NCBI GenBank assembly: GCA_002270295.1
Contig: NISF01000002.1
Span: 124,001 to 188,000 of the forward strand
Direction: 5' to 3'
DNA from: Enterobacter sp. 10-1
GTDB taxonomy: Bacteria > Pseudomonadota > Gammaproteobacteria > Enterobacterales > Enterobacteriaceae
Length of the DNA: 64,000 nucleotides
The translations under genes were made by a program, and so were the position numbers. Below, piece by piece: positions 1-64,000 of this stretch. Every line of letters starts with the position of its first letter. Positions within the stretch are counted from its first letter, which is position 1. The notes beneath the pieces are model-generated. The model did not search any database. It was not told the DNA's origin and worked only from the letters and a program-made list of their open reading frames with translations.

Positions 1-471
1 GTGGCTGGCGTTGCGCCGCAGGCGGCGGTTAAGCACCATGATTGGCCGGTCGTGCTGCTCGACGATCTCGTCCATTTCATCGACGCTAAGAAAGCGCGGG
101 TAAATAATAATCGCGTCGCAGCGCAGGTCTAGCAGGTACTGAATCGCCTCGCGCTCTTCGTCGGCGCTGTGCTTGCCGTCGGCCAGAATCAGCTGACGCC
201 CCTTGTCTTCGGTCATCCGCGCCACCTGAAACAGCAGCTCGCTGAAGTAAACCCCGTGATAGAGGGTATTGGTGACGACCAGTCCCAGGGTCTGGCTCTT
301 TTTGGTGGCCAGGTTGCGCGCCAGCAGATTCGGCCGGTAGCCGCTTTCAGCAACGGCCTGGAACACGCGATCTTTCGTCTCCTGGCTGACGTAGCCGTTG
401 CCCGATAGCACCCGCGAAACCGTCGCCTTCGACACCCCTGCGCGCTTAGCGACCTCCAGCATCGTTGCCAT
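1..471 (-). CDS. ascG: AscG, LacI-family repressor of the asc operon (partial)
   Basis: Only the first 157 codons are inside the window; the C-terminus lies beyond position 1. The protein opens MATMLEVAKRAGVSKATVSR, the classic LacI-family helix-turn-helix (residues about 4-24), followed by the hinge region (YRPNLLARNLA) and the start of the periplasmic-binding-like sugar domain. It closely matches E. coli AscG from memory. The ATG at 471 is chosen because the helix-turn-helix follows at the usual distance. It is divergent from ascF, and a LacI-type operator lies in the shared 265-bp spacer. It is expected to repress ascFB in the absence of an aryl-beta-glucoside inducer. Identity is confident; the ligand is known only from the family. 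Confidence 0.93.
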   Translation of the reverse strand, partial: MATMLEVAKRAGVSKATVSRVLSGNGYVSQETKDRVFQAVAESGYRPNLLARNLATKKSQTLGLVVTNTLYHGVYFSELLFQVARMTEDKGRQLILADGKHSADEEREAIQYLLDLRCDAIIIYPRFLSVDEMDEIVEQHDRPIMVLNRRLRRNASH

Positions 472-571
472 GTTGTTCTTCCTGTTGCAAAAGATGCTCG
501 CAGTGTACTGCACGCCCTGCCGTTTTACAGCCTTCACGTTGCTGACGGCCTGTTTTCCCTCTTCGCGACAA

Positions 572-587
572 AGCGATCAAAATCACA
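572..587. promoter_or_regulatory. candidate CRP site in the ascG-ascF spacer
   Basis: AGCGA-N6-TCACA has one perfect CRP half-site and one weak half-site. It lies 150 bp upstream of the ascF ATG and 100 bp from ascG. Catabolite control of a beta-glucoside operon is expected, but the second half-site is poor. Confidence 0.4.
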
Positions 588-647
588 AATTTGAAAACTG
601 ATTTTTTTAGATCTTGTATGAATCGATGAAACTAATCATGATTTTGT

Positions 648-660
648 GGAACCGGTTTCC
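648..660. promoter_or_regulatory. LacI-type operator, probably bound by AscG
   Basis: GGAACCGGTTTCC contains the perfect 8-bp palindrome AACCGGTT with a central CG pair, as in LacI/GalR-family operators. It sits in the ascG-ascF divergent spacer, 76 bp before the ascF start. AscG operators in E. coli have a similar core (family knowledge). Confidence 0.6.
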
Positions 661-736
661 TACATATGCACGACGCCACGCAGCTTTACGGCGCGGTGAA
701 AAGCCAGTACCCCATTGATAAACAGGATAAAATCCG

Positions 737-2179
737 ATGTCTAAAAATTATGCAGCCCTGGCACAGCAGATCGTCTCGGCGATTGGCGGCGTTGAAAACG
801 TCACCGCCGTCACCCACTGCATGACCCGCCTGCGTTTCGTGGTCAAAGACAACGAGCAGGTGGATAGCGCGACCCTAAAAGGGCTGAAAGGCGTACTTGG
901 CGTCGTGCGAAGCGATAACCAGTGCCAGGTGATCGTCGGCAATACCGTCTCCCAGGCCTATCGCGAAGTCGTTGGCCTGCTGCCGGGCGATATGCGCCCG
1001 GCGGAGCCCGTGGGCAAACCGCCGCTGACCTTCAGGCGAGTTGGCGCCGGGATCCTCGATGCGCTGATCGGCACCATGTCGCCGCTGATCCCGGCGATTA
1101 TCGGCGGATCGATGGTCAAGCTGCTGGCGATGATCCTCGAGATGAGCGGCCTCCTGCCGAAAGGCGCGCCGACGCTCACCATTCTGACGACGATCGGCGA
1201 CGGCGCATTCTTCTTCCTGCCGCTGATGGTCGCCGCCTCTGCGGCGGTAAAATTCAAAACCAATATGTCGCTGGCGATTGCCCTCGCCGGGGTGCTGGTG
1301 CATCCGAGCTTTATTGAGCTGATGGCCAAAGCCGCTCAGGGCGAGCACGTCGAGTTCGCCTTTATTCCGGTCACCGCGGTGAAATATACCTACACCGTGA
1401 TCCCGGCGCTGGTGATGACCTGGTGCCTCTCTTATATCGAGCGCTGGGTCGACAGAATCACTCCGGCGGTGACGAAAAACTTCCTCAAGCCGATGCTGAT
1501 CGTGCTGATCGCCGCGCCGCTGGCCATTCTGCTGATCGGCCCGCTCGGGATCTGGATCGGTAGCGCCATCTCGACGCTGGTGTACACCATTCATCACTAT
1601 CTGGGCTGGCTGTCGGTGGCGATTATGGGCGCCCTGTGGCCGCTGCTGGTGATGACCGGGATGCACCGCGTCTTTACGCCGACGATCATTCAGACCATTG
1701 CCGAAACCGGCAAAGAGGGCATGGTGATGCCGTCGGAAATCGGCGCCAACCTGTCGCTGGGCGGCTCTTCGCTGGCGGTGGCGTGGAAAACGAAAAACCC
1801 GGAGCTGCGCCAGACGGCGCTGGCGGCGGCGGCGTCGGCTATTCTCGCCGGGATCTCCGAACCGGCGCTGTACGGGGTCGCGATACGGCTCAAGCGCCCG
1901 CTGATCGCCAGCCTGATCAGCGGCTTTATCTGCGGCGCGGTAGCCGGCATCGCCGGGCTTGCCAGCCATTCAATGGCGGCACCGGGCCTGTTTACCAGCG
2001 TCCAGTTCTTCGATCCGGCGAATCCCATGACTCTCGTCTGGGTCTTCGGCGTGATGGCGCTGGCGGTGGTGCTGTCGTTTGTTCTGACCCTGCTGCTCGG
2101 CTTTGAGGATATCCCGGTGGAAGATGCCGCCGCCGATGCCCGACAGCGCCAGGCGACGGCCGAAGCATCGCACGCCTGA
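737..2179 (+). CDS. ascF: PTS beta-glucoside (arbutin/salicin/cellobiose) transporter IIBC
   Basis: A 480-residue inner-membrane permease that imports and phosphorylates aryl-beta-glucosides at the expense of PEP through the PTS. The IIB domain is N-terminal (about 1-90), with the phosphorylated cysteine C28 in THCMTRLRF. The IIC domain (about 105-460) has many hydrophobic segments and the conserved GISEPALYG stretch. There is no IIA domain, so IIA must come from another protein such as Crr. Length is close to E. coli AscF (485). It is followed by ascB after 27 bp, so the two form one operon under AscG. Confidence 0.93.
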   Translation: MSKNYAALAQQIVSAIGGVENVTAVTHCMTRLRFVVKDNEQVDSATLKGLKGVLGVVRSDNQCQVIVGNTVSQAYREVVGLLPGDMRPAEPVGKPPLTFRRVGAGILDALIGTMSPLIPAIIGGSMVKLLAMILEMSGLLPKGAPTLTILTTIGDGAFFFLPLMVAASAAVKFKTNMSLAIALAGVLVHPSFIELMAKAAQGEHVEFAFIPVTAVKYTYTVIPALVMTWCLSYIERWVDRITPAVTKNFLKPMLIVLIAAPLAILLIGPLGIWIGSAISTLVYTIHHYLGWLSVAIMGALWPLLVMTGMHRVFTPTIIQTIAETGKEGMVMPSEIGANLSLGGSSLAVAWKTKNPELRQTALAAAASAILAGISEPALYGVAIRLKRPLIASLISGFICGAVAGIAGLASHSMAAPGLFTSVQFFDPANPMTLVWVFGVMALAVVLSFVLTLLLGFEDIPVEDAAADARQRQATAEASHA

Positions 2180-2203
2180 ACATAATTTTTGACACAGAGG
2201 TAA

Positions 2204-3631
<1,428 letters not shown>

Positions 3632-3637
3632 CGGCAA

Positions 3638-3672
3638 TCCCCCGGATAGCGGCGCTGACGCCTCTCCGGGGA
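3638..3672. terminator. hairpin between convergent ascB and hycI
   Basis: CCCCGGA (3640-3646) pairs with TCCGGGG (3665-3671). It lies in the 45-bp gap between the convergent ascB and hyc operons. There is no clear T-run on either strand, so it may be a weak or Rho-assisted terminator. Confidence 0.45.
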
Positions 3673-3676
3673 AACC

Positions 3677-4147
3677 TCACTCCGCCACCGCTTCCAGCGG
3701 AGCAAACCCGCCGAGGCCCTGCCAGCCGTTCAGCCGCCGGTAAACCTCGGCCACCGCGTCTTTAATCGGCTGGGTCATCGGATAGTAGAAGCCGACGATA
3801 TCCGGCTGAATGCCTAAGAAAATCACCTCGCCGACGTCCTCTTTCAGCTGATCGATCAGATAGTTGAGCGGCATATTGTGGGTGGTCATCATAAACATTT
3901 CGGCGATATCGTCAGGATCGACGATGCGGATCGCGCCGGGACTGAGCCCCATGTCGGTCGCGTCGACGATCAGCAGGCGATCGGGGCGCAGCTCGCGGAT
4001 CGCGACGATGTCGTTTTCCGGGGCGCTGCCGCCGTCAATGACCACCCAGCGGCCCGTCGGGTTTGCCGCGCACGTTTCCGCCAGCAGCGGACCCGCGCCG
4101 TCGTCGCCCATCATGCTGTTGCCCACGCAGAGTAAAACGTCAGTCAC
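3677..4147 (-). CDS. hycI: hydrogenase 3 maturation endopeptidase HycI
   Basis: A cytoplasmic protease that removes the C-terminal peptide of pre-HycE after nickel insertion. The 156 residues equal the E. coli length. The family's metal-sensing residues are visible: D16 in GNSMMGDDGAG, the aspartate of IVDATDMG (about 62) and the histidine of MTTHNMP (about 90). It is the last gene of the hyc operon and overlaps the end of hycH by 8 bp, so translation is probably coupled. Confidence 0.95.
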   Translation of the reverse strand: MTDVLLCVGNSMMGDDGAGPLLAETCAANPTGRWVVIDGGSAPENDIVAIRELRPDRLLIVDATDMGLSPGAIRIVDPDDIAEMFMMTTHNMPLNYLIDQLKEDVGEVIFLGIQPDIVGFYYPMTQPIKDAVAEVYRRLNGWQGLGGFAPLEAVAE

Positions 4148-4550
4148 GGAGTCTCCTCACCATCAGATAGATGGCGCTTTCCTGGTGAATATCATGCAGC
4201 ATGCTGAGCATCAGCCTGCTCCACGCCTGCTGCTGCGGCGTCTGCGCAACCTGCGCGTTATCAAAGGCGTTGGCCAGCATCGTCACGTGATTGCTGTCGA
4301 TAACGATTTCGCCATATTTCGGCACGCCTTCCATTTTACGCCGGGCGGTGCTGCCCGCTTCAAGGGTCGCAATCCACGCCTGGTACTGGTCCCACGGGCA
4401 GCTCAGCGCCGTTTCCAGACAGTCGATAACCCCAAGATGGTGACCAATCGCCAGGCTGTAATAGACAACCTGCTGCGCCTGGTCAGGCGTGGCGTCGTTC
4501 TCATCAATAAATTTACGGCTCAGCTGGCTGAACACCACCGTTTCACTCAT
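4140..4550 (-). CDS. hycH: HycH, formate hydrogenlyase maturation protein
   Basis: A 136-residue soluble protein, the same length as E. coli HycH, which is needed for correct processing of HycE. No catalytic motif is visible. It overlaps hycG by 4 bp and hycI by 8 bp, placing it between the small subunit and the endopeptidase. The role comes from the family and the operon position. Confidence 0.92.
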
Positions 4551-5314
4551 CGGATGCGCGCCTCCTCAACCACCTGATTGAGATGGGTAACGATCTCGGT
4601 CAGACGCGGATCTTTTTCCGCCTCCAGCCAGCGCACGACCTGGCTGTCGCCCTGGCCGAGCAGGCGCATATAGTCATCGGCAATCTGCCGACCGTAGCGA
4701 TAGCCCGCCAGGCGGCGCGCTTCGCGGTCGATGCGCACCCGCAGCGGCTGGACCATATTCGGATGCAGAATTTCCGCCGCCTTATCATCCTGCTCGCCCG
4801 GCAGACGGGCGTGAATTTTCTGCTCCAGCAGGCCCAGCGCCATCGCAAAACCGTACAGCGTCGCGGCCGGCGTCGGCGGGCAGCCGGGAATATAGACGTC
4901 GACCGGCACAATTTTATCGGTGCCGCCCCATACGCAGTACAGATCGTGGAAGATGCCGCCGCTGTTGCCGCAGGCGCCGTAGGAGATACAGATTTTCGGG
5001 TCCGGCGCGGAGTGCCAGGCGCGCAGCGCCGGTGAGCGCATGGCGCGGGTCACCGCCCCGGTGAACAGCAGGATATCGGCGTGACGCGGCGATGGAACGA
5101 CCTTTATTCCAAAGCGTTCGGCGTCAAACAGCGGCGAAAGCGTGGCGAAAATCTCAATCTCGCAGCCGTTGCAGCCGCCGCAGTCCACGCGATACACGTA
5201 GGCGGAACGCTTAATATTCTTCAGCAGCGATGCCTTCATGCTGGCGATAGACTCGTCTACCGTCATCGGCACAGGAATACCGTTTTCATCGCGCGGGCCC
5301 AGTAAATTACTCAT
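4547..5314 (-). CDS. hycG: hydrogenase 3 small subunit HycG
   Basis: The electron-transfer subunit carrying the proximal [4Fe-4S] cluster next to the NiFe site in HycE; it is related to NuoB of complex I. The cluster cysteines are seen in [10 protein letters not shown] (about residues 45-54), GACGNSGG and PGCPPTP. The 255 residues match E. coli. It has no Tat signal peptide, as expected for a cytoplasm-facing hydrogenase. The stop of hycG overlaps the start of hycH, and its start shares one base with the stop of hycF. Confidence 0.96.
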
Positions 5315-5856
5315 CAGCTGGCCTCTCTCATATGGCGAGTCAGTTCAATACGATCGGACGGCACCAGGCACTTCTGGCGCTTGCACTCGGGGCAGGTTTC
5401 GAAGCTTTCGCGGCGCATCCCGGCGCGGGTATCGCCGTTGTGCTCCAGCAGCGCGATGGCGTAATCGATCTCTTTCTGCACGGCGAAGGGACGCGCGCAC
5501 GTCCGGCAGTGGCACATATCAAAGCGCGACTGCTGGAGGAAATCCTCTTTCTTCCACACCGCCAGCTCGTACTCCTGCGAGAGCTTAATCGCCGCCGTCG
5601 GGCACACCTCTTCGCAGCGGCCGCAAAAGATGCAGCGCCCGAGGTTGAACTGCCACGCCAGCTGGTTAGCGGCGAGGTCAGTCTCCACCGTCAGGGCATT
5701 CGACGGGCAGGCGTTAACGCAGGCCGCGCAGCCGATGCACTGCTGGGGAGTGTGTTCCGGCTTGCCGCGGAAGTTTTTATCCACCGGCATCGGCTCCAGC
5801 GGATAGGCGTGCGTCGCGGTGCCGGTATTAATAACTTTTTTAATAAAGGTAAACAT
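5314..5856 (-). CDS. hycF: formate hydrogenlyase 2x[4Fe-4S] ferredoxin subunit HycF
   Basis: A 180-residue NuoI-like iron-sulfur subunit of formate hydrogenlyase. Two ferredoxin motifs are clear: [12 protein letters not shown] (about 41-52) and [12 protein letters not shown] (about 74-85). A further CHCRTC motif and CPECKRQKC in the C-terminal third may bind another metal. The start lies 9 bp after the hycE stop. Confidence 0.95.
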
Positions 5857-5865
5857 GGCGGCTCC

Positions 5866-7575
5866 TTATTTCAGCGGCGAGTTTTTACGCTCGATGCTGT
5901 AGCGCTCCAGCTCTTTGTACGGCACCACTTTGCTTTTCTTCTTCCGCACGTCGACCACGGTCATTCGGTCGGTACAGGAGTAGCAGGGATCGAGGCTGCC
6001 GATAATCAGCGGCGCATCGGAAACGGTATTGCCGCGCAGCATATAGCGCAGGGTCGGCCAGTTGGCGTAGGTCGCCGCCCGGCAGCGCCAGCGGTAGAGC
6101 TTCTGATTGTCGCCGGTCATGCTCCAGTGGATATCATCCCCGCGCGGCGCTTCCGAGAAGCCCAGCGCAAAACGATGAGGAATATAGGTGAAGCCATCCA
6201 CCATCAGCGGGCCGCCCGGCAGATTGTCGAGGCCGAAGTCGATCATATTTAGCGCGGTGTAGACCTCGTTGATGCGCACCTTCAGGCGCGAAATCACGTC
6301 GCAGCCCTGCTCGCTGTGCACTTCCATCGGCAGCAGGCCGTAGCCGACAAACGGATGGTCGGCGCGGGTATCGCGCGCGTGGCCGCTGGCGCGCACCATC
6401 GGGCCAACGTTGCTGAAGTCGCGGGCGATTTGCGGATCGAGACGGCCAATGCCGACGGTACGCTGCGCCATGTTCGGCGTGCTGAGCAGCATCTCCACCA
6501 GCTCCTGCACGTCGCGGCGCATCTGCTGCGCCAGCTGGCGGGTCTGGAGCATATCCTCTTTCAGCAGGTCGCGACGGAGGCCGCCAATCAGGTTCAGACC
6601 GTAGGTTTTACGCGCCCCGGTGAGGATCTCCGCCATCTTCATCGACGTCTCGCGCACGCGGAAGAACTGCATGAAGCCGGAGTCAAAGCCGGTAAAGTGG
6701 CAGGCGAGGCCGAGGTTGAGCAGATGCGAATGCAGACGCTCCACCTCCAGCAGAATGGCGCGGATCATCTGCGCGCGCTCCGGCACCACGATGCCCATCG
6801 CGTTTTCTACGGAGGTGGTATAGGCGGTGCTGTGGGCAAAGCCGCAGATGCCGCACACCCGATCGGAGAGGAAGGTCACTTCGTTGTAGCCCATCCGGGT
6901 TTCCGCCAGTTTCTCCATCCCGCGATGGACGTAGAACAGACGGTAGTCGGCGTCGATAATATTTTCCCCGTCAACGAACAGGCGAAAATGGCCGGGTTCA
7001 TCGGAGGTGACATGCAGCGGGCCAATCGGCACCACGTTGTTTTTCTTACTGCCCAGCTCGTTAATGAACTCGTAGGTTTCCGCATCGGTGGTCGGCGCCG
7101 GACGCTGACGGTAATCCATGCTGTCTTTGCGCAGCGGATAGAGTTCGTCCGGCCAGTCGTCCGGCAGCACCAGACGGCGCTCATCCGGCAGGCCAACCGG
7201 CAGCAGGCCGTACATATCGCGCACTTCGCGCTCGCCCCATACCGCAGCGGGCACCCGCGGCGTCACCGACGGATATTCCGGCTTATTGGCGTCCACTTCC
7301 ACGCGCACGGTTATCCAGCACTTCGTCCCCTGCTCCATCGACAGCACGTAGTAAACGGCATAGTGGCCGTTGAGCTTGCGTTCGTCGTTACCGAACAGCA
7401 CCGACAGCCAGCCGCCCTGCTGGTAGTAGAGAAACTCCACCACTTCCGGGAGATAGTTGATCTTCACCGTGACGGTGAGCTGATCGTTGGTCTGCCAGGC
7501 CTCGTCCAGCACCACGCCCGGGAAGGTCTGATGCAGCGCGGCGAGATAGCGTTGACCCGGTTTTTCTTCGTTCAT
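5866..7575 (-). CDS. hycE: hydrogenase 3 large (catalytic) subunit precursor HycE
   Basis: The hydrogen-evolving subunit of formate hydrogenlyase, a fusion of a NuoC-like N-terminal domain (about 1-170) and a NuoD/NiFe large-subunit domain. The nickel ligands lie in RVCGICGFAH (C241, C244 by length match to E. coli) and DPCYSCTDR (C531, C534). A 32-residue tail follows R537, so the HycI cleavage site and the propeptide are intact. At 569 residues it equals E. coli HycE. It is cytoplasmic, facing the membrane arm HycCD. Confidence 0.97.
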   Translation of the reverse strand: MNEEKPGQRYLAALHQTFPGVVLDEAWQTNDQLTVTVKINYLPEVVEFLYYQQGGWLSVLFGNDERKLNGHYAVYYVLSMEQGTKCWITVRVEVDANKPEYPSVTPRVPAAVWGEREVRDMYGLLPVGLPDERRLVLPDDWPDELYPLRKDSMDYRQRPAPTTDAETYEFINELGSKKNNVVPIGPLHVTSDEPGHFRLFVDGENIIDADYRLFYVHRGMEKLAETRMGYNEVTFLSDRVCGICGFAHSTAYTTSVENAMGIVVPERAQMIRAILLEVERLHSHLLNLGLACHFTGFDSGFMQFFRVRETSMKMAEILTGARKTYGLNLIGGLRRDLLKEDMLQTRQLAQQMRRDVQELVEMLLSTPNMAQRTVGIGRLDPQIARDFSNVGPMVRASGHARDTRADHPFVGYGLLPMEVHSEQGCDVISRLKVRINEVYTALNMIDFGLDNLPGGPLMVDGFTYIPHRFALGFSEAPRGDDIHWSMTGDNQKLYRWRCRAATYANWPTLRYMLRGNTVSDAPLIIGSLDPCYSCTDRMTVVDVRKKKSKVVPYKELERYSIERKNSPLK

Positions 7576-7593
7576 ATATAAAACTCTCTTAAA

Positions 7594-8517
7594 TCACGCC
7601 GCCAGCAAGGAGACGAAGGCTAAAAAGGCAAAGCCAAAACCGGCCCAGGTAACGCGGGACGTGGCACAAAAGCGCAGGCGCGCCATGCTGTTTTCAAACA
7701 GGGCAATAATCAGGACGCCGGCCACCAGCTTGACGACGGCGACGACCAGCGCCAGCAGCAACCCGCCGACGCTAAAGCTGGTCATCTGCCCCCACGGAAT
7801 AAACACGCCGACAAACATCTGCAGGACCACCAGCTGCTTGAGGCTAATCCCCCACTTCAGCACCGCGAAACCGCTGCCGCTGTATTCGGTCAGCGGCCCC
7901 TCCTGCAGCTCCTGCTCCGCCTCGGCAAGGTCGAACGGCAGCTTGCCCATTTCGATAAAGGTGGCAAAAGCGCAGGCGGCCAGCGCGAGGATCAGCGGAA
8001 TGCTGCGCGCGGCGGGCCAGTGGTAGATGGTGTCGGTGATGCTGCTGATATGGGTCGAGCCGGCAACCTGCGCCGCCACCCACAGCCCCAGCAGCAGAAT
8101 CGGCTCAACCAGCACGCCGAGCATCGCTTCGCGGCTGGCGCCGATGGCGGTAAACGGGCTGCCGGTATCCAGACCGGCGATAGCAAAGAAGAAGCGGGCG
8201 ATGGCGAAGAGATAGATCAGCGTAATCAGGTCGCCCAGCCCCGCCATCGGCGAGTCAACGGTAACCACCGGCAGCGCGGTGGCGATGGTCAGCATCACGC
8301 CGACCATCACGTACGGCATCAGGCGAAACGCCCAGCCGGAGGCATCCGGACCGATGCTCTGGCGCCCCATCAGCTTGATAATGTCCCGATACTCCTGCAG
8401 CACGCCCGGCCCGCGGCGGTTATGCAGACGGGCGCGGGCGACGCGGGTGATGCCGGACAGCAGCGGCGCGGCGGCAAACAGCGCCAGCGCCTGCAACAAT
8501 GCAACGAATACGCTCAT
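7594..8517 (-). CDS. hycD: formate hydrogenlyase membrane subunit HycD
   Basis: A 307-residue membrane protein of the NuoH/HycD family that anchors the soluble arm of formate hydrogenlyase and may join in ion translocation. About eight hydrophobic segments are visible, with the family's conserved charged stretch (LPFDLAEAEQELQEG) at about residues 195-210. It sits 18 bp from hycE and 2 bp from hycC. Confidence 0.95.
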   Translation of the reverse strand: MSVFVALLQALALFAAAPLLSGITRVARARLHNRRGPGVLQEYRDIIKLMGRQSIGPDASGWAFRLMPYVMVGVMLTIATALPVVTVDSPMAGLGDLITLIYLFAIARFFFAIAGLDTGSPFTAIGASREAMLGVLVEPILLLGLWVAAQVAGSTHISSITDTIYHWPAARSIPLILALAACAFATFIEMGKLPFDLAEAEQELQEGPLTEYSGSGFAVLKWGISLKQLVVLQMFVGVFIPWGQMTSFSVGGLLLALVVAVVKLVAGVLIIALFENSMARLRFCATSRVTWAGFGFAFLAFVSLLAA

Positions 8518-8519
8518 TC

Positions 8520-10346
8520 TCAGGCTCCTCGTGAAATGACAATAACGACCAGCACCGCCAGCTCAATCAGCGCAACGCTGCGCAGCAGCGCGGGCGCGGA
8601 GCCGTTCTGCCAGCCGGGGATCAGGCGTACCGGGTTCAGCCAGTGGCGCAGCTTGAGCAGCGGAGCAAAGGCCTCTTTGACCGGCATCGCGAAGCCGTGG
8701 GCGGTCACCACCATCGATTTTTCATGGTCGTAGCCGCAGACCCAGGCCGCGCCGCGGGAGCGCGCGGGCAGGCGGTCGCCTTTGTAGAAAATCATCAGCA
8801 GCAGCGGCAGCAGCGGACAGGCGATCAGCAGAATGGCAATCAGCGGCTGCGACACCACGCTCGATACCTGAGCCTGGGCCGGGACCACGCCGCTCACCAG
8901 CGGCAGAAGCCACGGAGCTGCCACGCCGCCAATCACGCAGCAGAGCGCGGAAAACACCACGCTGAAGGTCATCAGCCACGGGGCGCTGGTGGCGTTTTCC
9001 GCCTGCTGGCTCCGCGGCGCGCCGAGGAAGGTGACGCCGTAGACTTTAGCCATGCACATCACCGCCAGGGCGCCGGTAATCGCCAGGCCTACCGCCAGCA
9101 GCGGCCCGAGCAGGCGGCCGATAAACGCCTCGCCGGTGCTGAGCCTAAAGAACGACTGATAGATAACCCACTCGCCGGCAAAGCCGTTCAGCGGCGGCAG
9201 CGCCGCCATAGCCATCAGGCCAACCAGCATAGAGAGCGAAATCAGCGGCATTCTTTTGCCGATGCCGCCCAGCTTTTCGATATCGCGATGGCCGGTGCGG
9301 AACCACACCGCCCCGGCGCCAAGGAACAGCGTGGTTTTAAACAGACTGTGGTTGATCAGGTGATACATCCCGCCGATAAATCCCAGCACCATCAGGCTGG
9401 CGTTACCGAGGGCCACGCCGGTGACAAACGCGCCGAGGCCCAGCAGGATGATGCCGATATTTTCCAGAGTGTGGTACGCCAGCAGGCGCTGGATATTGTG
9501 CTCCATCAGCGCGTAGAGCCCGCCGATAAACGCGGTGATCATCCCCAGCACCAGCAGCAGTACGCCCCACCACAGCGGCGGGACGCCGCCGGCAAGGGAG
9601 ACCGTCAGGACGCCGAACAGGCCAACCTTCATCACCACCGTGGAGAACAGCGCGGCGGCCGGCGCGCCAGCGCCGGCATGGGCCTGCGGCGCCCAGCCGT
9701 GCAGCGGAATAATCCCCGCCAGCAGCGCAAAACCGACCAGCGCCGGGAGCCACAGCAGCATCTGCTGCGGGGCTCCGGCGGCCAGCAGGCTAATCTGCGT
9801 CAGATCGAGCGTGCCGTAAAACGACCACACCAGCCAGCAGCTCCACGCCAGCAGCAGCGTGCCGAAGCGGCCCAGCGCAAACCACAGCTTGCCGGACTGG
9901 GCGCAGCCGGTAAGGAAGGCTCCGCACAGGGCCATAATTTCCGCCATCACCACCAGGCTGCCAAAGCTGGTCGTCACGACGGCGCAGGTGGCGGCCGCCA
10001 GCAGCAGGTTGACCAGCAGGCCGTTAGCTTTTACCTGCGGATGGCGGTGCCAGGAGATATTAAATAGCGAAATCGGTAATGCCGACAGGCCGATGGCCAG
10101 CAGCCACAGGGCGTTAACCCCGCTAACCCGCACGGGCAGCGAGATCATCTGCAGCACGCCGGTGCTCACCCGGCCCGGCATCAGCAGCGTCGCCATCCCG
10201 GCGACGATCAGCATCGCGCTGGCAACCGCCCCGCCGATCCCGGCGATCGCGCCGCTTAGCGGTTTTCTCAGGCTAAAGAGCAGCGCCAGCACGGCGCTGA
10301 CGGCGTACCAAACCACCGCCTGATTGACTAAAGAGATAATGTTCAC
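8520..10346 (-). CDS. hycC: formate hydrogenlyase membrane subunit HycC (NuoL/MrpD-like)
   Basis: A 608-residue polytopic inner-membrane protein related to the antiporter-like subunits of complex I. The central region holds the conserved helix with LFSTVVMKVGLFGV and the HTLENIGIILLG stretch, which carry the lysine and glutamate used by the family for proton movement. With HycD it forms the membrane arm. The stop overlaps the upstream hycB by 4 bp of shared ends. Confidence 0.95.
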   Translation of the reverse strand: MNIISLVNQAVVWYAVSAVLALLFSLRKPLSGAIAGIGGAVASAMLIVAGMATLLMPGRVSTGVLQMISLPVRVSGVNALWLLAIGLSALPISLFNISWHRHPQVKANGLLVNLLLAAATCAVVTTSFGSLVVMAEIMALCGAFLTGCAQSGKLWFALGRFGTLLLAWSCWLVWSFYGTLDLTQISLLAAGAPQQMLLWLPALVGFALLAGIIPLHGWAPQAHAGAGAPAAALFSTVVMKVGLFGVLTVSLAGGVPPLWWGVLLLVLGMITAFIGGLYALMEHNIQRLLAYHTLENIGIILLGLGAFVTGVALGNASLMVLGFIGGMYHLINHSLFKTTLFLGAGAVWFRTGHRDIEKLGGIGKRMPLISLSMLVGLMAMAALPPLNGFAGEWVIYQSFFRLSTGEAFIGRLLGPLLAVGLAITGALAVMCMAKVYGVTFLGAPRSQQAENATSAPWLMTFSVVFSALCCVIGGVAAPWLLPLVSGVVPAQAQVSSVVSQPLIAILLIACPLLPLLLMIFYKGDRLPARSRGAAWVCGYDHEKSMVVTAHGFAMPVKEAFAPLLKLRHWLNPVRLIPGWQNGSAPALLRSVALIELAVLVVIVISRGA

Positions 10347-10951
10347 TTCACGCCCCCTTGTTGCGCCTGAAACAGCGACAAATCGCCGAGGTCGGTGTTA
10401 AAAGTCAGCTCGCGCTTACGCCTGCTGGCCAGGGCGATGTCGCGGATATCAACCAGCAGCAGCGCTTTTGTCGGGCAGGTACGCACGCAGGCAGGTCCCT
10501 GCTCATCGAAATGGCACAGATCGCATTTCACCGCGATGGCGCGTACGCCCGGTACCCAGTCGAGCAGCGAGCTGACGCGGGCGGGCGCGGGCGGCGCGGC
10601 GGGCGCCATCGGCGTATTCGCATTTGCCGGAATATCCAACGGCCGGCTGCCGGAAAATTCGATCGCGCCAAACGGGCAGGCGATGCCGCACAGCTTGCAG
10701 CTTACGCACAGGCTTTCGTTTAGCTGGACCGCGCCGTCGATGCGGTTAATCGCGTTAACCGGGCATACTGCGGCGCAGGGGGCGTCTTCACAGTGGTGGC
10801 ACATCTGCGGCGCGGATTCTTTTTCATTACGCATGACCTGCAGTCGCGGCATCGCCTGCAGGCCCTGCTGGCGATGCGTCTCAGCGCATGCGGCTTCGCA
10901 GGTGCGGCAGCCGATACAGACGGTGGAGTCAGCAATTACAAAACGGTTCAC
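10343..10951 (-). CDS. hycB: formate hydrogenlyase electron carrier HycB, 4x[4Fe-4S]
   Basis: A 202-residue iron-sulfur protein linking formate dehydrogenase H (FdhF, encoded elsewhere) to the hydrogenase. Four cysteine groups are present: CIGCRTCEAAC, CHHCEDAPCAAVCP, CVSCKLCGIACP and CDLCHF..CVRTCP. A proline- and alanine-rich insert (about 107-121) separates the third and fourth groups. An 82-bp gap before it carries FhlA-type sites, so this gene starts after a small regulatory spacer. Confidence 0.95.
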   Translation of the reverse strand: MNRFVIADSTVCIGCRTCEAACAETHRQQGLQAMPRLQVMRNEKESAPQMCHHCEDAPCAAVCPVNAINRIDGAVQLNESLCVSCKLCGIACPFGAIEFSGSRPLDIPANANTPMAPAAPPAPARVSSLLDWVPGVRAIAVKCDLCHFDEQGPACVRTCPTKALLLVDIRDIALASRRKRELTFNTDLGDLSLFQAQQGGVK

Positions 10952-10970
10952 CGGGTCTTCCTCGGGTGAA

Positions 10971-11015
10971 AGTCATTTTTGACGAAATCAGGTGGTGCAG
11001 ATGTCATTTTCGACA
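10971..11015. promoter_or_regulatory. FhlA upstream activating sites in the hycA-hycB spacer
   Basis: TGTCATTTTCGACA at 11002-11015 matches exactly the reverse complement of the FhlA motif TGTCG-N4-TGACA. A second, imperfect copy (AGTCATTTTTGACG) is at 10971-10984. An FhlA site in the hycA-hycB spacer is known in E. coli, where it supports expression of the hyp operon. Confidence 0.75.
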
Positions 11016-11033
11016 CCCGTCGACACCTTGCGC

Positions 11034-11483
11034 TTAATCGTCCAGCTGCAGATGGCTTAAATCCACCGGCTGGTCCTGTTCCATGGCGTCGTACAGGCGG
11101 TCGTATACGGTCGCCACGATCGCCAGATAATGCTCCAGCACCTGCTCGCGGGAGCGGTTGCTGATGCGCCCGTCGATGGTGCCGTCAGAAGCCAGCGTAG
11201 CCTGCGCGATCAAGCGCTTATCTTCGCCATTTTTGCTTTGTACGTAGTATTCGATGGTGTGGTTGTTAAAGCCTTCCGCCAGCGCAACAAAAACCTGAAA
11301 GTGGCCGAACAGCACGAAGCACAGCTCTTTGTCCGGCGCGCAGCTCATCGCATGATGCAGGCGCGCCTTCGACAAGGTGATGCCCTGAACCAACGAGTTG
11401 CAGTAGGTATGCCACTGCTCCTGATGCTGGCGGTGACGATCGGCGATGTAGTCCGCCTTTTCACTTATTTCCCAAATAGTCAT
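11034..11483 (-). CDS. hycA: HycA, negative regulator of the formate regulon
   Basis: A 149-residue protein and first gene of the hyc operon. It matches E. coli HycA (153 aa), especially in the N-terminal MTIWEISEKADYI and the central LHHAMSCAPDKELCFVLF. HycA counteracts FhlA-dependent activation by an unclear mechanism. It starts about 25 bp downstream of the inferred start of transcription from the sigma-54 promoter. The C-terminus is shorter and diverged compared with E. coli. Confidence 0.93.
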   Translation of the reverse strand: MTIWEISEKADYIADRHRQHQEQWHTYCNSLVQGITLSKARLHHAMSCAPDKELCFVLFGHFQVFVALAEGFNNHTIEYYVQSKNGEDKRLIAQATLASDGTIDGRISNRSREQVLEHYLAIVATVYDRLYDAMEQDQPVDLSHLQLDD

Positions 11484-11519
11484 CTCGGATCTCCCGGTTG
11501 CATGAGATGCACTGCACTA

Positions 11520-11533
11520 GCATTTTCTATGCC
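11520..11533 (-). promoter_or_regulatory. sigma-54 promoter of the hyc operon
   Basis: On the minus strand the -24 GG (11532-11533) and -12 GC (11520-11521) are separated by exactly 10 bases, within TTGGCAT...TGCT. It is 37 bp upstream of the hycA ATG. This fits FhlA-dependent sigma-54 transcription of hyc. Confidence 0.8.
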
Positions 11534-11587
11534 AAATTTTATCTTATTGATATTTATTAAAATTAATAAAAGTCGGGGCCTTCAGCG

Positions 11588-11634
11588 ACATGTCGACGAC
11601 GTCATCAGGCCATCGTCATCGACAGTTTCTCCGA
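11588..11634. promoter_or_regulatory. candidate FhlA binding region between hyc and hyp
   Basis: Several TGTCG/CGACA half-sites cluster here (TGTCGACGACGTCA at 11591-11604 and CGTCATCGACAG at 11613-11624). None is a full consensus match. The position, between the two sigma-54 promoters, is where a shared upstream activating sequence would be expected. Confidence 0.45.
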
Positions 11635-11649
11635 CAGTACCGATGCCCT

Positions 11650-11663
11650 GGCATCGTTATTGC
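11650..11663 (+). promoter_or_regulatory. sigma-54 promoter of the hyp operon
   Basis: TGGCATCGTTATTGCA has GG at 11650-11651 and GC at 11662-11663 with the exact 10-bp spacing. It lies 34 bp upstream of the hypA ATG and faces away from the hyc promoter. Confidence 0.82.
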
Positions 11664-11697
11664 ATATATGGCCCATTGCGGCGATGTGGAGGCCACC

Positions 11698-12048
11698 ATG
11701 CACGAAATCACGCTTAGCCAGCGGGCGTTGGAAATTATTGAACAGCAGGCGCAGCAGGCCGGCGCGCGTCGGGTCACCGGCGTGTGGCTCAAGGTCGGGG
11801 CCTTTTCCTGCGTGGAGGCCAGCGCGCTGACCTTCTGCTTTGAACTGGTGTGCCGCGGCACGCTGGCCGAAGGCTGCGAGCTGCATATCGCCGAACAGCA
11901 GGCCGAATGCTGGTGTGAGTCCTGCCAGCAGTACGTGCGCCTGATCTCTCAGCACGTGCGGCGCTGCCCGCGGTGTCAGAGCGACAGGCTGCAGATCGTG
12001 GCGGACGATGGCTTACAGATTCAGAGAATAGAAGTGATCCCCGCATAG
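11698..12048 (+). CDS. hypA: hydrogenase nickel-incorporation protein HypA
   Basis: A 116-residue nickel metallochaperone that hands nickel, with HypB, to pre-HycE. It starts MHEITL, whose His2 is the family's nickel ligand. The zinc site is formed by CWCESC and RCPRC in the C-terminal third. The ATG at 11698 is chosen over upstream in-frame starts because it gives the E. coli length, the MHE start and a GTGGAGG ribosome-binding site 5 bp upstream. First gene of hypABCDE. Confidence 0.95.
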   Translation: MHEITLSQRALEIIEQQAQQAGARRVTGVWLKVGAFSCVEASALTFCFELVCRGTLAEGCELHIAEQQAECWCESCQQYVRLISQHVRRCPRCQSDRLQIVADDGLQIQRIEVIPA

Positions 12049-12135
12049 TGCGCCCGGGATCGCGGCGGCAGGCGCGCGAGCGCCGCCAGCAGAGAAACAA
12101 CGCGCAGTATGGCGGGATAGACCAGGAGTAAAATT

Positions 12136-13008
12136 ATGTGTACCACCTGCGGCTGTGGGGAAGGCAACCTTTATATAGAAGGTGACGAACGTAACCCCCA
12201 CTCGGCGTTTCGCAGCGCCCCCTTCGCGCCGGCTACGCGCCGGCTGATGACCATTACCGGCGTCAAAACAGACGGTTTTACCCCCAGCCGCTCCGCTGAG
12301 GGCGACCTGCACTACGGCCACGGCGAGGCGGGTACCCATGCGCCGGGCATTAGCCAGCGTAAAATGCTGGACGTTGAAATTGACGTGCTGGAGAAGAACA
12401 ACCGTCTGGCCGCCCGCAACCGCGCCCGCTTTGCGGCCAAAGGCCAGCTGGTGCTGAACCTGGTCTCCAGCCCCGGGTCCGGCAAAACCACCCTGCTGAC
12501 CGAAACCCTGCTGCGCCTGAAGGCGAAAACCGCCTGCGCGGTGATTGAAGGCGACCAGCAAACGGTCAACGATGCGGCGCGCATTCGCGCCACCGGCACG
12601 CCGGCCATTCAGGTCAACACCGGCAAGGGCTGTCACCTCGACGCGCAGATGATCGCCGAGGCCGCCCCACGCCTGGAACTTGCCGATAGCGGCATCCTGT
12701 TTATTGAAAACGTCGGCAACCTGGTGTGCCCGGCGGGCTTCGATCTCGGCGAGCGGCACAAGGTGGCGGTCCTGTCGGTGACCGAAGGTGAAGACAAGCC
12801 CCTGAAGTATCCGCATATGTTCGCCGCCGCCAGCCTGATGCTGCTGAACAAAATCGATCTCCTGCCGTACCTCAATTTTGACGTTGAGCAGTGCCTCGCC
12901 TGCGCGCGGGAGGTAAACCCTGATATTGAAATCATCCTGCTTTCCGCCACCAGCGGAGAGGGCATGGAGCAGTGGCTTAACTGGCTGGAGGCGCAGCAAT
13001 GTGCATAG
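12136..13008 (+). CDS. hypB: hydrogenase nickel-incorporation GTPase HypB
   Basis: A 290-residue GTPase, the E. coli length, that drives nickel insertion. The N-terminal high-affinity nickel motif MCTTCGCG is present; there is no histidine-rich stretch as found in some other HypB proteins. The P-loop is SSPGSGKTT (about 113-121), the Walker B-like ENVGNLVCP region follows, and the base-recognition NKIDLL is near 237. The end overlaps hypC by 10 bp. Confidence 0.96.
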
Positions 13009-13271
13009 GCGTCCCGGGACAAATTTGCGCCATTGAGGGCAACCAGGCCAGGGTCGAGATCTGCGGCATCCAGCGCGAGGTCGACTTAACGCTGGTGGGC
13101 GCCGTCGATGAGCAGGGCCGGCCGCGGCTCGGCCAGTGGGTGCTGGTGCACGTCGGCTTCGCCATGAGCATCATTAATGAAGCCGAAGCCCGCGATACCC
13201 TCGCGGCGCTGCAAAATATGTTTGAGGTCGAGCCGGACGTCGGCGCCCTGCTGTTCGGCGAGGAGCGATAA
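12999..13271 (+). CDS. hypC: hydrogenase assembly chaperone HypC
   Basis: A 90-residue chaperone of the HypC/HupF family. The start MCIGVPGQ keeps the essential Cys2, which with HypD carries the Fe(CN)2CO fragment to pre-HycE. It overlaps hypB by 10 bp, and its last base is the first base of hypD. Confidence 0.95.
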
Positions 13272-14392
13272 TGCGTTTCGTTGATGAATACCGCGCGCCG
13301 GAGCAGGTGCTGCAGCTGGTGGATCGCCTGCGGGAGCGCGCTCGCCTGCTGCCGTATACCGCCGCCCGTCCGCTGCGGATTATGGAGGTTTGCGGCGGCC
13401 ACACCCACGCCATCTTTAAATTCGGCCTCGACCAGCTGCTGCCGGAAAATATTGAATTTATCCACGGTCCCGGATGCCCGGTCTGCGTCCTGCCGATGGG
13501 CCGCATTGACGCCTGCATTGAAATTGCCGGCCGCCCGGGCGTCATTTTCTGCACCTTCGGCGATGCGATGCGCGTACCGGGGAAAAACGGCTCCTTGCTG
13601 CAGGCAAAATCGCGCGGAGCCGACGTGCGCATCGTCTATTCGCCGGTCGATGCCCTGAAGCTGGCGCAGCAAAACCCCGACCGCGAGGTGGTATTCTTCG
13701 GGCTGGGCTTTGAAACGACCATGCCCGCCACCGCGCTGACCCTACGCCAGGCGCGCGACCGCGGCGTCGATAACTTCTTCTTTTTCTGCCAGCACATTAC
13801 CCTGCTCCCGACCCTGCGCAGCCTGCTCGATACTCCGGACAACGGTATCGACGCCTTCCTCGCCCCCGGTCACGTCAGCATGGTCATTGGTACCGAAGCC
13901 TACGGGTTTATCGCCAGCGACTACCGCCGGCCTTTAGTGGTTGCTGGATTCGAACCTCTTGATCTACTGCAAGGCGCGGTGATGCTGGTTGAGCAGACAA
14001 TAGCGCGGTGCAGCCGGGTCGAGAACCAGTATCGTCGCGTGGTACCCGATGCAGGTAATCCGCTGGCGCAGCAGGCGATTGCCGACGTGTTCTGTCTCTC
14101 CGGCGACAGCGAATGGCGCGGGCTTGGGGTCATCAGCGATTCCGGCGTAGGGCTGACGCCTGAATATCAGCGTTTCGACGCCGAAGCCCATTTTCGCCCG
14201 GCGCCCCAGCGCGTTTGTGACGACCCGCGAGCCCGCTGCGGCGAGGTGCTGACCGGCCGCTGCAAACCGCATCAGTGCCCGTTATTCGGGCAGGTCTGTA
14301 ATCCGCAAAGCGCGTTCGGCGCGCTGATGGTCTCATCAGAAGGCGCCTGCGCCGCCTGGTATCAATATCGCAGTCAGGAAAACGAAGCATGA
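13271..14392 (+). CDS. hypD: hydrogenase Fe-cofactor assembly protein HypD
   Basis: A 373-residue iron-sulfur scaffold on which CN and CO are attached to iron. The conserved motifs CGGHTHAIF (about 41-49), GPGCPVCVLP (about 66-75) and the C-terminal cysteine group (CGEVLTGRCKPHQCPLFGQVC) that binds the [4Fe-4S] cluster are present. Same length as E. coli. The end overlaps hypE by 4 bp. Confidence 0.96.
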   Translation: MRFVDEYRAPEQVLQLVDRLRERARLLPYTAARPLRIMEVCGGHTHAIFKFGLDQLLPENIEFIHGPGCPVCVLPMGRIDACIEIAGRPGVIFCTFGDAMRVPGKNGSLLQAKSRGADVRIVYSPVDALKLAQQNPDREVVFFGLGFETTMPATALTLRQARDRGVDNFFFFCQHITLLPTLRSLLDTPDNGIDAFLAPGHVSMVIGTEAYGFIASDYRRPLVVAGFEPLDLLQGAVMLVEQTIARCSRVENQYRRVVPDAGNPLAQQAIADVFCLSGDSEWRGLGVISDSGVGLTPEYQRFDAEAHFRPAPQRVCDDPRARCGEVLTGRCKPHQCPLFGQVCNPQSAFGALMVSSEGACAAWYQYRSQENEA

Positions 14393-15399
14393 AAAGCATC
14401 CAGTTAGCCCACGGTAGCGGCGGTCAGGCGATGCAGCAGCTGATCGCCTCCCTGTTTATGCAGGCCTTCGCCAATCCGTGGCTGGCGGAGCAGGAGGATC
14501 AGGCGCGGCTTGACCTGGCGCAGCTTGCCGCCCAGGGGGATCTCCTCGCCTTCTCCACCGACGGCTACGTTATCGATCCGCTGTTTTTTCCCGGCGGCGA
14601 TATCGGCAAGCTGGCGGTATGCGGCACCGCTAACGACGTGGCGGTAAGCGGCGCCCTGCCGCGCTACCTCTCCTGCGGTTTTATCCTCGAAGAGGGGCTG
14701 GAGATAACCACCCTTGAGAAGGTGGTGAACAGCATGGCGCAGACCGCTCAGGCGGCGGATATCGCTATCGTCACCGGTGATACCAAAGTCGTGCCGCGCG
14801 GGGCGGCGGATAAGCTGTTTATCAATACCGCCGGGATTGGCGCGATTCCTCCCGAGATCCGCTGGGGAGCGCGGCAGATTACGCCCGGCGACGTGCTGCT
14901 GGTCAGCGGCACGCTGGGAGATCACGGCGCCACCATTCTGAATTTGCGCGAAGGGCTCGGGCTGGACGGCGCGCTCTCCAGCGACTGTGCGGTATTAACG
15001 CCGCTGATTCAGACGCTGCGCGACCTTCCCGGCGTGAAAGCGCTGCGCGATGCCACCCGCGGCGGCGTTAACGCGGTGGCCCATGAATTTGCCGCGGCCA
15101 GCGGCTGCGGGATTGAGCTGCACGAACGAGAGCTGCCGGTCAACGATACCGTACGCGGCGTTTGCGAACTGCTTGGGCTCGATGCCCTCAACTTTGCCAA
15201 TGAAGGCAAGCTGGTTATCGCCGTCGCTCGCGATGCGGCGGAAGCGGCGCTGACCCGGCTGCGGGCGCACCCGCTCGGCCGCCGCGCGGCGATAGTCGGC
15301 GAAGTAGTTGAGCGCAGCGGCGTGCGGTCCGTCGGCCTGTACGGCGTGAAACGCACCCTCGATCTTCCTCACGCCGAGCCGCTGCCGCGAATTTGCTAG
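14389..15399 (+). CDS. hypE: carbamoyl dehydratase HypE
   Basis: A 336-residue AIR-synthase-like enzyme that dehydrates the carbamoyl group passed from HypF to a thiocyanate on its C-terminal cysteine. The protein ends PRIC, so that cysteine is present. Glycine-rich ATP-binding stretches lie at the start (LAHGSGGQAM) and around the LLVSGTLGDHG segment. It is the last gene of the hyp operon; hypF is not in the window. Confidence 0.96.
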   Translation: MKSIQLAHGSGGQAMQQLIASLFMQAFANPWLAEQEDQARLDLAQLAAQGDLLAFSTDGYVIDPLFFPGGDIGKLAVCGTANDVAVSGALPRYLSCGFILEEGLEITTLEKVVNSMAQTAQAADIAIVTGDTKVVPRGAADKLFINTAGIGAIPPEIRWGARQITPGDVLLVSGTLGDHGATILNLREGLGLDGALSSDCAVLTPLIQTLRDLPGVKALRDATRGGVNAVAHEFAAASGCGIELHERELPVNDTVRGVCELLGLDALNFANEGKLVIAVARDAAEAALTRLRAHPLGRRAAIVGEVVERSGVRSVGLYGVKRTLDLPHAEPLPRIC

Positions 15400-15474
15400 T
15401 CGCCTCTGGCCGCCGGGGTAGCGTTGCGGCGGAAAGCGCCCGACTGGCGCAAAAATGCTTTATTAACATACTAT

Positions 15475-15601
15475 TACATCCTAAATAATTCGAGTTGCAG
15501 GAAGGCGGCAAGCGAGGGGATCCCGATGAGCTTACTCAGGTAAGTGATTCGGGTGACTGAACGCAACCCACGCAAATGCAACTTGAAGTATGACGGGTAT
15601 A
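15475..15601. repeat. ERIC element (127 bp) between hypE and fhlA
   Basis: The unit runs from TACATCCTAAATAATTCGAG to CTTGAAGTATGACGGGTATA, with the central inverted repeat GAGCTTACTCAGGTAAGT that is typical of enterobacterial repetitive intergenic consensus elements. The 127-bp length is canonical. It fills half of the 257-bp hypE-fhlA gap and ends 55 bp before the fhlA start, so it probably belongs to the fhlA leader or promoter region. Confidence 0.85.
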
Positions 15602-15656
15602 TTTATGTCATCACTTTCTTATGCGCTGCTTTGTCGGCGCTTTTTGGACGTAAGCA

Positions 15657-17729
15657 ATGTCGTATACACCGTTGGGCGATTTCGGGCAGCAGGGTCTGTT
15701 CGACATCACCCGTGTTTTATTACAGCAGCCCGATCTGGCCGCGCTGAGCGAAACGCTGACGCGTCTGGTCCGGCAATCTGCGCTGGCGGATCGCGCCGCT
15801 ATTATTCTCTGGAACGCCGGCAACCACCGCGCGGCAAGATACGCCTGCGACGAAGCGGGCCTGCCGGTGAGCTACGAAGATGAGACCGTGCTGGCGCACG
15901 GGCCGGTGAGGCGCCTGCTTTCGCGCCCCGACGCGCTGCACTGCGATCGCGCCACATTTGTCGAAGCCTGGCCGCTGCTGGCCGATAGCGGCCTGTACCC
16001 GCCGTTCGGCCATTACTGCCTGCTGCCGCTGGCGGCAGAGGGCCGCATCTTCGGCGGCTGCGAATTTATCCGCAACGATGCGCGTCCGTGGACGGAAAAA
16101 GAGTATCAGCGCCTGCATACCTTCACGCAGATCGTCGCCGTGGTCACCGAGCAGATCCAGAGCCGGGTCAGCAATAACGTTGATTACGATCTGCTGTGCC
16201 ACGAGCGCGATAACTTCCGCATTCTGGTTGCCATCACCAACGCCGTGCTCTCCCGGCTGGATATCGATGAGCTGGTCAGCGAGGTCGCCAAAGAGATCCA
16301 CCGCTATTTCCGCATCGACGCCATTAGCGTGGTGCTGCGCAGCGGCCGCAAAGGCAAGCTGAATATCTACTCGACCCACTACCTCGACGCCAGCCATCCG
16401 GTGCACGACCAAAGCGAGGTCAACGAGGCCGGAACGCTGACCGAGCGGGTGTTTAAAAGCAAAGAGATGCTGCTGCTCAATTTGCACGAACACGACTCCC
16501 TGGCGCCGTACGAAAAAATGCTCTTCGAGATGTGGGGTAACCAGATTCAGACCCTGTGCCTGCTGCCGCTGATGTCCGGCAATACCCTGCTTGGGGTCCT
16601 GAAGCTGGCGCAGTGCGATGAGAAGGTCTTCACCACCACCAACCTCAAGCTGCTGCGCCAGATTGCCGAGCGCGTATCGATCGCCGTCGATAACGCGCTG
16701 GCGTATCGCGAGATCCAGCGCCTGAAAGAGCGGCTGGTTGATGAGAACCTCGCGCTGACCGAGCAGTTGAACAACGTCGAGAGCGAGTTTGGCGAGATAA
16801 TCGGCCGCAGCGAAGCGATGCACAGCGTGCTCAAGCAGGTCGAAATGGTGGCGCACAGCGACAGCACCGTGCTGATCCTCGGCGAAACCGGCACCGGTAA
16901 AGAGCTGATTGCCCGCGCGATCCATAACCTCAGCGGCCGCAACGCCCGGCGAATGGTGAAAATGAACTGCGCGGCGATGCCCGCCGGGCTGCTGGAAAGC
17001 GACCTCTTCGGCCACGAGCGCGGGGCCTTTACCGGCGCCAGCGCCCAGCGCATCGGTCGTTTTGAGCTGGCGGACAAAAGCTCGCTGTTTCTCGATGAGG
17101 TCGGCGATATGCCGGTTGAGCTCCAGCCGAAGCTGCTGCGCGTGCTGCAGGAGCAGGAGTTTGAGCGCCTCGGCAGCAATAAGCTGATCCGCACCGACGT
17201 GCGGCTGATCGCCGCGACCAACCGCGATCTCAAGCAGATGGTCGCCGATCGCGAGTTCCGCAGCGATCTCTACTACCGGCTCAACGTTTTCCCGATCCAT
17301 ATCCCGCCGCTGCGCGAACGTCCGGATGATATTCCGCTGCTGGTCAAAGCCTTCACCTTTAAAATTGCCCGCCGTCTTGGGCGCAATATCGACAGCATTC
17401 CGGCTGAAACCCTGCGCACCCTAAGCCGCATGGAGTGGCCGGGCAACGTCCGCGAGCTGGAAAACGTCATTGAGCGCGCGGTGCTGCTGACCCGCGGCAG
17501 CGTGCTGCAGCTATCCATGCCCGAGCTGAACAGCGATCCGGAACCTCCTGCGGCAGAAATTCTGCCGCAGGAGGGCGAAGACGAGTATCAGCTTATCGTC
17601 CGCGTGCTGAAAGAGAGCAACGGCGTGGTTGCCGGCCCCAAAGGCGCCGCCCAGCGTCTTGGCCTAAAGCGCACGACCCTGCTGTCGCGGATGAAAAGAT
17701 TGGGTATTACAAAAGATGAGCTAGTATAG
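15657..17729 (+). CDS. fhlA: formate hydrogenlyase transcriptional activator FhlA
   Basis: A 690-residue sigma-54 activator that senses formate directly. The N-terminal part (about 1-340) includes GAF-type sensory domains. The AAA+ domain has Walker A GETGTGKE (about 409), the sigma-54 contact loop GAFTGA (about 455) and Walker B LFLDEVGD. The C-terminal Fis-type helix-turn-helix is AAQRLGLKRTTLLSRMKRLG. It lacks a receiver domain. It would act at the sites listed for hyc and hyp. An ERIC element occupies its upstream region. Confidence 0.96.
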   Translation: MSYTPLGDFGQQGLFDITRVLLQQPDLAALSETLTRLVRQSALADRAAIILWNAGNHRAARYACDEAGLPVSYEDETVLAHGPVRRLLSRPDALHCDRATFVEAWPLLADSGLYPPFGHYCLLPLAAEGRIFGGCEFIRNDARPWTEKEYQRLHTFTQIVAVVTEQIQSRVSNNVDYDLLCHERDNFRILVAITNAVLSRLDIDELVSEVAKEIHRYFRIDAISVVLRSGRKGKLNIYSTHYLDASHPVHDQSEVNEAGTLTERVFKSKEMLLLNLHEHDSLAPYEKMLFEMWGNQIQTLCLLPLMSGNTLLGVLKLAQCDEKVFTTTNLKLLRQIAERVSIAVDNALAYREIQRLKERLVDENLALTEQLNNVESEFGEIIGRSEAMHSVLKQVEMVAHSDSTVLILGETGTGKELIARAIHNLSGRNARRMVKMNCAAMPAGLLESDLFGHERGAFTGASAQRIGRFELADKSSLFLDEVGDMPVELQPKLLRVLQEQEFERLGSNKLIRTDVRLIAATNRDLKQMVADREFRSDLYYRLNVFPIHIPPLRERPDDIPLLVKAFTFKIARRLGRNIDSIPAETLRTLSRMEWPGNVRELENVIERAVLLTRGSVLQLSMPELNSDPEPPAAEILPQEGEDEYQLIVRVLKESNGVVAGPKGAAQRLGLKRTTLLSRMKRLGITKDELV

Positions 17730-17765
17730 GTCCGACACGCACTCAACCAGGTACAAGGAGATTCT

Positions 17766-18194
17766 ATGGCGGTATCAGCACGTAATCAGCTCACCGGCAC
17801 GGTCAGCGCGGTAGCCACGGGCGCAGTTAACGATGAGGTTGAATTAACCCTCGCGGGCGGCGCAAAGCTGGTGGCAATTGTCACCCACAGCAGCAAGGAA
17901 GCGCTGGGCCTGGTCGCAGGAAAAGAGGCCATTGCGCTGATTAAAGCGCCGTGGGTCACCCTCGCGACCGAGGATTGCGGCCTGAAGTTCTCCGCACGCA
18001 ACCAGTTTGCCGGCAGCGTGACCCGCGTAACGGAAGGCGCGGTCAACGACACCGTACATATTAAAACCGATGCCGGTTTTGAGATTGTCGCTGTCGTCAC
18101 CAACGAAAGCCAGCAGGAAATGAAGCTCGCGCAGGGCAGCCGCGTGATTGCGCTGATCAAAGCGTCGGCGATCCTCCTCGCAACCCGCGCCTGA
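17766..18194 (+). CDS. molbindin-type molybdate-binding protein, two Mop/TOBE repeats
   Basis: A 142-residue protein made of two tandem Mop (TOBE) domains: residues about 3-68 and 73-140 both start SARNQ(L/F)xG and end with an ALIKA(P/S) strand. Such di-Mop proteins bind molybdate oligomerically and store or buffer it. It follows fhlA after 36 bp with an AAGGAG ribosome-binding site, so it may be co-transcribed. E. coli has no gene at this position. A role in supplying Mo to formate dehydrogenase H is an inference from context. There is no DNA-binding domain, so it is not ModE. Confidence 0.85.
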   Translation: MAVSARNQLTGTVSAVATGAVNDEVELTLAGGAKLVAIVTHSSKEALGLVAGKEAIALIKAPWVTLATEDCGLKFSARNQFAGSVTRVTEGAVNDTVHIKTDAGFEIVAVVTNESQQEMKLAQGSRVIALIKASAILLATRA

Positions 18195-18207
18195 GTCAGA
18201 CTCAAAG

Positions 18208-18234
18208 CGCTGCTTCACTTTGAGTGAAACAGCG
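18208..18234 (+). terminator. hairpin after the molbindin gene
   Basis: CGCTGCTTCACT (18208-18219) pairs with AGTGAAACAGCG (18223-18234) with one mismatch and a 3-base loop. No strong T-run follows. It is the likely end of the fhlA-molbindin transcript. Confidence 0.5.
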
Positions 18235-18376
18235 TTCATTGCAAACCTCCGCGTCAGCAGCGCCTTTCGGCATTTTTCCGCTGGCGCTGCGCCGATCGGG
18301 CGTCGATTTCGCGCCCGTTTCCCCTCCGCCGCTATGCCGATCTATCGTTTCCACGCTCATTATTCGCCCACCATCT

Positions 18377-18397
18377 AAATAATAATCATTTTCATTT
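18377..18397. promoter_or_regulatory. Fur box upstream of sitA
   Basis: The stretch around AAATAATAATCATTTTCAT resembles the 19-bp Fur consensus (GATAATGATAATCATTATC). It lies about 80 bp upstream of sitA. Iron repression of sit operons is established in enterics. Confidence 0.65.
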
Positions 18398-18402
18398 AGC
18401 AA

Positions 18403-18433
18403 TAGCCTGTGCTATATAACATAGCACAGGCTA
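18403..18433. promoter_or_regulatory. perfect 13-bp inverted repeat, MntR-type operator of sitA
   Basis: TAGCCTGTGCTAT (18403-18415) and ATAGCACAGGCTA (18421-18433) are perfect inverted repeats around the 5-base spacer ATAAC. The ATAGC...GCTAT core resembles enteric MntR boxes. It is 40 bp from the sitA ATG, where a bound repressor would block transcription. Confidence 0.65.
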
Positions 18434-18473
18434 TAAATGATGATTAATTAATCGCAACGTTGTGAGGGAACCT

Positions 18474-19391
18474 ATGCTGCACCTGCCACCGCTGAAACAC
18501 CTGATGTTTGCCGCTACTCTGGCGATCCTCGCCGTCGCCCCCGCGCAGGCGAAAGATAAATTTAAGGTCATCACCACCTTTACGGTGATCGCCGATATGG
18601 CGCAGAACGTGGCCGGCGATGCCGCCGAGGTGAGTTCAATTACCAAACCGGGGGCCGAAATCCATGAGTATCAGCCCACGCCCGGTGATATCAAGCGCGC
18701 CCAAGGAGCGCAGCTCATTCTCGCCAACGGTCTGAATCTCGAACTGTGGTTCGCCCGCTTCTACCAGCATTTAAACGGCGTGCCGGAAGTGGTGGTCAGC
18801 AACGGCATTCAGCCGATGGGCATCAGCGACGGCCCCTATAACGGCAAGCCCAACCCGCATGCGTGGATGTCGGCGGACAACGCCTTAATCTACGTCGATA
18901 ACATCCGCGACGCGCTGGTGAAATACGATCCGGACAACGCCGACGTCTATCGCCGCAACGCCGAGGCCTACAAGGAAAAAATCCGCCAGACCATGGCGCC
19001 GCTGAAAGCGCAGCTGGCGAAACTGCCGGAAGATAAGCGCTGGCTGGTCACCAGCGAAGGCGCTTTCTCCTACCTCGCCCGCGATAACGGCCTGCAGGAG
19101 CGCTACTTATGGCCGATTAACGCCGACCAGCAGGGCACGCCGCAGCAGGTGCGTAAAACCATCGACACCATGAAAAAAGAGCATATCCCGACCATCTTCA
19201 GCGAAAGCACCATCTCCGATAAGCCGGCGCGCCAGGTCGCGCGCGAAGCCGGCGCCCACTACGGCGGCGTGCTCTACGTTGACTCCCTGAGCACCGCCGA
19301 CGGCCCGGTACCTACCTATCTCGATCTGCTGCGGGTGACCACGCAAACCATCGTCCAAGGCATCAACGACGGCCTGAGGAAACAGCCATGA
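18474..19391 (+). CDS. sitA: Mn/Fe ABC transporter periplasmic binding protein SitA
   Basis: A 305-residue cluster A-I (ZnuA/PsaA-type) solute-binding protein for manganese and ferrous iron. The N-terminal signal peptide ends near APAQA. Metal-ligand motifs EIHEYQPTPGD and PNPHAWMSADN are visible. The ATG at 18474 is preferred over the in-frame GTG at 18462, because GAGGG lies 6-9 bp before it and the length fits the family. It overlaps sitB by 4 bp. Fur and MntR-type sites precede it. Confidence 0.93.
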   Translation: MLHLPPLKHLMFAATLAILAVAPAQAKDKFKVITTFTVIADMAQNVAGDAAEVSSITKPGAEIHEYQPTPGDIKRAQGAQLILANGLNLELWFARFYQHLNGVPEVVVSNGIQPMGISDGPYNGKPNPHAWMSADNALIYVDNIRDALVKYDPDNADVYRRNAEAYKEKIRQTMAPLKAQLAKLPEDKRWLVTSEGAFSYLARDNGLQERYLWPINADQQGTPQQVRKTIDTMKKEHIPTIFSESTISDKPARQVAREAGAHYGGVLYVDSLSTADGPVPTYLDLLRVTTQTIVQGINDGLRKQP

Positions 19392-20209
19392 GCGCAGGAA
19401 CGGCGGGGCTGGTCATCGATCGGGTCAGCGTAACCTACCGCAACGGCCATACCGCGCTGCGGGATGCCTCCTTCAGCGTCCCGCAGGGTTCGATTGCCGC
19501 GCTGGTTGGGGTGAACGGCTCGGGGAAATCGACCCTGTTTAAAGCGCTGATGGGCTTCGTGCGCCTGGCGCGCGGCGATATTGCGATTCTCGGCCGGCCG
19601 GTCAACCAGGCGCTGCGGCAAAATCTGGTGGCCTACGTCCCACAGTCCGAAGAGGTCGACTGGTCGTTCCCGGTGCTGGTGGAGGACGTAGTGATGATGG
19701 GACGCTACGGCCATATGGGCTGGCTGCGGCGGGCAAAGGCTCGCGACCACGAGATCGTTGACGCGGCGCTGGCGCGCGTAGGCATGAGCGAATACCGCCA
19801 GCGGCAGATCGGCGAACTCTCCGGCGGCCAGAAAAAGCGTGTGTTCCTTGCCAGAGCCATCGCCCAGCAGGGCAAGGTGATCCTGCTGGATGAACCCTTT
19901 ACCGGCGTCGACGTGCAGACCGAAGCGCGGATCATCGCCCTGCTGCGGGAGCTGCGCGATGAAGGCTGCACCATGCTGGTCTCAACCCACAATCTCGGTT
20001 CGGTCAGCGAGTTTTGCGACTACACCGTGATGGTCAAAGGCACCGTTCTCGCGAGCGGCCCGACCGAGACCACCTTTACCGCCGAGAATCTGGAGCTTGC
20101 CTTTAGCGGCGTGCTGCGCCACGTGGTGCTGAAAGGCGGCGAGGATCGCATCATTACCGACGATGAACGGCCGTTTATCAGCCGCCGGGCAACAGGAGGC
20201 GAAGGATGA
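19388..20209 (+). CDS. sitB: Mn/Fe ABC transporter ATPase SitB
   Basis: A 273-residue ABC ATPase that energises SitCD. Walker A GVNGSGKST (about residues 39-47), signature LSGGQKKRVFLARA and Walker B VILLDEP are intact. It overlaps its neighbours by 4 bp on each side, showing tight operon coupling. Confidence 0.94.
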   Translation: MSAGTAGLVIDRVSVTYRNGHTALRDASFSVPQGSIAALVGVNGSGKSTLFKALMGFVRLARGDIAILGRPVNQALRQNLVAYVPQSEEVDWSFPVLVEDVVMMGRYGHMGWLRRAKARDHEIVDAALARVGMSEYRQRQIGELSGGQKKRVFLARAIAQQGKVILLDEPFTGVDVQTEARIIALLRELRDEGCTMLVSTHNLGSVSEFCDYTVMVKGTVLASGPTETTFTAENLELAFSGVLRHVVLKGGEDRIITDDERPFISRRATGGEG

Positions 20210-21054
20210 ACTGGCTGATCGAGCCGTTTGGCTATCAGTATATGCTGAACGCGATGTGGGTCTCCGCGCTGGTCGGCGGCGTGTGCGCATTTCTCTCGTG
20301 CTACCTGATGCTTAAAGGCTGGTCGCTGATTGGCGATGCCCTTTCCCACTCGATCGTCCCCGGCGTGGCGGGAGCCTATATGCTCGGCCTGCCCTTTGCG
20401 CTGGGCGCCTTTCTCTCCGGCGGGCTGGCGGCGGGCAGCATGCTGTTTCTCAACCAGCGCTCAAAGCTCAAGGAAGATGCCATTATCGGGCTGATTTTCT
20501 CCTCCTTCTTCGGTATCGGGCTGTTTATGGTGTCGCTCAACCCGACCTCGGTAAATATTCAGACCATTATCCTTGGCAATATTCTGGCGATTGCCCCGGA
20601 GGATATTATCCAGCTGGCGGCGATTGGCTTTATTTCGATAGTCATCCTGCTGCTGAAATGGAAAGATCTGATGGTGACCTTTTTCGATGAAAGCCACGCT
20701 CGCTCCATCGGCCTGAACACCACCGGACTCAAGCTGCTGTTCTTCACCCTGCTGGCGGCCTGTACCGTTGCGGCGCTGCAAACCGTGGGCGCGTTTCTGG
20801 TGATTTGCCTGGTGGTCACCCCCGGCGCCACCGCCTGGCTACTCACCGACCGCTTTCCGCGCCTGCTGGCGATTGCCGTCGCCATCGGCAGCCTGACCAG
20901 CTTCTTCGGCGCCTGGCTGAGCTACTATCTGGACGGCGCCACCGGCGGCATTATCGTGGTGGCCCAAACGCTGCTGTTTCTGGCGGCATTTATCTTCGCG
21001 CCAAAGCACGGCCTGCTTGCCAGCCGCCGTCGCGCCAGGGAGGCCTCATGCTGA
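20206..21054 (+). CDS. sitC: Mn/Fe ABC transporter permease SitC
   Basis: A 282-residue integral membrane protein of the ABC-3 family (ZnuB/MntB-type) with about eight hydrophobic segments. The pair LKGWSLIGDALSHSIVPGV is the family's signature region. It shares this region with the downstream permease (LKGWALMGDAMSHAVFPGV), so SitC and SitD are paralogues that form a heterodimeric channel. Confidence 0.94.
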   Translation: MNWLIEPFGYQYMLNAMWVSALVGGVCAFLSCYLMLKGWSLIGDALSHSIVPGVAGAYMLGLPFALGAFLSGGLAAGSMLFLNQRSKLKEDAIIGLIFSSFFGIGLFMVSLNPTSVNIQTIILGNILAIAPEDIIQLAAIGFISIVILLLKWKDLMVTFFDESHARSIGLNTTGLKLLFFTLLAACTVAALQTVGAFLVICLVVTPGATAWLLTDRFPRLLAIAVAIGSLTSFFGAWLSYYLDGATGGIIVVAQTLLFLAAFIFAPKHGLLASRRRAREASC

Positions 21055-21902
21055 CCGCTCTGCTCGAACCGTTCCAGTTCTCTTTTATGATTAACGCCAT
21101 GCTGGTGGCGGCTATCGTTGCCGTCCCCTGCGCCCTGCTGTCGGTGTTTTTGGTGCTTAAAGGCTGGGCGCTGATGGGCGATGCCATGAGCCACGCGGTG
21201 TTTCCGGGGGTAGTGGTGGCGTACATCGTCGGCATTCCATTCGCCATCGGCGCCTTTATTGCCGGGCTGTTCTGCGCCATTGCCACCGGCTATCTTGATG
21301 ACAATAGCCGCATCAAGCGCGACACGATCATGGGGATTGTCTTTTCCGGCATGTTTGGCGCAGGGCTGGTGCTATACGTCGCCATTCAGTCCGAGATTCA
21401 TCTCGACCATATTCTGTTCGGCGATATGCTGGGCATCTCCGCGAGCGATATCGCGCAAACGTCGCTGATCGCGCTGGCTATTGCGCTGATTATTGGGCTG
21501 AAGTGGCGCGATTTTCTGCTGCACGCCTTCGACCCGCATCAGGCCAAGGCCAGCGGTTTACGCTGCGGGCTGCTGCACTACGGGCTGCTGTGTATGATTG
21601 CGCTGACTATCGTCGCGACGCTGAAAGCGGTGGGGATTATTTTGTCGATTTCGCTGCTGATAGCGCCGGGCGCTATCGCGCTGCTGCTGACGCGGCGCTT
21701 TATCAGCGCGCTGCTGCTGGCGGTGGCGCTCGCCGTGAGCTGTTCGCTGGGCGGCGTCTGGCTGTCGTTTTATCTCGATAGCGCCCCGGCGCCCACCATC
21801 GTGGTGCTGTTCACCGCGCTGTTCATCATTACGTTCGTTTATACTTCGATGCGCGATAGCCAGACGCAGGCCGACTCCGCAGAGGTCGAGGGCCGCGGCT
21901 AG
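21048..21902 (+). CDS. sitD: Mn/Fe ABC transporter permease SitD
   Basis: The second ABC-3 permease, 284 residues. The ATG at 21048 is chosen because it overlaps the sitC stop by 7 bp, is preceded by GGGAGG, and gives the normal family length; a longer in-frame reading starts inside sitC. The C-terminal tail after the last membrane segment (SQTQADSAEVEGRG) is polar. Confidence 0.93.
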   Translation: MLTALLEPFQFSFMINAMLVAAIVAVPCALLSVFLVLKGWALMGDAMSHAVFPGVVVAYIVGIPFAIGAFIAGLFCAIATGYLDDNSRIKRDTIMGIVFSGMFGAGLVLYVAIQSEIHLDHILFGDMLGISASDIAQTSLIALAIALIIGLKWRDFLLHAFDPHQAKASGLRCGLLHYGLLCMIALTIVATLKAVGIILSISLLIAPGAIALLLTRRFISALLLAVALAVSCSLGGVWLSFYLDSAPAPTIVVLFTALFIITFVYTSMRDSQTQADSAEVEGRG

Positions 21903-21919
21903 CGCCAGGGCCCGGAAAG

Positions 21920-21947
21920 GTGCCGGCTATTTTTTTGGCCGGTATTT
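21920..21947. terminator. hairpin between convergent sitD and ygbA
   Basis: GTGCCGGC and GGCCGGTA can pair around a T-rich loop, with T5 after the 3' arm on the plus strand (ATTTTTCC). It overlaps the 3' end of ygbA. It is a plausible sitD terminator. Confidence 0.5.
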
Positions 21948-22271
21948 TTCCGGCAGCTCGGGTACCGGGCGCCGGTCATCAATCAGATGACGAATGGTTA
22001 ATATCGGGTGGCGCCAGAGCATTCGCGGCCCCGCCCAGCGCATGATCTGCTTCATCTCTTCGCGTTTTGCCGGCTGATAGCAGTGCACCGGGCACTGCTT
22101 GCAGGCCGGCTTTTCTTCACCAAACACGCATTTATCCAGCCGCTTGTCGGCATAGGCATTGAGCGCCTGATAGTGCTCCGCGTCGCCTGTAGCCTCCGGG
22201 CAGCGGCGCCGATAGAGCGAAATCATCCTGCTGATGGTCTCTTTTTCGCGATCGATACGTTTACCCGCCAT
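21927..22271 (-). CDS. ygbA: YgbA, NsrR-regulated 'nitrous oxide-stimulated promoter' family protein
   Basis: A 114-residue cysteine-containing protein matching E. coli YgbA. The conserved core has C-x8-C-x2-C-x3-C cysteines (KCVFGEEKPACKQCPVHC) followed by a basic segment, suggesting metal or cluster binding. The ATG at 22271 with GGGGGCAGG upstream is preferred over an in-frame GTG at 22298. Function is unknown; in E. coli it belongs to the NsrR regulon, and an NsrR-type site lies just upstream here. In E. coli it sits between fhlA and mutS; here insertions surround it. Confidence 0.88.
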   Translation of the reverse strand: MAGKRIDREKETISRMISLYRRRCPEATGDAEHYQALNAYADKRLDKCVFGEEKPACKQCPVHCYQPAKREEMKQIMRWAGPRMLWRHPILTIRHLIDDRRPVPELPEKYRPKK

Positions 22272-22289
22272 AGCCTGCCCCCGGCAACA

Positions 22290-22312
22290 AAGATGCACCT
22301 ATAATACACCTT
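22290..22312. promoter_or_regulatory. NsrR-type operator upstream of ygbA
   Basis: AAGATGCACCT and TAATACACCTT form the 11-1-11 inverted-repeat arrangement of NsrR sites, and the left arm matches the AAGATGCAYTT half-site well. It lies 19-41 bp upstream of the ygbA ATG. This supports nitric-oxide derepression of ygbA. Confidence 0.7.
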
Positions 22313-22347
22313 AAGGCGGCGCGGTGCAGCCGGTTACTCCCTGAGGA

Positions 22348-22629
22348 TTAGGCCGGCTTATCCACGTGCCCCAGCGGTTTTTCCGGGAAGCAGACATCGC
22401 GTACCCGACGCTTGAGCTCCGCCGCATCGGGGAAACCGTCGTCCTGTTTGCGATCCCAGATTTGCACATCGTCTACGCTGATGGTGAATATTCCCCCGGT
22501 TCCCGGCACCAGCGTTACCGAGCCGATATCGGTGCTGAAGGTGTGCAGCAGCTCCTGCGCCATCCAGCTGGCGCGCAGCATCCAGTTACATTGGGAGCAG
22601 TAGGTGATGGTAATGGCGCGCTTAGTCAT
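22348..22629 (-). CDS. SelT/SelW/SelH-family (Rdx) thioredoxin-like protein
   Basis: A 93-residue protein of the Rdx family. The redox motif CSQC sits in ITYCSQCNWMLRA near the N-terminus, with cysteine in place of the selenocysteine used in eukaryotic SelW. The GTGGIFTI segment is also conserved. The ATG at 22629 has AGGA 7 bp upstream and is preferred over a TTG further up. Substrate is unknown. It lies between ygbA and the heme-uptake operon, transcribed divergently from the latter. Confidence 0.85.
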   Translation of the reverse strand: MTKRAITITYCSQCNWMLRASWMAQELLHTFSTDIGSVTLVPGTGGIFTISVDDVQIWDRKQDDGFPDAAELKRRVRDVCFPEKPLGHVDKPA

Positions 22630-22741
22630 TGTTATCCTCAATAGTTCCTACCTGAATGATCAGGTTAGTTAATCGTTAAGCCGAATTGTAAGCAACTTTA
22701 TGAATAAAATGTGGAGATATAATGAATTAGTTGCAAATGGA

Positions 22742-22760
22742 AATACTTATCATTAGTATT
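22742..22760. promoter_or_regulatory. Fur box 1 upstream of the heme receptor gene
   Basis: AATACTTATCATTAGTATT is a 19-bp near-palindrome with perfect 6-bp arms and a TATCATT core, as in Fur boxes. It lies 110 bp upstream of the receptor start. Confidence 0.65.
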
Positions 22761-22840
22761 CGCAAAATTACAGGGAATGAATTCGCCAGCGAAAGGAAAT
22801 AACGGGGTGAATCGACAAATCTGGAAGTAACGCGTGAGCC

Positions 22841-22857
22841 GATACTAATAATTATCA
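22841..22857. promoter_or_regulatory. Fur box 2 upstream of the heme receptor gene
   Basis: GATACTAATAATTATCA resembles the Fur consensus and ends 13 bp before the ATG, so a bound repressor would overlap the ribosome-binding region. It is a second iron-control site for the operon. Confidence 0.55.
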
Positions 22858-22870
22858 AGGCGTGGCTACT

Positions 22871-25243
22871 ATGTACAAATCCACTCAATCAACAGCATGG
22901 TTTAAAAAAAGCCTGCTGGTGACTTCTTTGCTCGCAGCAATTTATCAGACCTCCGCCGGGGCGGCTGACAGCACCAATAAAAATCTCACCAGCGATGCAT
23001 CATCCGATGATAGTTCGGAGCTGATGACCGTGACCGCACCCGCGCCCGAGCTGAAGGCAGGCAGCGAACACTCCGTTAGCGCCCAGGATCTGCAGGATAA
23101 AGGCGCGAAAGATTTTGGCTCCATCATGCGCTATGAACCGCTGATTGGCGCCACCGGCGCCAGCGGCGGATCGGGCAACGGTAAAAGCGGCTTCGACCGC
23201 GGCGGCTATACCGGCTACAACATTCGCGGCATGGAGAGCAACCGCGTCGGCATCGACGTCGACGGCATTGCCCAGCCGAACGCGACCGGACGCAGCTACG
23301 TCAGCCGAGCGGGCCTCAACACCTTCGGCATCGGCCGCGACTACATTGACCCGTACATGTACGGCAGCATCAATATTCAGTCCGGCGCCACCTCTACCGA
23401 AACGGCCAACAGCTCCATCGGCGGTAACGTCTCTTTCCGTCCGAAATCTGCCGATGACTATCTGCACTCGGGTAAAACCAGCGCCTTTGGCTACCGCAGC
23501 GGCTACGACTCCGCCGACCGCAGCTGGCACAACGGCGTCACCATCGCCGGCGGCGATGAGACCCTGCGCGGGATCTTCGTCTACAGCCGTCGCGACGGTC
23601 AGGAAACGGAAAATAACAGCGGGACGGTCGATTCATATCCGGCCAACTGGCACTCCGACGCCTTTATGACCTCCGGGATCTGGCAGCCAAACGAAGAGCA
23701 CAAGCTGACCGGCACCTTCGATTACTACCATAAAACCAACCATACGCACTACGACACCTGGGACTCCAGCGGCGGCAGCGTTATCGGCACCGCCAACCAG
23801 ACCAGCCAGACGCGTCGCTGGGGCCTGAGTCTGAAAGACGACTGGACGCCGATGAACGACTATATCGATAGCGTGTCGACTAAGGTCTACTACCAGCATA
23901 CCGAGGCCCATGACTGGACCTATATGCCGGATAGCACCTCCCTGGCAATGGAGACCGTGAACTCGAACTTTGACACCGACACCTGGGGGTTCCAGACCGC
24001 GCTGGCCAAATCCGTGGGCCGTCATGACCTGAGCGGCGGCCTCAACGCCAGCACCACCAAAACCCAGCGTCCGTTCAGCCAGTCGCCGGTACCGAGCGTC
24101 TACAGCGCGATCATGCAGCCGGAAGCGGATAGCCGCGGCTACGTCATCGCCGGCTTCGTGCAGGATAAGATTAACTTCGATCTCGACAGCCATAACTTCG
24201 CCGTGATCCCGGGTATTCGCGTAGTGCACCAATCGACCAAACCTGAGAACCTCTCGGATCTGACCACCAACAGCAGCGTGCTGACCGGCTCCGCCGTCTC
24301 GACGCTGTACGGTAAGAACTCCGATACCCAGGCGCTGCCGTCGCTGACCCTGCAGTACGATATGACTCCGCGCCTGATGACCTACCTGCAGTACCAGCGC
24401 GGCGCGCAGTTCCCGAACGCCAGCCAGCTGTACGGCTCATGGAACCTCGGCTCCAGCTATGCCGGACGGGCGCAGTACGCGCTGATCGGCAATACCGATC
24501 TGAAAACCGAAACCAGCGATAACTTCGAGTGGGGGATGAAAGGCGAGGTGACGGAAGGCATCACCATGCGTACCGCGCTGTTCTACAACAGCTATAAAAA
24601 CTTTATCGCCTATAGCCGCTACACGCGCTCCGGCAACCCGGACCAATTCACCAACGTACCATCGAATATCTATACCATTTATCAGGCGGAAAACCGCGAT
24701 AAGGCCTATATCTACGGCGGCGAAATCAGCGCCAAATTTAACTTTGGCACCTGGTTTGAAGAGGTTAACGGCCTGAGCGCCACCCTCGCCTACGGCTATA
24801 GCGAAGGGAAATCGAAGTCCAGCTATAACGGCGACAAGTACGTCGACCTCGATAGCGTCGCGCCAATGAAGGCTATCGTCGGCGTGGCCTGGGACGACCC
24901 GGCAAAAGTGTACGGTACCGCGCTGACCGCGACCTTTGTTAAGGGCAAACGCGCCAGCACCACCAACCGCGAAAGCTATACCAACACCGGCTCGGCGATC
25001 ACAGATTCCACCAGCGAATATATGCGCGTGCCTGGCTACGGCATGCTCGACTGGACCGCTTACTGGCAGGTGGCGAAGAACGTGCGCCTGAACGGCGGGG
25101 TTTACAACATTACCGATCGTAAATACTGGGATTACCTGAGTAGCCGTAATATCGAGACATCGACCAACCAGGATGCCAATGACAAAGCGCTGGCGACGAT
25201 GCCTGGCCGTACCTGGCAGCTGGGCGTGAACGTCGATTTTTGA
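22871..25243 (+). CDS. hmuR: TonB-dependent heme/hemoglobin outer-membrane receptor
   Basis: A 790-residue outer-membrane receptor. The signal peptide ends near TSAGA (about 30). A TonB box-like ELMTVTAPA (about 50) is followed by the plug domain and then a beta-barrel that ends VNITDRKYW...WQLGVNVDF with a terminal aromatic residue. It resembles the hemoglobin/transferrin/lactoferrin receptor family. The ATG at 22871 has AAGG 10 bp upstream; an in-frame GTG at 22862 lies too close to it. Location before hmuSTUV and two Fur boxes point to heme uptake. The exact ligand and the symbol are inferred. Confidence 0.82.
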   Translation: MYKSTQSTAWFKKSLLVTSLLAAIYQTSAGAADSTNKNLTSDASSDDSSELMTVTAPAPELKAGSEHSVSAQDLQDKGAKDFGSIMRYEPLIGATGASGGSGNGKSGFDRGGYTGYNIRGMESNRVGIDVDGIAQPNATGRSYVSRAGLNTFGIGRDYIDPYMYGSINIQSGATSTETANSSIGGNVSFRPKSADDYLHSGKTSAFGYRSGYDSADRSWHNGVTIAGGDETLRGIFVYSRRDGQETENNSGTVDSYPANWHSDAFMTSGIWQPNEEHKLTGTFDYYHKTNHTHYDTWDSSGGSVIGTANQTSQTRRWGLSLKDDWTPMNDYIDSVSTKVYYQHTEAHDWTYMPDSTSLAMETVNSNFDTDTWGFQTALAKSVGRHDLSGGLNASTTKTQRPFSQSPVPSVYSAIMQPEADSRGYVIAGFVQDKINFDLDSHNFAVIPGIRVVHQSTKPENLSDLTTNSSVLTGSAVSTLYGKNSDTQALPSLTLQYDMTPRLMTYLQYQRGAQFPNASQLYGSWNLGSSYAGRAQYALIGNTDLKTETSDNFEWGMKGEVTEGITMRTALFYNSYKNFIAYSRYTRSGNPDQFTNVPSNIYTIYQAENRDKAYIYGGEISAKFNFGTWFEEVNGLSATLAYGYSEGKSKSSYNGDKYVDLDSVAPMKAIVGVAWDDPAKVYGTALTATFVKGKRASTTNRESYTNTGSAITDSTSEYMRVPGYGMLDWTAYWQVAKNVRLNGGVYNITDRKYWDYLSSRNIETSTNQDANDKALATMPGRTWQLGVNVDF

Positions 25244-25267
25244 TAGATCCAATAATAAGAAACCTGC

Positions 25268-25287
25268 CCCCGGCCATCGTGCCGGGG
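25268..25287 (+). other. intercistronic hairpin between receptor and heme-degrading protein genes
   Basis: CCCCGGC (25268-25274) and GCCGGGG (25281-25287) form a perfect 7-bp stem with a 6-base loop and no T-run. It may stabilise the upstream receptor mRNA or partly attenuate downstream genes. Confidence 0.5.
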
Positions 25288-25315
25288 TTACTCATCGTAG
25301 AGAAGGATGTGAATT

Positions 25316-26356
25316 ATGCGAGACGCTCAACATCAACCTGCCCCGCTGTGGCAGCGCTATCTGACCACTAAAGCGCAATCCTCCGCCAAATACGCCCGCG
25401 ATATCGCCGCCGAAATGGGGATTAGCGAAGCCGAACTGACCGAAGCCCGCCTCGGCTACGATGCCGTGCGCCTGCAGGACGACGCGCGCGCTATCCTGGC
25501 CGCGCTGGAAGCCGTCGGCGAAACGAAGTGTATCTGCCGCAACGAATATGCGGTACACGAGCAGGTCGGCGAATTTACCCACCAGCACCTCAACGGCCAC
25601 GCCGGGCTGGTGCTCAACCCGCGGGCCCTCGACCTGCGCCTGTTTCTCAGCCAGTGGGCCAGCGCTTTCCACCTGACCGACAACGATCGCCAGAGCATTC
25701 AGTTCTTCGATCATCACGGCGACGCGCTGCTGAAGGTCTACGCCACCGAACAAACCGATATGGCCGCCTGGGACGCGCTGATTGCTGAGCACACCCAGAA
25801 CGCGCCGACGCCGCTGGCGATTCGTCCCGTCGAGATCGCAAAATATGCAGACACCGTCGACGGCGCCGCGCTGGAGAGCGAGTGGCGCGCGATGACCGAT
25901 GTGCACCAGTTCTTCGTCCTGCTGAGAAAGCATAATCTGTCGCGCCAGCAGGCTTTCCGGGCGGTGAGCGACGACCTCGCCTGCCGCATTGAAAACGATG
26001 CCCTGCCGCGCCTGCTGGGCGCCATCCGCGAAGAGGGCAACGAAATTATGATTTTCGTCGGCAACCGCGGCTGCGTGCAAATTTTTACCGGCGCGATCGA
26101 AAAGCTGCTGCCGATGCGCGGCTGGCTCAATATTTTCAACAGCACCTTTACGCTACACCTGCGCGAAGACAGCGTTGACGAGGTTTGGGTGACCCGCAAG
26201 CCGACCACTGACGGTCACGTCACCAGCGTCGAGCTGTTCGCCAAAGACGGCACGCAGATCGCCCAGCTCTTCGGCCAGCGCAGCGAAGGCCACCCGGAGC
26301 AGGAGCAGTGGCGCAGCCAGGTTGACCGTCTGACGACGGAAGGACAGACCGCATGA
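25316..26356 (+). CDS. hmuS: heme-degrading/heme-transport protein, HemS/HmuS family
   Basis: A 346-residue cytoplasmic heme-binding protein made of two repeated HemS/ChuS halves (about 30-170 and 200-340). Members bind heme and degrade it to free iron, or traffic it. Conserved TDVHQFF and IFVGNRGCVQIFTG are in the second half. It starts 72 bp after the receptor and overlaps hmuT by 4 bp. Confidence 0.9.
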   Translation: MRDAQHQPAPLWQRYLTTKAQSSAKYARDIAAEMGISEAELTEARLGYDAVRLQDDARAILAALEAVGETKCICRNEYAVHEQVGEFTHQHLNGHAGLVLNPRALDLRLFLSQWASAFHLTDNDRQSIQFFDHHGDALLKVYATEQTDMAAWDALIAEHTQNAPTPLAIRPVEIAKYADTVDGAALESEWRAMTDVHQFFVLLRKHNLSRQQAFRAVSDDLACRIENDALPRLLGAIREEGNEIMIFVGNRGCVQIFTGAIEKLLPMRGWLNIFNSTFTLHLREDSVDEVWVTRKPTTDGHVTSVELFAKDGTQIAQLFGQRSEGHPEQEQWRSQVDRLTTEGQTA

Positions 26357-27171
26357 AACGCTGGCTCGTACTGTTGACGGTCTTGCCGCTGGTTGCCAGC
26401 GCCGCCGCCGAACGCATCATCTCTCTCGGCGGCGACGTCACCGAAGTGGTTTACGCCCTCAATGCCCAGCAGCAGCTGGTCGCCAAAGACAGCACCAGCA
26501 CCTGGCCCGCCGAGGCGCAGTCGCTGCCGGACGTGGGCTATCTGCGCCAGCTCAACGCCGAAGGGATCCTCTCGCTACGTCCGACCCTCGTGCTGGCCAG
26601 CGCCCAGGCCCAGCCTTCGCTGGTGCTAAAAAAGGTGCAGGAAAGCAGCGTGAAGGTTATTGACGTGCCGGGGGGCTACAGCCTGGCGTCAATTGATAAA
26701 AAGGTCGCCACGATTGCTGATGCCTTAGGCAAACAGGAACAGGGCGATGCGCTGCTGCAGAAGCTGCACCAGCAGATCGCGCAAATCCCCACCCAGCCGC
26801 TTAACAAGCGGGTGCTGTTTATTCTCAGCCACGGCGGGATGAACACGCTGGTTGCCGGGAAGCAGACGGCGGCTGACGGCGCGATCCGCGCCGCCGGCCT
26901 GCAGAACGCGATGCAGGGCTTCGACCACTACCGCAGCATGTCCCAGGAGGGCGTGGTCGCCAGCCTGCCGGACCTGGTGGTCATCTCCGCCGACGGGCTT
27001 AAGGGCATGGGGGGCGAAGCGGGACTGTGGAAACTCCCCGGCCTGGCGCAAACCCCGGCGGGACGCCATAAGCAGGTGCTGGTGATTGACGATATGGCGC
27101 TGCTCGGGTTTGGCCCACGCACGCCGCAGGCGGTCATCACGCTGCGGCAAAAAGCGGAGCAGCTGCCCTGA
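26353..27171 (+). CDS. hmuT: heme ABC transporter periplasmic binding protein
   Basis: A 272-residue class-III (BtuF/FhuD-like) binding protein with a signal peptide (cleavage near ASAAA) and the opening RIISLGGDVTEVVYAL typical of HmuT/PhuT heme-binding proteins. It takes heme delivered by the receptor and passes it to HmuUV. It overlaps hmuS by 4 bp, and its last base is shared with the hmuU ATG. Confidence 0.92.
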   Translation: MKRWLVLLTVLPLVASAAAERIISLGGDVTEVVYALNAQQQLVAKDSTSTWPAEAQSLPDVGYLRQLNAEGILSLRPTLVLASAQAQPSLVLKKVQESSVKVIDVPGGYSLASIDKKVATIADALGKQEQGDALLQKLHQQIAQIPTQPLNKRVLFILSHGGMNTLVAGKQTAADGAIRAAGLQNAMQGFDHYRSMSQEGVVASLPDLVVISADGLKGMGGEAGLWKLPGLAQTPAGRHKQVLVIDDMALLGFGPRTPQAVITLRQKAEQLP

Positions 27172-28166
27172 TGCGTGCCGCTCCCGCCCGTACTCTGTGG
27201 CTAATGCTGTTGCTGCTGGCAGGACTGACGCTGTTCGCCACCACCCTCGGGGCGATGCGTCTGCCGCTCGCCAGCCTGTGGCCGTCAGGAGATGAGGTGC
27301 TGCGCCATATCTGGCTGACGATTCGTCTGCCTCGCGTGCTGCTGGCGCTGCTGGTGGGCGCCGCGCTGGCGCTCTCCGGCTGCGTGATGCAGGGGCTGTT
27401 TCGCAACCCGCTCGCCGACCCGGGCCTGCTGGGGATCAGCAGCGGCGCGGCGCTGGCGGTAGCCTGCTGGCTGGTGCTGCCGCTGTCGGTGCCGGTACTG
27501 GTGGCGCTGTATGCGCCGATGCTGGCGGCCTTTATCGGCAGCATGGCGGTTATGGTGGTGATTTTTATCCTCAGCCGGGCCGGCGACGGCTCGCTGTCGC
27601 GCCTGCTGCTGGTCGGGATTGCCATCAACGCGCTGTGCGGCGCGCTGGTGGGCGCGCTGGCGTGGATAAGCAACGATACCCAGCTGCGCCAGCTTTCCCT
27701 GTGGGGGATGGGCAGCCTCGGCCAGGCGGAGTGGTCTACGCTGCTGGTGGCGGCCACGCTGATGGTCCCGGCATCAGCGGCGGTATGGCTGATGGCCTCG
27801 CGCCTCAATTTGCTGCAGCTTGGCGATGAGGAAGCGCACTACCTTGGGGTCAACGTCCGGGCGCTGCAGCGGCTTCTGCTGCTGTGCAGCGCGCTGCTGG
27901 TGGCGGCATCGGTAGCCATCAGCGGAGTGATCGGCTTTATTGGCCTGGTGGTTCCGCATCTGATGCGGATGTGGCTGGGGCCGGACCATCGCGGCCTGGT
28001 CCCCGGCTCGCTGCTCGCCGGCGCGATTTTACTGCTCCTCGCCGATACCCTCGCCCGCACCGTCGCCGCTCCCGCCGAAATGCCGGTCGGCCTGCTGACC
28101 AGCATGCTCGGCGCGCCGTGGTTTTTATGGCTTATTTTCCGCCAGCAGAGGACGATCAATGGATAA
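27171..28166 (+). CDS. hmuU: heme ABC transporter permease
   Basis: A 331-residue FecCD/BtuC-family permease with about nine or ten hydrophobic segments. The family signature QGLFRNPLADPGLLGISSGA is at about residues 71-90, and the ISGVIGFIGLVVPHLMR coupling region is near 250. It overlaps hmuV by 8 bp. Confidence 0.93.
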   Translation: MRAAPARTLWLMLLLLAGLTLFATTLGAMRLPLASLWPSGDEVLRHIWLTIRLPRVLLALLVGAALALSGCVMQGLFRNPLADPGLLGISSGAALAVACWLVLPLSVPVLVALYAPMLAAFIGSMAVMVVIFILSRAGDGSLSRLLLVGIAINALCGALVGALAWISNDTQLRQLSLWGMGSLGQAEWSTLLVAATLMVPASAAVWLMASRLNLLQLGDEEAHYLGVNVRALQRLLLLCSALLVAASVAISGVIGFIGLVVPHLMRMWLGPDHRGLVPGSLLAGAILLLLADTLARTVAAPAEMPVGLLTSMLGAPWFLWLIFRQQRTING

Positions 28167-28938
28167 CAGCTATATCGCCCGCTCGCTGTCGCTGCGCGTC
28201 GGCCAACGCCTGCTGATTGACGATATTTCACTGCAGCTGAGCGCGGCCGGAATGACGGCGCTGATTGGCCCGAACGGCGCGGGCAAATCGACCCTGCTCC
28301 GCCTGCTGACCGGTTTTTTAACCCCGGACAGCGGCGAACGGCGCGTAGAGGGCCGACCGCTGGAAAGCTGGACGCCGGAGGCGCTCTCCCGCCGTCGGGC
28401 GGTGATGCTGCAGCGTACCCAGCTTCACGCCGACTGGCCCGTTGAGACGGTGATCGCTATGGGACGCTCCCCGTGGGGCAAAACCCCGGACCTCCAGGCG
28501 GTCCGCAGGGTGATGGCGGAGACCGGCTGCGACCATCTGGCCGGCAGGCGCTACCCTTCGCTCTCCGGCGGCGAGCAGCAGCGGGTGCAGCTGGCCCGCT
28601 GTCTCGCCCAGCTGTGGCGCGACGACGCTCCGCAGGGCTGGCTGTTTCTTGATGAGCCGACCTCGGCGCTGGATCTTTACTATCAGCAGCACCTGCTGCG
28701 CCTGCTGAAACGGCTGACCCGCAGCGGCCTGCTGCACGTCTGCATCGTGCTGCACGATCTTAACCTCGCCGCGCTATGGGCTGACCATATCCTGCTGATG
28801 CATCAGGGAAAGCTGGCGGCGGAAGGCACGCCGCATGAGGTGATACAGCAGCCGATCATCAGCCGCTGGTACGGCGCCGACGTGCGCACCGGCCAGCACC
28901 CCGATCACCCGATCCCCCAGGTCTATCTGGCGCCATAA
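28159..28938 (+). CDS. hmuV: heme ABC transporter ATPase
   Basis: A 259-residue ABC ATPase with Walker A GPNGAGKST (about 37-45), signature LSGGEQQRVQLARC and Walker B WLFLDEPTSALD. The Arg-Asp-Asp region before Walker B (LWRDDAPQG) is a feature of HmuV proteins. It is the last gene of the heme operon and is followed by a 10-bp hairpin. Confidence 0.93.
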   Translation: MDNSYIARSLSLRVGQRLLIDDISLQLSAAGMTALIGPNGAGKSTLLRLLTGFLTPDSGERRVEGRPLESWTPEALSRRRAVMLQRTQLHADWPVETVIAMGRSPWGKTPDLQAVRRVMAETGCDHLAGRRYPSLSGGEQQRVQLARCLAQLWRDDAPQGWLFLDEPTSALDLYYQQHLLRLLKRLTRSGLLHVCIVLHDLNLAALWADHILLMHQGKLAAEGTPHEVIQQPIISRWYGADVRTGQHPDHPIPQVYLAP

Positions 28939-28947
28939 TTCCGCCGT

Positions 28948-28973
28948 GGGTAGCGCGCTCGTCCGCGCTACCC
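28948..28973 (+). terminator. terminator after hmuV
   Basis: GGGTAGCGCG and CGCGCTACCC form a perfect 10-bp stem with a 6-base loop. The following GCTTTAG is only weakly T-rich. It separates the heme operon from mutS. Confidence 0.6.
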
Positions 28974-29122
28974 GCTTTAGCAACTGGAACGCGGATCGCT
29001 ACATCTCGTTTCGTCACTTTCCCTGAAAGTCGTATCTCCGTTATGATGTCTCTCCCATGTGATACCAACGAAAACAAAAAAGATCGCAACCCATTAAAAC
29101 CCAGGGAGCTGGATAACTTTCT

Positions 29123-31684
29123 ATGAGTACAATCGACAATCTCGACGCCCACACCCCCATGATGCAGCAGTATCTGAAGCTGAAAGCGCAGCATCCGGAG
29201 ATCCTGCTGTTCTACCGCATGGGCGACTTTTACGAGCTGTTCTATGACGACGCTAAACGCGCCTCGCAGCTGCTTGATATCTCGCTGACCAAACGCGGCG
29301 CCTCGGCGGGCGAGCCGATCCCGATGGCCGGGATCCCGCACCATGCGGTGGAAAACTACCTCGCGAAGCTGGTGAATCAGGGCGAGTCGGTGGCGATTTG
29401 CGAACAGATTGGCGATCCGGCCACCACCAAAGGACCGGTCGAACGGAAAGTGGTACGCATCGTCACGCCCGGCACCATCAGCGATGAAGCGCTGCTGCAG
29501 GAGCGTCAGGATAATCTGCTGGCCGCCATCTGGCAGGACAGCAAAGGCTTCGGCTATGCGACGCTGGACATCAGCTCCGGGCGTTTTCGCCTCAGCGAGC
29601 CGGCCGATCGCGAAACCATGGCGGCGGAGCTGCAGCGCACCAACCCGGCAGAGCTGCTGTATGCCGAAGATTTTGCCGAAGCGGCGCTGATTGAAGGCCG
29701 CCGCGGCCTGCGCCGTCGCCCGCTGTGGGAGTTTGAAATCGACACCGCACGCCAGCAGCTGAATTTACAGTTCGGCACCCGCGACCTGGTGGGCTTCGGG
29801 GTCGAAAACGCCCCGCGCGGCCTGTGCGCGGCGGGCTGCCTGCTACAGTATGTCAAGGATACCCAGCGTACCTCCCTGCCGCATATCCGCTCGATTACCA
29901 TGGAGCGCGAGCAGGACAGCATCATTATGGATGCCGCCACCCGCCGTAATCTTGAGATCACCCAGAACCTGGCCGGCGGCACCGACAATACCCTCGCCTC
30001 GGTCCTCGATTGCACCGTCACCCCGATGGGCAGCCGGATGCTTAAGCGCTGGCTGCATATGCCAATCCGCAACAGCGAGGTGCTGATCGAGCGCCAGCAG
30101 ACCATCGGCGCCCTGCAGGAGCGCTATGGCGAACTGCAGCCGGTGCTGCGCCAGGTCGGCGATCTCGAACGTATTCTGGCGCGCCTGGCGCTGCGCACCG
30201 CGCGGCCGCGCGATTTAGCCCGCATGCGTCATGCCTTCCAGCAGCTGCCGGCGCTGCGCGACATGCTGGCCGACGTCCCCTGCGCCCCGGTGCAGCAGCT
30301 GCGCGATAAAATGGGCGAGTTCGCCGAGCTGCGCGAGCTGCTGGAAAAGGCCATTATCGACGCGCCTCCGGTGCTGGTGCGCGACGGCGGCGTGATTGCC
30401 CCGGGCTATAACGAAGAGCTCGACGAGTGGCGCGCGCTGGCCGATGGCGCCACGGACTATCTCGATAAGCTGGAGGTTCGCGAACGCGAACGGCTGGGGC
30501 TGGATACGCTGAAGGTGGGCTACAACGCGGTTCACGGCTACTACATCCAGATTAGCCGCGGCCAAAGCCAGCACGCGCCGATTCACTACGTGCGTCGCCA
30601 GACGTTAAAAAACGCCGAGCGCTACATTATTCCTGAGCTCAAGGAGTATGAAGACAAGGTGCTAACCTCGAAAGGCAAGGCGCTGGCGCTGGAGAAACAG
30701 CTCTACGACCGCCTGTTTGATATGCTGCTGCCGCATCTTGCCGACCTGCTGCAGAGCGCGAGCGCGCTGGCGGAGCTGGACGTGCTGATTAACCTCGCCG
30801 AGCGGGCCGAAACCCTTAACTACTGCTGCCCGACCTTTAGCGATAAACCGGGCATCCGCATTGTCGAAGGCCGCCATCCGGTGGTGGAGCAGGTGCTAAA
30901 AGAGCCGTTTATCGCCAACCCGCTCACCCTGTCGCCGCAGCGGCGGATGCTGATTATTACCGGTCCGAATATGGGCGGTAAAAGTACCTATATGCGCCAG
31001 ACCGCGCTGATTGCGCTGCTGGCGTGGATCGGCAGCTACGTCCCGGCTGAAAAGGTCGAAATCGGCCCCATTGACCGCATCTTCACCCGCGTCGGCGCGG
31101 CGGACGATCTGGCAAGCGGCCGCTCAACCTTTATGGTCGAGATGACCGAAACCGCCAATATTCTGCATAACGCCACCGAACACAGTCTGGTGCTGATGGA
31201 TGAAATCGGCCGCGGCACTTCGACCTACGACGGCCTGTCGCTGGCGTGGGCCTGCGCGGAGAACCTGGCGAATAAGATAAAAGCGCTGACCCTGTTTGCC
31301 ACCCACTACTTCGAGCTCACCCAGCTGCCGGAGAAAATGGAAGGGGTGGCTAACGTGCATCTGGACGCGCTGGAGCACGGCGACACTATCGCCTTTATGC
31401 ACAGCGTTCAGGACGGCGCGGCGAGCAAAAGCTACGGCCTGGCGGTCGCGGCGCTGGCGGGGGTGCCGAAAGAGGTGATCAAGCGCGCGCGGCAGAAGCT
31501 GCGCGAGCTGGAGAGCATTTCGCCCAACGCGGCGGCGACCCAGGTTGACGGTACGCAGATGTCGCTGCTGTCGGCTCCGGAAGAGACCTCCCCGGCTCTC
31601 GAAGCGCTGGAGCATCTTGACCCCGATACGCTGACGCCGCGTCAGGCCCTGGAGTGGATCTATCGGCTTAAAAGCCTGGCGTAA
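29123..31684 (+). CDS. mutS: DNA mismatch repair protein MutS
   Basis: An 853-residue mismatch-recognition ATPase, the same length as in E. coli. The mismatch-reading Phe-x-Glu is in RMGDFYELF (about residues 33-41). The P-loop GPNMGGKST is near 614-622, followed by the [12 protein letters not shown] Walker B/signature region. The C-terminal tail with the dimer/tetramer motif is present. The start has GGGAG 11 bp upstream. It is flanked by the heme operon and by a strong hairpin, so it is probably a single-gene unit. Confidence 0.97.
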
Positions 31685-31704
31685 TCCTCTTATCCTCTGA
31701 ACGT

Positions 31705-31737
31705 CACTCCCGGGCAGCAATGCTTCGCCCGGGAGTG
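31705..31737. terminator. strong hairpin between mutS and the LysR gene
   Basis: CACTCCCGGGC (31705-31715) pairs perfectly over 11 bp with GCCCGGGAGTG (31727-31737). It lies between the convergent mutS and lysR-type genes and can act in both directions, although T-runs are short. Confidence 0.65.
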
Positions 31738-31768
31738 AACCGCAGAAATGGCCGCAGAAACCGGTATG

Positions 31769-32656
31769 TTACCCCACCCGCTGACGTAAAAAATCGATAA
31801 ACGCCCGCACCTTAGTCGGCACGTGCCGCGCATCCGGATAGACCGCATAAACTCCCTGCGACGGAAAGCTTACCTCCGGTAGCAAATGGATCAAACGCTT
31901 CTGAGCCAACGATGAGGCCACCAGCCACTCCGGCAACAGCGCCACGCCGCTGCCGGCAAGGGCGAAGGCCATTAGCGCACTGGCGCTATCCGCCGACAGA
32001 CGCGGGGTCTTTTGAATTTCAAAACCGAACGCCTCCTGATCCTGCCCGCTGAGCTGCCAGCGCAGCGGCGTTTGCAGGCGCTCATGAATAATCCACTCGG
32101 CCTGGGCCAGGTCTTCGAGGGTTGCCAGCGGATGCTGCGCCAGCCACGCAGGCGCGGCCACGGGCAGGATCGCGAAACGCGAAATCAGCGCCGCGCGGTA
32201 GCGCGAGTCCGCCAGCGTCCCGAGACGAATGGCGACATCAAAGCGTTCAGAAATTAAATCGGCATGATGCGAGGATGAAACGTGGCGCACGCGCAGCGCC
32301 GGGTGCAGCTGGCTAAACTCGGCCAGGGCGGGAATAATCACCCGTGCGCCGTACTCCGGAGTGGTGGTGATGCGCAGCTCGCCGCTCAATCCGGCGTGGC
32401 TGGCCCGCACCTCGTCCTGGAGATTTTCCGCCGCCTTCAGCAGCCCGACGCCGCGGTGATAGAACACCGTCCCCGCATCCGTCAGGGTCAGCCGCCGCGT
32501 GGAGCGTAAAAGCAGCGTGACGCCAAGCTCGCTCTCCAGCTGCCGCACGTTAAAGCTCACCACCGCCTTGGTCTGGGCCAGGGCGACCGCCGCCGCGGTA
32601 AAACTTCCGCACTCCACCACCGCCACAAACATGGCCATTCGTTGCAGATTCAGCAT
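31769..32656 (-). CDS. LysR-family transcriptional regulator
   Basis: A 295-residue LysR-type regulator. The N-terminal winged helix-turn-helix covers about residues 1-60 (FTAAAVALAQTKAVVSFNVRQLE), and the effector domain follows from about 90. It resembles the DhcR/YafC-type subgroup. It is divergent from the MFS gene with a 109-bp spacer, the usual arrangement for a LysR regulator and its target. The effector cannot be told from the sequence. Confidence 0.88.
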   Translation of the reverse strand: MLNLQRMAMFVAVVECGSFTAAAVALAQTKAVVSFNVRQLESELGVTLLLRSTRRLTLTDAGTVFYHRGVGLLKAAENLQDEVRASHAGLSGELRITTTPEYGARVIIPALAEFSQLHPALRVRHVSSSHHADLISERFDVAIRLGTLADSRYRAALISRFAILPVAAPAWLAQHPLATLEDLAQAEWIIHERLQTPLRWQLSGQDQEAFGFEIQKTPRLSADSASALMAFALAGSGVALLPEWLVASSLAQKRLIHLLPEVSFPSQGVYAVYPDARHVPTKVRAFIDFLRQRVG

Positions 32657-32671
32657 GCTAACTCAGCTTAT

Positions 32672-32690
32672 TGTCAAAAATTATCAGACA
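32672..32690. promoter_or_regulatory. candidate LysR-type operator
   Basis: TGTC-N11-GACA is a dyad in the LysR/MFS divergent spacer with the T-N11-A geometry of LysR binding sites. Proximity to both starts supports it; the sequence alone is a weak match. Confidence 0.4.
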
Positions 32691-32765
32691 GTATATCCCG
32701 CTTCGCCGCGTTTATCCCCCCGACGCAGAGGTTTAGAGTAGCGACCTTCTTTACCGGAGATCGCC

Positions 32766-33980
32766 ATGACCTATCGCAGCAAGGTTGCCACCGTTTTTCT
32801 GCTCGGTTTCTTTCTCGACTTAATCAATATGTTTATCGCCAGCGTTGCCTTTCCCGATATGAGTCGGGCGCTCAACGCCTCCGTGGGCGAGCTGACCTGG
32901 GTCAGCAACGGCTATATCGCCGGGCTCACGCTGGTGATCCCCTTCAGCGCCTGGCTCGCACAGCGATTTGGCGCCCGGCGCGTTTTTCTGCTGTCGCTGC
33001 TTCTGTTCAGCGCGGCGGCGCTGGGAGCAGGAATGGCGGATTCGCTGAGCGCGCTGGTTTTCTGGCGCACGCTTCAGGGGATGGGCGGCGGGCTATTAAT
33101 TCCCGTTGGTCAGGCGGTGACCTGGCGCTACTTTAAGCCCCACGAGCGGGCAAAGCTCTCTGCCGCCGTGATGCTGGTCGGGCTGCTGGCTCCCGCCTGC
33201 TCTCCGGCGCTTGGGGGGCTGCTGGTGCAGACGTTCAGCTGGCGATGGGTCTTCTTTGCCAGCCTGCCCGTCGCTTTTCTGACGCTGATCTTAGCCGCCT
33301 GCTGGCTTGAGAAAGAGGTGACAACGACGCGCCCGGGCCGCTTTTTACACCTGCCGCTGCTGGCCGACCCGCTGCTGCGCTTCGCGATGCTGATTTATCT
33401 CTGCGTCCCCAGCACGTTTATTGGCATCAACGTGGTCGGCCTGTTTTACCTGCAGACCCTCACCGGGATGTCGCCTTCAGCCATCGGGTCATTGATGCTG
33501 CCGTGGTCGCTGGCATCGTTTGTGGCGATAACGCTGACCGGCAGATACTACAATCGATTCGGCCCCCGGCCGTTTATTATCAGCGGATGCCTGCTTCAGG
33601 CGGCGGGGATCCTGCTGCTGATCGGCGTAAGCCCGCAGACATCGGCGAGCACCCTGATAAGCGCCTTCACGCTGATGGGCGCGGGCGGCAGCCTGTGCAG
33701 CAGTACGGCACAAAGCAGCGCCTTTTTGAATATCGCCAACCACCACCTGCCGGACGCCAGCGCGCTGTGGAATATCAACCGTCAGCTCAGCTTTTTAGCC
33801 GGCGCGGCGCTGCTGGCCGCGCTGCTCAGCGCCCTGCTCCACCACTATTCCACCGCGCTGGCATGGCGCGGGGTTTTTATCACCGCAGCCGGGATCACCC
33901 TCATCCCCCTGCTGAGCTGCCTGCGATTCGACAACCGGGCGCTGATCCTGCGTCTGCATAGCAAAATGGAGAAGAAATGA
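32766..33980 (+). CDS. MFS transporter, drug-efflux-like
   Basis: A 404-residue major facilitator with about 12 hydrophobic segments. The N-terminal half shows the DHA-type sequence WVSNGYIAGLTLVIPFSAWLAQRFGARRV, the MFS motif A region, and GRYYNRFGPRP is the mirrored loop in the second half. It resembles the EmrB/QacA-like group but is short for a 14-TM member. The substrate is unknown. It is divergent from a LysR gene and overlaps the next gene by 4 bp, so all three probably form one regulatory unit. Confidence 0.85.
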   Translation: MTYRSKVATVFLLGFFLDLINMFIASVAFPDMSRALNASVGELTWVSNGYIAGLTLVIPFSAWLAQRFGARRVFLLSLLLFSAAALGAGMADSLSALVFWRTLQGMGGGLLIPVGQAVTWRYFKPHERAKLSAAVMLVGLLAPACSPALGGLLVQTFSWRWVFFASLPVAFLTLILAACWLEKEVTTTRPGRFLHLPLLADPLLRFAMLIYLCVPSTFIGINVVGLFYLQTLTGMSPSAIGSLMLPWSLASFVAITLTGRYYNRFGPRPFIISGCLLQAAGILLLIGVSPQTSASTLISAFTLMGAGGSLCSSTAQSSAFLNIANHHLPDASALWNINRQLSFLAGAALLAALLSALLHHYSTALAWRGVFITAAGITLIPLLSCLRFDNRALILRLHSKMEKK

Positions 33981-34354
33981 GCGCATATTTCGAGGAAGTC
34001 CTCAATGCCCACGTCATCATTGAAAACTGGTTAGGCCGTAAGGAAGGAAGCGCTGAGGCGTTAATGACGCGCTTTACCCACGATTTTACGCTGGTCGCCG
34101 CGGGCGGCGCCCGTATGGATCGCCGGGCGGTCAGCAATTTTTTTCAGCAGGCTGGCGGCAGCCGCCCGGGCCTGAAGATCGCTATTGATAGCCTCACGGA
34201 GCTTGCCAGCTGGCACGACGGCGCGGCGGTTCTCTATCGCGAAACGCAGACACTTCCCGGTCAGGTGACGACGGTGCGCTGGTCAACGGTAGTGTTCAGG
34301 CAGGAGGATGAGCGGATTTTGTGGCGCCACCTGCAGGAGACCTGGCTGGGGTAG
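33977..34354 (+). CDS. NTF2-like (DUF4440/SnoaL) small protein
   Basis: A 125-residue protein with the NTF2-like pattern: an N-terminal helix pair (LNAHVIIENWL...LMTRFTHDFTLV), then strands ending in RWSTVVFRQEDERILWRHLQETWL. Such proteins are small cone-shaped barrels that bind ligands or act as enzymes. Its ATG overlaps the MFS stop, so the two are translationally coupled. The function is unknown; a detoxifying or ligand-binding partner of the transporter is only a guess. Confidence 0.72.
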   Translation: MSAYFEEVLNAHVIIENWLGRKEGSAEALMTRFTHDFTLVAAGGARMDRRAVSNFFQQAGGSRPGLKIAIDSLTELASWHDGAAVLYRETQTLPGQVTTVRWSTVVFRQEDERILWRHLQETWLG

Positions 34355-34375
34355 AATAAGGCTGGCTAAAAAAGG

Positions 34376-34407
34376 AAAAGGCCCAATCAACCGATCGGGC
34401 CTTTTTT
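34376..34407. terminator. bidirectional terminator between NTF2-like gene and rpoS
   Basis: AAAAGGCCC (34376-34384) pairs with GGGCCTTTT (34397-34405), with T6 following on the plus strand and a T-rich run after the stem on the minus strand. It ends both the cassette and the rpoS transcript. Confidence 0.85.
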
Positions 34408-34419
34408 AAGAAAAATGTC

Positions 34420-35412
34420 TTATTCGCGGAATAGCGCTTCGATGTTCAGCCCCTGACCTTGCAGGATTTCCCGCAGGCGGCGCAGGCCTTCAACCTGGAT
34501 CTGACGCACGCGTTCGCGGGTCAGGCCAATTTCACGACCTACATCTTCAAGCGTAGCGGCTTCATAGCCCAGCAGGCCAAAACGACGCGCCAGGACTTCA
34601 CGCTGCTTGGCGTTCAGTTCGAACAGCCATTTGACGATGCTTTGTTTCATATCATCGTCCTGCGTGGTGTCTTCCGGGCCGTTATCTTTTTCATCGGCCA
34701 GAATATCCAGCAGCGCTTTTTCCGAGTCACCGCCCAGCGGGGTATCCACCGAGGTGATGCGCTCGTTCAGACGCAGCATACGGCTAACGTCATCAACCGG
34801 CTTATCCAGCTGTTCGGCAATCTCTTCCGCACTCGGCTCGTGGTCCAGCTTATGGGACAACTCACGCGCGGTACGCAGATAGACGTTCAGCTCTTTCACA
34901 ATATGGATAGGTAAACGAATGGTACGGGTTTGGTTCATAATCGCCCGTTCAATCGTTTGACGGATCCACCAGGTTGCATAAGTTGAAAAACGGAACCCAC
35001 GTTCCGGGTCAAACTTTTCAACCGCGCGGATCAGCCCCAGATTGCCCTCTTCAATCAGATCCAGCAGCGCCAGACCACGATTGCTATAACGACGGGCAAT
35101 TTTTACCACCAGACGCAGGTTGCTTTCTATCATCCGGCGGCGTGAAGCGACATCACCACGCAACGCGCGTCGGGCGAAGTAGACCTCTTCTTCAGCCGTC
35201 AGCAGCGGGGAATAACCAATCTCACCAAGATAGAGCTGAGTCGCATCAAGCACGCGTTGCGTTGCGCCTTGCGACAGGAGATCTTCCTCGGCCAGATCGC
35301 TATCACTGGGTTCCTCTTCTACTAAGGCTTTCTCATCGAAAACCTCAACTCCGTTCTCATCAAATTCCGCGTCTTCATTTAAATCATGAACTTTCAGCGT
35401 ATTCTGACTCAT
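34420..35412 (-). CDS. rpoS: stationary-phase sigma factor RpoS
   Basis: A 330-residue sigma-S, identical in length and nearly identical in sequence to E. coli. Region 2 ([34 protein letters not shown]) and region 4 ([19 protein letters not shown]) are intact. The region 2 segment reads [10 protein letters not shown] where K-12 has GN. No truncation is seen, so the gene should be functional. It follows nlpD; the main promoter in E. coli lies inside nlpD. Confidence 0.98.
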
Positions 35413-35564
35413 AAAGATGGCTCCTACCCGTGATCCCTGAGCAAAGCACCTTCGCTAAATATCATTCAAACGTCGCCAGGACAGCTTTTTAGCCCCAATG
35501 CAGAGCGGCGTTCACCGCCCCGGCGCCTTTTAACTGACGTTATGCTTATGCGTACTTCGCCAAA
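35413..35564 (-). promoter_or_regulatory. rpoS 5' leader (translational control region)
   Basis: The 152 bp between nlpD stop and rpoS ATG contain the 3' part of the leader, ending GGGATCACGGGTAGGAGCC before the ATG as in E. coli. In E. coli this leader folds back over the ribosome-binding site and is opened by small RNAs with Hfq. I cannot verify the pairing partners from this window. Confidence 0.5.
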
Positions 35565-36680
35565 TTATCGCTGCGGTAAATACTGCAGCGGGTTGACGGA
35601 TTTCCCCTTGTAACGAATTTCAAAATGTAATCTTGTCGAGCTGGTTCCGGTGCTACCCATGGTAGCGATTTTCTGCCCCGCTTTAATTTCCTGTTGCTCC
35701 CGGACCAGCATGGTATCGTTATGAGCGTAGGCACTCAGGTAATCATCGTTGTGTTTGATGATAATAAGATTACCGTAACCGCGCAGTGCGTTACCGGCAT
35801 AGACGACGCGTCCATCAGCGGTCGCGACGATAGCCTGTCCTTTACTGCCTGCAATATCGATGCCTTTATTACCGCCTTCGGCGCCGCTAAAGTTCTCGAT
35901 AACCTTGCCCTCAGTCGGCCAGCGCCATGAAGAGATCGGCGAACTGGTTGACGTGCTGCTTGCAGTCGGTTGGTTGCTGCTGATAGCTGGAGCCGTAACC
36001 GGCGCAACGACTGTCGTCGCAGGCTTATTGTTCGGCAACATCTTATTAGCATTCTGTTCACCTGAGGGTTCAGAATACGTAATAGTTGGTTGTGACGCAA
36101 CCACTGCGGTTGATTTTTGTGCAGGATGTGAGGCCGCCGTCGCACCTCCGCTTGCCCGAGCGCTGGCCTGAGCAACGGCGTTATCGCCGGTGATTGGCTG
36201 GCCCGCGGAGTTGCCAACCTGCAGAGTCTGGCCGACGTTCAGGCCGTACGGCGCCGGGATATTATTGCGTTGGGCAAGGTCACGGAAATCGTTGCCGGTC
36301 ACCCAGGCAATATAGAACAGCGTGTCGCCGCGTTTGACGGTGTAGGTGCTGCCGCCGGTGTAGCTGCCTTTCGGAATATCGCCATATTTGCGGTTATAAA
36401 CGATCTTGCCGTTCATGGTCTGCAGCGGCTGCTGCTGCTCCATCGGCTGAATTTGCGTCGGCCGGGTTTGAACCGGCTGCACCTGAGGCACGGCGGTAAC
36501 GCCCGTTTTCGCCGGCGGGGTAATCAGCATCCCGGAGCTGGTCCCGGAGGAGGAGGCGCCTCCAGCCGAACTGACCGGCGCAGGCGGATTATTCGTATTC
36601 GAACAGCCTGCCAGCCACAGTGAAACCAGCGATAGTGCCGCAATACGGCTTAAGGTAAATTTTGGGCTTCCCGCGCTCAT
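35565..36680 (-). CDS. nlpD: NlpD, outer-membrane lipoprotein activator of amidase AmiC
   Basis: A 371-residue lipoprotein. The lipobox is LAGC with the lipidated C26. A LysM peptidoglycan-binding domain spans about 111-154 ([14 protein letters not shown]). The C-terminal LytM/M23 domain (about 265-365) lacks the catalytic zinc ligands (GNKGIDIAG has no histidine and the last motif is LHFEIRY), as in NlpD, so it is an activator and not a peptidase. A long Ser/Thr/Ala-rich linker separates the domains. It also contains the rpoS promoter by analogy. Confidence 0.95.
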
Positions 36681-36804
36681 TTATCCCCCAGGAATAGGTT
36701 AACTACCAATATCTTGCTTACCGGGCAACGCCCGGCCAGGACACTGAAAATGTGTCCACCCTACGCCTAAAATCAGGCAAAAAAAACCTGGAATAATCCG
36801 GGTC

Positions 36805-37431
36805 TCACGCCAGCTCACCTTGAACCAGGGGAACGAAGCGAACGGCTTCAACGGTATCAATAACAAACTCATTACCGCGACGACGGATCCGTTTCAGAAA
36901 CTGATGCTCTTCACCTACCGGTAAAACCAGCACGCCACCTTCATCCAGCTGCGCCAGCAGCGCCGGCGGAATTTCCGGCGGCGCGGCGGTGACGATAATC
37001 GCATCAAAAGGTGCTCGCGCCCTCCAACCCTGCCATCCATCACCATGACGGGTTGAAACATTATGTAAATCAAGTTGTTTGAGGCGACGCCGCGCCTGCC
37101 ACTGCAGGCTCTTAATTCTCTCGACCGAACAGACGTGGTGCACCAGCTGCGCCAGTATCGCCGTCTGATAGCCCGAGCCGGTGCCAATTTCCAGCACCCT
37201 GGACTCTGGCGTCAGCGTCAGAAGCTCCGTCATCCGCGCCACCATATAGGGCTGCGAAATGGTTTGCCCCTGGCCAATCGGCAGCGCGGTGTTTTCCCAC
37301 GCCTTATGTTCGAAGGCCTCATCGACAAACTTTTCCCGCGGCACCAGCGCAATCGCTTCGAGCACGCGCTCGTCGACGATGCCCTGAGTACGGAGCTGAT
37401 TCAGCAGGCTTTCAACACGTTTGCTTACCAT
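36805..37431 (-). CDS. pcm: protein-L-isoaspartate O-methyltransferase
   Basis: A 208-residue SAM-dependent enzyme that starts repair of isoaspartyl residues. The SAM motif [18 protein letters not shown] is at about residues 79-96, and the substrate-site [11 protein letters not shown] is near 145. The length equals E. coli. Its ATG overlaps the surE stop by 7 bp. Confidence 0.96.
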
Positions 37432-38186
37432 TGGCTGTCTACTCCGACGCGTTCGAGCCAGTCGGTGACCACTTCATGGGCCTGGTGGGCGGTTAAATCA
37501 ACGTGCAGCGGCGTAACCGACACGTAGCCTTCATCTACTGCCGCAAAGTCGGTATCGGGCCCGGCATCGTGCTTCTCGCCCGGAGGACCAATCCAGTACA
37601 GGGTATTGCCGCGCGGATCTTTTTGCGGGATAACCTGATCGGCCGGATGGCGGCTGCCGCAGCGGGTCACGCGGATGCCTTTAATCTGCTCAAGCGGCAG
37701 ATCGGGTACGTTGATATTGAGAATGCGCCCGGTGCGCAGCGGCTCGCGGCTGAGCGCGCGCAGAATAGTGCAGGTGATGGCCGCCGCGGTAGCGTAATGC
37801 TGATGGCCGTTTAGCGACACGGCCAGCGCCGGAAAGCCAAGGTGCCGGCCCTCCATCGCGGCGGCCACGGTACCGGAGTAGATTACGTCATCGCCAAGAT
37901 TCGGCCCGGCGTTAATACCAGAAACCACGATATCCGGACGGGGGCGCATCAGGGCGTTGACGCCGAGATAGACGCAGTCCGTCGGAGTGCCCATCTGGAC
38001 GGCGATATCGCCATTATCAAAAGTGAAGGTGCGTAGTGAAGACTCTAGCGTCAGGGAGTTCGATGCGCCGCTGCGGTTACGATCGGGTGCGACAACCTGG
38101 ACCTCAGCGAATTCCCGTAAGGCCTTCGCCAGGGTCTGAATGCCCGGCGCATGAATCCCGTCATCGTTACTCAGCAATATTCGCAT
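37425..38186 (-). CDS. surE: 5'/3'-nucleotidase SurE
   Basis: A 253-residue metal-dependent nucleotidase/exopolyphosphatase. [15 protein letters not shown] contains the metal ligands D8 and D9; further ligands are in NRSGAS (Ser/Asn) and SGINAGPN. The ATG at 38186 is chosen because it gives the E. coli start [10 protein letters not shown] and length; a GTG two codons upstream is less likely. It overlaps truD by 20 bp. Confidence 0.96.
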
Positions 38187-39216
38187 AGTCACCCGTTGTG
38201 TTGATAAGTTCCCTTACCACGCTGGTGGCGAAGCTGCCCGCTGGCAGCCAGAAACGCAGTTCAACGGTTACGTCATCCCACCAGTTCCAGCTCATCTGCT
38301 GCGGATAGAGCAGCATCGCCCGGCGCGCGGCCTCTACTTTTTCACGCACCAGCAGCGCCTGGAGCGGCGTCTCTTCAGCCACCGCCGCCCGTTCGGCGGC
38401 CAGCGCATCGCGTTGGCTGCCCCAGTCGCCGCTGCCCGGCAGCGCAGCGGTAATCAGCAGCTCGCGGTTATCAACCCGCCCCTGCAGTTCCGCCAGCTCT
38501 TCAGGCGCAGCGACAAACCAGCTGCCGCGCCCCGCTAATTGTAGCGCATCGCCATCAACAACCTGATTAAATTCTGTTTTTTTTAATCTAATACTGACCT
38601 GCTGATTAAACAAGCCGCTACGCGCCGCCGACAGCCAAAAACTGCGTTTATTTCGATCGCGCACCGGGGCTCCGCTCTCTGCCCAGCGCAGCGCGCCCAG
38701 CAGGTTGCTGCCGCCAATCCCAAAGCGCTGAGCGCCAAAATAGTTTGGCACGCCGCCGGCAGCGATGGCCTGCAGGCGCTGCTCGACATCATCGCGGTGG
38801 CTGACTTCGCGCAGGATCAGGGTGAACTGATTGCCCTTCAGCGCCCCAAGGCGTAGCTTGCGCTTATGGCGCGCGTACTCCAGCACCTGGCAGCCCTCGA
38901 GCTGAAACTTGCTGAGGTCGGGCATCTCTTTACCCGGCACCCGGGCGCAGAGCCACTGTTCGGTCACCGCGTGCTTGTCCTTTTGCCCGGCAAAGCTAAC
39001 TTCCCGGGCATGGATTTTAAGGAATTTTGCCAGCGCGTCCGCGACAAAGCGCGTGTTGCAGTCCTTTTTGAGGATCCGCGCCAGCACGTGCTCACCTTCG
39101 CCGTCGGGCTCAAAGCCGAGGTCTTCTACCACCATGAAGTCTTCCGGGCTGGCTTTCAGCAGCCCCTGCCCCAGTGGTTTACCGTGCAGCCAGGTGAGTT
39201 CGTTGAAGGCGATCAT
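38167..39216 (-). CDS. truD: tRNA pseudouridine-13 synthase TruD
   Basis: A 349-residue pseudouridine synthase acting on U13 of tRNA-Glu. The catalytic aspartate is D80 in [14 protein letters not shown], and [12 protein letters not shown] is the TruD signature. It overlaps ispF by 4 bp and surE by 20 bp. Confidence 0.96.
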
Positions 39217-39692
39217 TGTGCCGCCTTACGCAGCAGCGCCACCGCTTCACAGGCAATGCCTTCGCCGCGGCCGGTAAACCCGAGCTTTTCGGTGGTCGTC
39301 GCCTTCACGTTGACGTCGTCCATATGGCAGCCAAGATCTTCGGCGATAAAAACGCGCATCTGCGGAATATGCGGCAGCATTTTGGGCGCCTGGGCAATGA
39401 TGGTGACGTCAACGTTGCCGAGGGTATAGCCTTTCGCCTGAATCCGGCGCCAGGCTTCGCGCAGCAGCGCGCGGCTGTCGGCGCCTTTGAAGGCCGGATC
39501 GGTGTCCGGGAACAGCTTACCGATGTCCCCCAGCGCAGCCGCGCCCAGCAGAGCATCGGTCAGCGCATGCAGCGCGACGTCGCCATCGGAGTGGGCCAGC
39601 AGCCCCTTCTCGTAAGGAACGCGCACCCCGCCAATAATGATTGGGCCTTCACCGCCAAAAGCGTGTACGTCAAAACCATGTCCAATTCGCAT
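39213..39692 (-). CDS. ispF: 2-C-methyl-D-erythritol 2,4-cyclodiphosphate synthase
   Basis: A 159-residue MEP-pathway enzyme that forms the cyclodiphosphate and releases CMP. Zinc ligands D8 and H10 are in [11 protein letters not shown], and the third is in [14 protein letters not shown] (about 42). It shares one base with the upstream ispD stop, so the two are coupled, as in most enterics. Confidence 0.97.
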
Positions 39693-40402
39693 TAAGCCTT
39701 CTCCTGGTGTCGGGAACGGGTAAGGTAAAATTCTGCCAGCGCCAGGTCTTCCGGGCGCGTCACTTTAATATTATCAGCGCGTCCGGCTACCAGTTCGGGA
39801 TGGAAGCCGCAGTACTCCAGCGCCGACGCTTCGTCGGTGATGGTTGCGCCTTCGTTGAGCGCACGCGTCAGGCAGTTAAAGAGTAATTCACGCGGGAAAA
39901 ACTGCGGCGTCAGCGCATGCCACAGGTCGTTGCGATCGACGGTATGGGCAATGGCGGCTTTGCCGGGTTCGGCGCGCTTCATGGTATCGCGAACCGGTGC
40001 CGCCAGGATGCCGCCAACGCGGCTGGTTTCACGCAGCGCCAGCAGGCGGGTGAGATCGTCCTGATGCAGGCACGGGCGCGCGGCGTCATGCACCAGCACC
40101 CACTGCGCATCGGGCAGCGCCTTGAGGCCAGCAAGAACGGAGTCGGCGCGTTCGCTGCCGCCATCAACGACGGTAATCTGCGGATGGGAGGCCAGCGGCA
40201 GCTGGCTAAAGCGGACATCGCCGGGGCTGACGGCAATCACCACGCGCTGGACGCAGGCGTTGGTCAGCAGCGCGGCGACCGCGTGCTCGAGAATCGTTTT
40301 GTTACCGATTGAGAGATATTGTTTCGGGCATTCCGTTTGCATACGACGGCCAAAACCGGCCGCCGGCACCACGGCGCAAACGCCCGGAAAAGTGGCTGCC
40401 AT
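39692..40402 (-). CDS. ispD: MEP cytidylyltransferase IspD
   Basis: A 236-residue nucleotidyltransferase making CDP-methylerythritol. The CTP-binding loop PAAGFGRRM (about 13-21) is present, as are VHDAARPC and the VDRNDLW segment. It lies 19 bp after ftsB and feeds IspF. Confidence 0.97.
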
Positions 40403-40421
40403 GTCGTAATCCTGGGCTTAT

Positions 40422-40733
40422 TTATCGATTATTCTGCGCCGATCCCTGATTGCGTTTAGACGCATCCGGGACCAGACGATAAAACGTTTCACCCGGGCGG
40501 GTCATACTTAGCTCGTTGCGCGCGCGTTCTTCGATCGCTTCCTGACCGCCGTTGAGGTCGTCGATTTCCGCAAACAGCTGATCGTTGCGCGCCTTTAATT
40601 TACCGTTAGTGTCTTGCTGAGCGGAGACATCGTCATTAACCCGACTATAGTCATGCAGACCATTTTTACCGAACCACAGCGAGTACTGTAGCCAGACCAG
40701 CAAAGCCAATAATAGCAGCGTTAATTTACCCAT
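40422..40733 (-). CDS. ftsB: cell-division protein FtsB
   Basis: A 103-residue bitopic membrane protein with a short cytoplasmic start, one transmembrane segment (about 4-20, [17 protein letters not shown]) and a periplasmic coiled coil (about 30-70) that pairs with FtsL and FtsQ. The C-terminus is short and polar. Same length as E. coli. It heads the ftsB-ispD-ispF-truD-surE-pcm-nlpD string. Confidence 0.95.
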
Positions 40734-40873
40734 CCTGCCCCCTGAAAAACGGCATCATCATCCGATAACTCGCCCGAGCGTTTTACTCCGACGCGCGGAC
40801 GATGCCGCGTAACGCGGGGACTGTACCACATTTTTGTCATCGATACCCAGGCTTGATTCATACGCCAAAAAGA

Positions 40874-41200
40874 CTATCCCAGCAGCCAGAGGAACAGCAG
40901 GCCGAACATCAGTCCGATGGTTAAAATCGTCGCGCACGAGCTGTAGAGGAGTTTACCATTCAACAACGAATGCAGCGCAATACCGACCACAACGGCAACC
41001 GGCATCAGTGCAAGGAAGAACGGCCAGGTGTAGAGAAGAAAAAACAGCGTATTGCTGCCATAGATGAGAAAGGGGATACCCAGCGCCAGCAGCCATGAGA
41101 TAAATCCCACGGCGGCGCCTGACAAAGACCAGGTGGTCTCGTCATTCGCCACCGGGGGTGGTTCTGAACGAATCATACTGAGGTTCTGGGTATTGCGCAT
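40874..41200 (-). CDS. ygbE: YgbE, DUF3561 inner-membrane protein
   Basis: A 108-residue protein matching E. coli YgbE (107 aa). The N-terminal 25 residues are polar and variable; three transmembrane segments follow (about 30-47, 50-75 and 85-107). Function is unknown. It lies between cysC and ftsB, 48 bp from cysC, and could be read from the cys promoter. No catalytic residues are evident. Confidence 0.88.
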   Translation of the reverse strand: MRNTQNLSMIRSEPPPVANDETTWSLSGAAVGFISWLLALGIPFLIYGSNTLFFLLYTWPFFLALMPVAVVVGIALHSLLNGKLLYSSCATILTIGLMFGLLFLWLLG

Positions 41201-41248
41201 ATCGAATCCTGTTCACCGGGCGGCCAACATCTCAGTGCCGCCACCGTT

Positions 41249-41854
41249 TCAGGATCTGATAATATCGCTCTGTCTGAGCAGGTCTAATAGTTGGTGCACC
41301 AAATTTGTTACCAATTGTTCACCATCCAGATGAATTTCCGCCTTTTCCGGTGCTTCATAAACTGAGTCAATTCCGGTGAAATTGCGTAATTCTCCCGCTC
41401 GCGCCTTCTTGTATAACCCTTTCGGATCTCGCGCCTCGCAGATCGCCAGCGGCGTATCGACGAATATTTCGATAAAGCGCCCTTCCCCCAGGCGCTCACG
41501 CACCATCTGGCGCTCGGCGCGGTGCGGAGAGATAAAGGCCGTCAGCACAACCAGCCCGGCCTCAACCATCAGCTTAGCCACTTCGCCCACGCGGCGAATA
41601 TTCTCTTTCCGATCGCCGTCGCTAAAGCCCAAATCGCTGCACAGGCCGTGACGCACGTTATCGCCATCCAGCAGATAGGTACTGACGCCTAGCTGCTGGA
41701 GCGCCTCCTCCAGCGCGCCGGCAACGGTAGATTTACCGGAGCCGGAGAGCCCGGTAAACCACAGCACCACGCCGCGATGGCCGTGGCGCTGCTCGCGCTG
41801 CTGCTGAGTGACCGGATGGGCATGCCAGACGACGTTTTCGTCATGCTGCGCCAT
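41249..41854 (-). CDS. cysC: adenylylsulfate kinase CysC
   Basis: A 201-residue kinase converting APS to PAPS in sulfate assimilation. The P-loop GLSGSGKS is at 35-42, followed by [21 protein letters not shown], the APS-binding region. It shares one base with the end of cysN and is the last gene of cysGDNC. Confidence 0.97.
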
Positions 41855-43281
41855 TACTTGCCTCCCAGCAGATCGCGAGCGTCCCAGTGCGGGAAATGCT
41901 TACGGATAAGCTGGTTCAGCTCCAGCTCAAACGCGCTGAACGACGAAGCGGACGCCTGAGCGTGCTCCTGCGGTTCGCGCACCATGCCGGCGCCGACGGT
42001 GACGTTCGACAGGCGGTCGATAAAAATAAGCCCCCCGGTCACCGGGTTGTCCTGGTATTTGTCCAGTACCAGCGGCTCATCAAAGGTCAAATCCACGAGG
42101 CCGATGCCGTTGAGCGGCAGCGATTCCACCTCACTCTGGGTCAGATTGTTAATATCAACCTGATAGCGAATGCCGTCCACGCGGGCGCGGGTTTTCTTGC
42201 CGGCAATTTTAATATCAAAGCTCTGGCCCGGAGAGAGCGCCTGTTCAGCCATCCACACCACGTCAATGCTGGCGCTCTGCACGGCCGGCAGCAGTACCTG
42301 CGCATCGACCAGCAGGTCGCCGCGGCTGATATCAATCTCATCCTTCAGCACGATAGTAATCGCTTCCCCGGCTCCGGCTTCCTGCAGGTCGCCGTCAAAG
42401 GTCACGATGCGCGCCACGCTGGACTCCACGCCCGACGGCAGCACCTTCAGACGCTGGCCAACCGTCACTTTGCCGGAGGCTACGGTACCGGAGAAACCGC
42501 GGAAATCGAGGTTTGGACGGTTCACAAACTGCACCGGGAAACGCAGCGGCTGGGTTTCGACCTGGTGATGGATCTCAACGGTTTCCAGCACTTCCAGCAG
42601 CGTCGGGCCGCTGTACCAGCCCATCTTCTCGCTCTGGCTGGCAACGTTGTCCCCTTCCAGCGCGGAAAGCGGCACGAAGCGAATATCGAGGTCGCCCGGC
42701 AGCTGTTCGGCAAAGGTCAGATACTCTTCGCGAATCTGGTTAAACCGCGCTTCGCTGAACTCCACGAGGTCCATTTTATTCACCGCCACCACCAGGTTTT
42801 TAATACCCAGCAGCGTTGAAATAAAGCTGTGACGACGGGTCTGATCCAGCACCCCTTTGCGCGCATCGATCAGCAGGATCGCCAGATCGCAGGTTGAGGC
42901 GCCGGTCGCCATATTGCGGGTGTACTGCTCGTGCCCCGGCGTGTCGGCAATAATAAACTTGCGCTTTTCGGTAGAAAAATAGCGGTAGGCCACATCGATA
43001 GTGATGCCCTGCTCGCGCTCCGCCTGCAGGCCATCCACCAGCAGCGCCAGATCCAGCTTCTCGCCCTGGGTTCCGTGACGCTTGCTATCGTTATGCAGCG
43101 ATGAGAGCTGGTCTTCATAAATCTGGCGGGTATCGTGCAGCAGGCGGCCAATCAGCGTGCTTTTTCCGTCATCAACGCTGCCGCAGGTCAGGAAACGCAG
43201 CAGGCTTTTGTTCTGCTGCGCGTGCAGGTAGGCTTCGACGCCGCCTTCATCAGCAATTTGTTGTGCAATTGTCGTATTCAT
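41854..43281 (-). CDS. cysN: ATP sulfurylase GTPase subunit CysN
   Basis: A 475-residue EF-Tu-like GTPase that powers sulfate adenylylation by CysD. G1 GSVDDGKS is at about 34-41, G3 [11 protein letters not shown] is near 113 and G4 NKMDLV near 168. The C-terminal part forms two beta-barrel domains. It is a separate GTPase and is not fused to an APS kinase domain; cysC is a separate gene. Confidence 0.97.
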
Positions 43282-43290
43282 GGCGGCTCC

Positions 43291-44199
43291 TTAGAAATAC
43301 CCCTGACGTTTCTTCAGCTCCATTGAGCCTGCCTGGTCGCGGTCAATCATGCGACCCTGACGTTCGCTGGTCGTGGAGACCAGCATCTCTTCAATAATTT
43401 CCGGCAGCGTTTGCGCGTTGGACTCCACCGCGCCGGTCAGCGGCCAGCAGCCGAGGGTACGAAAACGCACCATCTGCTGTTTGATAACCTCGCCCGGCTG
43501 CAGGTCGATGCGGTCGTCATCGATCATCATCAGCATGCCGTCACGCTCGAGAACCGGGCGCTCTGCCGCCAGGTACAGCGGCACGATTTCGATATTTTCC
43601 AGATAGATGTACTGCCAGATATCCAGCTCGGTCCAGTTAGAGAGCGGGAACACGCGGATGCTTTCGCCTTTGTTAATCTGGCCGTTGTAGTTGTGCCACA
43701 GCTCCGGGCGCTGGTTTTTCGGATCCCAGCGGTGGAAGCGGTCGCGGAACGAGTAGATACGCTCTTTAGCGCGAGATTTCTCTTCATCGCGGCGGGCACC
43801 GCCGAACGCGGCGTCAAAGCCATATTTGTTCAGCGCCTGCTTGAGACCTTCGGTCTTCATGATATCGGTATGCTTGGCGCTGCCGTGGACAAACGGGTTG
43901 ATGCCCATCGCCACCCCTTCCGGATTTTTGTGCACCAGCAGCTCGCAGCCGTAGGCCTTCGCGGTACGGTCACGGAACTCGTACATCTCACGGAATTTCC
44001 AGCCGGTATCAACGTGCAGCAGCGGGAACGGTAGGGTTCCCGGATAAAACGCTTTACGCGCCAGATGCAGCATCACGCTGGAATCTTTACCGATGGAGTA
44101 CATCATCACCGGATTTGAGAATTCTGCGGCCACCTCGCGAATGATATGGATGCTTTCCGCCTCCAGTTGTCGCAGGTGAGTGAGTCGTTTTTGGTCCAT
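43291..44199 (-). CDS. cysD: ATP sulfurylase catalytic subunit CysD
   Basis: A 302-residue PP-loop ATPase of the PAPS-reductase-like fold that makes APS from sulfate and ATP. The PP-loop [19 protein letters not shown] is at about 35-53. It lies 9 bp before cysN and 33 bp after cysG. The R/K-rich [22 protein letters not shown] region is typical. Confidence 0.97.
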
Positions 44200-44232
44200 T
44201 AACCGTTCCTTATAAGGCCTGTTGCGCCGGGC

Positions 44233-45648
44233 CTAAGCCAGATTGACCACAGAAGAGCCAAACCCTTCTGCGTTCGTTGTGTGTTGAAACCAGGCGAGCT
44301 GCTGATGTAGCTGCACCACTTCGCCCACCACCAGCAGAGCCGGCATCGGGGCATCTTTCGCCAGGTGTTCCAGTTGTTCTAACGTGCCGATCGTCGTTTG
44401 CTGATCGGCGCGAGTGCCGCGGGAGATAACCGCTACCGGCGTGTTCCTGTCGCGCCCGTGCGCGATCAGCTGCGCGCTGATTTCCGCCGCCTTCATCGTG
44501 CCCATATAGATAGCCAGCGTTTGCCGGCTCTGCGCCAGCAGCGCCCAGTCGAGCGGCGCGCTGTCCGCCTTGTAGTGGCCGGTGACAAAGGTCACGCTCT
44601 GCGCGTAATCGCGATGGGTCAGCGGAATTCCGGCATACGCCGTCGCGCCCGCTGCTGCGGTCACGCCGGGAACAACCTGAAAGGAGATCCCCGCAGCCGC
44701 TGCCGCCTGCAGCTCCTCGCCGCCGCGACCGAAAATAAACGGATCGCCGCCCTTCAGGCGCACCACCGTTTTGCCCTCTTTCGCCGCCGCGACCAGCATC
44801 TGATTCGTTTCATGCTGCGGTACCGAATACTCTCCGGCGCGTTTACCGACGCAGATCATCTCCGCATCGCGACGCACCAGCTCGCGTATCTCCGGCGTTA
44901 CCAGACGATCGTAAAACACTACGTCCGCCCGCTGAATCGCCTGAAGGCCGCTTAGCGTAAGGAGTCCGGCATCACCCGGCCCGGCGCCGACAAGGATGAT
45001 TTCACCCAACCGTTTTTCCGGCTGATACAGCTCATCCTCCAGCGCCTTATCCGCGGCGGCTCTGTTGCCGGCAATCATCAGGCTGACAAAGCGGCCGTTG
45101 AAAACGCGCTCCCAGAAACGGCGCCGCGCCGCGGTAGTGGTCAGATGCGTTTTAATATGATGCCGCCAGTAGCTTGCCGCTTCGGCAACGCGTCCCAGAT
45201 TGGTCGGCAGCAGCGCTTCAATTTTTTCGCGTATCATCCGCGACAGTACCGGCGCCGAACCGCCCGAAAAGATCGCCACCAGCAGCGGGGAGCGATCGAC
45301 AATGGAGGGGAAGACCACCGAACAAAGCGGCTGATTGTCCACCACGTTCACCAGGCGAAAGCGCGCGTTCGCGGCGGCAAAAACCCGCTGGTTCAGCGCG
45401 TCGTCTTCGGTGGCGGCAATCACCAGGAAAACGTCGTCGATCTGCTGTTCCTGAAACGCTTCTGCGCGCCACGTTATTTCCTGGCGCTCGACCAGCCCAG
45501 CAAGCTCATCGGATAGCGCAGCGGCCACAATCTGCACTTTCGCCCCCGCCCGACGCAGAAACATGATCTTGCGCTCGGCAATCTCGCCGCCGCCGATAAC
45601 CAGCACCGGCCGCTCTTTTAATTCGGCAAATAAGGGCAAATAGTCCAC
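44233..45648 (-). CDS. cysG: siroheme synthase CysG (trifunctional)
   Basis: A 471-residue fusion. The N-terminal part (about 1-200) is the dehydrogenase/ferrochelatase, with the NAD loop [11 protein letters not shown], and the C-terminal part (about 215-457) is the SAM uroporphyrinogen methyltransferase, with [30 protein letters not shown] and [13 protein letters not shown]. The serine-rich [18 protein letters not shown] lies near residue 128. It makes the siroheme used by CysI. E. coli K-12 has cysG next to nirBDC; here it heads the cysDNC operon. It is about 14 residues longer at the C-terminus than the E. coli protein. Confidence 0.95.
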
Positions 45649-45886
45649 GATGCCATAACTCGCTTACAATCAGTCATAGTGCGACTATAGGGTGCCACTT
45701 AGAGCAAATGAAATTACGAAATGGAATGAGTTGTTACTCAAAGGAATAACGACCTGGGAAAGCAAAGATCAAAAAGTGCTTAACATGCGACTTTTCCGCT
45801 ATTTAAGAGCAAATGAAATTGTTTAACCTCGGTCACAGTTTCATACTAAGCGGGTCAAATTGTTCTGTTGCCGTAAGGACCCTCTT
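45649..45886. promoter_or_regulatory. divergent cysG-iap promoter region with a 15-bp direct repeat
   Basis: The 238-bp spacer holds two identical copies of AGAGCAAATGAAATT at 45701-45715 and 45806-45820, 105 bp apart centre to centre. Sulfur-regulated CysB sites are expected upstream of cysGDNC, and AAATGAA-type half-sites are plausible CysB targets. I could not confirm the CysB motif with certainty. Confidence 0.4.
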
Positions 45887-46930
45887 ATGTTTTCCGCGTT
45901 GTGCCGCCGCCTGCTTCCACTGGCGCTTGGCGCAGGTTTTGTCTTCTCCGCCCCGGCTTTTAGCGCTATGGGCGAAACCGCTAATACTCAGGCTCGTCAT
46001 ATAGCGACCTTTTTCCCCGGAAGAATGACCGGCTCGCCCGCAGAGATGCTGTCGGCGGACTACCTGCGTCAGCAGTTCGCGCAGATGGGCTACCAAAGCG
46101 ATATCCGCAGCTTTCATACGCGCTATATCTACACCACCAAAAATCAGCGACAGAACTGGCAAAACGTCACCGGCAGCACGGTGATTGCCGCCCACGAGGG
46201 CAAGGCGCGCCAGCAAATCATCATCATGGCGCACCTCGATACCTACGCTCCCATGAGCGATAGCGACGTGGAAAAAAACCTCGGCGGTTTAACCCTGCAG
46301 GGGATTGACGACAACGCCCTTGGCCTTGGCGTGATGCTGGAGCTGGCCGAACGACTCAAGAACGTGCCCACCCATTATGGCATTCGCTTTATCGCTTCCA
46401 GCGGTGAAGAGGAGGGCCGCCTCGGGGCGCAGAATCTGCTGAAGCGTATGGGCGACGAGGAGAAGAAAAATACCCTGCTGGTGATCAACCTCGATAATCT
46501 GGTGGTCGGCGATAAGCTCTATTTTAATAGCGGCCGCAGCACGCCCGCGTCGATTCGCAAGCTCACCCGCGACCGGGCGCTGGCCATCGCGCGTAGCAAA
46601 GGGGTTGCCGCCTTCAGCAACCCAGGGCTGAACCGTGACTATCCGCAGGGCACCGGCTGCTGTAATGACGCCAGCGTTTTTGACAGCGCCGGGATCCCGG
46701 TGCTGTCGGTGGAGGCCACTAACTGGTCGCTCGGTAAGAAAGATGGTTTTCAGCAGCGGGCAAAATCACCCGCCTTCCCAGACGGCAACAGCTGGCACAG
46801 CGTGCAGCTGGATAATCAGCAGCATATCGACAAAGCGCTGCCCGGCCGCATCGAGCGGCGCAGCCGCGACGTCGTCAAGGTGATGCTGCCGCTGGTAAAA
46901 GAGCTGGCGAAGGCCGATAAGCGCGGCTAG
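45887..46930 (+). CDS. iap: Iap, M28-family aminopeptidase (alkaline phosphatase isozyme conversion)
   Basis: A 347-residue secreted peptidase. A signal peptide ends near APAFSA (residue about 23). The M28 zinc motifs are AHLDTYAP (H116, D118), GIDDNALG (about 141) and SSGEEEGRLG (about 172). Known in E. coli for removing N-terminal arginine from alkaline phosphatase. The ATG at 45887 has TAAGGA 8 bp upstream and is preferred over a reading starting 27 bp earlier. It is divergent from cysG. Confidence 0.93.
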   Translation: MFSALCRRLLPLALGAGFVFSAPAFSAMGETANTQARHIATFFPGRMTGSPAEMLSADYLRQQFAQMGYQSDIRSFHTRYIYTTKNQRQNWQNVTGSTVIAAHEGKARQQIIIMAHLDTYAPMSDSDVEKNLGGLTLQGIDDNALGLGVMLELAERLKNVPTHYGIRFIASSGEEEGRLGAQNLLKRMGDEEKKNTLLVINLDNLVVGDKLYFNSGRSTPASIRKLTRDRALAIARSKGVAAFSNPGLNRDYPQGTGCCNDASVFDSAGIPVLSVEATNWSLGKKDGFQQRAKSPAFPDGNSWHSVQLDNQQHIDKALPGRIERRSRDVVKVMLPLVKELAKADKRG

Positions 46931-46958
46931 CTGGCGTTTTGCTGCTGCCGGTTGCACG

Positions 46959-46994
46959 AAAAAGCCCTCAGCGTGAAACGCGAGGGCTTTTTTT
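46959..46994. terminator. terminator between convergent iap and cysH
   Basis: AAAAAGCCCTC (46959-46969) pairs with GAGGGCTTTTT (46982-46992) and T-runs follow on both strands. It serves both genes. Confidence 0.9.
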
Positions 46995-47045
46995 AAAACT
47001 CAATGTGTTTAAAGCAAACGTCTTTAAAACAAAGGCGATCGAGAC

Positions 47046-47780
47046 CTACCCTTCGTGCAGTCCGCACTCGCGCTTCAGGCCGAAGAAGCGCGTCTCTTCT
47101 TCCGCCATCCCCGGCTCCCATTTGCGGGTAGTATGGGTATCCCCCACCGAAAGGTATCCCTGATCCCACAGCGGATGGTATTTCAGGCCGTGCTTCTGCA
47201 GGTACTGATAAACAGTGCGGTTATCCCAGTCGATAATCGGCAGCACCTTAAATACCCCGCGCTGAATCGCCAGCACCGGCAGGGTTGCCCGGCTACCGGA
47301 CTGTTCGCGGCGCAGGCCGGCAAACCAGGTACGGGTGTTCAGCTCCTGCAGAGCGCGGTTCATCGGCTCGACTTTGTTGATGTCATTGTATTTCTCAATG
47401 CCCTCAACGCCCTGCTCCCACAGTTTGCCATAGCGGGCTTCCTGCCAGGCCGGGCTGGTCTGCGCCCGATAAACTTTCAGATTCAGCTGCAGCTTATCGG
47501 TAAGTTCATCAATAAACTGATAGGTTTCCGGAAACAGGTAGCCGGTATCGGTGAGGATCACCGGAATATCCGGACGGATCTGGTTAACCAGATGCAGGCT
47601 AACCGCCGCCTGAATACCAAAGCTTGAAGAGAGCGCATAGTCGCCGGGCAGGTTTTCCAGCGCCCACGCCACGCGTTCTTCGGCGCTGAGCTTCTCCAGC
47701 TGAGCGTTGGTTTCCGCCAGCTGCAGTACGCGTTCAACTTTCGGCAGTTCATTTAGCGCGTTGAGATCGAGTACGGACAT
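47046..47780 (-). CDS. cysH: PAPS reductase CysH
   Basis: A 244-residue thioredoxin-dependent reductase converting PAPS to sulfite. The C-terminal ECGLHEG carries the catalytic C239. RREQSGSR is near the middle. There are no extra CC-x80-CXXC cluster cysteines, so it is the PAPS- and not the APS-type enzyme. Last gene of cysJIH, 79 bp after cysI. Confidence 0.97.
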
Positions 47781-47859
47781 AGTTACCTCGTTATTTTCCC
47801 TTCACCTCATTCCGCTCCCCGTAAGCAGGGAGGGAATCGTCAGGCGCAGATGAATAGGT

Positions 47860-49572
47860 TTATTCCCAGAAATCACGGGCTGGATCGAGCACCGGACGCA
47901 CGATACCCGCACGCACCGTAAAGTCGCCGAAGCCTTCACCCGCTTCGCGCTCTTTCGCCCAGCGCCCGACCAGTTCGTCTATCGAATCGAGAATTTCCGA
48001 CTCGGTAATATTTTCGCGATACATGCGCGGAATGCGCGTTCCGCTGCGGTTGCCGCCAAGGTGCAGGTTGTAACGGCCCGGCGCTTTACCGATCAGCCCA
48101 ACCTCCGCCAGCAGGGCGCGGCCGCAGCCGTTCGGGCAGCCGGTCACGCGGGTGACGATATGCTCCTCGCCCACGCCGTACTTGCTCATCACGCCGTCCA
48201 CCTTATCAATAAATGATGGCAGGAAGCGCTCCGCTTCGGCCATCGCCAGCGGGCAGGTCGGGAAAGAGACGCAGGCCATCGAGTTTTCACGCTGCGGGGT
48301 GACGCTATTCATCAGCCCGTGATCGCGAGCCAGCTTTTCGATCTTCGCCTTCTGATCTTCCGGCACGCCGGCAATAATCAGGTTTTGGTTCGCCGTAATA
48401 CGGAACTCGCCTTTATGGATCTTAGCAATCTTCAGCAGACCCGTTTTCAGCGGACGCCCCGGATAGTCAAGGATACGACCGTTTTCAATAAACAGCGTCA
48501 GGTACCAGTTATTGTCGATACCTTTTACCCAGCCAATCCGATCGCCGCGACCGGTAAACTCGTAGGCGCGGATCGGCTCGAATTTAATGCCGGCACGGCG
48601 CTCAACTTCGGCTTTAAAGGTCTCAACGCCGACGCGTTCCAGGGTGTATTTCGTTTTCGCATTTTTGCGGTCGGTACGGTTGCCCCAGTCGCGCTGGGTA
48701 GTGACCACCGCTTCCGCCACGGCCAGAGTGTGCTCAAGCGGCAGATAGCCGAATTCGCTGGCGGTGCGCGCGTAGGTTTTCTTGTTGCCGTGCTCAATAG
48801 ACAGACCGCCGCCCACCAGCAGGTTAAAGCCCACCAGCTTGCCGTTTTCGGCAATCGCCACGAAGTTCATGTCGTTGGCGTGCAGATCGATATCGTTCTG
48901 CGGCGGGATAACCACGGTGGTTTTGAACTTACGCGGCAGATAGGTCTGGCCAAGGATCGGCTCTTCGTCCGTGGTGGCCACCTTCTTCTGATCGAGCCAG
49001 ATCTCCGCATAGGCGCGGGTGCGCGGCAGCAGGTGCTCGGAGATTTTTTTCGCCCACTCGTAGGCTTCAGCATGGAGCTGAGACTCGTTGGGGTTAGAGG
49101 TGCACAGCACGTTACGGTTCATATCGTTGGCCGTCGCCAGCGCGTCCAGCCCCACCGAGTGCAGCATCTGGTGCACCGGCTTGACGTTCTTCTTCAGAAT
49201 GCCGTGGAACTGGAAGGTCTGACGGTTGGTCAGACGAATGCTGCCGTAGATCGTGTTATCGGCGGCAAACTTATCAATCGCCTGCCACTGTTTGGTGGTG
49301 ATCACCCCGCCCGGCAGGCGGCAGCGGAGCAGCATCGCGTGACGCGGCTCCAGCTTCTGCGCCGCGCGTTCGGCGCGGATGTCACGGTCATCCTGCTGAT
49401 ACATGCCGTGAAAGCGGATCAGCAGGAAGTTATCGCCTTTAAAGCCACCGGTGAGGGGGTCGTTTAAGTCTTCTGCGATGGTGCCGCGCAGGTAGTTGCT
49501 CTCTACCTTCATACGCTCGGCGTCGGTCAGTTTACCTTCGACCACCAGCGGTCCAGGATGTTTTTCGCTCAT
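47860..49572 (-). CDS. cysI: sulfite reductase hemoprotein CysI
   Basis: A 570-residue siroheme/[4Fe-4S] subunit reducing sulfite to sulfide with six electrons. The cluster/siroheme cysteines are in the [10 protein letters not shown] and GCPNGCGRA motifs (C434, C440, C479, C483 by length match to E. coli). Its first base overlaps the stop of cysJ. CysG supplies the siroheme. Confidence 0.97.
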
Positions 49573-51371
49573 TAGTAGACATCTCGCTGATAACGGCGCT
49601 CAACGCGCAGCTCACTTAAAAATTCGTCCGCCGCTTCGGCGTCCATCGCGCCGAATTCGGCAATCACTTCCAGCAGCGTCTGTTCAACGTCTTTCGCCAT
49701 GCGATTGGCGTCGCCGCAGACATAAATATGGGCGCCGTCATTAATCCAGCGCCACAGTTCGGCCCCCTGCTCGCGCAGCTTGTCCTGAACATAGACTTTT
49801 TGTTGTTGATCGCGGGACCATGCCAGATCGATGCGGCTCAGTACGCCCTCTTTGACGTAGCTTTGCCATTCAACCTGGTAAAGGAAATCTTCCGTAAAGT
49901 GCGGGTTGCCGAAGAACAGCCAGTTCTTGCCCTCGGCGCCTTCCGCCGCGCGCTGCTGCATAAATGCGCGGAATGGCGCAATGCCGGTACCCGGGCCAAT
50001 CATGATGACCGGAGTCTGCGGGTTGGCAGGCAGGCGGAAGTTATCATTGTGTTCGATAAAGACGCGGACTTCGCCATCTTCTTCCACGCGATCGGCGAGG
50101 AAGCTGGAAGCGCCGCCGGCGCGCGCGCGGCCTTCGATCTCATAGCGCACAACGCCGACGGTCACGTGAACTTCGTTTTCCGTTTCCGCCTGCGACGAGG
50201 CGATCGAGTACAGGCGCGGCGTGAGCGGGCGCAGCAGATCAATCAGCGCCTGGGCATCCAGCTGCGCCGGAGAGAAGCGCACCATATCGACGATCGGCGT
50301 GGTGGCCGCATAGTGCTGCAGCTGCGCTTTATCGCCCACCAGCGGCAGCAGCGTTTCGCTGCGCGTTAGGGTGGCATAGTTCTCAACGATGTTGCCGGTG
50401 TTCACCGTCAGCTCAAAGTGCCACGTCAGCGCTTCGGCCAGCGGCAGCGTCTTACCGTCAACGCTAACCGGCTCATCGCCCTTCAGCCACAGCAGTTCAG
50501 CCAGCTCTTTAACCAGCGCCGGATCGTTCTGATACCAGACGCCCAGCGCATCGCCAGGCTGATAGCGCAGGCCGGAGTCACCCAGATCGATTTCCACGTG
50601 GCGCACGTCTTTTTCCGAATCGCGACCGGTAATTTTTTGGTTTACCGAAAGCGTCGCGGTCAGCGGCGCTTCTTTAGTATAGGGGCTGGTGTGAATGTCA
50701 TTGACCGCCCCGCTCGTCGCCAGCTGAGCCGGCGTCGCCGCCGGCGCACGGGCTTTCAGCACATCGACCACGCGGGTGCGCCATTCGGCCGCTGCGCCCT
50801 GATATTCGACGTCAGAATCAACGCGATCGAGCAGGCGCTCCCCGCCCAGCTCGGCCAGCCTGCTGTCGAAATCTTTACCTGACTGGCAGAAGAATTCGTA
50901 GGAGGTATCGCCAAGACCAAAGACCGCAAAAGCGGTGCCTTCGAGCTTCGGCGCTTTTTTCGAGAGCAGGAATTTATGCAGCGCGACGGCTTCTTCCGGC
51001 GGCTCACCTTCGCCCTGGGTTGAGGTCACGACGATCAGCAGTTTTTCGGAGGCTATTTGTTTGAATTTATAGTCGCCTGCGTTAACCAGCTTGACGTTCA
51101 GCTGCGCTGCCTGAAGGTCGTCACGCAGCGCTTCTGCCACGCGGCGGGCGTTGCCGGTTTGCGAGGCGGAAAGCAGCGTAATGCTCGGGACTTCCACAGC
51201 CTGAGCCGGAGCGGCAGCTGCCGCGCCGGAATGCTGATTCAGCACGCCCCAAAAATAGCCGGAAACCCAGGCAAGCTGGGTCGGTGTGAAGTCTGTCGTG
51301 GCCGCCTGCAGGCGCGCCATTTGCTCCGGGTTTAGCGGCAGCAAATTGGAAGGTGGGACCTGTGTCGTCAT
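49572..51371 (-). CDS. cysJ: sulfite reductase flavoprotein CysJ
   Basis: A 599-residue diflavin reductase that passes NADPH electrons to CysI. The FMN flavodoxin domain (about 60-210, [16 protein letters not shown]) is followed by an FAD domain (RLYSIAS near 390) and the NADPH domain ([16 protein letters not shown] near 460). Ends in VY as in E. coli. First gene of cysJIH. Confidence 0.97.
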
Positions 51372-51690
51372 GCGTCGTTATGTTCCAGTAAGCAAAGCTG
51401 TTATTCGCACCCTGTCAGCGCGGCAAAAACAGAAGAGAATGTAAGGTTAACGGCGCTGATAGTAACAATTAAATAAGGGATGGAAATAACAAATAACCAA
51501 ATGAACTAACCTGTTTTATCTATAGTTATTAACAACAAAATCGATTAAATAACCACATGAAATATAAAGAGATAATATGCATCAGCGCGGCGGATGCGGC
51601 GATTTTCCGCTCAGGGCCGTTTTAGTTAATGCTAAAAAATGTACTTTCCGGTACCCTACGGCGGTTTTTTTGTCTTATTGAGAGTAAAAG
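51372..51690. promoter_or_regulatory. divergent cysJ-queD region with near-identical 15-bp repeats
   Basis: The 319-bp spacer is AT-rich and holds AAATAACCAAATGAA at 51491-51505 and AAATAACCACATGAA at 51547-51561, which differ by one base and are 56 bp apart. This spacing and location, upstream of a cysJIH operon, fit paired CysB activator sites. queD is transcribed away from it on the plus strand. No coding region is visible. Confidence 0.45.
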
Positions 51691-52053
51691 ATGTCCACCA
51701 CCCTGTTTAAAGATTTTACCTTCGAGGCCGCCCACCGCCTGCCCCACGTACCGGAAGGTCATAAGTGCGGTCGCCTGCACGGTCACTCTTTTATGGTACG
51801 TCTGGAGATTACCGGCGAAGTCGATCCTCATACAGGTTGGATCATGGATTTTGCCGAGCTTAAAGCCGCCTTCAAGCCGACCTACGATCGCCTGGATCAC
51901 TACTATCTGAACGATATTCCAGGGCTGGAGAACCCGACCAGCGAAGTTCTGTCGCGCTGGATTTGGCAACAGATTAAACCCGTTGTGCCGCTGCTGAGCG
52001 CGGTGATGATTAAAGAGACCTGCACGGCGGGCTGCGTCTATCGCGGCGAGTGA
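51691..52053 (+). CDS. queD: 6-carboxy-5,6,7,8-tetrahydropterin synthase QueD
   Basis: A 120-residue PTPS-family zinc enzyme of queuosine/preQ0 synthesis. The zinc ligands H15, H30 and H32 and the catalytic C26 (CGRLHGHSF) are visible. ATG with GAGAGTAAAAG upstream. In this window its pathway partner QueE is at the far end. Confidence 0.96.
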
Positions 52054-52133
52054 TTAAAGCCTTTGTGTCGATGGTCAATATTCCTTAGATAACGCCATGC
52101 TAGCCTATGCGCTCTGGGTATCTGGGGCGCAAT

Positions 52134-53405
52134 ATGGCTGACGATTTTGATATTATTATCATCGGTGCAGGGATAGCCGGCACCGCTTGTGCTCTACGCT
52201 GCGCGCGGGCAGGACTTTCGGTCCTGCTGCTCGAACGCGGCGAACTTCCCGGCAGCAAAAACCTCTCCGGCGGGCGCCTGTACTGCCGAGCTCTCGCCGA
52301 ACTTCTCCCTCATTTTCAACAATCCGCCCCGCTTGAACGCCGTATCACCCAGGAAAACCTGACCCTGCTGACCGACGAGGGCGCCACAACCTATTCCAGC
52401 CTTCAGCCCGGCGGCGACTCCTGGAGTTTACTGCGCGCCCGTTTCGATCCGTGGCTGGTTAACCAGGCCGAAGGCGAAGGCGTACAGTGTATTACCGGCG
52501 CGACGGTCGCGGCGCTGCATCGCGAAAACGGCCGGGTTTGCGGGGTCATTTGCGATAACGAAACGCTGCGCTCCCGCTATGTCGTGCTGGCGGAAGGGGC
52601 CAACAGCGAGCTGGCGGAGCGTCACGGTTTACTCCCTCGCCCGTCCCCAACCGCCATGGCGCTGGGGATCAAAGCGGTGCTGGCGATGGAGCGCAAGACG
52701 CTGGAGGATCGTTTCCGCCTCGAGGGCAACGAGGGCTCCGCCATGATATTCACCGGCGGAGTCTGCGGCGATTTACCCGGCGGCGCGTTCCTTTATACCA
52801 ATCAGGATACGCTCTCATTCGGTATCGTATGTCCACTCTCCTCGCTGGGAAAAGGTGCGGTTCCTGCCTCCGGGCTGCTGGATCGTCTCAAATCGCATCC
52901 GGCCCTGCGTCCTCTGCTGCACGGTAGCGAAACGCTGGAATATGGCGCGCATCTGGTACCTGAAGGCGGCCTGCACGGCATGCCGGCGCAGTATGCCGGA
53001 GAAGGCTGGCTGCTGGTCGGCGACGCGCTGCGCACCTGCGTCAATACCGGCTTCACCGTGCGCGGGATGGACATGGCCTTAATCGGCGCCCAGGCGGCGG
53101 CGCAAACGTTAATCCGGGCCTGTCGGCACGGCGCGCCGCAAAATCTGTTTGCGCAATACCATCAGGAGATCGAGCGCAGCCTGCTGTGGGACGTGCTCCA
53201 GCGCTACCGGCACGTTCCCGCGCTGCTGCAGCGCCCCGGCTGGTATCGCCGCTGGCCCGCGCTGATGGACGATATCTCCCGCGAACTCTGGCAGCAGGGC
53301 GAAGGTCCGGTTCCGCCGCTGCGCCAGATAGTCTGGCGTCATCTTCGCCGTCACGGCCTGCGTCATCTGGCAGGCGATCTTGTCCGGAGCTTACGATGTC
53401 TGTAG
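52134..53405 (+). CDS. ygcN: YgcN, FixC-like FAD oxidoreductase (ETF-quinone oxidoreductase family)
   Basis: A 423-residue flavoprotein. The Rossmann FAD motif is GAGIAGTACALRCARAG (about residues 12-28), and the C-terminal GDA..CVNTGFTVRGMD is typical of FixC/ETF-QO proteins. The ATG at 52134 has GGGG upstream and gives the E. coli length, in preference to an earlier ATG at 52107. It overlaps ygcO by 10 bp. With the ferredoxin-like YgcO it likely moves electrons from the ETF pair YgcQR to quinone. Confidence 0.88.
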   Translation: MADDFDIIIIGAGIAGTACALRCARAGLSVLLLERGELPGSKNLSGGRLYCRALAELLPHFQQSAPLERRITQENLTLLTDEGATTYSSLQPGGDSWSLLRARFDPWLVNQAEGEGVQCITGATVAALHRENGRVCGVICDNETLRSRYVVLAEGANSELAERHGLLPRPSPTAMALGIKAVLAMERKTLEDRFRLEGNEGSAMIFTGGVCGDLPGGAFLYTNQDTLSFGIVCPLSSLGKGAVPASGLLDRLKSHPALRPLLHGSETLEYGAHLVPEGGLHGMPAQYAGEGWLLVGDALRTCVNTGFTVRGMDMALIGAQAAAQTLIRACRHGAPQNLFAQYHQEIERSLLWDVLQRYRHVPALLQRPGWYRRWPALMDDISRELWQQGEGPVPPLRQIVWRHLRRHGLRHLAGDLVRSLRCL

Positions 53406-53656
53406 CACGTAACGTCTGGCGTCCCGCCGACGCCCCGCATATTGTCCCGACGGCTACGCCCGACCGGGAAGTCGTCGAACTGCTTATTGCCTCCTGTCCC
53501 GCCGGGCTTTTTTCACGAACGGCGGACGGCGGCGTGCAGGTCGACTACCGGGGATGCCTGGAGTGCGGCACCTGCCGGCTATTATGCGATAAGGCAACGC
53601 TGAAAGAATGGCGCTATCCTGACTCTGGATTCGGTATTACGTTCCGTTTCGGCTAA
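53396..53656 (+). CDS. ygcO: YgcO, FixX-like ferredoxin
   Basis: An 86-residue iron-sulfur protein with CLECGTCRLLC (about residues 57-67), the FixX motif. The ATG at 53396 overlaps ygcN by 10 bp. The longer in-frame reading (from 53186) runs inside ygcN and is not used. Predicted partner of YgcN. Confidence 0.88.
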   Translation: MSVARNVWRPADAPHIVPTATPDREVVELLIASCPAGLFSRTADGGVQVDYRGCLECGTCRLLCDKATLKEWRYPDSGFGITFRFG

Positions 53657-53663
53657 TAAAACG

Positions 53664-53723
53664 ACTCGTTATAATTCAGGCTGCAGGAACGCTCGCGCCC
53701 CCGCAGCCTGAATGATGACGAGT
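53664..53723 (+). other. nested inverted-repeat hairpin between ygcO and ygcP
   Basis: The inner arms ATTCAGGCTGC (53674-53684) and GCAGCCTGAAT (53703-53713) and outer arms ACTCGT (53664-53669) and ACGAGT (53718-53723) are all perfect. No T-run follows, and it ends 19 bp before the ygcP ATG. It may be an attenuator, a Rho-type signal or an RNA-stability element at the start of ygcP. Confidence 0.6.
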
Positions 53724-53742
53724 AAAATACGAAGGACACACC

Positions 53743-54318
53743 ATGCCCCTGTTACACCTGCTACGACAAAACCCGGTCATTGCGGCCGTCAAAGATAACG
53801 CCAGCCTGCAGTTAGCCATCGATTCCGAGTGCCAGTTTATTTCCGTGCTGTACGGTAATATCTGCACCATCAGCAATATCGTGAAGAAAATCAAAAACGC
53901 CGGTAAATACGCGTTTATTCATGTCGACCTGCTGGAGGGGGCGTCGAATAAAGAGGTGGTGATTCAGTTTTTGAAGCTGGTTACCGAAGCGGACGGGATC
54001 ATCAGCACCAAAGCGCCGATGCTAAAAGCGGCCAGAGCGGAAGGCTTTTTCTGCATTCATCGCCTGTTTATCGTCGACTCTATTTCCTTTCACAATATCG
54101 ACAAGCAGGTGGCGCAGTCCAACCCGGACTGTATTGAAATCCTGCCGGGCTGCATGCCAAAAGTGCTGGGATGGGTGACGGAGAAGATTCACCAGCCGCT
54201 GATTGCCGGAGGCCTGGTCTGCGATGAAGAAGATGCGCGCAATGCGATGAAAGCCGGCGTTGCGGCCCTGTCGACCACCAACACCAGCGTCTGGAAATTA
54301 GCGAAGCAGCTTAATTAA
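53743..54318 (+). CDS. ygcP: YgcP, GlpP-type (glycerol-3-phosphate-responsive) antiterminator homologue
   Basis: A 191-residue TIM-barrel-like protein of the GlpP family. Conserved segments match Bacillus GlpP from memory: HVDLLEG (about 66), GIISTKAP (about 85), IHRLFIVDS (about 105), PDCIEILPG (about 126) and IAGGLV (about 152). In Bacillus, GlpP binds glycerol-3-phosphate and leader RNA of glpD to prevent termination. Here two leader terminators with antiterminator stems lie at the ygcW/yqcE spacer. It is convergent with ygcQ and overlaps it by 4 bp. The RNA target and the ligand are inferred. Confidence 0.8.
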   Translation: MPLLHLLRQNPVIAAVKDNASLQLAIDSECQFISVLYGNICTISNIVKKIKNAGKYAFIHVDLLEGASNKEVVIQFLKLVTEADGIISTKAPMLKAARAEGFFCIHRLFIVDSISFHNIDKQVAQSNPDCIEILPGCMPKVLGWVTEKIHQPLIAGGLVCDEEDARNAMKAGVAALSTTNTSVWKLAKQLN

Positions 54319-55169
54319 TCCTGCGTACAGGCTACCAGTGCTTCCAGTACCGGTAGCCAGTCATCCACGATGCCGACATCCGCCTGAGAAAATACCGGCG
54401 CGCTGGCGTCATGATTAATCGCCACGATAAATCGGCTCCCGCGCACTCCCGCCATCAGCGCCGCCGCCCCTGATGCGCCAGCCACAATGCAGATATCCGG
54501 AGCCAGCAGATGGCCGGAAATACCCACCAGGCGATCGGCATCATAGCCGCCATTCATCACTCGCGCTCGGCTGTAGCCCGCTTCCGCGCCCAGGTTTTGC
54601 GCAAGCGCCGCAATGCCTCCCGCATCGGCCTCTTCCCCGCCCTGCCCGACAACCAGCACCCGCTCCGCCGCCAGCAAAGGGTGCGCGCCCGCGCGCTCAA
54701 CGCGCTCAATCTCCGTCAGCCACTCGGGCTGCGCCGCCGGTACGATACGGCGCTCCGGCAGGCCGTCAGGAAAATCCCCGGACGCATTCCCTCCGGGCTG
54801 GCGCGCCAGGGAGAGGCACAGCGGCCGGGCGCTCACCTCCAGCGTGGCCGTGAGCGCATTGCCCCAATGAGACTTCGTTACCCGACCCTCCGGCGCATTC
54901 AGCGATAGCACCTGGCATACGCTGCCTCCCCGCAGGCGCCAGGCCAGCCGCGTGGCCAGCTCATCGGCCAGCGTTCCCGCCGGGAATAGCACCATATCCA
55001 CCGGCGTCTGTCGCCACTGAGCGACCAGCGCATCCAGAAGCTGCCCGGCAACCTCCGCCCCGGCGTTTGGCGTCCAGCGCTCGAGGTCCGCCGCAGCGAG
55101 ATCGTTTGCCGCCAGCCAGCCGCCCATCGCGGCGCGATCGCCGGCGGCCATAACTATCGCTATCTTCAT
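54315..55169 (-). CDS. ygcQ: YgcQ, electron-transfer flavoprotein alpha subunit-like
   Basis: A 284-residue ETF alpha-type subunit. The C-terminal half has the FAD-binding region (GISGHLLAPDICIVAGASG, about 220-240, and FIVAINHDASAPVFSQADVGIV). The ATG at 55169 overlaps the ygcR stop by 4 bp, in preference to an earlier in-frame start at 55202. Its partner is YgcR. Electrons would pass on to YgcNO. Confidence 0.87.
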   Translation of the reverse strand: MKIAIVMAAGDRAAMGGWLAANDLAAADLERWTPNAGAEVAGQLLDALVAQWRQTPVDMVLFPAGTLADELATRLAWRLRGGSVCQVLSLNAPEGRVTKSHWGNALTATLEVSARPLCLSLARQPGGNASGDFPDGLPERRIVPAAQPEWLTEIERVERAGAHPLLAAERVLVVGQGGEEADAGGIAALAQNLGAEAGYSRARVMNGGYDADRLVGISGHLLAPDICIVAGASGAAALMAGVRGSRFIVAINHDASAPVFSQADVGIVDDWLPVLEALVACTQD

Positions 55170-55948
55170 GGCCGCATCCTCTGGCATAAATAGTTCTCCC
55201 ACAGCGCCCCGGCTTTCTCCTGCGCCGTCGCGCCCTCAACGATAACGGCCGCGCGCCGCGGCGCCGGGCGCATCAGGCGCAGGCACTGAACGTCAGACGT
55301 CGCCTCAACGGTCGCCGCCTGGCGCACGATGTCCGCCTTTGCCGCCGCCAGGCGCTGGCGCATGCCGGGCACCGGGAGCGCCACTTCGCCGCACTGCCTG
55401 ACGGCAATCACCGCCGGTAGCCGCACCCGGCAGCGGCGGATGCCGGAGTCCGTTCGCTGCTCGACAACGGCGAAAGGCGGTTCGAGCGTAAAGCGTTCAA
55501 CCTGGCTGAAACAGGGCCAGTTGAGCATTTCCGCCAGCAGAAACGGCGTCTGGCCATTTTGCCCTTCGCTGCTCTGACAGCCGGTCACGATCAGCTCCCC
55601 GCCGTGGCTGCGCTGCCAGTCTGCGATCTGTCCGGCGATAAACGATGGCGCAAAGCGCAGATCCGCTGCCGTCTCCAGCAGCACCCGCTGGTCAAACCCC
55701 AGCGCGGCAAAGTAGCGCAGCCAGTGCAGCGCGCGCTCGTCGCCAATGCTTAATGCGCTCAAGGTCATCTCGCAGCCCGCATTGCGCTGGGCCAGCAGCA
55801 GCGCGGCGGCGGCCTGCTCATCGGCGCCGATAGCGCTGCGCAATAGTGCGACATCCGGCCCGCAGGTATCCAGCGCGGCGGCCTGCCAGTCCTTTTCCGC
55901 CAGCATGCCGGCGTCAGGCTCCGGCTTAAACGCCAACAGAATGTTCAT
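55166..55948 (-). CDS. ygcR: YgcR, electron-transfer flavoprotein beta subunit-like
   Basis: A 260-residue ETF beta-type subunit (E. coli YgcR 259). ETF beta features include ITGCQSSEGQNGQTPFLLAEML (about 122-140), which lies in the AMP/FAD-binding region. The end overlaps ygcS by 23 bp. Encoded with ygcQ, so an ETF heterodimer is expected. Confidence 0.86.
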   Translation of the reverse strand: MNILLAFKPEPDAGMLAEKDWQAAALDTCGPDVALLRSAIGADEQAAAALLLAQRNAGCEMTLSALSIGDERALHWLRYFAALGFDQRVLLETAADLRFAPSFIAGQIADWQRSHGGELIVTGCQSSEGQNGQTPFLLAEMLNWPCFSQVERFTLEPPFAVVEQRTDSGIRRCRVRLPAVIAVRQCGEVALPVPGMRQRLAAAKADIVRQAATVEATSDVQCLRLMRPAPRRAAVIVEGATAQEKAGALWENYLCQRMRP

Positions 55949-57275
55949 TCGCTCCTCCTTGTCTTTTGTCGCCGCTCCCGGCAGCAGCCAGCGGCAGCGC
56001 TTTGGTTTCCGGGGCCCACAGCCAGGTCACCACAAAGCCGATCAGCAGTACGCCGGCCAGTAGCAAAAGGGTGACCGTCATCCCCCACTGCGCCAGGGTC
56101 CAGGGCAGCAGGCCGGTGCCGATCGCGGCCCCAAGCCGGCTCATGGCGGTTGCGAAGCCAACGCCCAGCGAGCGGATATCCGTAGGAAAGCTTTCCGCCG
56201 GTAGGATCCCCACCAGATTGCTGACCGCCGAAATCGTGGTACTAAACAGGATAAAAAGCAGCAGCGTCCAGGGGCTGCCTGCCGGCAGGCAGGCCATGAC
56301 GAGTAGCGTCGTCGCCAGCAGCAGAAAGCTGCCGAGCAGGAAATGACGATGGGCCAGCAGATGGGTTAATACCAGGCCCAGCAGCGCGCCAACGATCAGC
56401 AGCGCATTCAGCAGCAGGCTGGCGGTCAGCGCATCTTCAAGACCGATGGTTTCGGCGATGGTGGGCAGCCAGGTATAGATAACGAACCACGGGATCACCA
56501 GGCAGACAAAGAAGATGCTGTTAAATGCCGTTCGCCGCCAGTAGCGCGGTGAAAACAGCGTTCTGATCCGTTTATTGGTTGCCGTCACCACCTCGTCGCC
56601 GAGCAGCACGTGCGGGCCAAAGCAGCGGCGCACCACCGCATGAGCCTCGGCGAAGCGGCCCTGGCGTAATAGCCAGCGCGGAGACTCCGGCGTCCCCCAG
56701 CGCAGCAGCGTGATTAACAGCGCCGGTAGCGCGGATGAGGCCAGCAGCCAGCGCCAGGCCTCCGGGTTTTCGCTAATAAAGTGGTGCCCGGCGAGGCTTG
56801 CCAGAACGTACCCGATGGTCCACACCACGCTAAACGCCCCGAGCAGGATGCCCCTATGCCGGCGCGGCGCAAATTCGGCGAGCAGCGTATGGCCTACGGA
56901 GTAATCCCCGCCCAGCCCAATGCCTATCAGGATCCGCAGGCCAATAAGCTGTTCAGGCGTGGTGGCAAAAAACTGCAGAAAAGAAGCGATGGTAATCAGG
57001 ACAAAGCTGAGGTTGAAAATCTTCTGGCGGCCAATGCGATCCGAGACCCACCCAAGGATCAGGCTACCAATAAACAGCCCAAGCAGCGCCTCCCCGCCGA
57101 TCATCCCGGCCATAAAAGGCGTCAGGTGCATGGCGGGGGTCAGCTGGATAATGGCGTAACCGATGACGCCGAGGACGTAGCCGTCAACCAGGTGCGCGCC
57201 GAAGGTTAGTGCAGCAATCCGGCAGTGAAAACCGTTAAGCGGCAGGTCGTCCATTCTCACCGGTGAAGCGTTCAT
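55926..57275 (-). CDS. ygcS: YgcS, MFS sugar/organic-acid transporter
   Basis: A 449-residue major facilitator with about 12 hydrophobic segments. The motif A-like WVSDRIGRQKIF and the RAFVRLL-type PESPRWLLRQGR after segment 6 place it in the sugar-transporter-like group. The ATG at 57275 has AGGGG upstream and gives the E. coli start MNxSPVRMDDLP; a longer reading to 57338 crosses into the ERIC-like repeat. The substrate is unknown. Confidence 0.87.
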   Translation of the reverse strand: MNASPVRMDDLPLNGFHCRIAALTFGAHLVDGYVLGVIGYAIIQLTPAMHLTPFMAGMIGGEALLGLFIGSLILGWVSDRIGRQKIFNLSFVLITIASFLQFFATTPEQLIGLRILIGIGLGGDYSVGHTLLAEFAPRRHRGILLGAFSVVWTIGYVLASLAGHHFISENPEAWRWLLASSALPALLITLLRWGTPESPRWLLRQGRFAEAHAVVRRCFGPHVLLGDEVVTATNKRIRTLFSPRYWRRTAFNSIFFVCLVIPWFVIYTWLPTIAETIGLEDALTASLLLNALLIVGALLGLVLTHLLAHRHFLLGSFLLLATTLLVMACLPAGSPWTLLLFILFSTTISAVSNLVGILPAESFPTDIRSLGVGFATAMSRLGAAIGTGLLPWTLAQWGMTVTLLLLAGVLLIGFVVTWLWAPETKALPLAAAGSGDKRQGGANEHSVGV

Positions 57276-57324
57276 TTCTACCCCTTCATGGTCCGGTAAA
57301 GGCGGCTTCCCGGTTGAGAAGCCG

Positions 57325-57524
57325 TATATACCCGTCATACTTCAAGCGGCTTGTGGGTTAGCTTTGTTACCCGGCTCATCCATGAGCCTCGCCCTTGAGG
57401 ACCGCCGCTACACGGCGTTCAAATCTGTTCCGGACAGATTTGTCGCTCACCCAACATAGCTATCTATGCTCCAGGGAATTGACTCTCTTGCCGCCTGCGA
57501 GCAACTCGAATTATTTGGGATATA
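57325..57524. repeat. ERIC-like element with a divergent, enlarged centre (about 200 bp)
   Basis: The two ends (CCCGTCATACTTCAAG at the left, GCAACTCGAATTATTTGGGA at the right) match the ends of the ERIC element near fhlA, in inverted orientation. The centre is different and about 70 bp longer. It contains stacked perfect hairpins: GGCTCAT/ATGAGCC (57373-57388), CGCCG/CGGCG (57402-57416) and CAAATCTGT/ACAGATTTG (57420-57442). It lies in the ygcU-ygcS spacer, transcribed as RNA with the ygc genes. Confidence 0.7.
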
Positions 57525-57528
57525 ACTA

Positions 57529-58983
57529 TTATTTTTCAATCGGGTAAATCGTTCCGGTATTCATAATTCCGTTTGGATCAAACTGCTTCTTCAGCCCTTC
57601 CAGCAGCGGCCACGCGCTGCCGTGCTCCAGCTTGCTCCAGTGAACGCGATGTTTACCGATTCCGTGGTGATGCACCATTGAGCCGCCGAGGCGAATGGTC
57701 TCTTCGCAAATGATCTTGTTGAGCGGGTTATGGTATTTATCAATTTCCTCTTCCGGCTTACAGTCCACCACGTTGTAGTCGTAGACGAAGTACATGTTGG
57801 TGCCGTTCATATAGCTATGAGAAGAGTGGCCGCCCAGCATGGTGATATCGTCCGCGTGCGGGAACTCGGTGCGGATGCGGTTGATTACGCTTTCATAGAT
57901 CTCATTGATGCAGCTCCAGCAGCCCGACACCTCCGTGGTAAAGCCCATATTGCCGGTTTTGAGGATCTGTACGCGTTCGGCAGCCACTTTTTCCGGGCCC
58001 CAGTTGAGGTGGTTGAACCAGGTTTCGATCAGCTTGCTGTCTACGCGCCGGCACTGCGGATAGCGCGCGACAACCTGCGCAATACCTTCCCCGGTTGCTT
58101 TCGCCATCAGCGGGTTGCCTTCGGCCATAAAGATCAGCACGCATTTGCCATCGGCAAAATGGGTAAAGTGCTGGGTGCCGTCCTCGGCATCGTACAGACG
58201 GGCGATCGACGGGCGATAACCTTCCACCATGACCTCGCGCAGGATGCTGAAGCCCACCTTCATATCGTCCAGCACGTAGCCGTAGAACAGGTTATTTTCC
58301 GGCGTGAACCTGAAGATTTTCACCGTCACTTCGGTGATATAGCACAGCGCACCTTCGTTGCCGATGATGATATGGCGAATATCTGGCCCGGCGGCGCGGC
58401 GCGGAACGTTTTTGATGCGGGTGACGGTGCCGTCGGGCAGCACGGCCTCAAGCCCGACTACCATATCTTCGATCGCCCCGTAGAGCGTGGAAAACTGGCC
58501 GATGCTGCGGGTTGCCACCAGGCCGCCCATCTGCGCCAGCGGCTTGGACTGCGGCGAGTGCCCGGTGGTGTAGCCTTTTGCCCGCAGCGCGTTTTCGAGA
58601 ATTTCCAGCGGCACGCCGCACTGCGCGGTTGCCTGCATATTTTCAATATCAATATTCAGGATTTGGTTCATCCCGGCACCGTCCAGCACCACAGAATTTT
58701 CCACGACGGTTTCGAGGCCACCTTCGGTCGCCGAGGCGCCGGTACGCGGTACGCCGTTGATCTTATGCTGGTTCATAAAGGACAGTACGTCAGAAACCTG
58801 TTCGGTCGAGCCTAGCTTAACGACCGCGGCGGGCAGCGGCAGCGTAAAGACGCCGTGGATGTCGGCATATTTACGAAAGCGGTCAATACTGTTGCGCTTT
58901 AAAACGGTTTCATCGGTGATCACGCGATCGGAACCGACGATTTCTTTTAACTGGTCAACAATCGCTTCACGGGATAAAGACAT
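57529..58983 (-). CDS. ygcU: YgcU, FAD-linked oxidase with alkyl-DHAP-synthase-like motif
   Basis: A 484-residue flavoenzyme. The N-terminal FAD-binding domain (about 50-230) contains the P-loop-like PRTGASATEGG, and a C-terminal FAD-oxidase domain follows. The sequence HHHGIGKHR (about residues 446-454) resembles the histidine motif of alkyl-dihydroxyacetone-phosphate synthases. It starts at the ATG of MSLSREA (58983), giving the E. coli length, and not at the longer start at 59025. Probable substrate: a hydroxy acid or glycerol-linked compound; not proven. Electrons may go to the YgcQR ETF. Confidence 0.85.
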   Translation of the reverse strand: MSLSREAIVDQLKEIVGSDRVITDETVLKRNSIDRFRKYADIHGVFTLPLPAAVVKLGSTEQVSDVLSFMNQHKINGVPRTGASATEGGLETVVENSVVLDGAGMNQILNIDIENMQATAQCGVPLEILENALRAKGYTTGHSPQSKPLAQMGGLVATRSIGQFSTLYGAIEDMVVGLEAVLPDGTVTRIKNVPRRAAGPDIRHIIIGNEGALCYITEVTVKIFRFTPENNLFYGYVLDDMKVGFSILREVMVEGYRPSIARLYDAEDGTQHFTHFADGKCVLIFMAEGNPLMAKATGEGIAQVVARYPQCRRVDSKLIETWFNHLNWGPEKVAAERVQILKTGNMGFTTEVSGCWSCINEIYESVINRIRTEFPHADDITMLGGHSSHSYMNGTNMYFVYDYNVVDCKPEEEIDKYHNPLNKIICEETIRLGGSMVHHHGIGKHRVHWSKLEHGSAWPLLEGLKKQFDPNGIMNTGTIYPIEK

Positions 58984-59176
58984 AGTAATACCTTCCTGAT
59001 AATTAATTCGGAACAGACACTTCATCCTTCAAGCTGCCTCTTTATTAACGGCTTTTATAAACCCCAATAACATTGCGTTCTATATTACCGGAGATTTATT
59101 TCCTTACGGCCTCGACGCATCCTGAATGATATTTTGTGACATAATTAATAAAAACACAGAAACCACCGGTTAAGAA

Positions 59177-59962
59177 TTAACGCACCAGATAACCGCCGTC
59201 GACAACCAACAGATGGCCGTTAACATAATTGGATGCCTGACTGGCTAAGAATACGGCTGCGCCCATTAGGTCCTGAGTATCGCCCCAGCGGTTTGCCGGA
59301 ATATGGTCCAACACGCGCTGATTGGTTTCGGGATTGCTGCGGGTCGCCAGCGTAATATCGGTTGCATAATATCCCGGGGCGATGCCGTTGACCTGGATAT
59401 TATACTGACCAAGCTCGTCGCAATATGCCTTAGTAAAACCGGCAAGCGCGTGCTTAGTTGCAGAATAAGCCGGTGACCACTGGCCGCCAAGGTAAGAAAA
59501 TAATGAGCAGATATTAATAATTTTGCCGCTGTGTTGCGGGATCATAATTTTTGCCGCTTCATGGCTGAGCTCGAAGGGTGCCGTCAGGTTAACATCGATC
59601 ATCGGGTCCCAATCCGCACGCCCGAAGTCCAGCACCTTATTCAGTTTACAAATTCCGGCATTGTTGACGAGGATATCGACCGTGCCAAAGCGTTCACAGC
59701 AGGCGGCGATGATCTGCTGCGGCGCGCCTTTGGCGGTAATATCCACCTGCATAAACTCAACTTCAACACCCTGTTTTTCAATAATTTCTTTCGTCTCTCC
59801 GTTATCCTTGACGACGCTTGGGATAAACAGATTCGCTCCCGCTTTAGCCAGCGCCATAGCAAAGGCCTGACCCAGCCCGCTATTGCCGCCGGTCACAATT
59901 GCCGTTTTACCTTTCAGAGAGAAGAAATCCATTGAGAACGCGTTAAGAGATTCGATTGACAT
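59177..59962 (-). CDS. ygcW: YgcW, short-chain dehydrogenase/reductase
   Basis: A 261-residue SDR. The NAD(P) motif is TGGNSGLGQA (about residues 24-33), NNAG is near 100, and the catalytic Ser, Tyr and Lys are in SLFSYLGGQWSPAYSATKHA (Tyr-x3-Lys). The ATG at 59962 gives the E. coli length; an in-frame start four codons earlier is less likely. It is the first gene of the minus-strand ygcW-ygcU-ygcS-ygcR-ygcQ set and has a leader terminator 25 bp upstream. Confidence 0.92.
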   Translation of the reverse strand: MSIESLNAFSMDFFSLKGKTAIVTGGNSGLGQAFAMALAKAGANLFIPSVVKDNGETKEIIEKQGVEVEFMQVDITAKGAPQQIIAACCERFGTVDILVNNAGICKLNKVLDFGRADWDPMIDVNLTAPFELSHEAAKIMIPQHSGKIINICSLFSYLGGQWSPAYSATKHALAGFTKAYCDELGQYNIQVNGIAPGYYATDITLATRSNPETNQRVLDHIPANRWGDTQDLMGAAVFLASQASNYVNGHLLVVDGGYLVR

Positions 59963-59986
59963 AGTTGGCTCCAAATTCCTTTAGGC

Positions 59987-60034
59987 AAAAAAAAAGAAAG
60001 GTAACTTCCCCCACGAGAGGGAAGTTACCTTTCT
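59987..60034 (-). terminator. leader intrinsic terminator of the ygcW operon
   Basis: On the minus strand, a perfect 16-bp stem (arms 60019-60034 and 59995-60010, loop of 8) is followed by nine T residues. It lies 25 bp before the ygcW ATG, inside the transcribed leader, so it must be controlled for the operon to be expressed. It cannot form at the same time as the upstream stem at 60024-60050. Confidence 0.9.
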
Positions 60035-60050
60035 CATTGTCTCTGGTAAC
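60024..60050 (-). promoter_or_regulatory. antiterminator stem-loop in the ygcW leader
   Basis: Minus-strand GTTACC (60050-60045) can pair with GGTAAC (60029-60024) around the 15-base loop AGAGACAATGAGAAA. It uses the 5' arm of the terminator, so the two structures exclude each other. The same design, with different but still paired arms, lies upstream of yqcE. Confidence 0.75.
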
Positions 60051-60052
60051 TG

Positions 60053-60102
60053 AGCTAATTTTTTAGCACAGCGCCCGAGCACCTAATGTGATCGCAATCA
60101 CA
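60053..60102 (-). promoter_or_regulatory. CRP-dependent promoter of the ygcW operon
   Basis: The CRP site TGTGATCGCAATCACA (60087-60102) matches the consensus TGTGA-N6-TCACA perfectly. Minus-strand TAAAAA (60065-60060) would serve as the -10, placing the start near 60053, with CRP centred at -41.5. Transcription would begin just before the antiterminator stem. Confidence 0.75.
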
Positions 60103-60143
60103 GATAAATATTTCATTCATAAATTATGCGCAAAGCTATGAAG

Positions 60144-60193
60144 CGTGATTATTCTCACACTAAAACCCACGCTGACATGTTATTCCTAATCGC
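60144..60193 (+). promoter_or_regulatory. CRP-dependent promoter of the yqcE operon
   Basis: CGTGATTATTCTCACA (60144-60159) matches the CRP consensus at 9 of 10 half-site bases. TGtTATTCC (60178-60186) looks like an extended -10. A start near 60193 would place CRP at -41.5, and the antiterminator stem begins two bases later. Confidence 0.7.
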
Positions 60194-60194
60194 A

Positions 60195-60220
60195 ATTACT
60201 AGAGACCAGAGAAAAGTAAT
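60195..60220 (+). promoter_or_regulatory. antiterminator stem-loop in the yqcE leader
   Basis: ATTACT (60195-60200) pairs with AGTAAT (60215-60220) around the 14-base loop AGAGACCAGAGAAA. The 3' arm belongs to the 5' arm of the terminator that follows, so pairing prevents termination. The loop is nearly identical to the one in the ygcW leader while the stem pairs differ, which is a covariation signal. Confidence 0.75.
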
Positions 60221-60255
60221 CCACCTGCAAAGGCGGTTTACTTTTCTCTTTTTTT
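60208..60255 (+). terminator. leader intrinsic terminator of the yqcE operon
   Basis: AGAGAAAAGTAA...CCT (60208-60226) pairs with AGG...TTACTTTTCTCT (60231-60249), 17 of 19 positions, with a GCAA tetraloop and seven T residues at the end. It lies 25 bp before the yqcE ATG. Confidence 0.9.
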
Positions 60256-60280
60256 CGTCTATTTAAAATGAGATCACGAT

Positions 60281-61579
60281 ATGCAACAGAATTCATATCG
60301 CCGTTGGATAACCCTTGCCATTATTAGCTTTAGCGGCGGCGTCAGCTTTGACCTTGCCTATTTACGCTATATCTATCAAATCCCAATGGCAAAATTCATG
60401 GGATTTAGCAATACCGAAATAGGCTTAATTATGAGCACCTTCGGTATTACTGCTATTATTCTTTACGCCCCCAGCGGGGTTATTGCTGATAAATTTTCCC
60501 ATCGTAAAATGATTACTTCAGCGATGATCGTTACCGGCCTGCTCGGTTTATTAATGGCGACCTATCCACCGCTGTGGGCCATGCTCTGTATTCAGGTCGC
60601 CTTTGCCATCACCACCATTCTGATGCTGTGGTCCGTTTCAATTAAAGCCGCCTCGCTGCTCGGCGATCATAGCGAGCAGGGGAAAATCATGGGCTGGATG
60701 GAGGGGCTGCGCGGCGTTGGCGTTATGTCGCTGGCGGTATTTACCATGTGGGCATTTTCCCGCTTCGCCCCTGACGATAGCAACAGCCTGAAGGTCGTTA
60801 TCCTGATTTACAGCGTGGTTTATATCCTGCTGGGGATATTGTGCTGGTTCTTCGTCAGCGACGCGCCTCAGCGCGGCGGCGCGGCGCAGGAAGATAAAAA
60901 GGCGTTTCAGCTGAGCGATATTCTCGCCGTCCTGCGCATCAGCACGACCTGGTACTGCAGCATGGTCATTTTTGGCGTCTTTACCATCTACGCCATCCTC
61001 AGCTACTCCACCAACTATCTGACGGAGATGTACGGTATGTCGCTGGTGGCCGCGAGCTATATGGGGATTGTCATCAACAAAATCTTCCGCGCGATTTGCG
61101 GCCCGCTGGGCGGCATTATTACCACCTACAGCAGAGTGAAATCCCCGACTCGCGTCATTCAGCTGCTGTCGATCGTGGGGGTTCTGGCGCTTATAGCGCT
61201 GTTAGCCACCAATTCAAACCCGCAGTCCGTTGCGATGGGGATCGGCCTGATCCTGCTGCTGGGCTTCACCTGCTACGCTTCGCGCGGGCTCTATTGGGCC
61301 TGCCCCGGCGAAGCGCGGACGCCGGGCTACATCATGGGAACAACCGTCGGTATCTGCTCGGTTATTGGCTTCCTGCCTGACGTTTTTGTCTATCCGATCG
61401 TCGGCCACTGGCAGGACACCCTCCCTGCCGCAGACGCTTACCACAATATGTGGCTAATGGGCCTGGCCGCGCTGTGCATGGTGATCCTCTTTACCTTTTT
61501 GCTGTTTCGTAAAATACGCCGCACCGACGCCGCGACAGAACGCGAGGCATCGCTGGCCGCAGAAACTGCTGGCGAGTGA
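60281..61579 (+). CDS. yqcE: YqcE, MFS transporter
   Basis: A 432-residue major facilitator (E. coli YqcE 425) with about 12 hydrophobic segments. It keeps DKFSHRKMI after segment 2, the motif A loop. It is followed by ygcE after 26 bp. The leader has the terminator and antiterminator described above. The substrate is unknown; pairing with a kinase suggests import of a phosphorylatable sugar or polyol-like compound. Confidence 0.88.
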   Translation: MQQNSYRRWITLAIISFSGGVSFDLAYLRYIYQIPMAKFMGFSNTEIGLIMSTFGITAIILYAPSGVIADKFSHRKMITSAMIVTGLLGLLMATYPPLWAMLCIQVAFAITTILMLWSVSIKAASLLGDHSEQGKIMGWMEGLRGVGVMSLAVFTMWAFSRFAPDDSNSLKVVILIYSVVYILLGILCWFFVSDAPQRGGAAQEDKKAFQLSDILAVLRISTTWYCSMVIFGVFTIYAILSYSTNYLTEMYGMSLVAASYMGIVINKIFRAICGPLGGIITTYSRVKSPTRVIQLLSIVGVLALIALLATNSNPQSVAMGIGLILLLGFTCYASRGLYWACPGEARTPGYIMGTTVGICSVIGFLPDVFVYPIVGHWQDTLPAADAYHNMWLMGLAALCMVILFTFLLFRKIRRTDAATEREASLAAETAGE

Positions 61580-61605
61580 TGGTGAAAATTTAAAGGAGAA
61601 TAATA

Positions 61606-63084
61606 ATGTCGAAGAAATACATCATTGGAATTGATGGCGGGAGCCAGAGCACCAAGGTCGTGATGTACGACCTGCAGGGAAACGTGGTCTGCGAGGGAAA
61701 AGGCCTGCTGCAGCCAATGCACACGCCGGACGCCGATACGGCGGAGCACCCTGATGATGATTTGTGGACCTCTCTCTGCGCCGCCGGACGGGATCTGATG
61801 GGCCGGTTCGCGGGCCAGAAAGAAGATATTGTCGGCATCGGTCTGGGCTCCATCCGCTGCTGCCGCGCGCTCCTTAAAGCCGACGGTACGCCCGCAGAAC
61901 CTCTCATTAGCTGGCAGGATGCCCGCGTCACCCGGCCTTATGAACACACCAATCCCGACGTGGCCTGGGTCACCTCATTTTCCGGCTATCTGTCGCACCG
62001 CTTAACCGGCGAATTTAAGGACAATATCGCCAACTACTTTGGTCAGTGGCCGGTGGATTACAAAACCTGGGGGTGGAGCGACAATGATGAGGTCGTTAAG
62101 CAGTTTAATATTCCGCGCCGGATGCTATTCGACGTGCAGATGCCCGGCACGATTCTGGGTCATCTCACCGGCCAGGCGGCTCTCGCGACCGGCTTCCCGG
62201 CAGGATTGCCCGTTATCTGCACCACCAGCGATAAGCCGGTTGAGGCGCTCGGCGCAGGGCTACTGGATGATGAAACGGCGGTTATCTCATTAGGCACCTA
62301 CATCGCCCTGATGATGAACGGCAAAGCGCTGCCGAAAAATCCCGTCGCCTACTGGCCGATTATGTCCTCCATTCCGGAGACGCTGCTGTACGAGGGGTAC
62401 GGTATTCGCAAGGGAATGTGGACGGTTAGCTGGCTGCGGGACATGCTGGGCGAATCCTTAATTCAGGACGCCGGGGCCCAGGGCCTGTCGCCGGAAGATC
62501 TGTTAAATAAAAAGGCCGCAACGGTGCCACCGGGCTGCAACGGTTTAATGACCGTACTGGACTGGTTAACGAATCCCTGGGAGCCCTATAAGCGCGGGAT
62601 AATGATCGGTTTTGATTCCGGCATGGACTACGCGTGGATTTATCGTTCCATTCTGGAGAGCGTTGCGCTGACGTTGAAAAATAACTACGACAATATGTGC
62701 AATGAAATGAATCGATTCGCTAAACATATCATCATTACCGGCGGGGGTTCGAACAGCGACCTCTTTATGCAGATCTTCGCCGATGTATTTAACCTGCCGG
62801 CCAGACGCAACGCTATTAACGGCTGTGCAAGCCTCGGGGCGGCAATCAACGCCGCGGTTGGATTGGGTTTGTATCCCTCCTACGCGGCAGCGGTTGCAAA
62901 TATGGTGCGGGTAAAAGATACCTTTATGCCAGTAGAGAAGAATGCCAACAGGTATGAGGCATTAAATAAGGGGATCTTCAGGGAGTTAACCACGTATACG
63001 GATACGATTTTGAAAAAGTCGTATGCGGTCACCCACGGTAGCCTGGAAAACGTTGACGCGATTCAAAGCTGGTCGAACGCGTAG
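61606..63084 (+). CDS. ygcE: YgcE, FGGY-family carbohydrate kinase
   Basis: A 492-residue kinase, the E. coli length. The N-terminal phosphate-binding motif is GIDGGSQSTKV (about residues 7-17), and the C-terminal TGGGSNSDLFMQIFADV is the FGGY ATP-binding region (about 382-398). The family includes glycerol, xylulose and gluconate kinases; the substrate here is unknown. It is expected to make the phosphorylated metabolite that a GlpP-like regulator could sense. Confidence 0.9.
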   Translation: MSKKYIIGIDGGSQSTKVVMYDLQGNVVCEGKGLLQPMHTPDADTAEHPDDDLWTSLCAAGRDLMGRFAGQKEDIVGIGLGSIRCCRALLKADGTPAEPLISWQDARVTRPYEHTNPDVAWVTSFSGYLSHRLTGEFKDNIANYFGQWPVDYKTWGWSDNDEVVKQFNIPRRMLFDVQMPGTILGHLTGQAALATGFPAGLPVICTTSDKPVEALGAGLLDDETAVISLGTYIALMMNGKALPKNPVAYWPIMSSIPETLLYEGYGIRKGMWTVSWLRDMLGESLIQDAGAQGLSPEDLLNKKAATVPPGCNGLMTVLDWLTNPWEPYKRGIMIGFDSGMDYAWIYRSILESVALTLKNNYDNMCNEMNRFAKHIIITGGGSNSDLFMQIFADVFNLPARRNAINGCASLGAAINAAVGLGLYPSYAAAVANMVRVKDTFMPVEKNANRYEALNKGIFRELTTYTDTILKKSYAVTHGSLENVDAIQSWSNA

Positions 63085-63090
63085 CGGACG

Positions 63091-63117
63091 CGCCGGGTAG
63101 AACGCATCTACCCGGCG
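63091..63117. terminator. terminator between convergent ygcE and queE
   Basis: CGCCGGGTAGA (63091-63101) pairs perfectly over 11 bp with TCTACCCGGCG (63107-63117), with a 5-base loop. The T-run is weak (ATTTAT). It lies between convergent genes. Confidence 0.65.
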
Positions 63118-63122
63118 ATTTA

Positions 63123-63794
63123 TCAGGCAATATTCAGATACTTATGCGTTTGCATCGATAGCCGCCAGTTGCGGGCGATGCAGGTCTCAATACACAGACG
63201 CGTCGCATCCTCTTTTTGGCTGATAGGCTGCAGAGCAATAATCCGCGGCTTGTCGTCGGTGAGCGTTTCCAGCAGTTCATCCAGCGCTTCGATATCGCGC
63301 ACGCGCCCCACCGGATGCTTGATTTCATCCGCCCGCAGCAGCGCCTGCGACAGCACGTCGTAACCGCCGCGCATGTTGACCTTAGGGGAAACCGTCACCC
63401 AGGCCCGCGGGCTGCAGCGCACTTCATGGGTGCCGCTGGTTTCAATCTGGCAGCTGAAGCCGTTATGCTCAAGCAGGGTCGTCAGCGGGGTAAGATCGTG
63501 GATGCAGGGCTCGCCGCCGGTGATCACCACGTGACGAGCGGTCCACCCCTGACGGCCAATAATCGCCAGCAGATCTTCGCCGCTGGCCGGGCCCCATTTA
63601 TCGCTCTCTTTGGTTTTCGCCAGAATGCTGAACAGCGACACTTCCCGATCGGCAAGTTTGTCCCAGGTATGTTTGGTATCGCACCAGGCGCAACCAACCG
63701 GGCATCCCTGCAGGCGAATAAAAATGGCGGGCACGCCGGTAAAGTAACCCTCGCCTTGCAAGGTCTGGAACATCTCGTTAATCGGGTACTGCAT
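63123..63794 (-). CDS. queE: 7-carboxy-7-deazaguanine synthase QueE
   Basis: A 223-residue radical-SAM enzyme of queuosine synthesis that acts after QueD. The cluster cysteines are C31, C35 and C38 in GCPVGCAWCD. The ATG at 63794 gives the E. coli start MQYPINEMF; another ATG two codons upstream is less likely. In E. coli, eno lies beyond it; here the window ends first. Confidence 0.96.
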   Translation of the reverse strand: MQYPINEMFQTLQGEGYFTGVPAIFIRLQGCPVGCAWCDTKHTWDKLADREVSLFSILAKTKESDKWGPASGEDLLAIIGRQGWTARHVVITGGEPCIHDLTPLTTLLEHNGFSCQIETSGTHEVRCSPRAWVTVSPKVNMRGGYDVLSQALLRADEIKHPVGRVRDIEALDELLETLTDDKPRIIALQPISQKEDATRLCIETCIARNWRLSMQTHKYLNIA

Positions 63795-63800
63795 AATCAT

Positions 63801-64000
63801 CTCTGTTTAGGTTCTAAACGATCATTATCGCAGATTTGCGCGCCCAGGTCTTGTCCTCAGCTGCGATGGCGCGTGCCTCGCCCCCCATACCCTAAGCAAC
63901 GCCCTATCCGCCATCTGACGATAAAACTGCGGCTATTATTCATCTTTACGCTGCCAGATTTATGGATTATCCGCACCGTATTAATAATTCATTTTATTTT
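63801..64000. other. terminal non-coding stretch upstream of queE
   Basis: The last 200 bases are AT-rich at the end and show no open reading frame, repeat or clear promoter that I can support. It is presumably the queE promoter region and the edge of the next gene's upstream region. Confidence 0.4.

Follow-up and report, generated by a model that had tools for sequence, protein, structure and literature searches.

Conserved twin leaders between ygcW and yqcE resemble antitermination switches of the GlpP type, most likely read by YgcP

In enteric bacteria, ygcW and yqcE head two divergent operons, and each is preceded by a strong intrinsic terminator lying ahead of its start codon. How could transcription pass these terminators, and what would decide when it does? 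We analysed the spacer between the two genes in a window of 64,000 nt (the whole stretch of DNA under analysis) from Enterobacter sp. 10-1 (GCA_002270295.1, contig NISF01000002.1, positions 124,001–188,000, forward strand), to which the coordinates in Table 1 refer. The 318-bp spacer holds two outward-facing leaders, one for ygcW on the minus strand and one for yqcE on the plus strand. From the RNA 5' end, each leader consists of a 6-nt arm, a purine loop, a complementary arm and a terminator, and the 5' arm of the terminator starts within the loop and includes the second hairpin arm. A preliminary description of this DNA had proposed that the hairpins, GTTACC/GGTAAC (60050–60024) and ATTACT/AGTAAT (60195–60220), share their 3' arms with the terminators, making the two structures mutually exclusive, and this is how they are laid out. 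The strong terminators that it placed about 25 nt before the first ATG were likewise located, the distance from U-tract to start codon being 24 nt for ygcW (ATG at 59962) and 25 nt for yqcE (ATG at 60281, with an out-of-frame ATG ahead of it at 60268).

Table 1 Features of the ygcP–ygcE region in the window
Feature	Position	Strand	Remark
ygcP, GlpP-family protein, proposed antiterminator for both leaders	53743..54318	+	PF04309 (G3P_antiterm), Pfam 2.4e-62
ygcS (MFS transporter) with electron-transfer flavoprotein subunits ygcR and ygcQ, presumed remainder of minus operon	54315..57338	-	operon extent predicted
ygcU, FAD-linked oxidase-like	57529..58983	-	
ygcW, SDR oxidoreductase, first gene of minus operon	59177..59962	-	
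Intrinsic terminator, ygcW leader; 19-bp stem and U-tract	59987..60035	-	z -6.7
3' arm GGTAAC, common to antiterminator and terminator, ygcW leader	60024..60029	-	
Loop with tandem motif AGAGACAATGAGAAA (GAGA-N4-GAGA), proposed YgcP site, ygcW leader	60030..60044	-	
5' arm GTTACC, ygcW-leader antiterminator hairpin	60045..60050	-	pairing counted on 81 relatives
CRP-like site TGTGATCGCAATCACA, centred 44.5 nt upstream of 5' arm, ygcW leader	60087..60102		
CRP-like site CGTGATTATTCTCACA, centred 43.5 nt upstream of 5' arm, yqcE leader	60144..60159		
5' arm ATTACT, yqcE-leader antiterminator hairpin	60195..60200	+	pairing counted on 81 relatives
Loop of yqcE leader containing AGAGACCAGAGAAA (GAGA-N3-GAGA), putative YgcP site	60201..60214	+	
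Intrinsic terminator, yqcE leader	60208..60255	+	z -5.6; missed by simple terminator scan
3' arm AGTAAT, common to terminator, yqcE leader	60215..60220	+	
yqcE, MFS transporter, first gene of plus operon	60281..61579	+	
ygcE, FGGY-family kinase, proposed maker of inducing phosphate ester	61606..63084	+	inducer role predicted

The terminators folded at -34.3 kcal/mol (ygcW) and about -22.5 kcal/mol (yqcE), and 0 of 200 shuffles were as stable. Taken alone in this single sequence, the 6-bp hairpins were not significant (-4.7 and -1.4 kcal/mol, with 19 and 61 of 200 shuffles as stable). When the hairpin was forced, the leaders reached -16.2 and -6.5 kcal/mol, far weaker than the free leaders (-34.3 and, in this calculation, -22.8 kcal/mol), which suggests that the default state is terminated and that a binder would be required to stabilize the hairpin. 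A search of window positions 50000–64000 with 4,227 Rfam models returned no match up to E = 1. Since single-sequence energy is insufficient here, it is the comparison across relatives that makes the 6-bp hairpins convincing.

For this comparison, which had been named beforehand as the check on the proposed structure, we aligned 81 distinct leader elements, from loci gathered via YgcP (41 loci), the spacer itself, E. coli and a Bacillaceae family; of 5,426 complete E. coli genomes, 4,998 contain 80% or more of the spacer. To be kept, an element had to contain AGAG(A/C)(A/C/T), GAGAAA and seven T's; its arms were placed at whichever of five offsets fitted best. The hairpin was paired in 98.1% of 486 cells and the terminator in 92.2%. 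Both sides had changed in 51 cells against a shuffled mean of 17.7, and the covariation score was 0.360 against 0.226 in shuffles; for each measure 0 of 500 shuffles were as high, and slid controls scored at most 0.155. The both-side changes fell in pairs 1, 4 and 6, that is, in three of six pairs. Two of the five covariation measures, both cruder, failed to beat shuffles: pairs changed on both sides numbered 3 against 2.1 in shuffles, of which 36 of 500 were as high, and further pair types numbered 6 against 7.1. The six columns common to both structures paired with the upstream arm in 477 of 486 cells and with the terminator arm in 425 of 486, so pairing with the upstream arm persists in places where the terminator is mismatched. 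Mismatches comprised C·A in 4 of 81 elements (the second leaders of L033, L035, L036 and L068) and A·G in L015, and the 5' arm of one row, the minus leader of L070, is out of register, which lowers the pairing count.

Mapped on a tree of YgcP from 50 loci, the pair types require no fewer than three distinct double changes, namely U-A to C-G in pair 6 of the ygcW leader within the Enterobacteriaceae, A-U to G-C in pair 4 of the ygcW leader in L025, and G-C to A-U in pair 1 of the second leader. The covarying arms and near-constant loop first noted in the two leaders of this genome thus recur among their relatives as a conserved loop with compensatory stem changes, and we conclude that the leaders are a real, conserved pair of antitermination-type switches.

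Among the 81 relatives, the elements consist of a 6-bp stem enclosing a purine-rich loop of 14–18 nt with the consensus GAG(A/C)-N4 (or N3)-GAGAAA. A looser pattern gave 112 distinct elements, two of which were removed, both in classical GlpP loci (L165 and L166); the other 110 pair at five or more of six positions (105 at all six and 5 at five). The first motif in these 110 is GAGA in 90, GAGC in 19 and GAGT in one, and it is separated from GAGAAA by four nucleotides in 84 elements, three in 25 and five in one. This loop constancy arises partly by selection, because the collecting pattern demands GAG and GAGAAA. A fairer figure comes from the 50 loci having both ygcP and ygcW, where the element stands before ygcW in 48 and the remaining two have lost the spacer; the pattern used there overlooked second leaders plainly present in five loci (L023, L032, L034, L043 and L176).

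In two Limnobaculum-like genomes (L178, 9440–9620; L180, 8955–9140) the spacer has shrunk to roughly 130 bp and holds a single common terminator; both promoters, the CRP sites and the hairpins are gone though ygcP is kept, and in L180, ygcW matches as two tblastn segments. Each of L031, L037 and L067 has one terminator sequence in both its leaders, as inverted copies, yet that sequence varies from genome to genome, a pattern like that left by gene conversion.

The window contains two separate CRP-like sites, one per leader. With a CRP-like site defined as at least 8 of 10 consensus positions, such a site stood upstream of the 5' arm, its centre 42.5–45.5 nt away, in all 103 enteric elements and in none of the seven from the Bacillaceae family (103 of 110 overall). 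In class II CRP promoters the site is centred at -41.5, and if the leaders have promoters of this class, the observed spacing would put +1 about 1–4 nt before the stem. Because a CRP site is fixed before all 103 enteric leaders collected by pattern, the circuit looks like 'CRP AND YgcP'. The available portions of three sources also place CRP here: a genomic SELEX list of divergent gene pairs (PMC3105977), a table of CRP binding in ETEC (PMC4287617) and a site prediction (PMC1794230). The preliminary description had both RNAs starting just before the stem, and while the CRP geometry fits that placement, a list of RpoD promoters does not: the hexamers given for ygcW and yqcE in the accessible part of that list (PMC3946193), once located in E. 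coli, put the starts about 40 nt (ygcW) and about 125 nt (yqcE) before the hairpins, a rough estimate in which one spacing is off by a base. The hairpins would still be in the RNA from these starts, and the disagreement with the CRP-derived positions slightly lowers our confidence in the main reading.

If a protein opens these leaders, a candidate is encoded in the same cluster. The gene ygcP lies about 6 kb from the leaders, so that a PF04309-family regulator is encoded alongside its presumed target genes, and YgcP is most likely the reader, in line with the earlier suggestion that one RNA-binding protein could recognize both loops. Two PF04309 chains with solved structures came up, 3kts and 1vkf, both entered under the name of glycerol uptake operon antiterminator (-related) protein, and E. 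coli YgcP is annotated by homology. Among 22 loci, several of which are truncated by contig or locus ends, the complete ones always have YgcW, YgcU, YgcE and YgcP, while YqcE, YgcS, YgcR, YgcQ and YgcN vary. In L174 the order is changed to leader-ygcW-ygcU-ygcN and leader-ygcE-transporter-ygcP, with ygcE now first behind its leader, which indicates that the leader stays with the operon start despite a different first gene. The E. coli BW25113 record NZ_CP193896.1 has yqcE interrupted by IS1 (L002, 9322–11376).

To follow the leader and the protein across genomes, we searched 295 genomes of the source organism's family with a leader model, R1, and with PF04309 (both at E <= 0.001), and obtained R1 matches in 37 and PF04309 matches in 46. 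Every one of the 36 genomes with PF04309 at 200 bits or more carries an R1 match, against one match in the other 259, and the 10 genomes with only lower-scoring PF04309 have none. G265 (L179), which has an R1 match and has kept ygcW, lacks PF04309, and its leader is degenerate, with the first GAGA, the second arm and the U-tract altered. In two of the 36 genomes (G155 and G243) only a residual terminator is left after deletion of the spacer. R1 was trained partly on leaders from genomes later searched, so the positive half of this co-occurrence is not independent; the absence elsewhere is, and among 273 other genomes of the source class there was a single weak R1 match (E 8.1e-4). Co-occurrence with the leader is also partly plain linkage, because the ygcW-U-E-P genes travel together.

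By pattern search, the other, distant PF04309 paralogs of some enterics (L167–L173) have no tandem GAGA leader near them; those scanned adjoin glycerophosphate-oxidase-like, YgcU-like or Fe-alcohol-dehydrogenase genes, or a DeoC-type aldolase with an FGGY kinase. One contig titled Chryseobacterium (L024) holds an enteric ygcP cluster with a YgcP 89% identical, and is probably contamination or a mislabelled assembly. In the visible part of a 2006 expression table, the E. coli orthologue of ygcP is given a ratio of 83.3 between ethanol-challenged and unchallenged cultures (PMC1599756).

The association extends to a second phylum. In Thalassobacillus (L039), a YgcP 58% identical is divergent from a leader of like type, which stands ahead of homologues of ygcW, ygcE and ygcU. 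Across 44 genomes of the Bacillaceae family to which Thalassobacillus belongs, R1 gave seven matches at E <= 1e-7 (G295, G303, G317, G320, G322, G327 and G331), each 175–240 bp from a second PF04309 gene, of the YgcP clade, in divergent orientation; G295 and G317 were used to build R1, and the other five matches are independent. Weaker R1 matches in this family (3e-6 to 1e-3) resemble ordinary terminators, several scoring on both strands, and were not counted.

A tree of 45 PF04309 proteins placed the 18 enteric and seven Bacillaceae-family proteins encoded beside this leader on one side, together with L074, which has no recognized leader. A branch of 2.78 (support 100/100) separates this side from 16 GlpP proteins encoded next to classical leaders (paralogs L167–L170, for which tblastn gave no match, are absent from the tree). 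Because YgcP forms a separate clade outside the classical GlpP group, we file it as a variant of the family and not as GlpP itself. YgcP (25 rows) and GlpP (16 rows) have 25 conserved positions in common, including K55, H60, D62, R107 and G157. In the Lachnoclostridium member of the YgcP clade (L041, 2990–3070; L074), a gene with DAO and BFD domains lies downstream, and its leader has GAGAATTGGAGT ahead of a terminator; this GAGA-ATTG-GAGT element is possibly a diverged GAGA-N4-GAGA.

The loop motif recurs in classical GlpP leaders. Around PF04309 genes in 61 Bacilli loci, GAGA-N4-GAGA followed by a T-run was found 21 times against 1.05 expected from dinucleotide shuffles, with no such excess when N4 was replaced by spacers of 2, 3 or 5–10 nt (0–3 each against 0.65–1.4 expected). 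The genes behind these leaders resemble glpF, glpD, glpK and glpT, as named by eye from their first residues, and genes of these types are known GlpP targets in B. subtilis according to the available text of PMC9604022. We aligned a classical set of 17 loci with GTTA upstream, reduced to 16 by removal of L157 as a near copy of L153; L146 and L151, which have the GAGA pair and lack GTTA, were left out. The GAGA and GTTA columns of this alignment are invariant by selection, and the count of 21 against 1.05 demands only the GAGA pair and the T-run. All 16 classical leaders open with an AAGTTAA-like stretch (alignment columns 1–8), and YgcP leaders open with (A/G)TTAC. An enclosing stem was present in 0 of the 16 classical leaders (1.35 expected by chance), where GTTA has no pairing partner. 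Since GTTA occurs there unpaired, the arm of the YgcP leader may be read as sequence besides, or instead of, pairing. The RNA element is thus common to both kinds of leader, and the YgcP leader looks like the element recognized by GlpP, here fixed within an explicit antiterminator hairpin. In the accessible portions of the GlpP literature we found no recognition motif; the original leader-binding work lies outside that scope, so the GAGA repeat may already be described.

Taking these observations together, we consider it highly probable, on comparative sequence evidence, that both leaders are twin protein-dependent antitermination switches controlled by YgcP. Each promoter, with its own CRP site, would give rise to an RNA that probably starts a few bases before the leader hairpin. 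When active YgcP is absent, the very stable terminator would form and the RNA would stop 24–25 nt before the start codon. Inducer-loaded YgcP would bind the tandem GAGA loop and pin the weak hairpin, withholding its 3' arm from the terminator, and polymerase could then read into ygcW-U-S-R-Q and yqcE-ygcE. If GlpP and its ligand glycerol-3-phosphate are a guide, the inducer is probably a phosphate ester made by the kinase YgcE; the parallel with the glp genes, in which a transporter, an FGGY kinase, a flavin oxidase and a PF04309 regulator go together, suggests the kinase product for this role.

Other mechanisms could produce leaders of this outline. The preliminary description had likened them to RAT-type antitermination, which would call for a protein of the BglG/LicT family. 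The overall logic is indeed alike, with a hairpin overlapping the terminator soon after the start site, but no BglG-type RNA-binding or PRD domain was present in the nine cluster proteins scanned, Rfam gave no match, and it is YgcP that co-occurs with the leader. RAT hairpins are about 30 nt long with internal loops, an outline from which the 6-bp stem and 14–18-nt loop found here may differ. For lack of such a protein in the cluster we reject the resemblance as kinship, and we regard a BglG/LicT-family switch as barely credible. The system appears instead to be GlpP-type, because YgcP is in the cluster, tracks the leader in Enterobacterales and in the Bacillaceae family, and the loop motif is common to classical GlpP leaders. 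Alternative folds in short 5' leaders are also typical of control by riboswitches, small RNAs or leader peptides, any of which might act here without YgcP. For a ligand pocket, a purine-rich loop of this size on a 6-bp stem is small, no ORF of at least 80 amino acids (the lower limit of the ORF list) lies inside the leaders, and the association with YgcP would be left unexplained, making such mechanisms highly improbable. The ygcW entries in the accessible part of a riboswitch screen (PMC4448311) are candidates 3–4 kb away from ygcW.

A plainer account would have the hairpin as incidental, its 5' arm a duplication of the terminator's 3' arm, and the strong terminator as an insulator or attenuator working without any antiterminator protein. 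That the terminator is by far the stronger fold, that the 5' arm is a near copy of its 3' arm, and that a 6-bp stem is not significant in one sequence all suit this account. It is nevertheless very unlikely given the compensatory change across relatives, the like loop in two phyla and the association with YgcP, and a constitutive terminator right behind CRP-activated promoters would merely silence the operons. YgcP could also bind the loops with the opposite effect, strengthening termination, or could mainly alter RNA stability; B. subtilis GlpP also stabilizes glpD mRNA, according to the available part of PMC7430163. However, a conserved hairpin that excludes the terminator fits an activator, and the precedent of GlpP in the accessible text of PMC9604022 is antitermination, so we consider this very unlikely.

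In the available text of the E. coli literature, ygcP appears in tables or as a passenger gene and no target is named, and no antitermination control is named for ygcP, ygcW, yqcE/ygcE or other ygc genes in the portions consulted, mostly of open papers. The leaders would offer YgcP, a regulator known mainly by family, two precise candidate RNA targets. They would also supply a recognition motif into which classical GlpP leaders fit as well and a testable AND logic with CRP, and the metabolite that opens the switch would point to the substrate of the ygcW-ygcE cluster, which has been little studied. On a broader proposal our judgement is evenly balanced: all PF04309 proteins may read one RNA code, GAGA-N4-GAGA, of which the YgcP branch, in enterics and some Bacillaceae, would have evolved a hairpin-locked version sensing a YgcE-made phosphate ester other than glycerol-3-phosphate. 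E. coli K-12 would then contain an unrecognized, CRP-gated and metabolite-sensing antitermination circuit for a catabolic pathway.

Among known systems, the closest is GlpP of Bacillus subtilis (glpD, glpFK and glpT), which is of the same protein family, PF04309, as YgcP. In the available portions of PMC9604022 and PMC7430163, GlpP binds the glp leaders with glycerol-3-phosphate and prevents termination, and the former describes a promoter, a short leader, a protein-binding site and a terminator in the 5' UTR, an arrangement that the YgcP leaders match, with an intrinsic terminator upstream of the first gene in both. A tandem GAGA-N4-GAGA with GTTA near the RNA 5' end is common to the YgcP leaders and the leaders of glpF-, glpD-, glpK- and glpT-like genes in the Bacilli loci compared. 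YgcP differs from GlpP in its separate clade, in an element closed by a covarying stem that the classical leaders lack, in predicted targets (ygcW, yqcE and ygcE as against the glp genes) and, in enterics, in the added CRP site. RAT systems read by BglG, LicT or SacY share a protein-stabilized hairpin overlapping the terminator's 5' arm, and differ in protein family, none of the nine cluster proteins being of the PRD or CAT kind, and apparently in the RNA element. HutP, as described in the accessible part of PMC7430163, is similarly a ligand-activated protein reading short, repeated purine-rich motifs, the NAG repeats, near a terminator, and it differs from the YgcP system in protein, motif and spacing.
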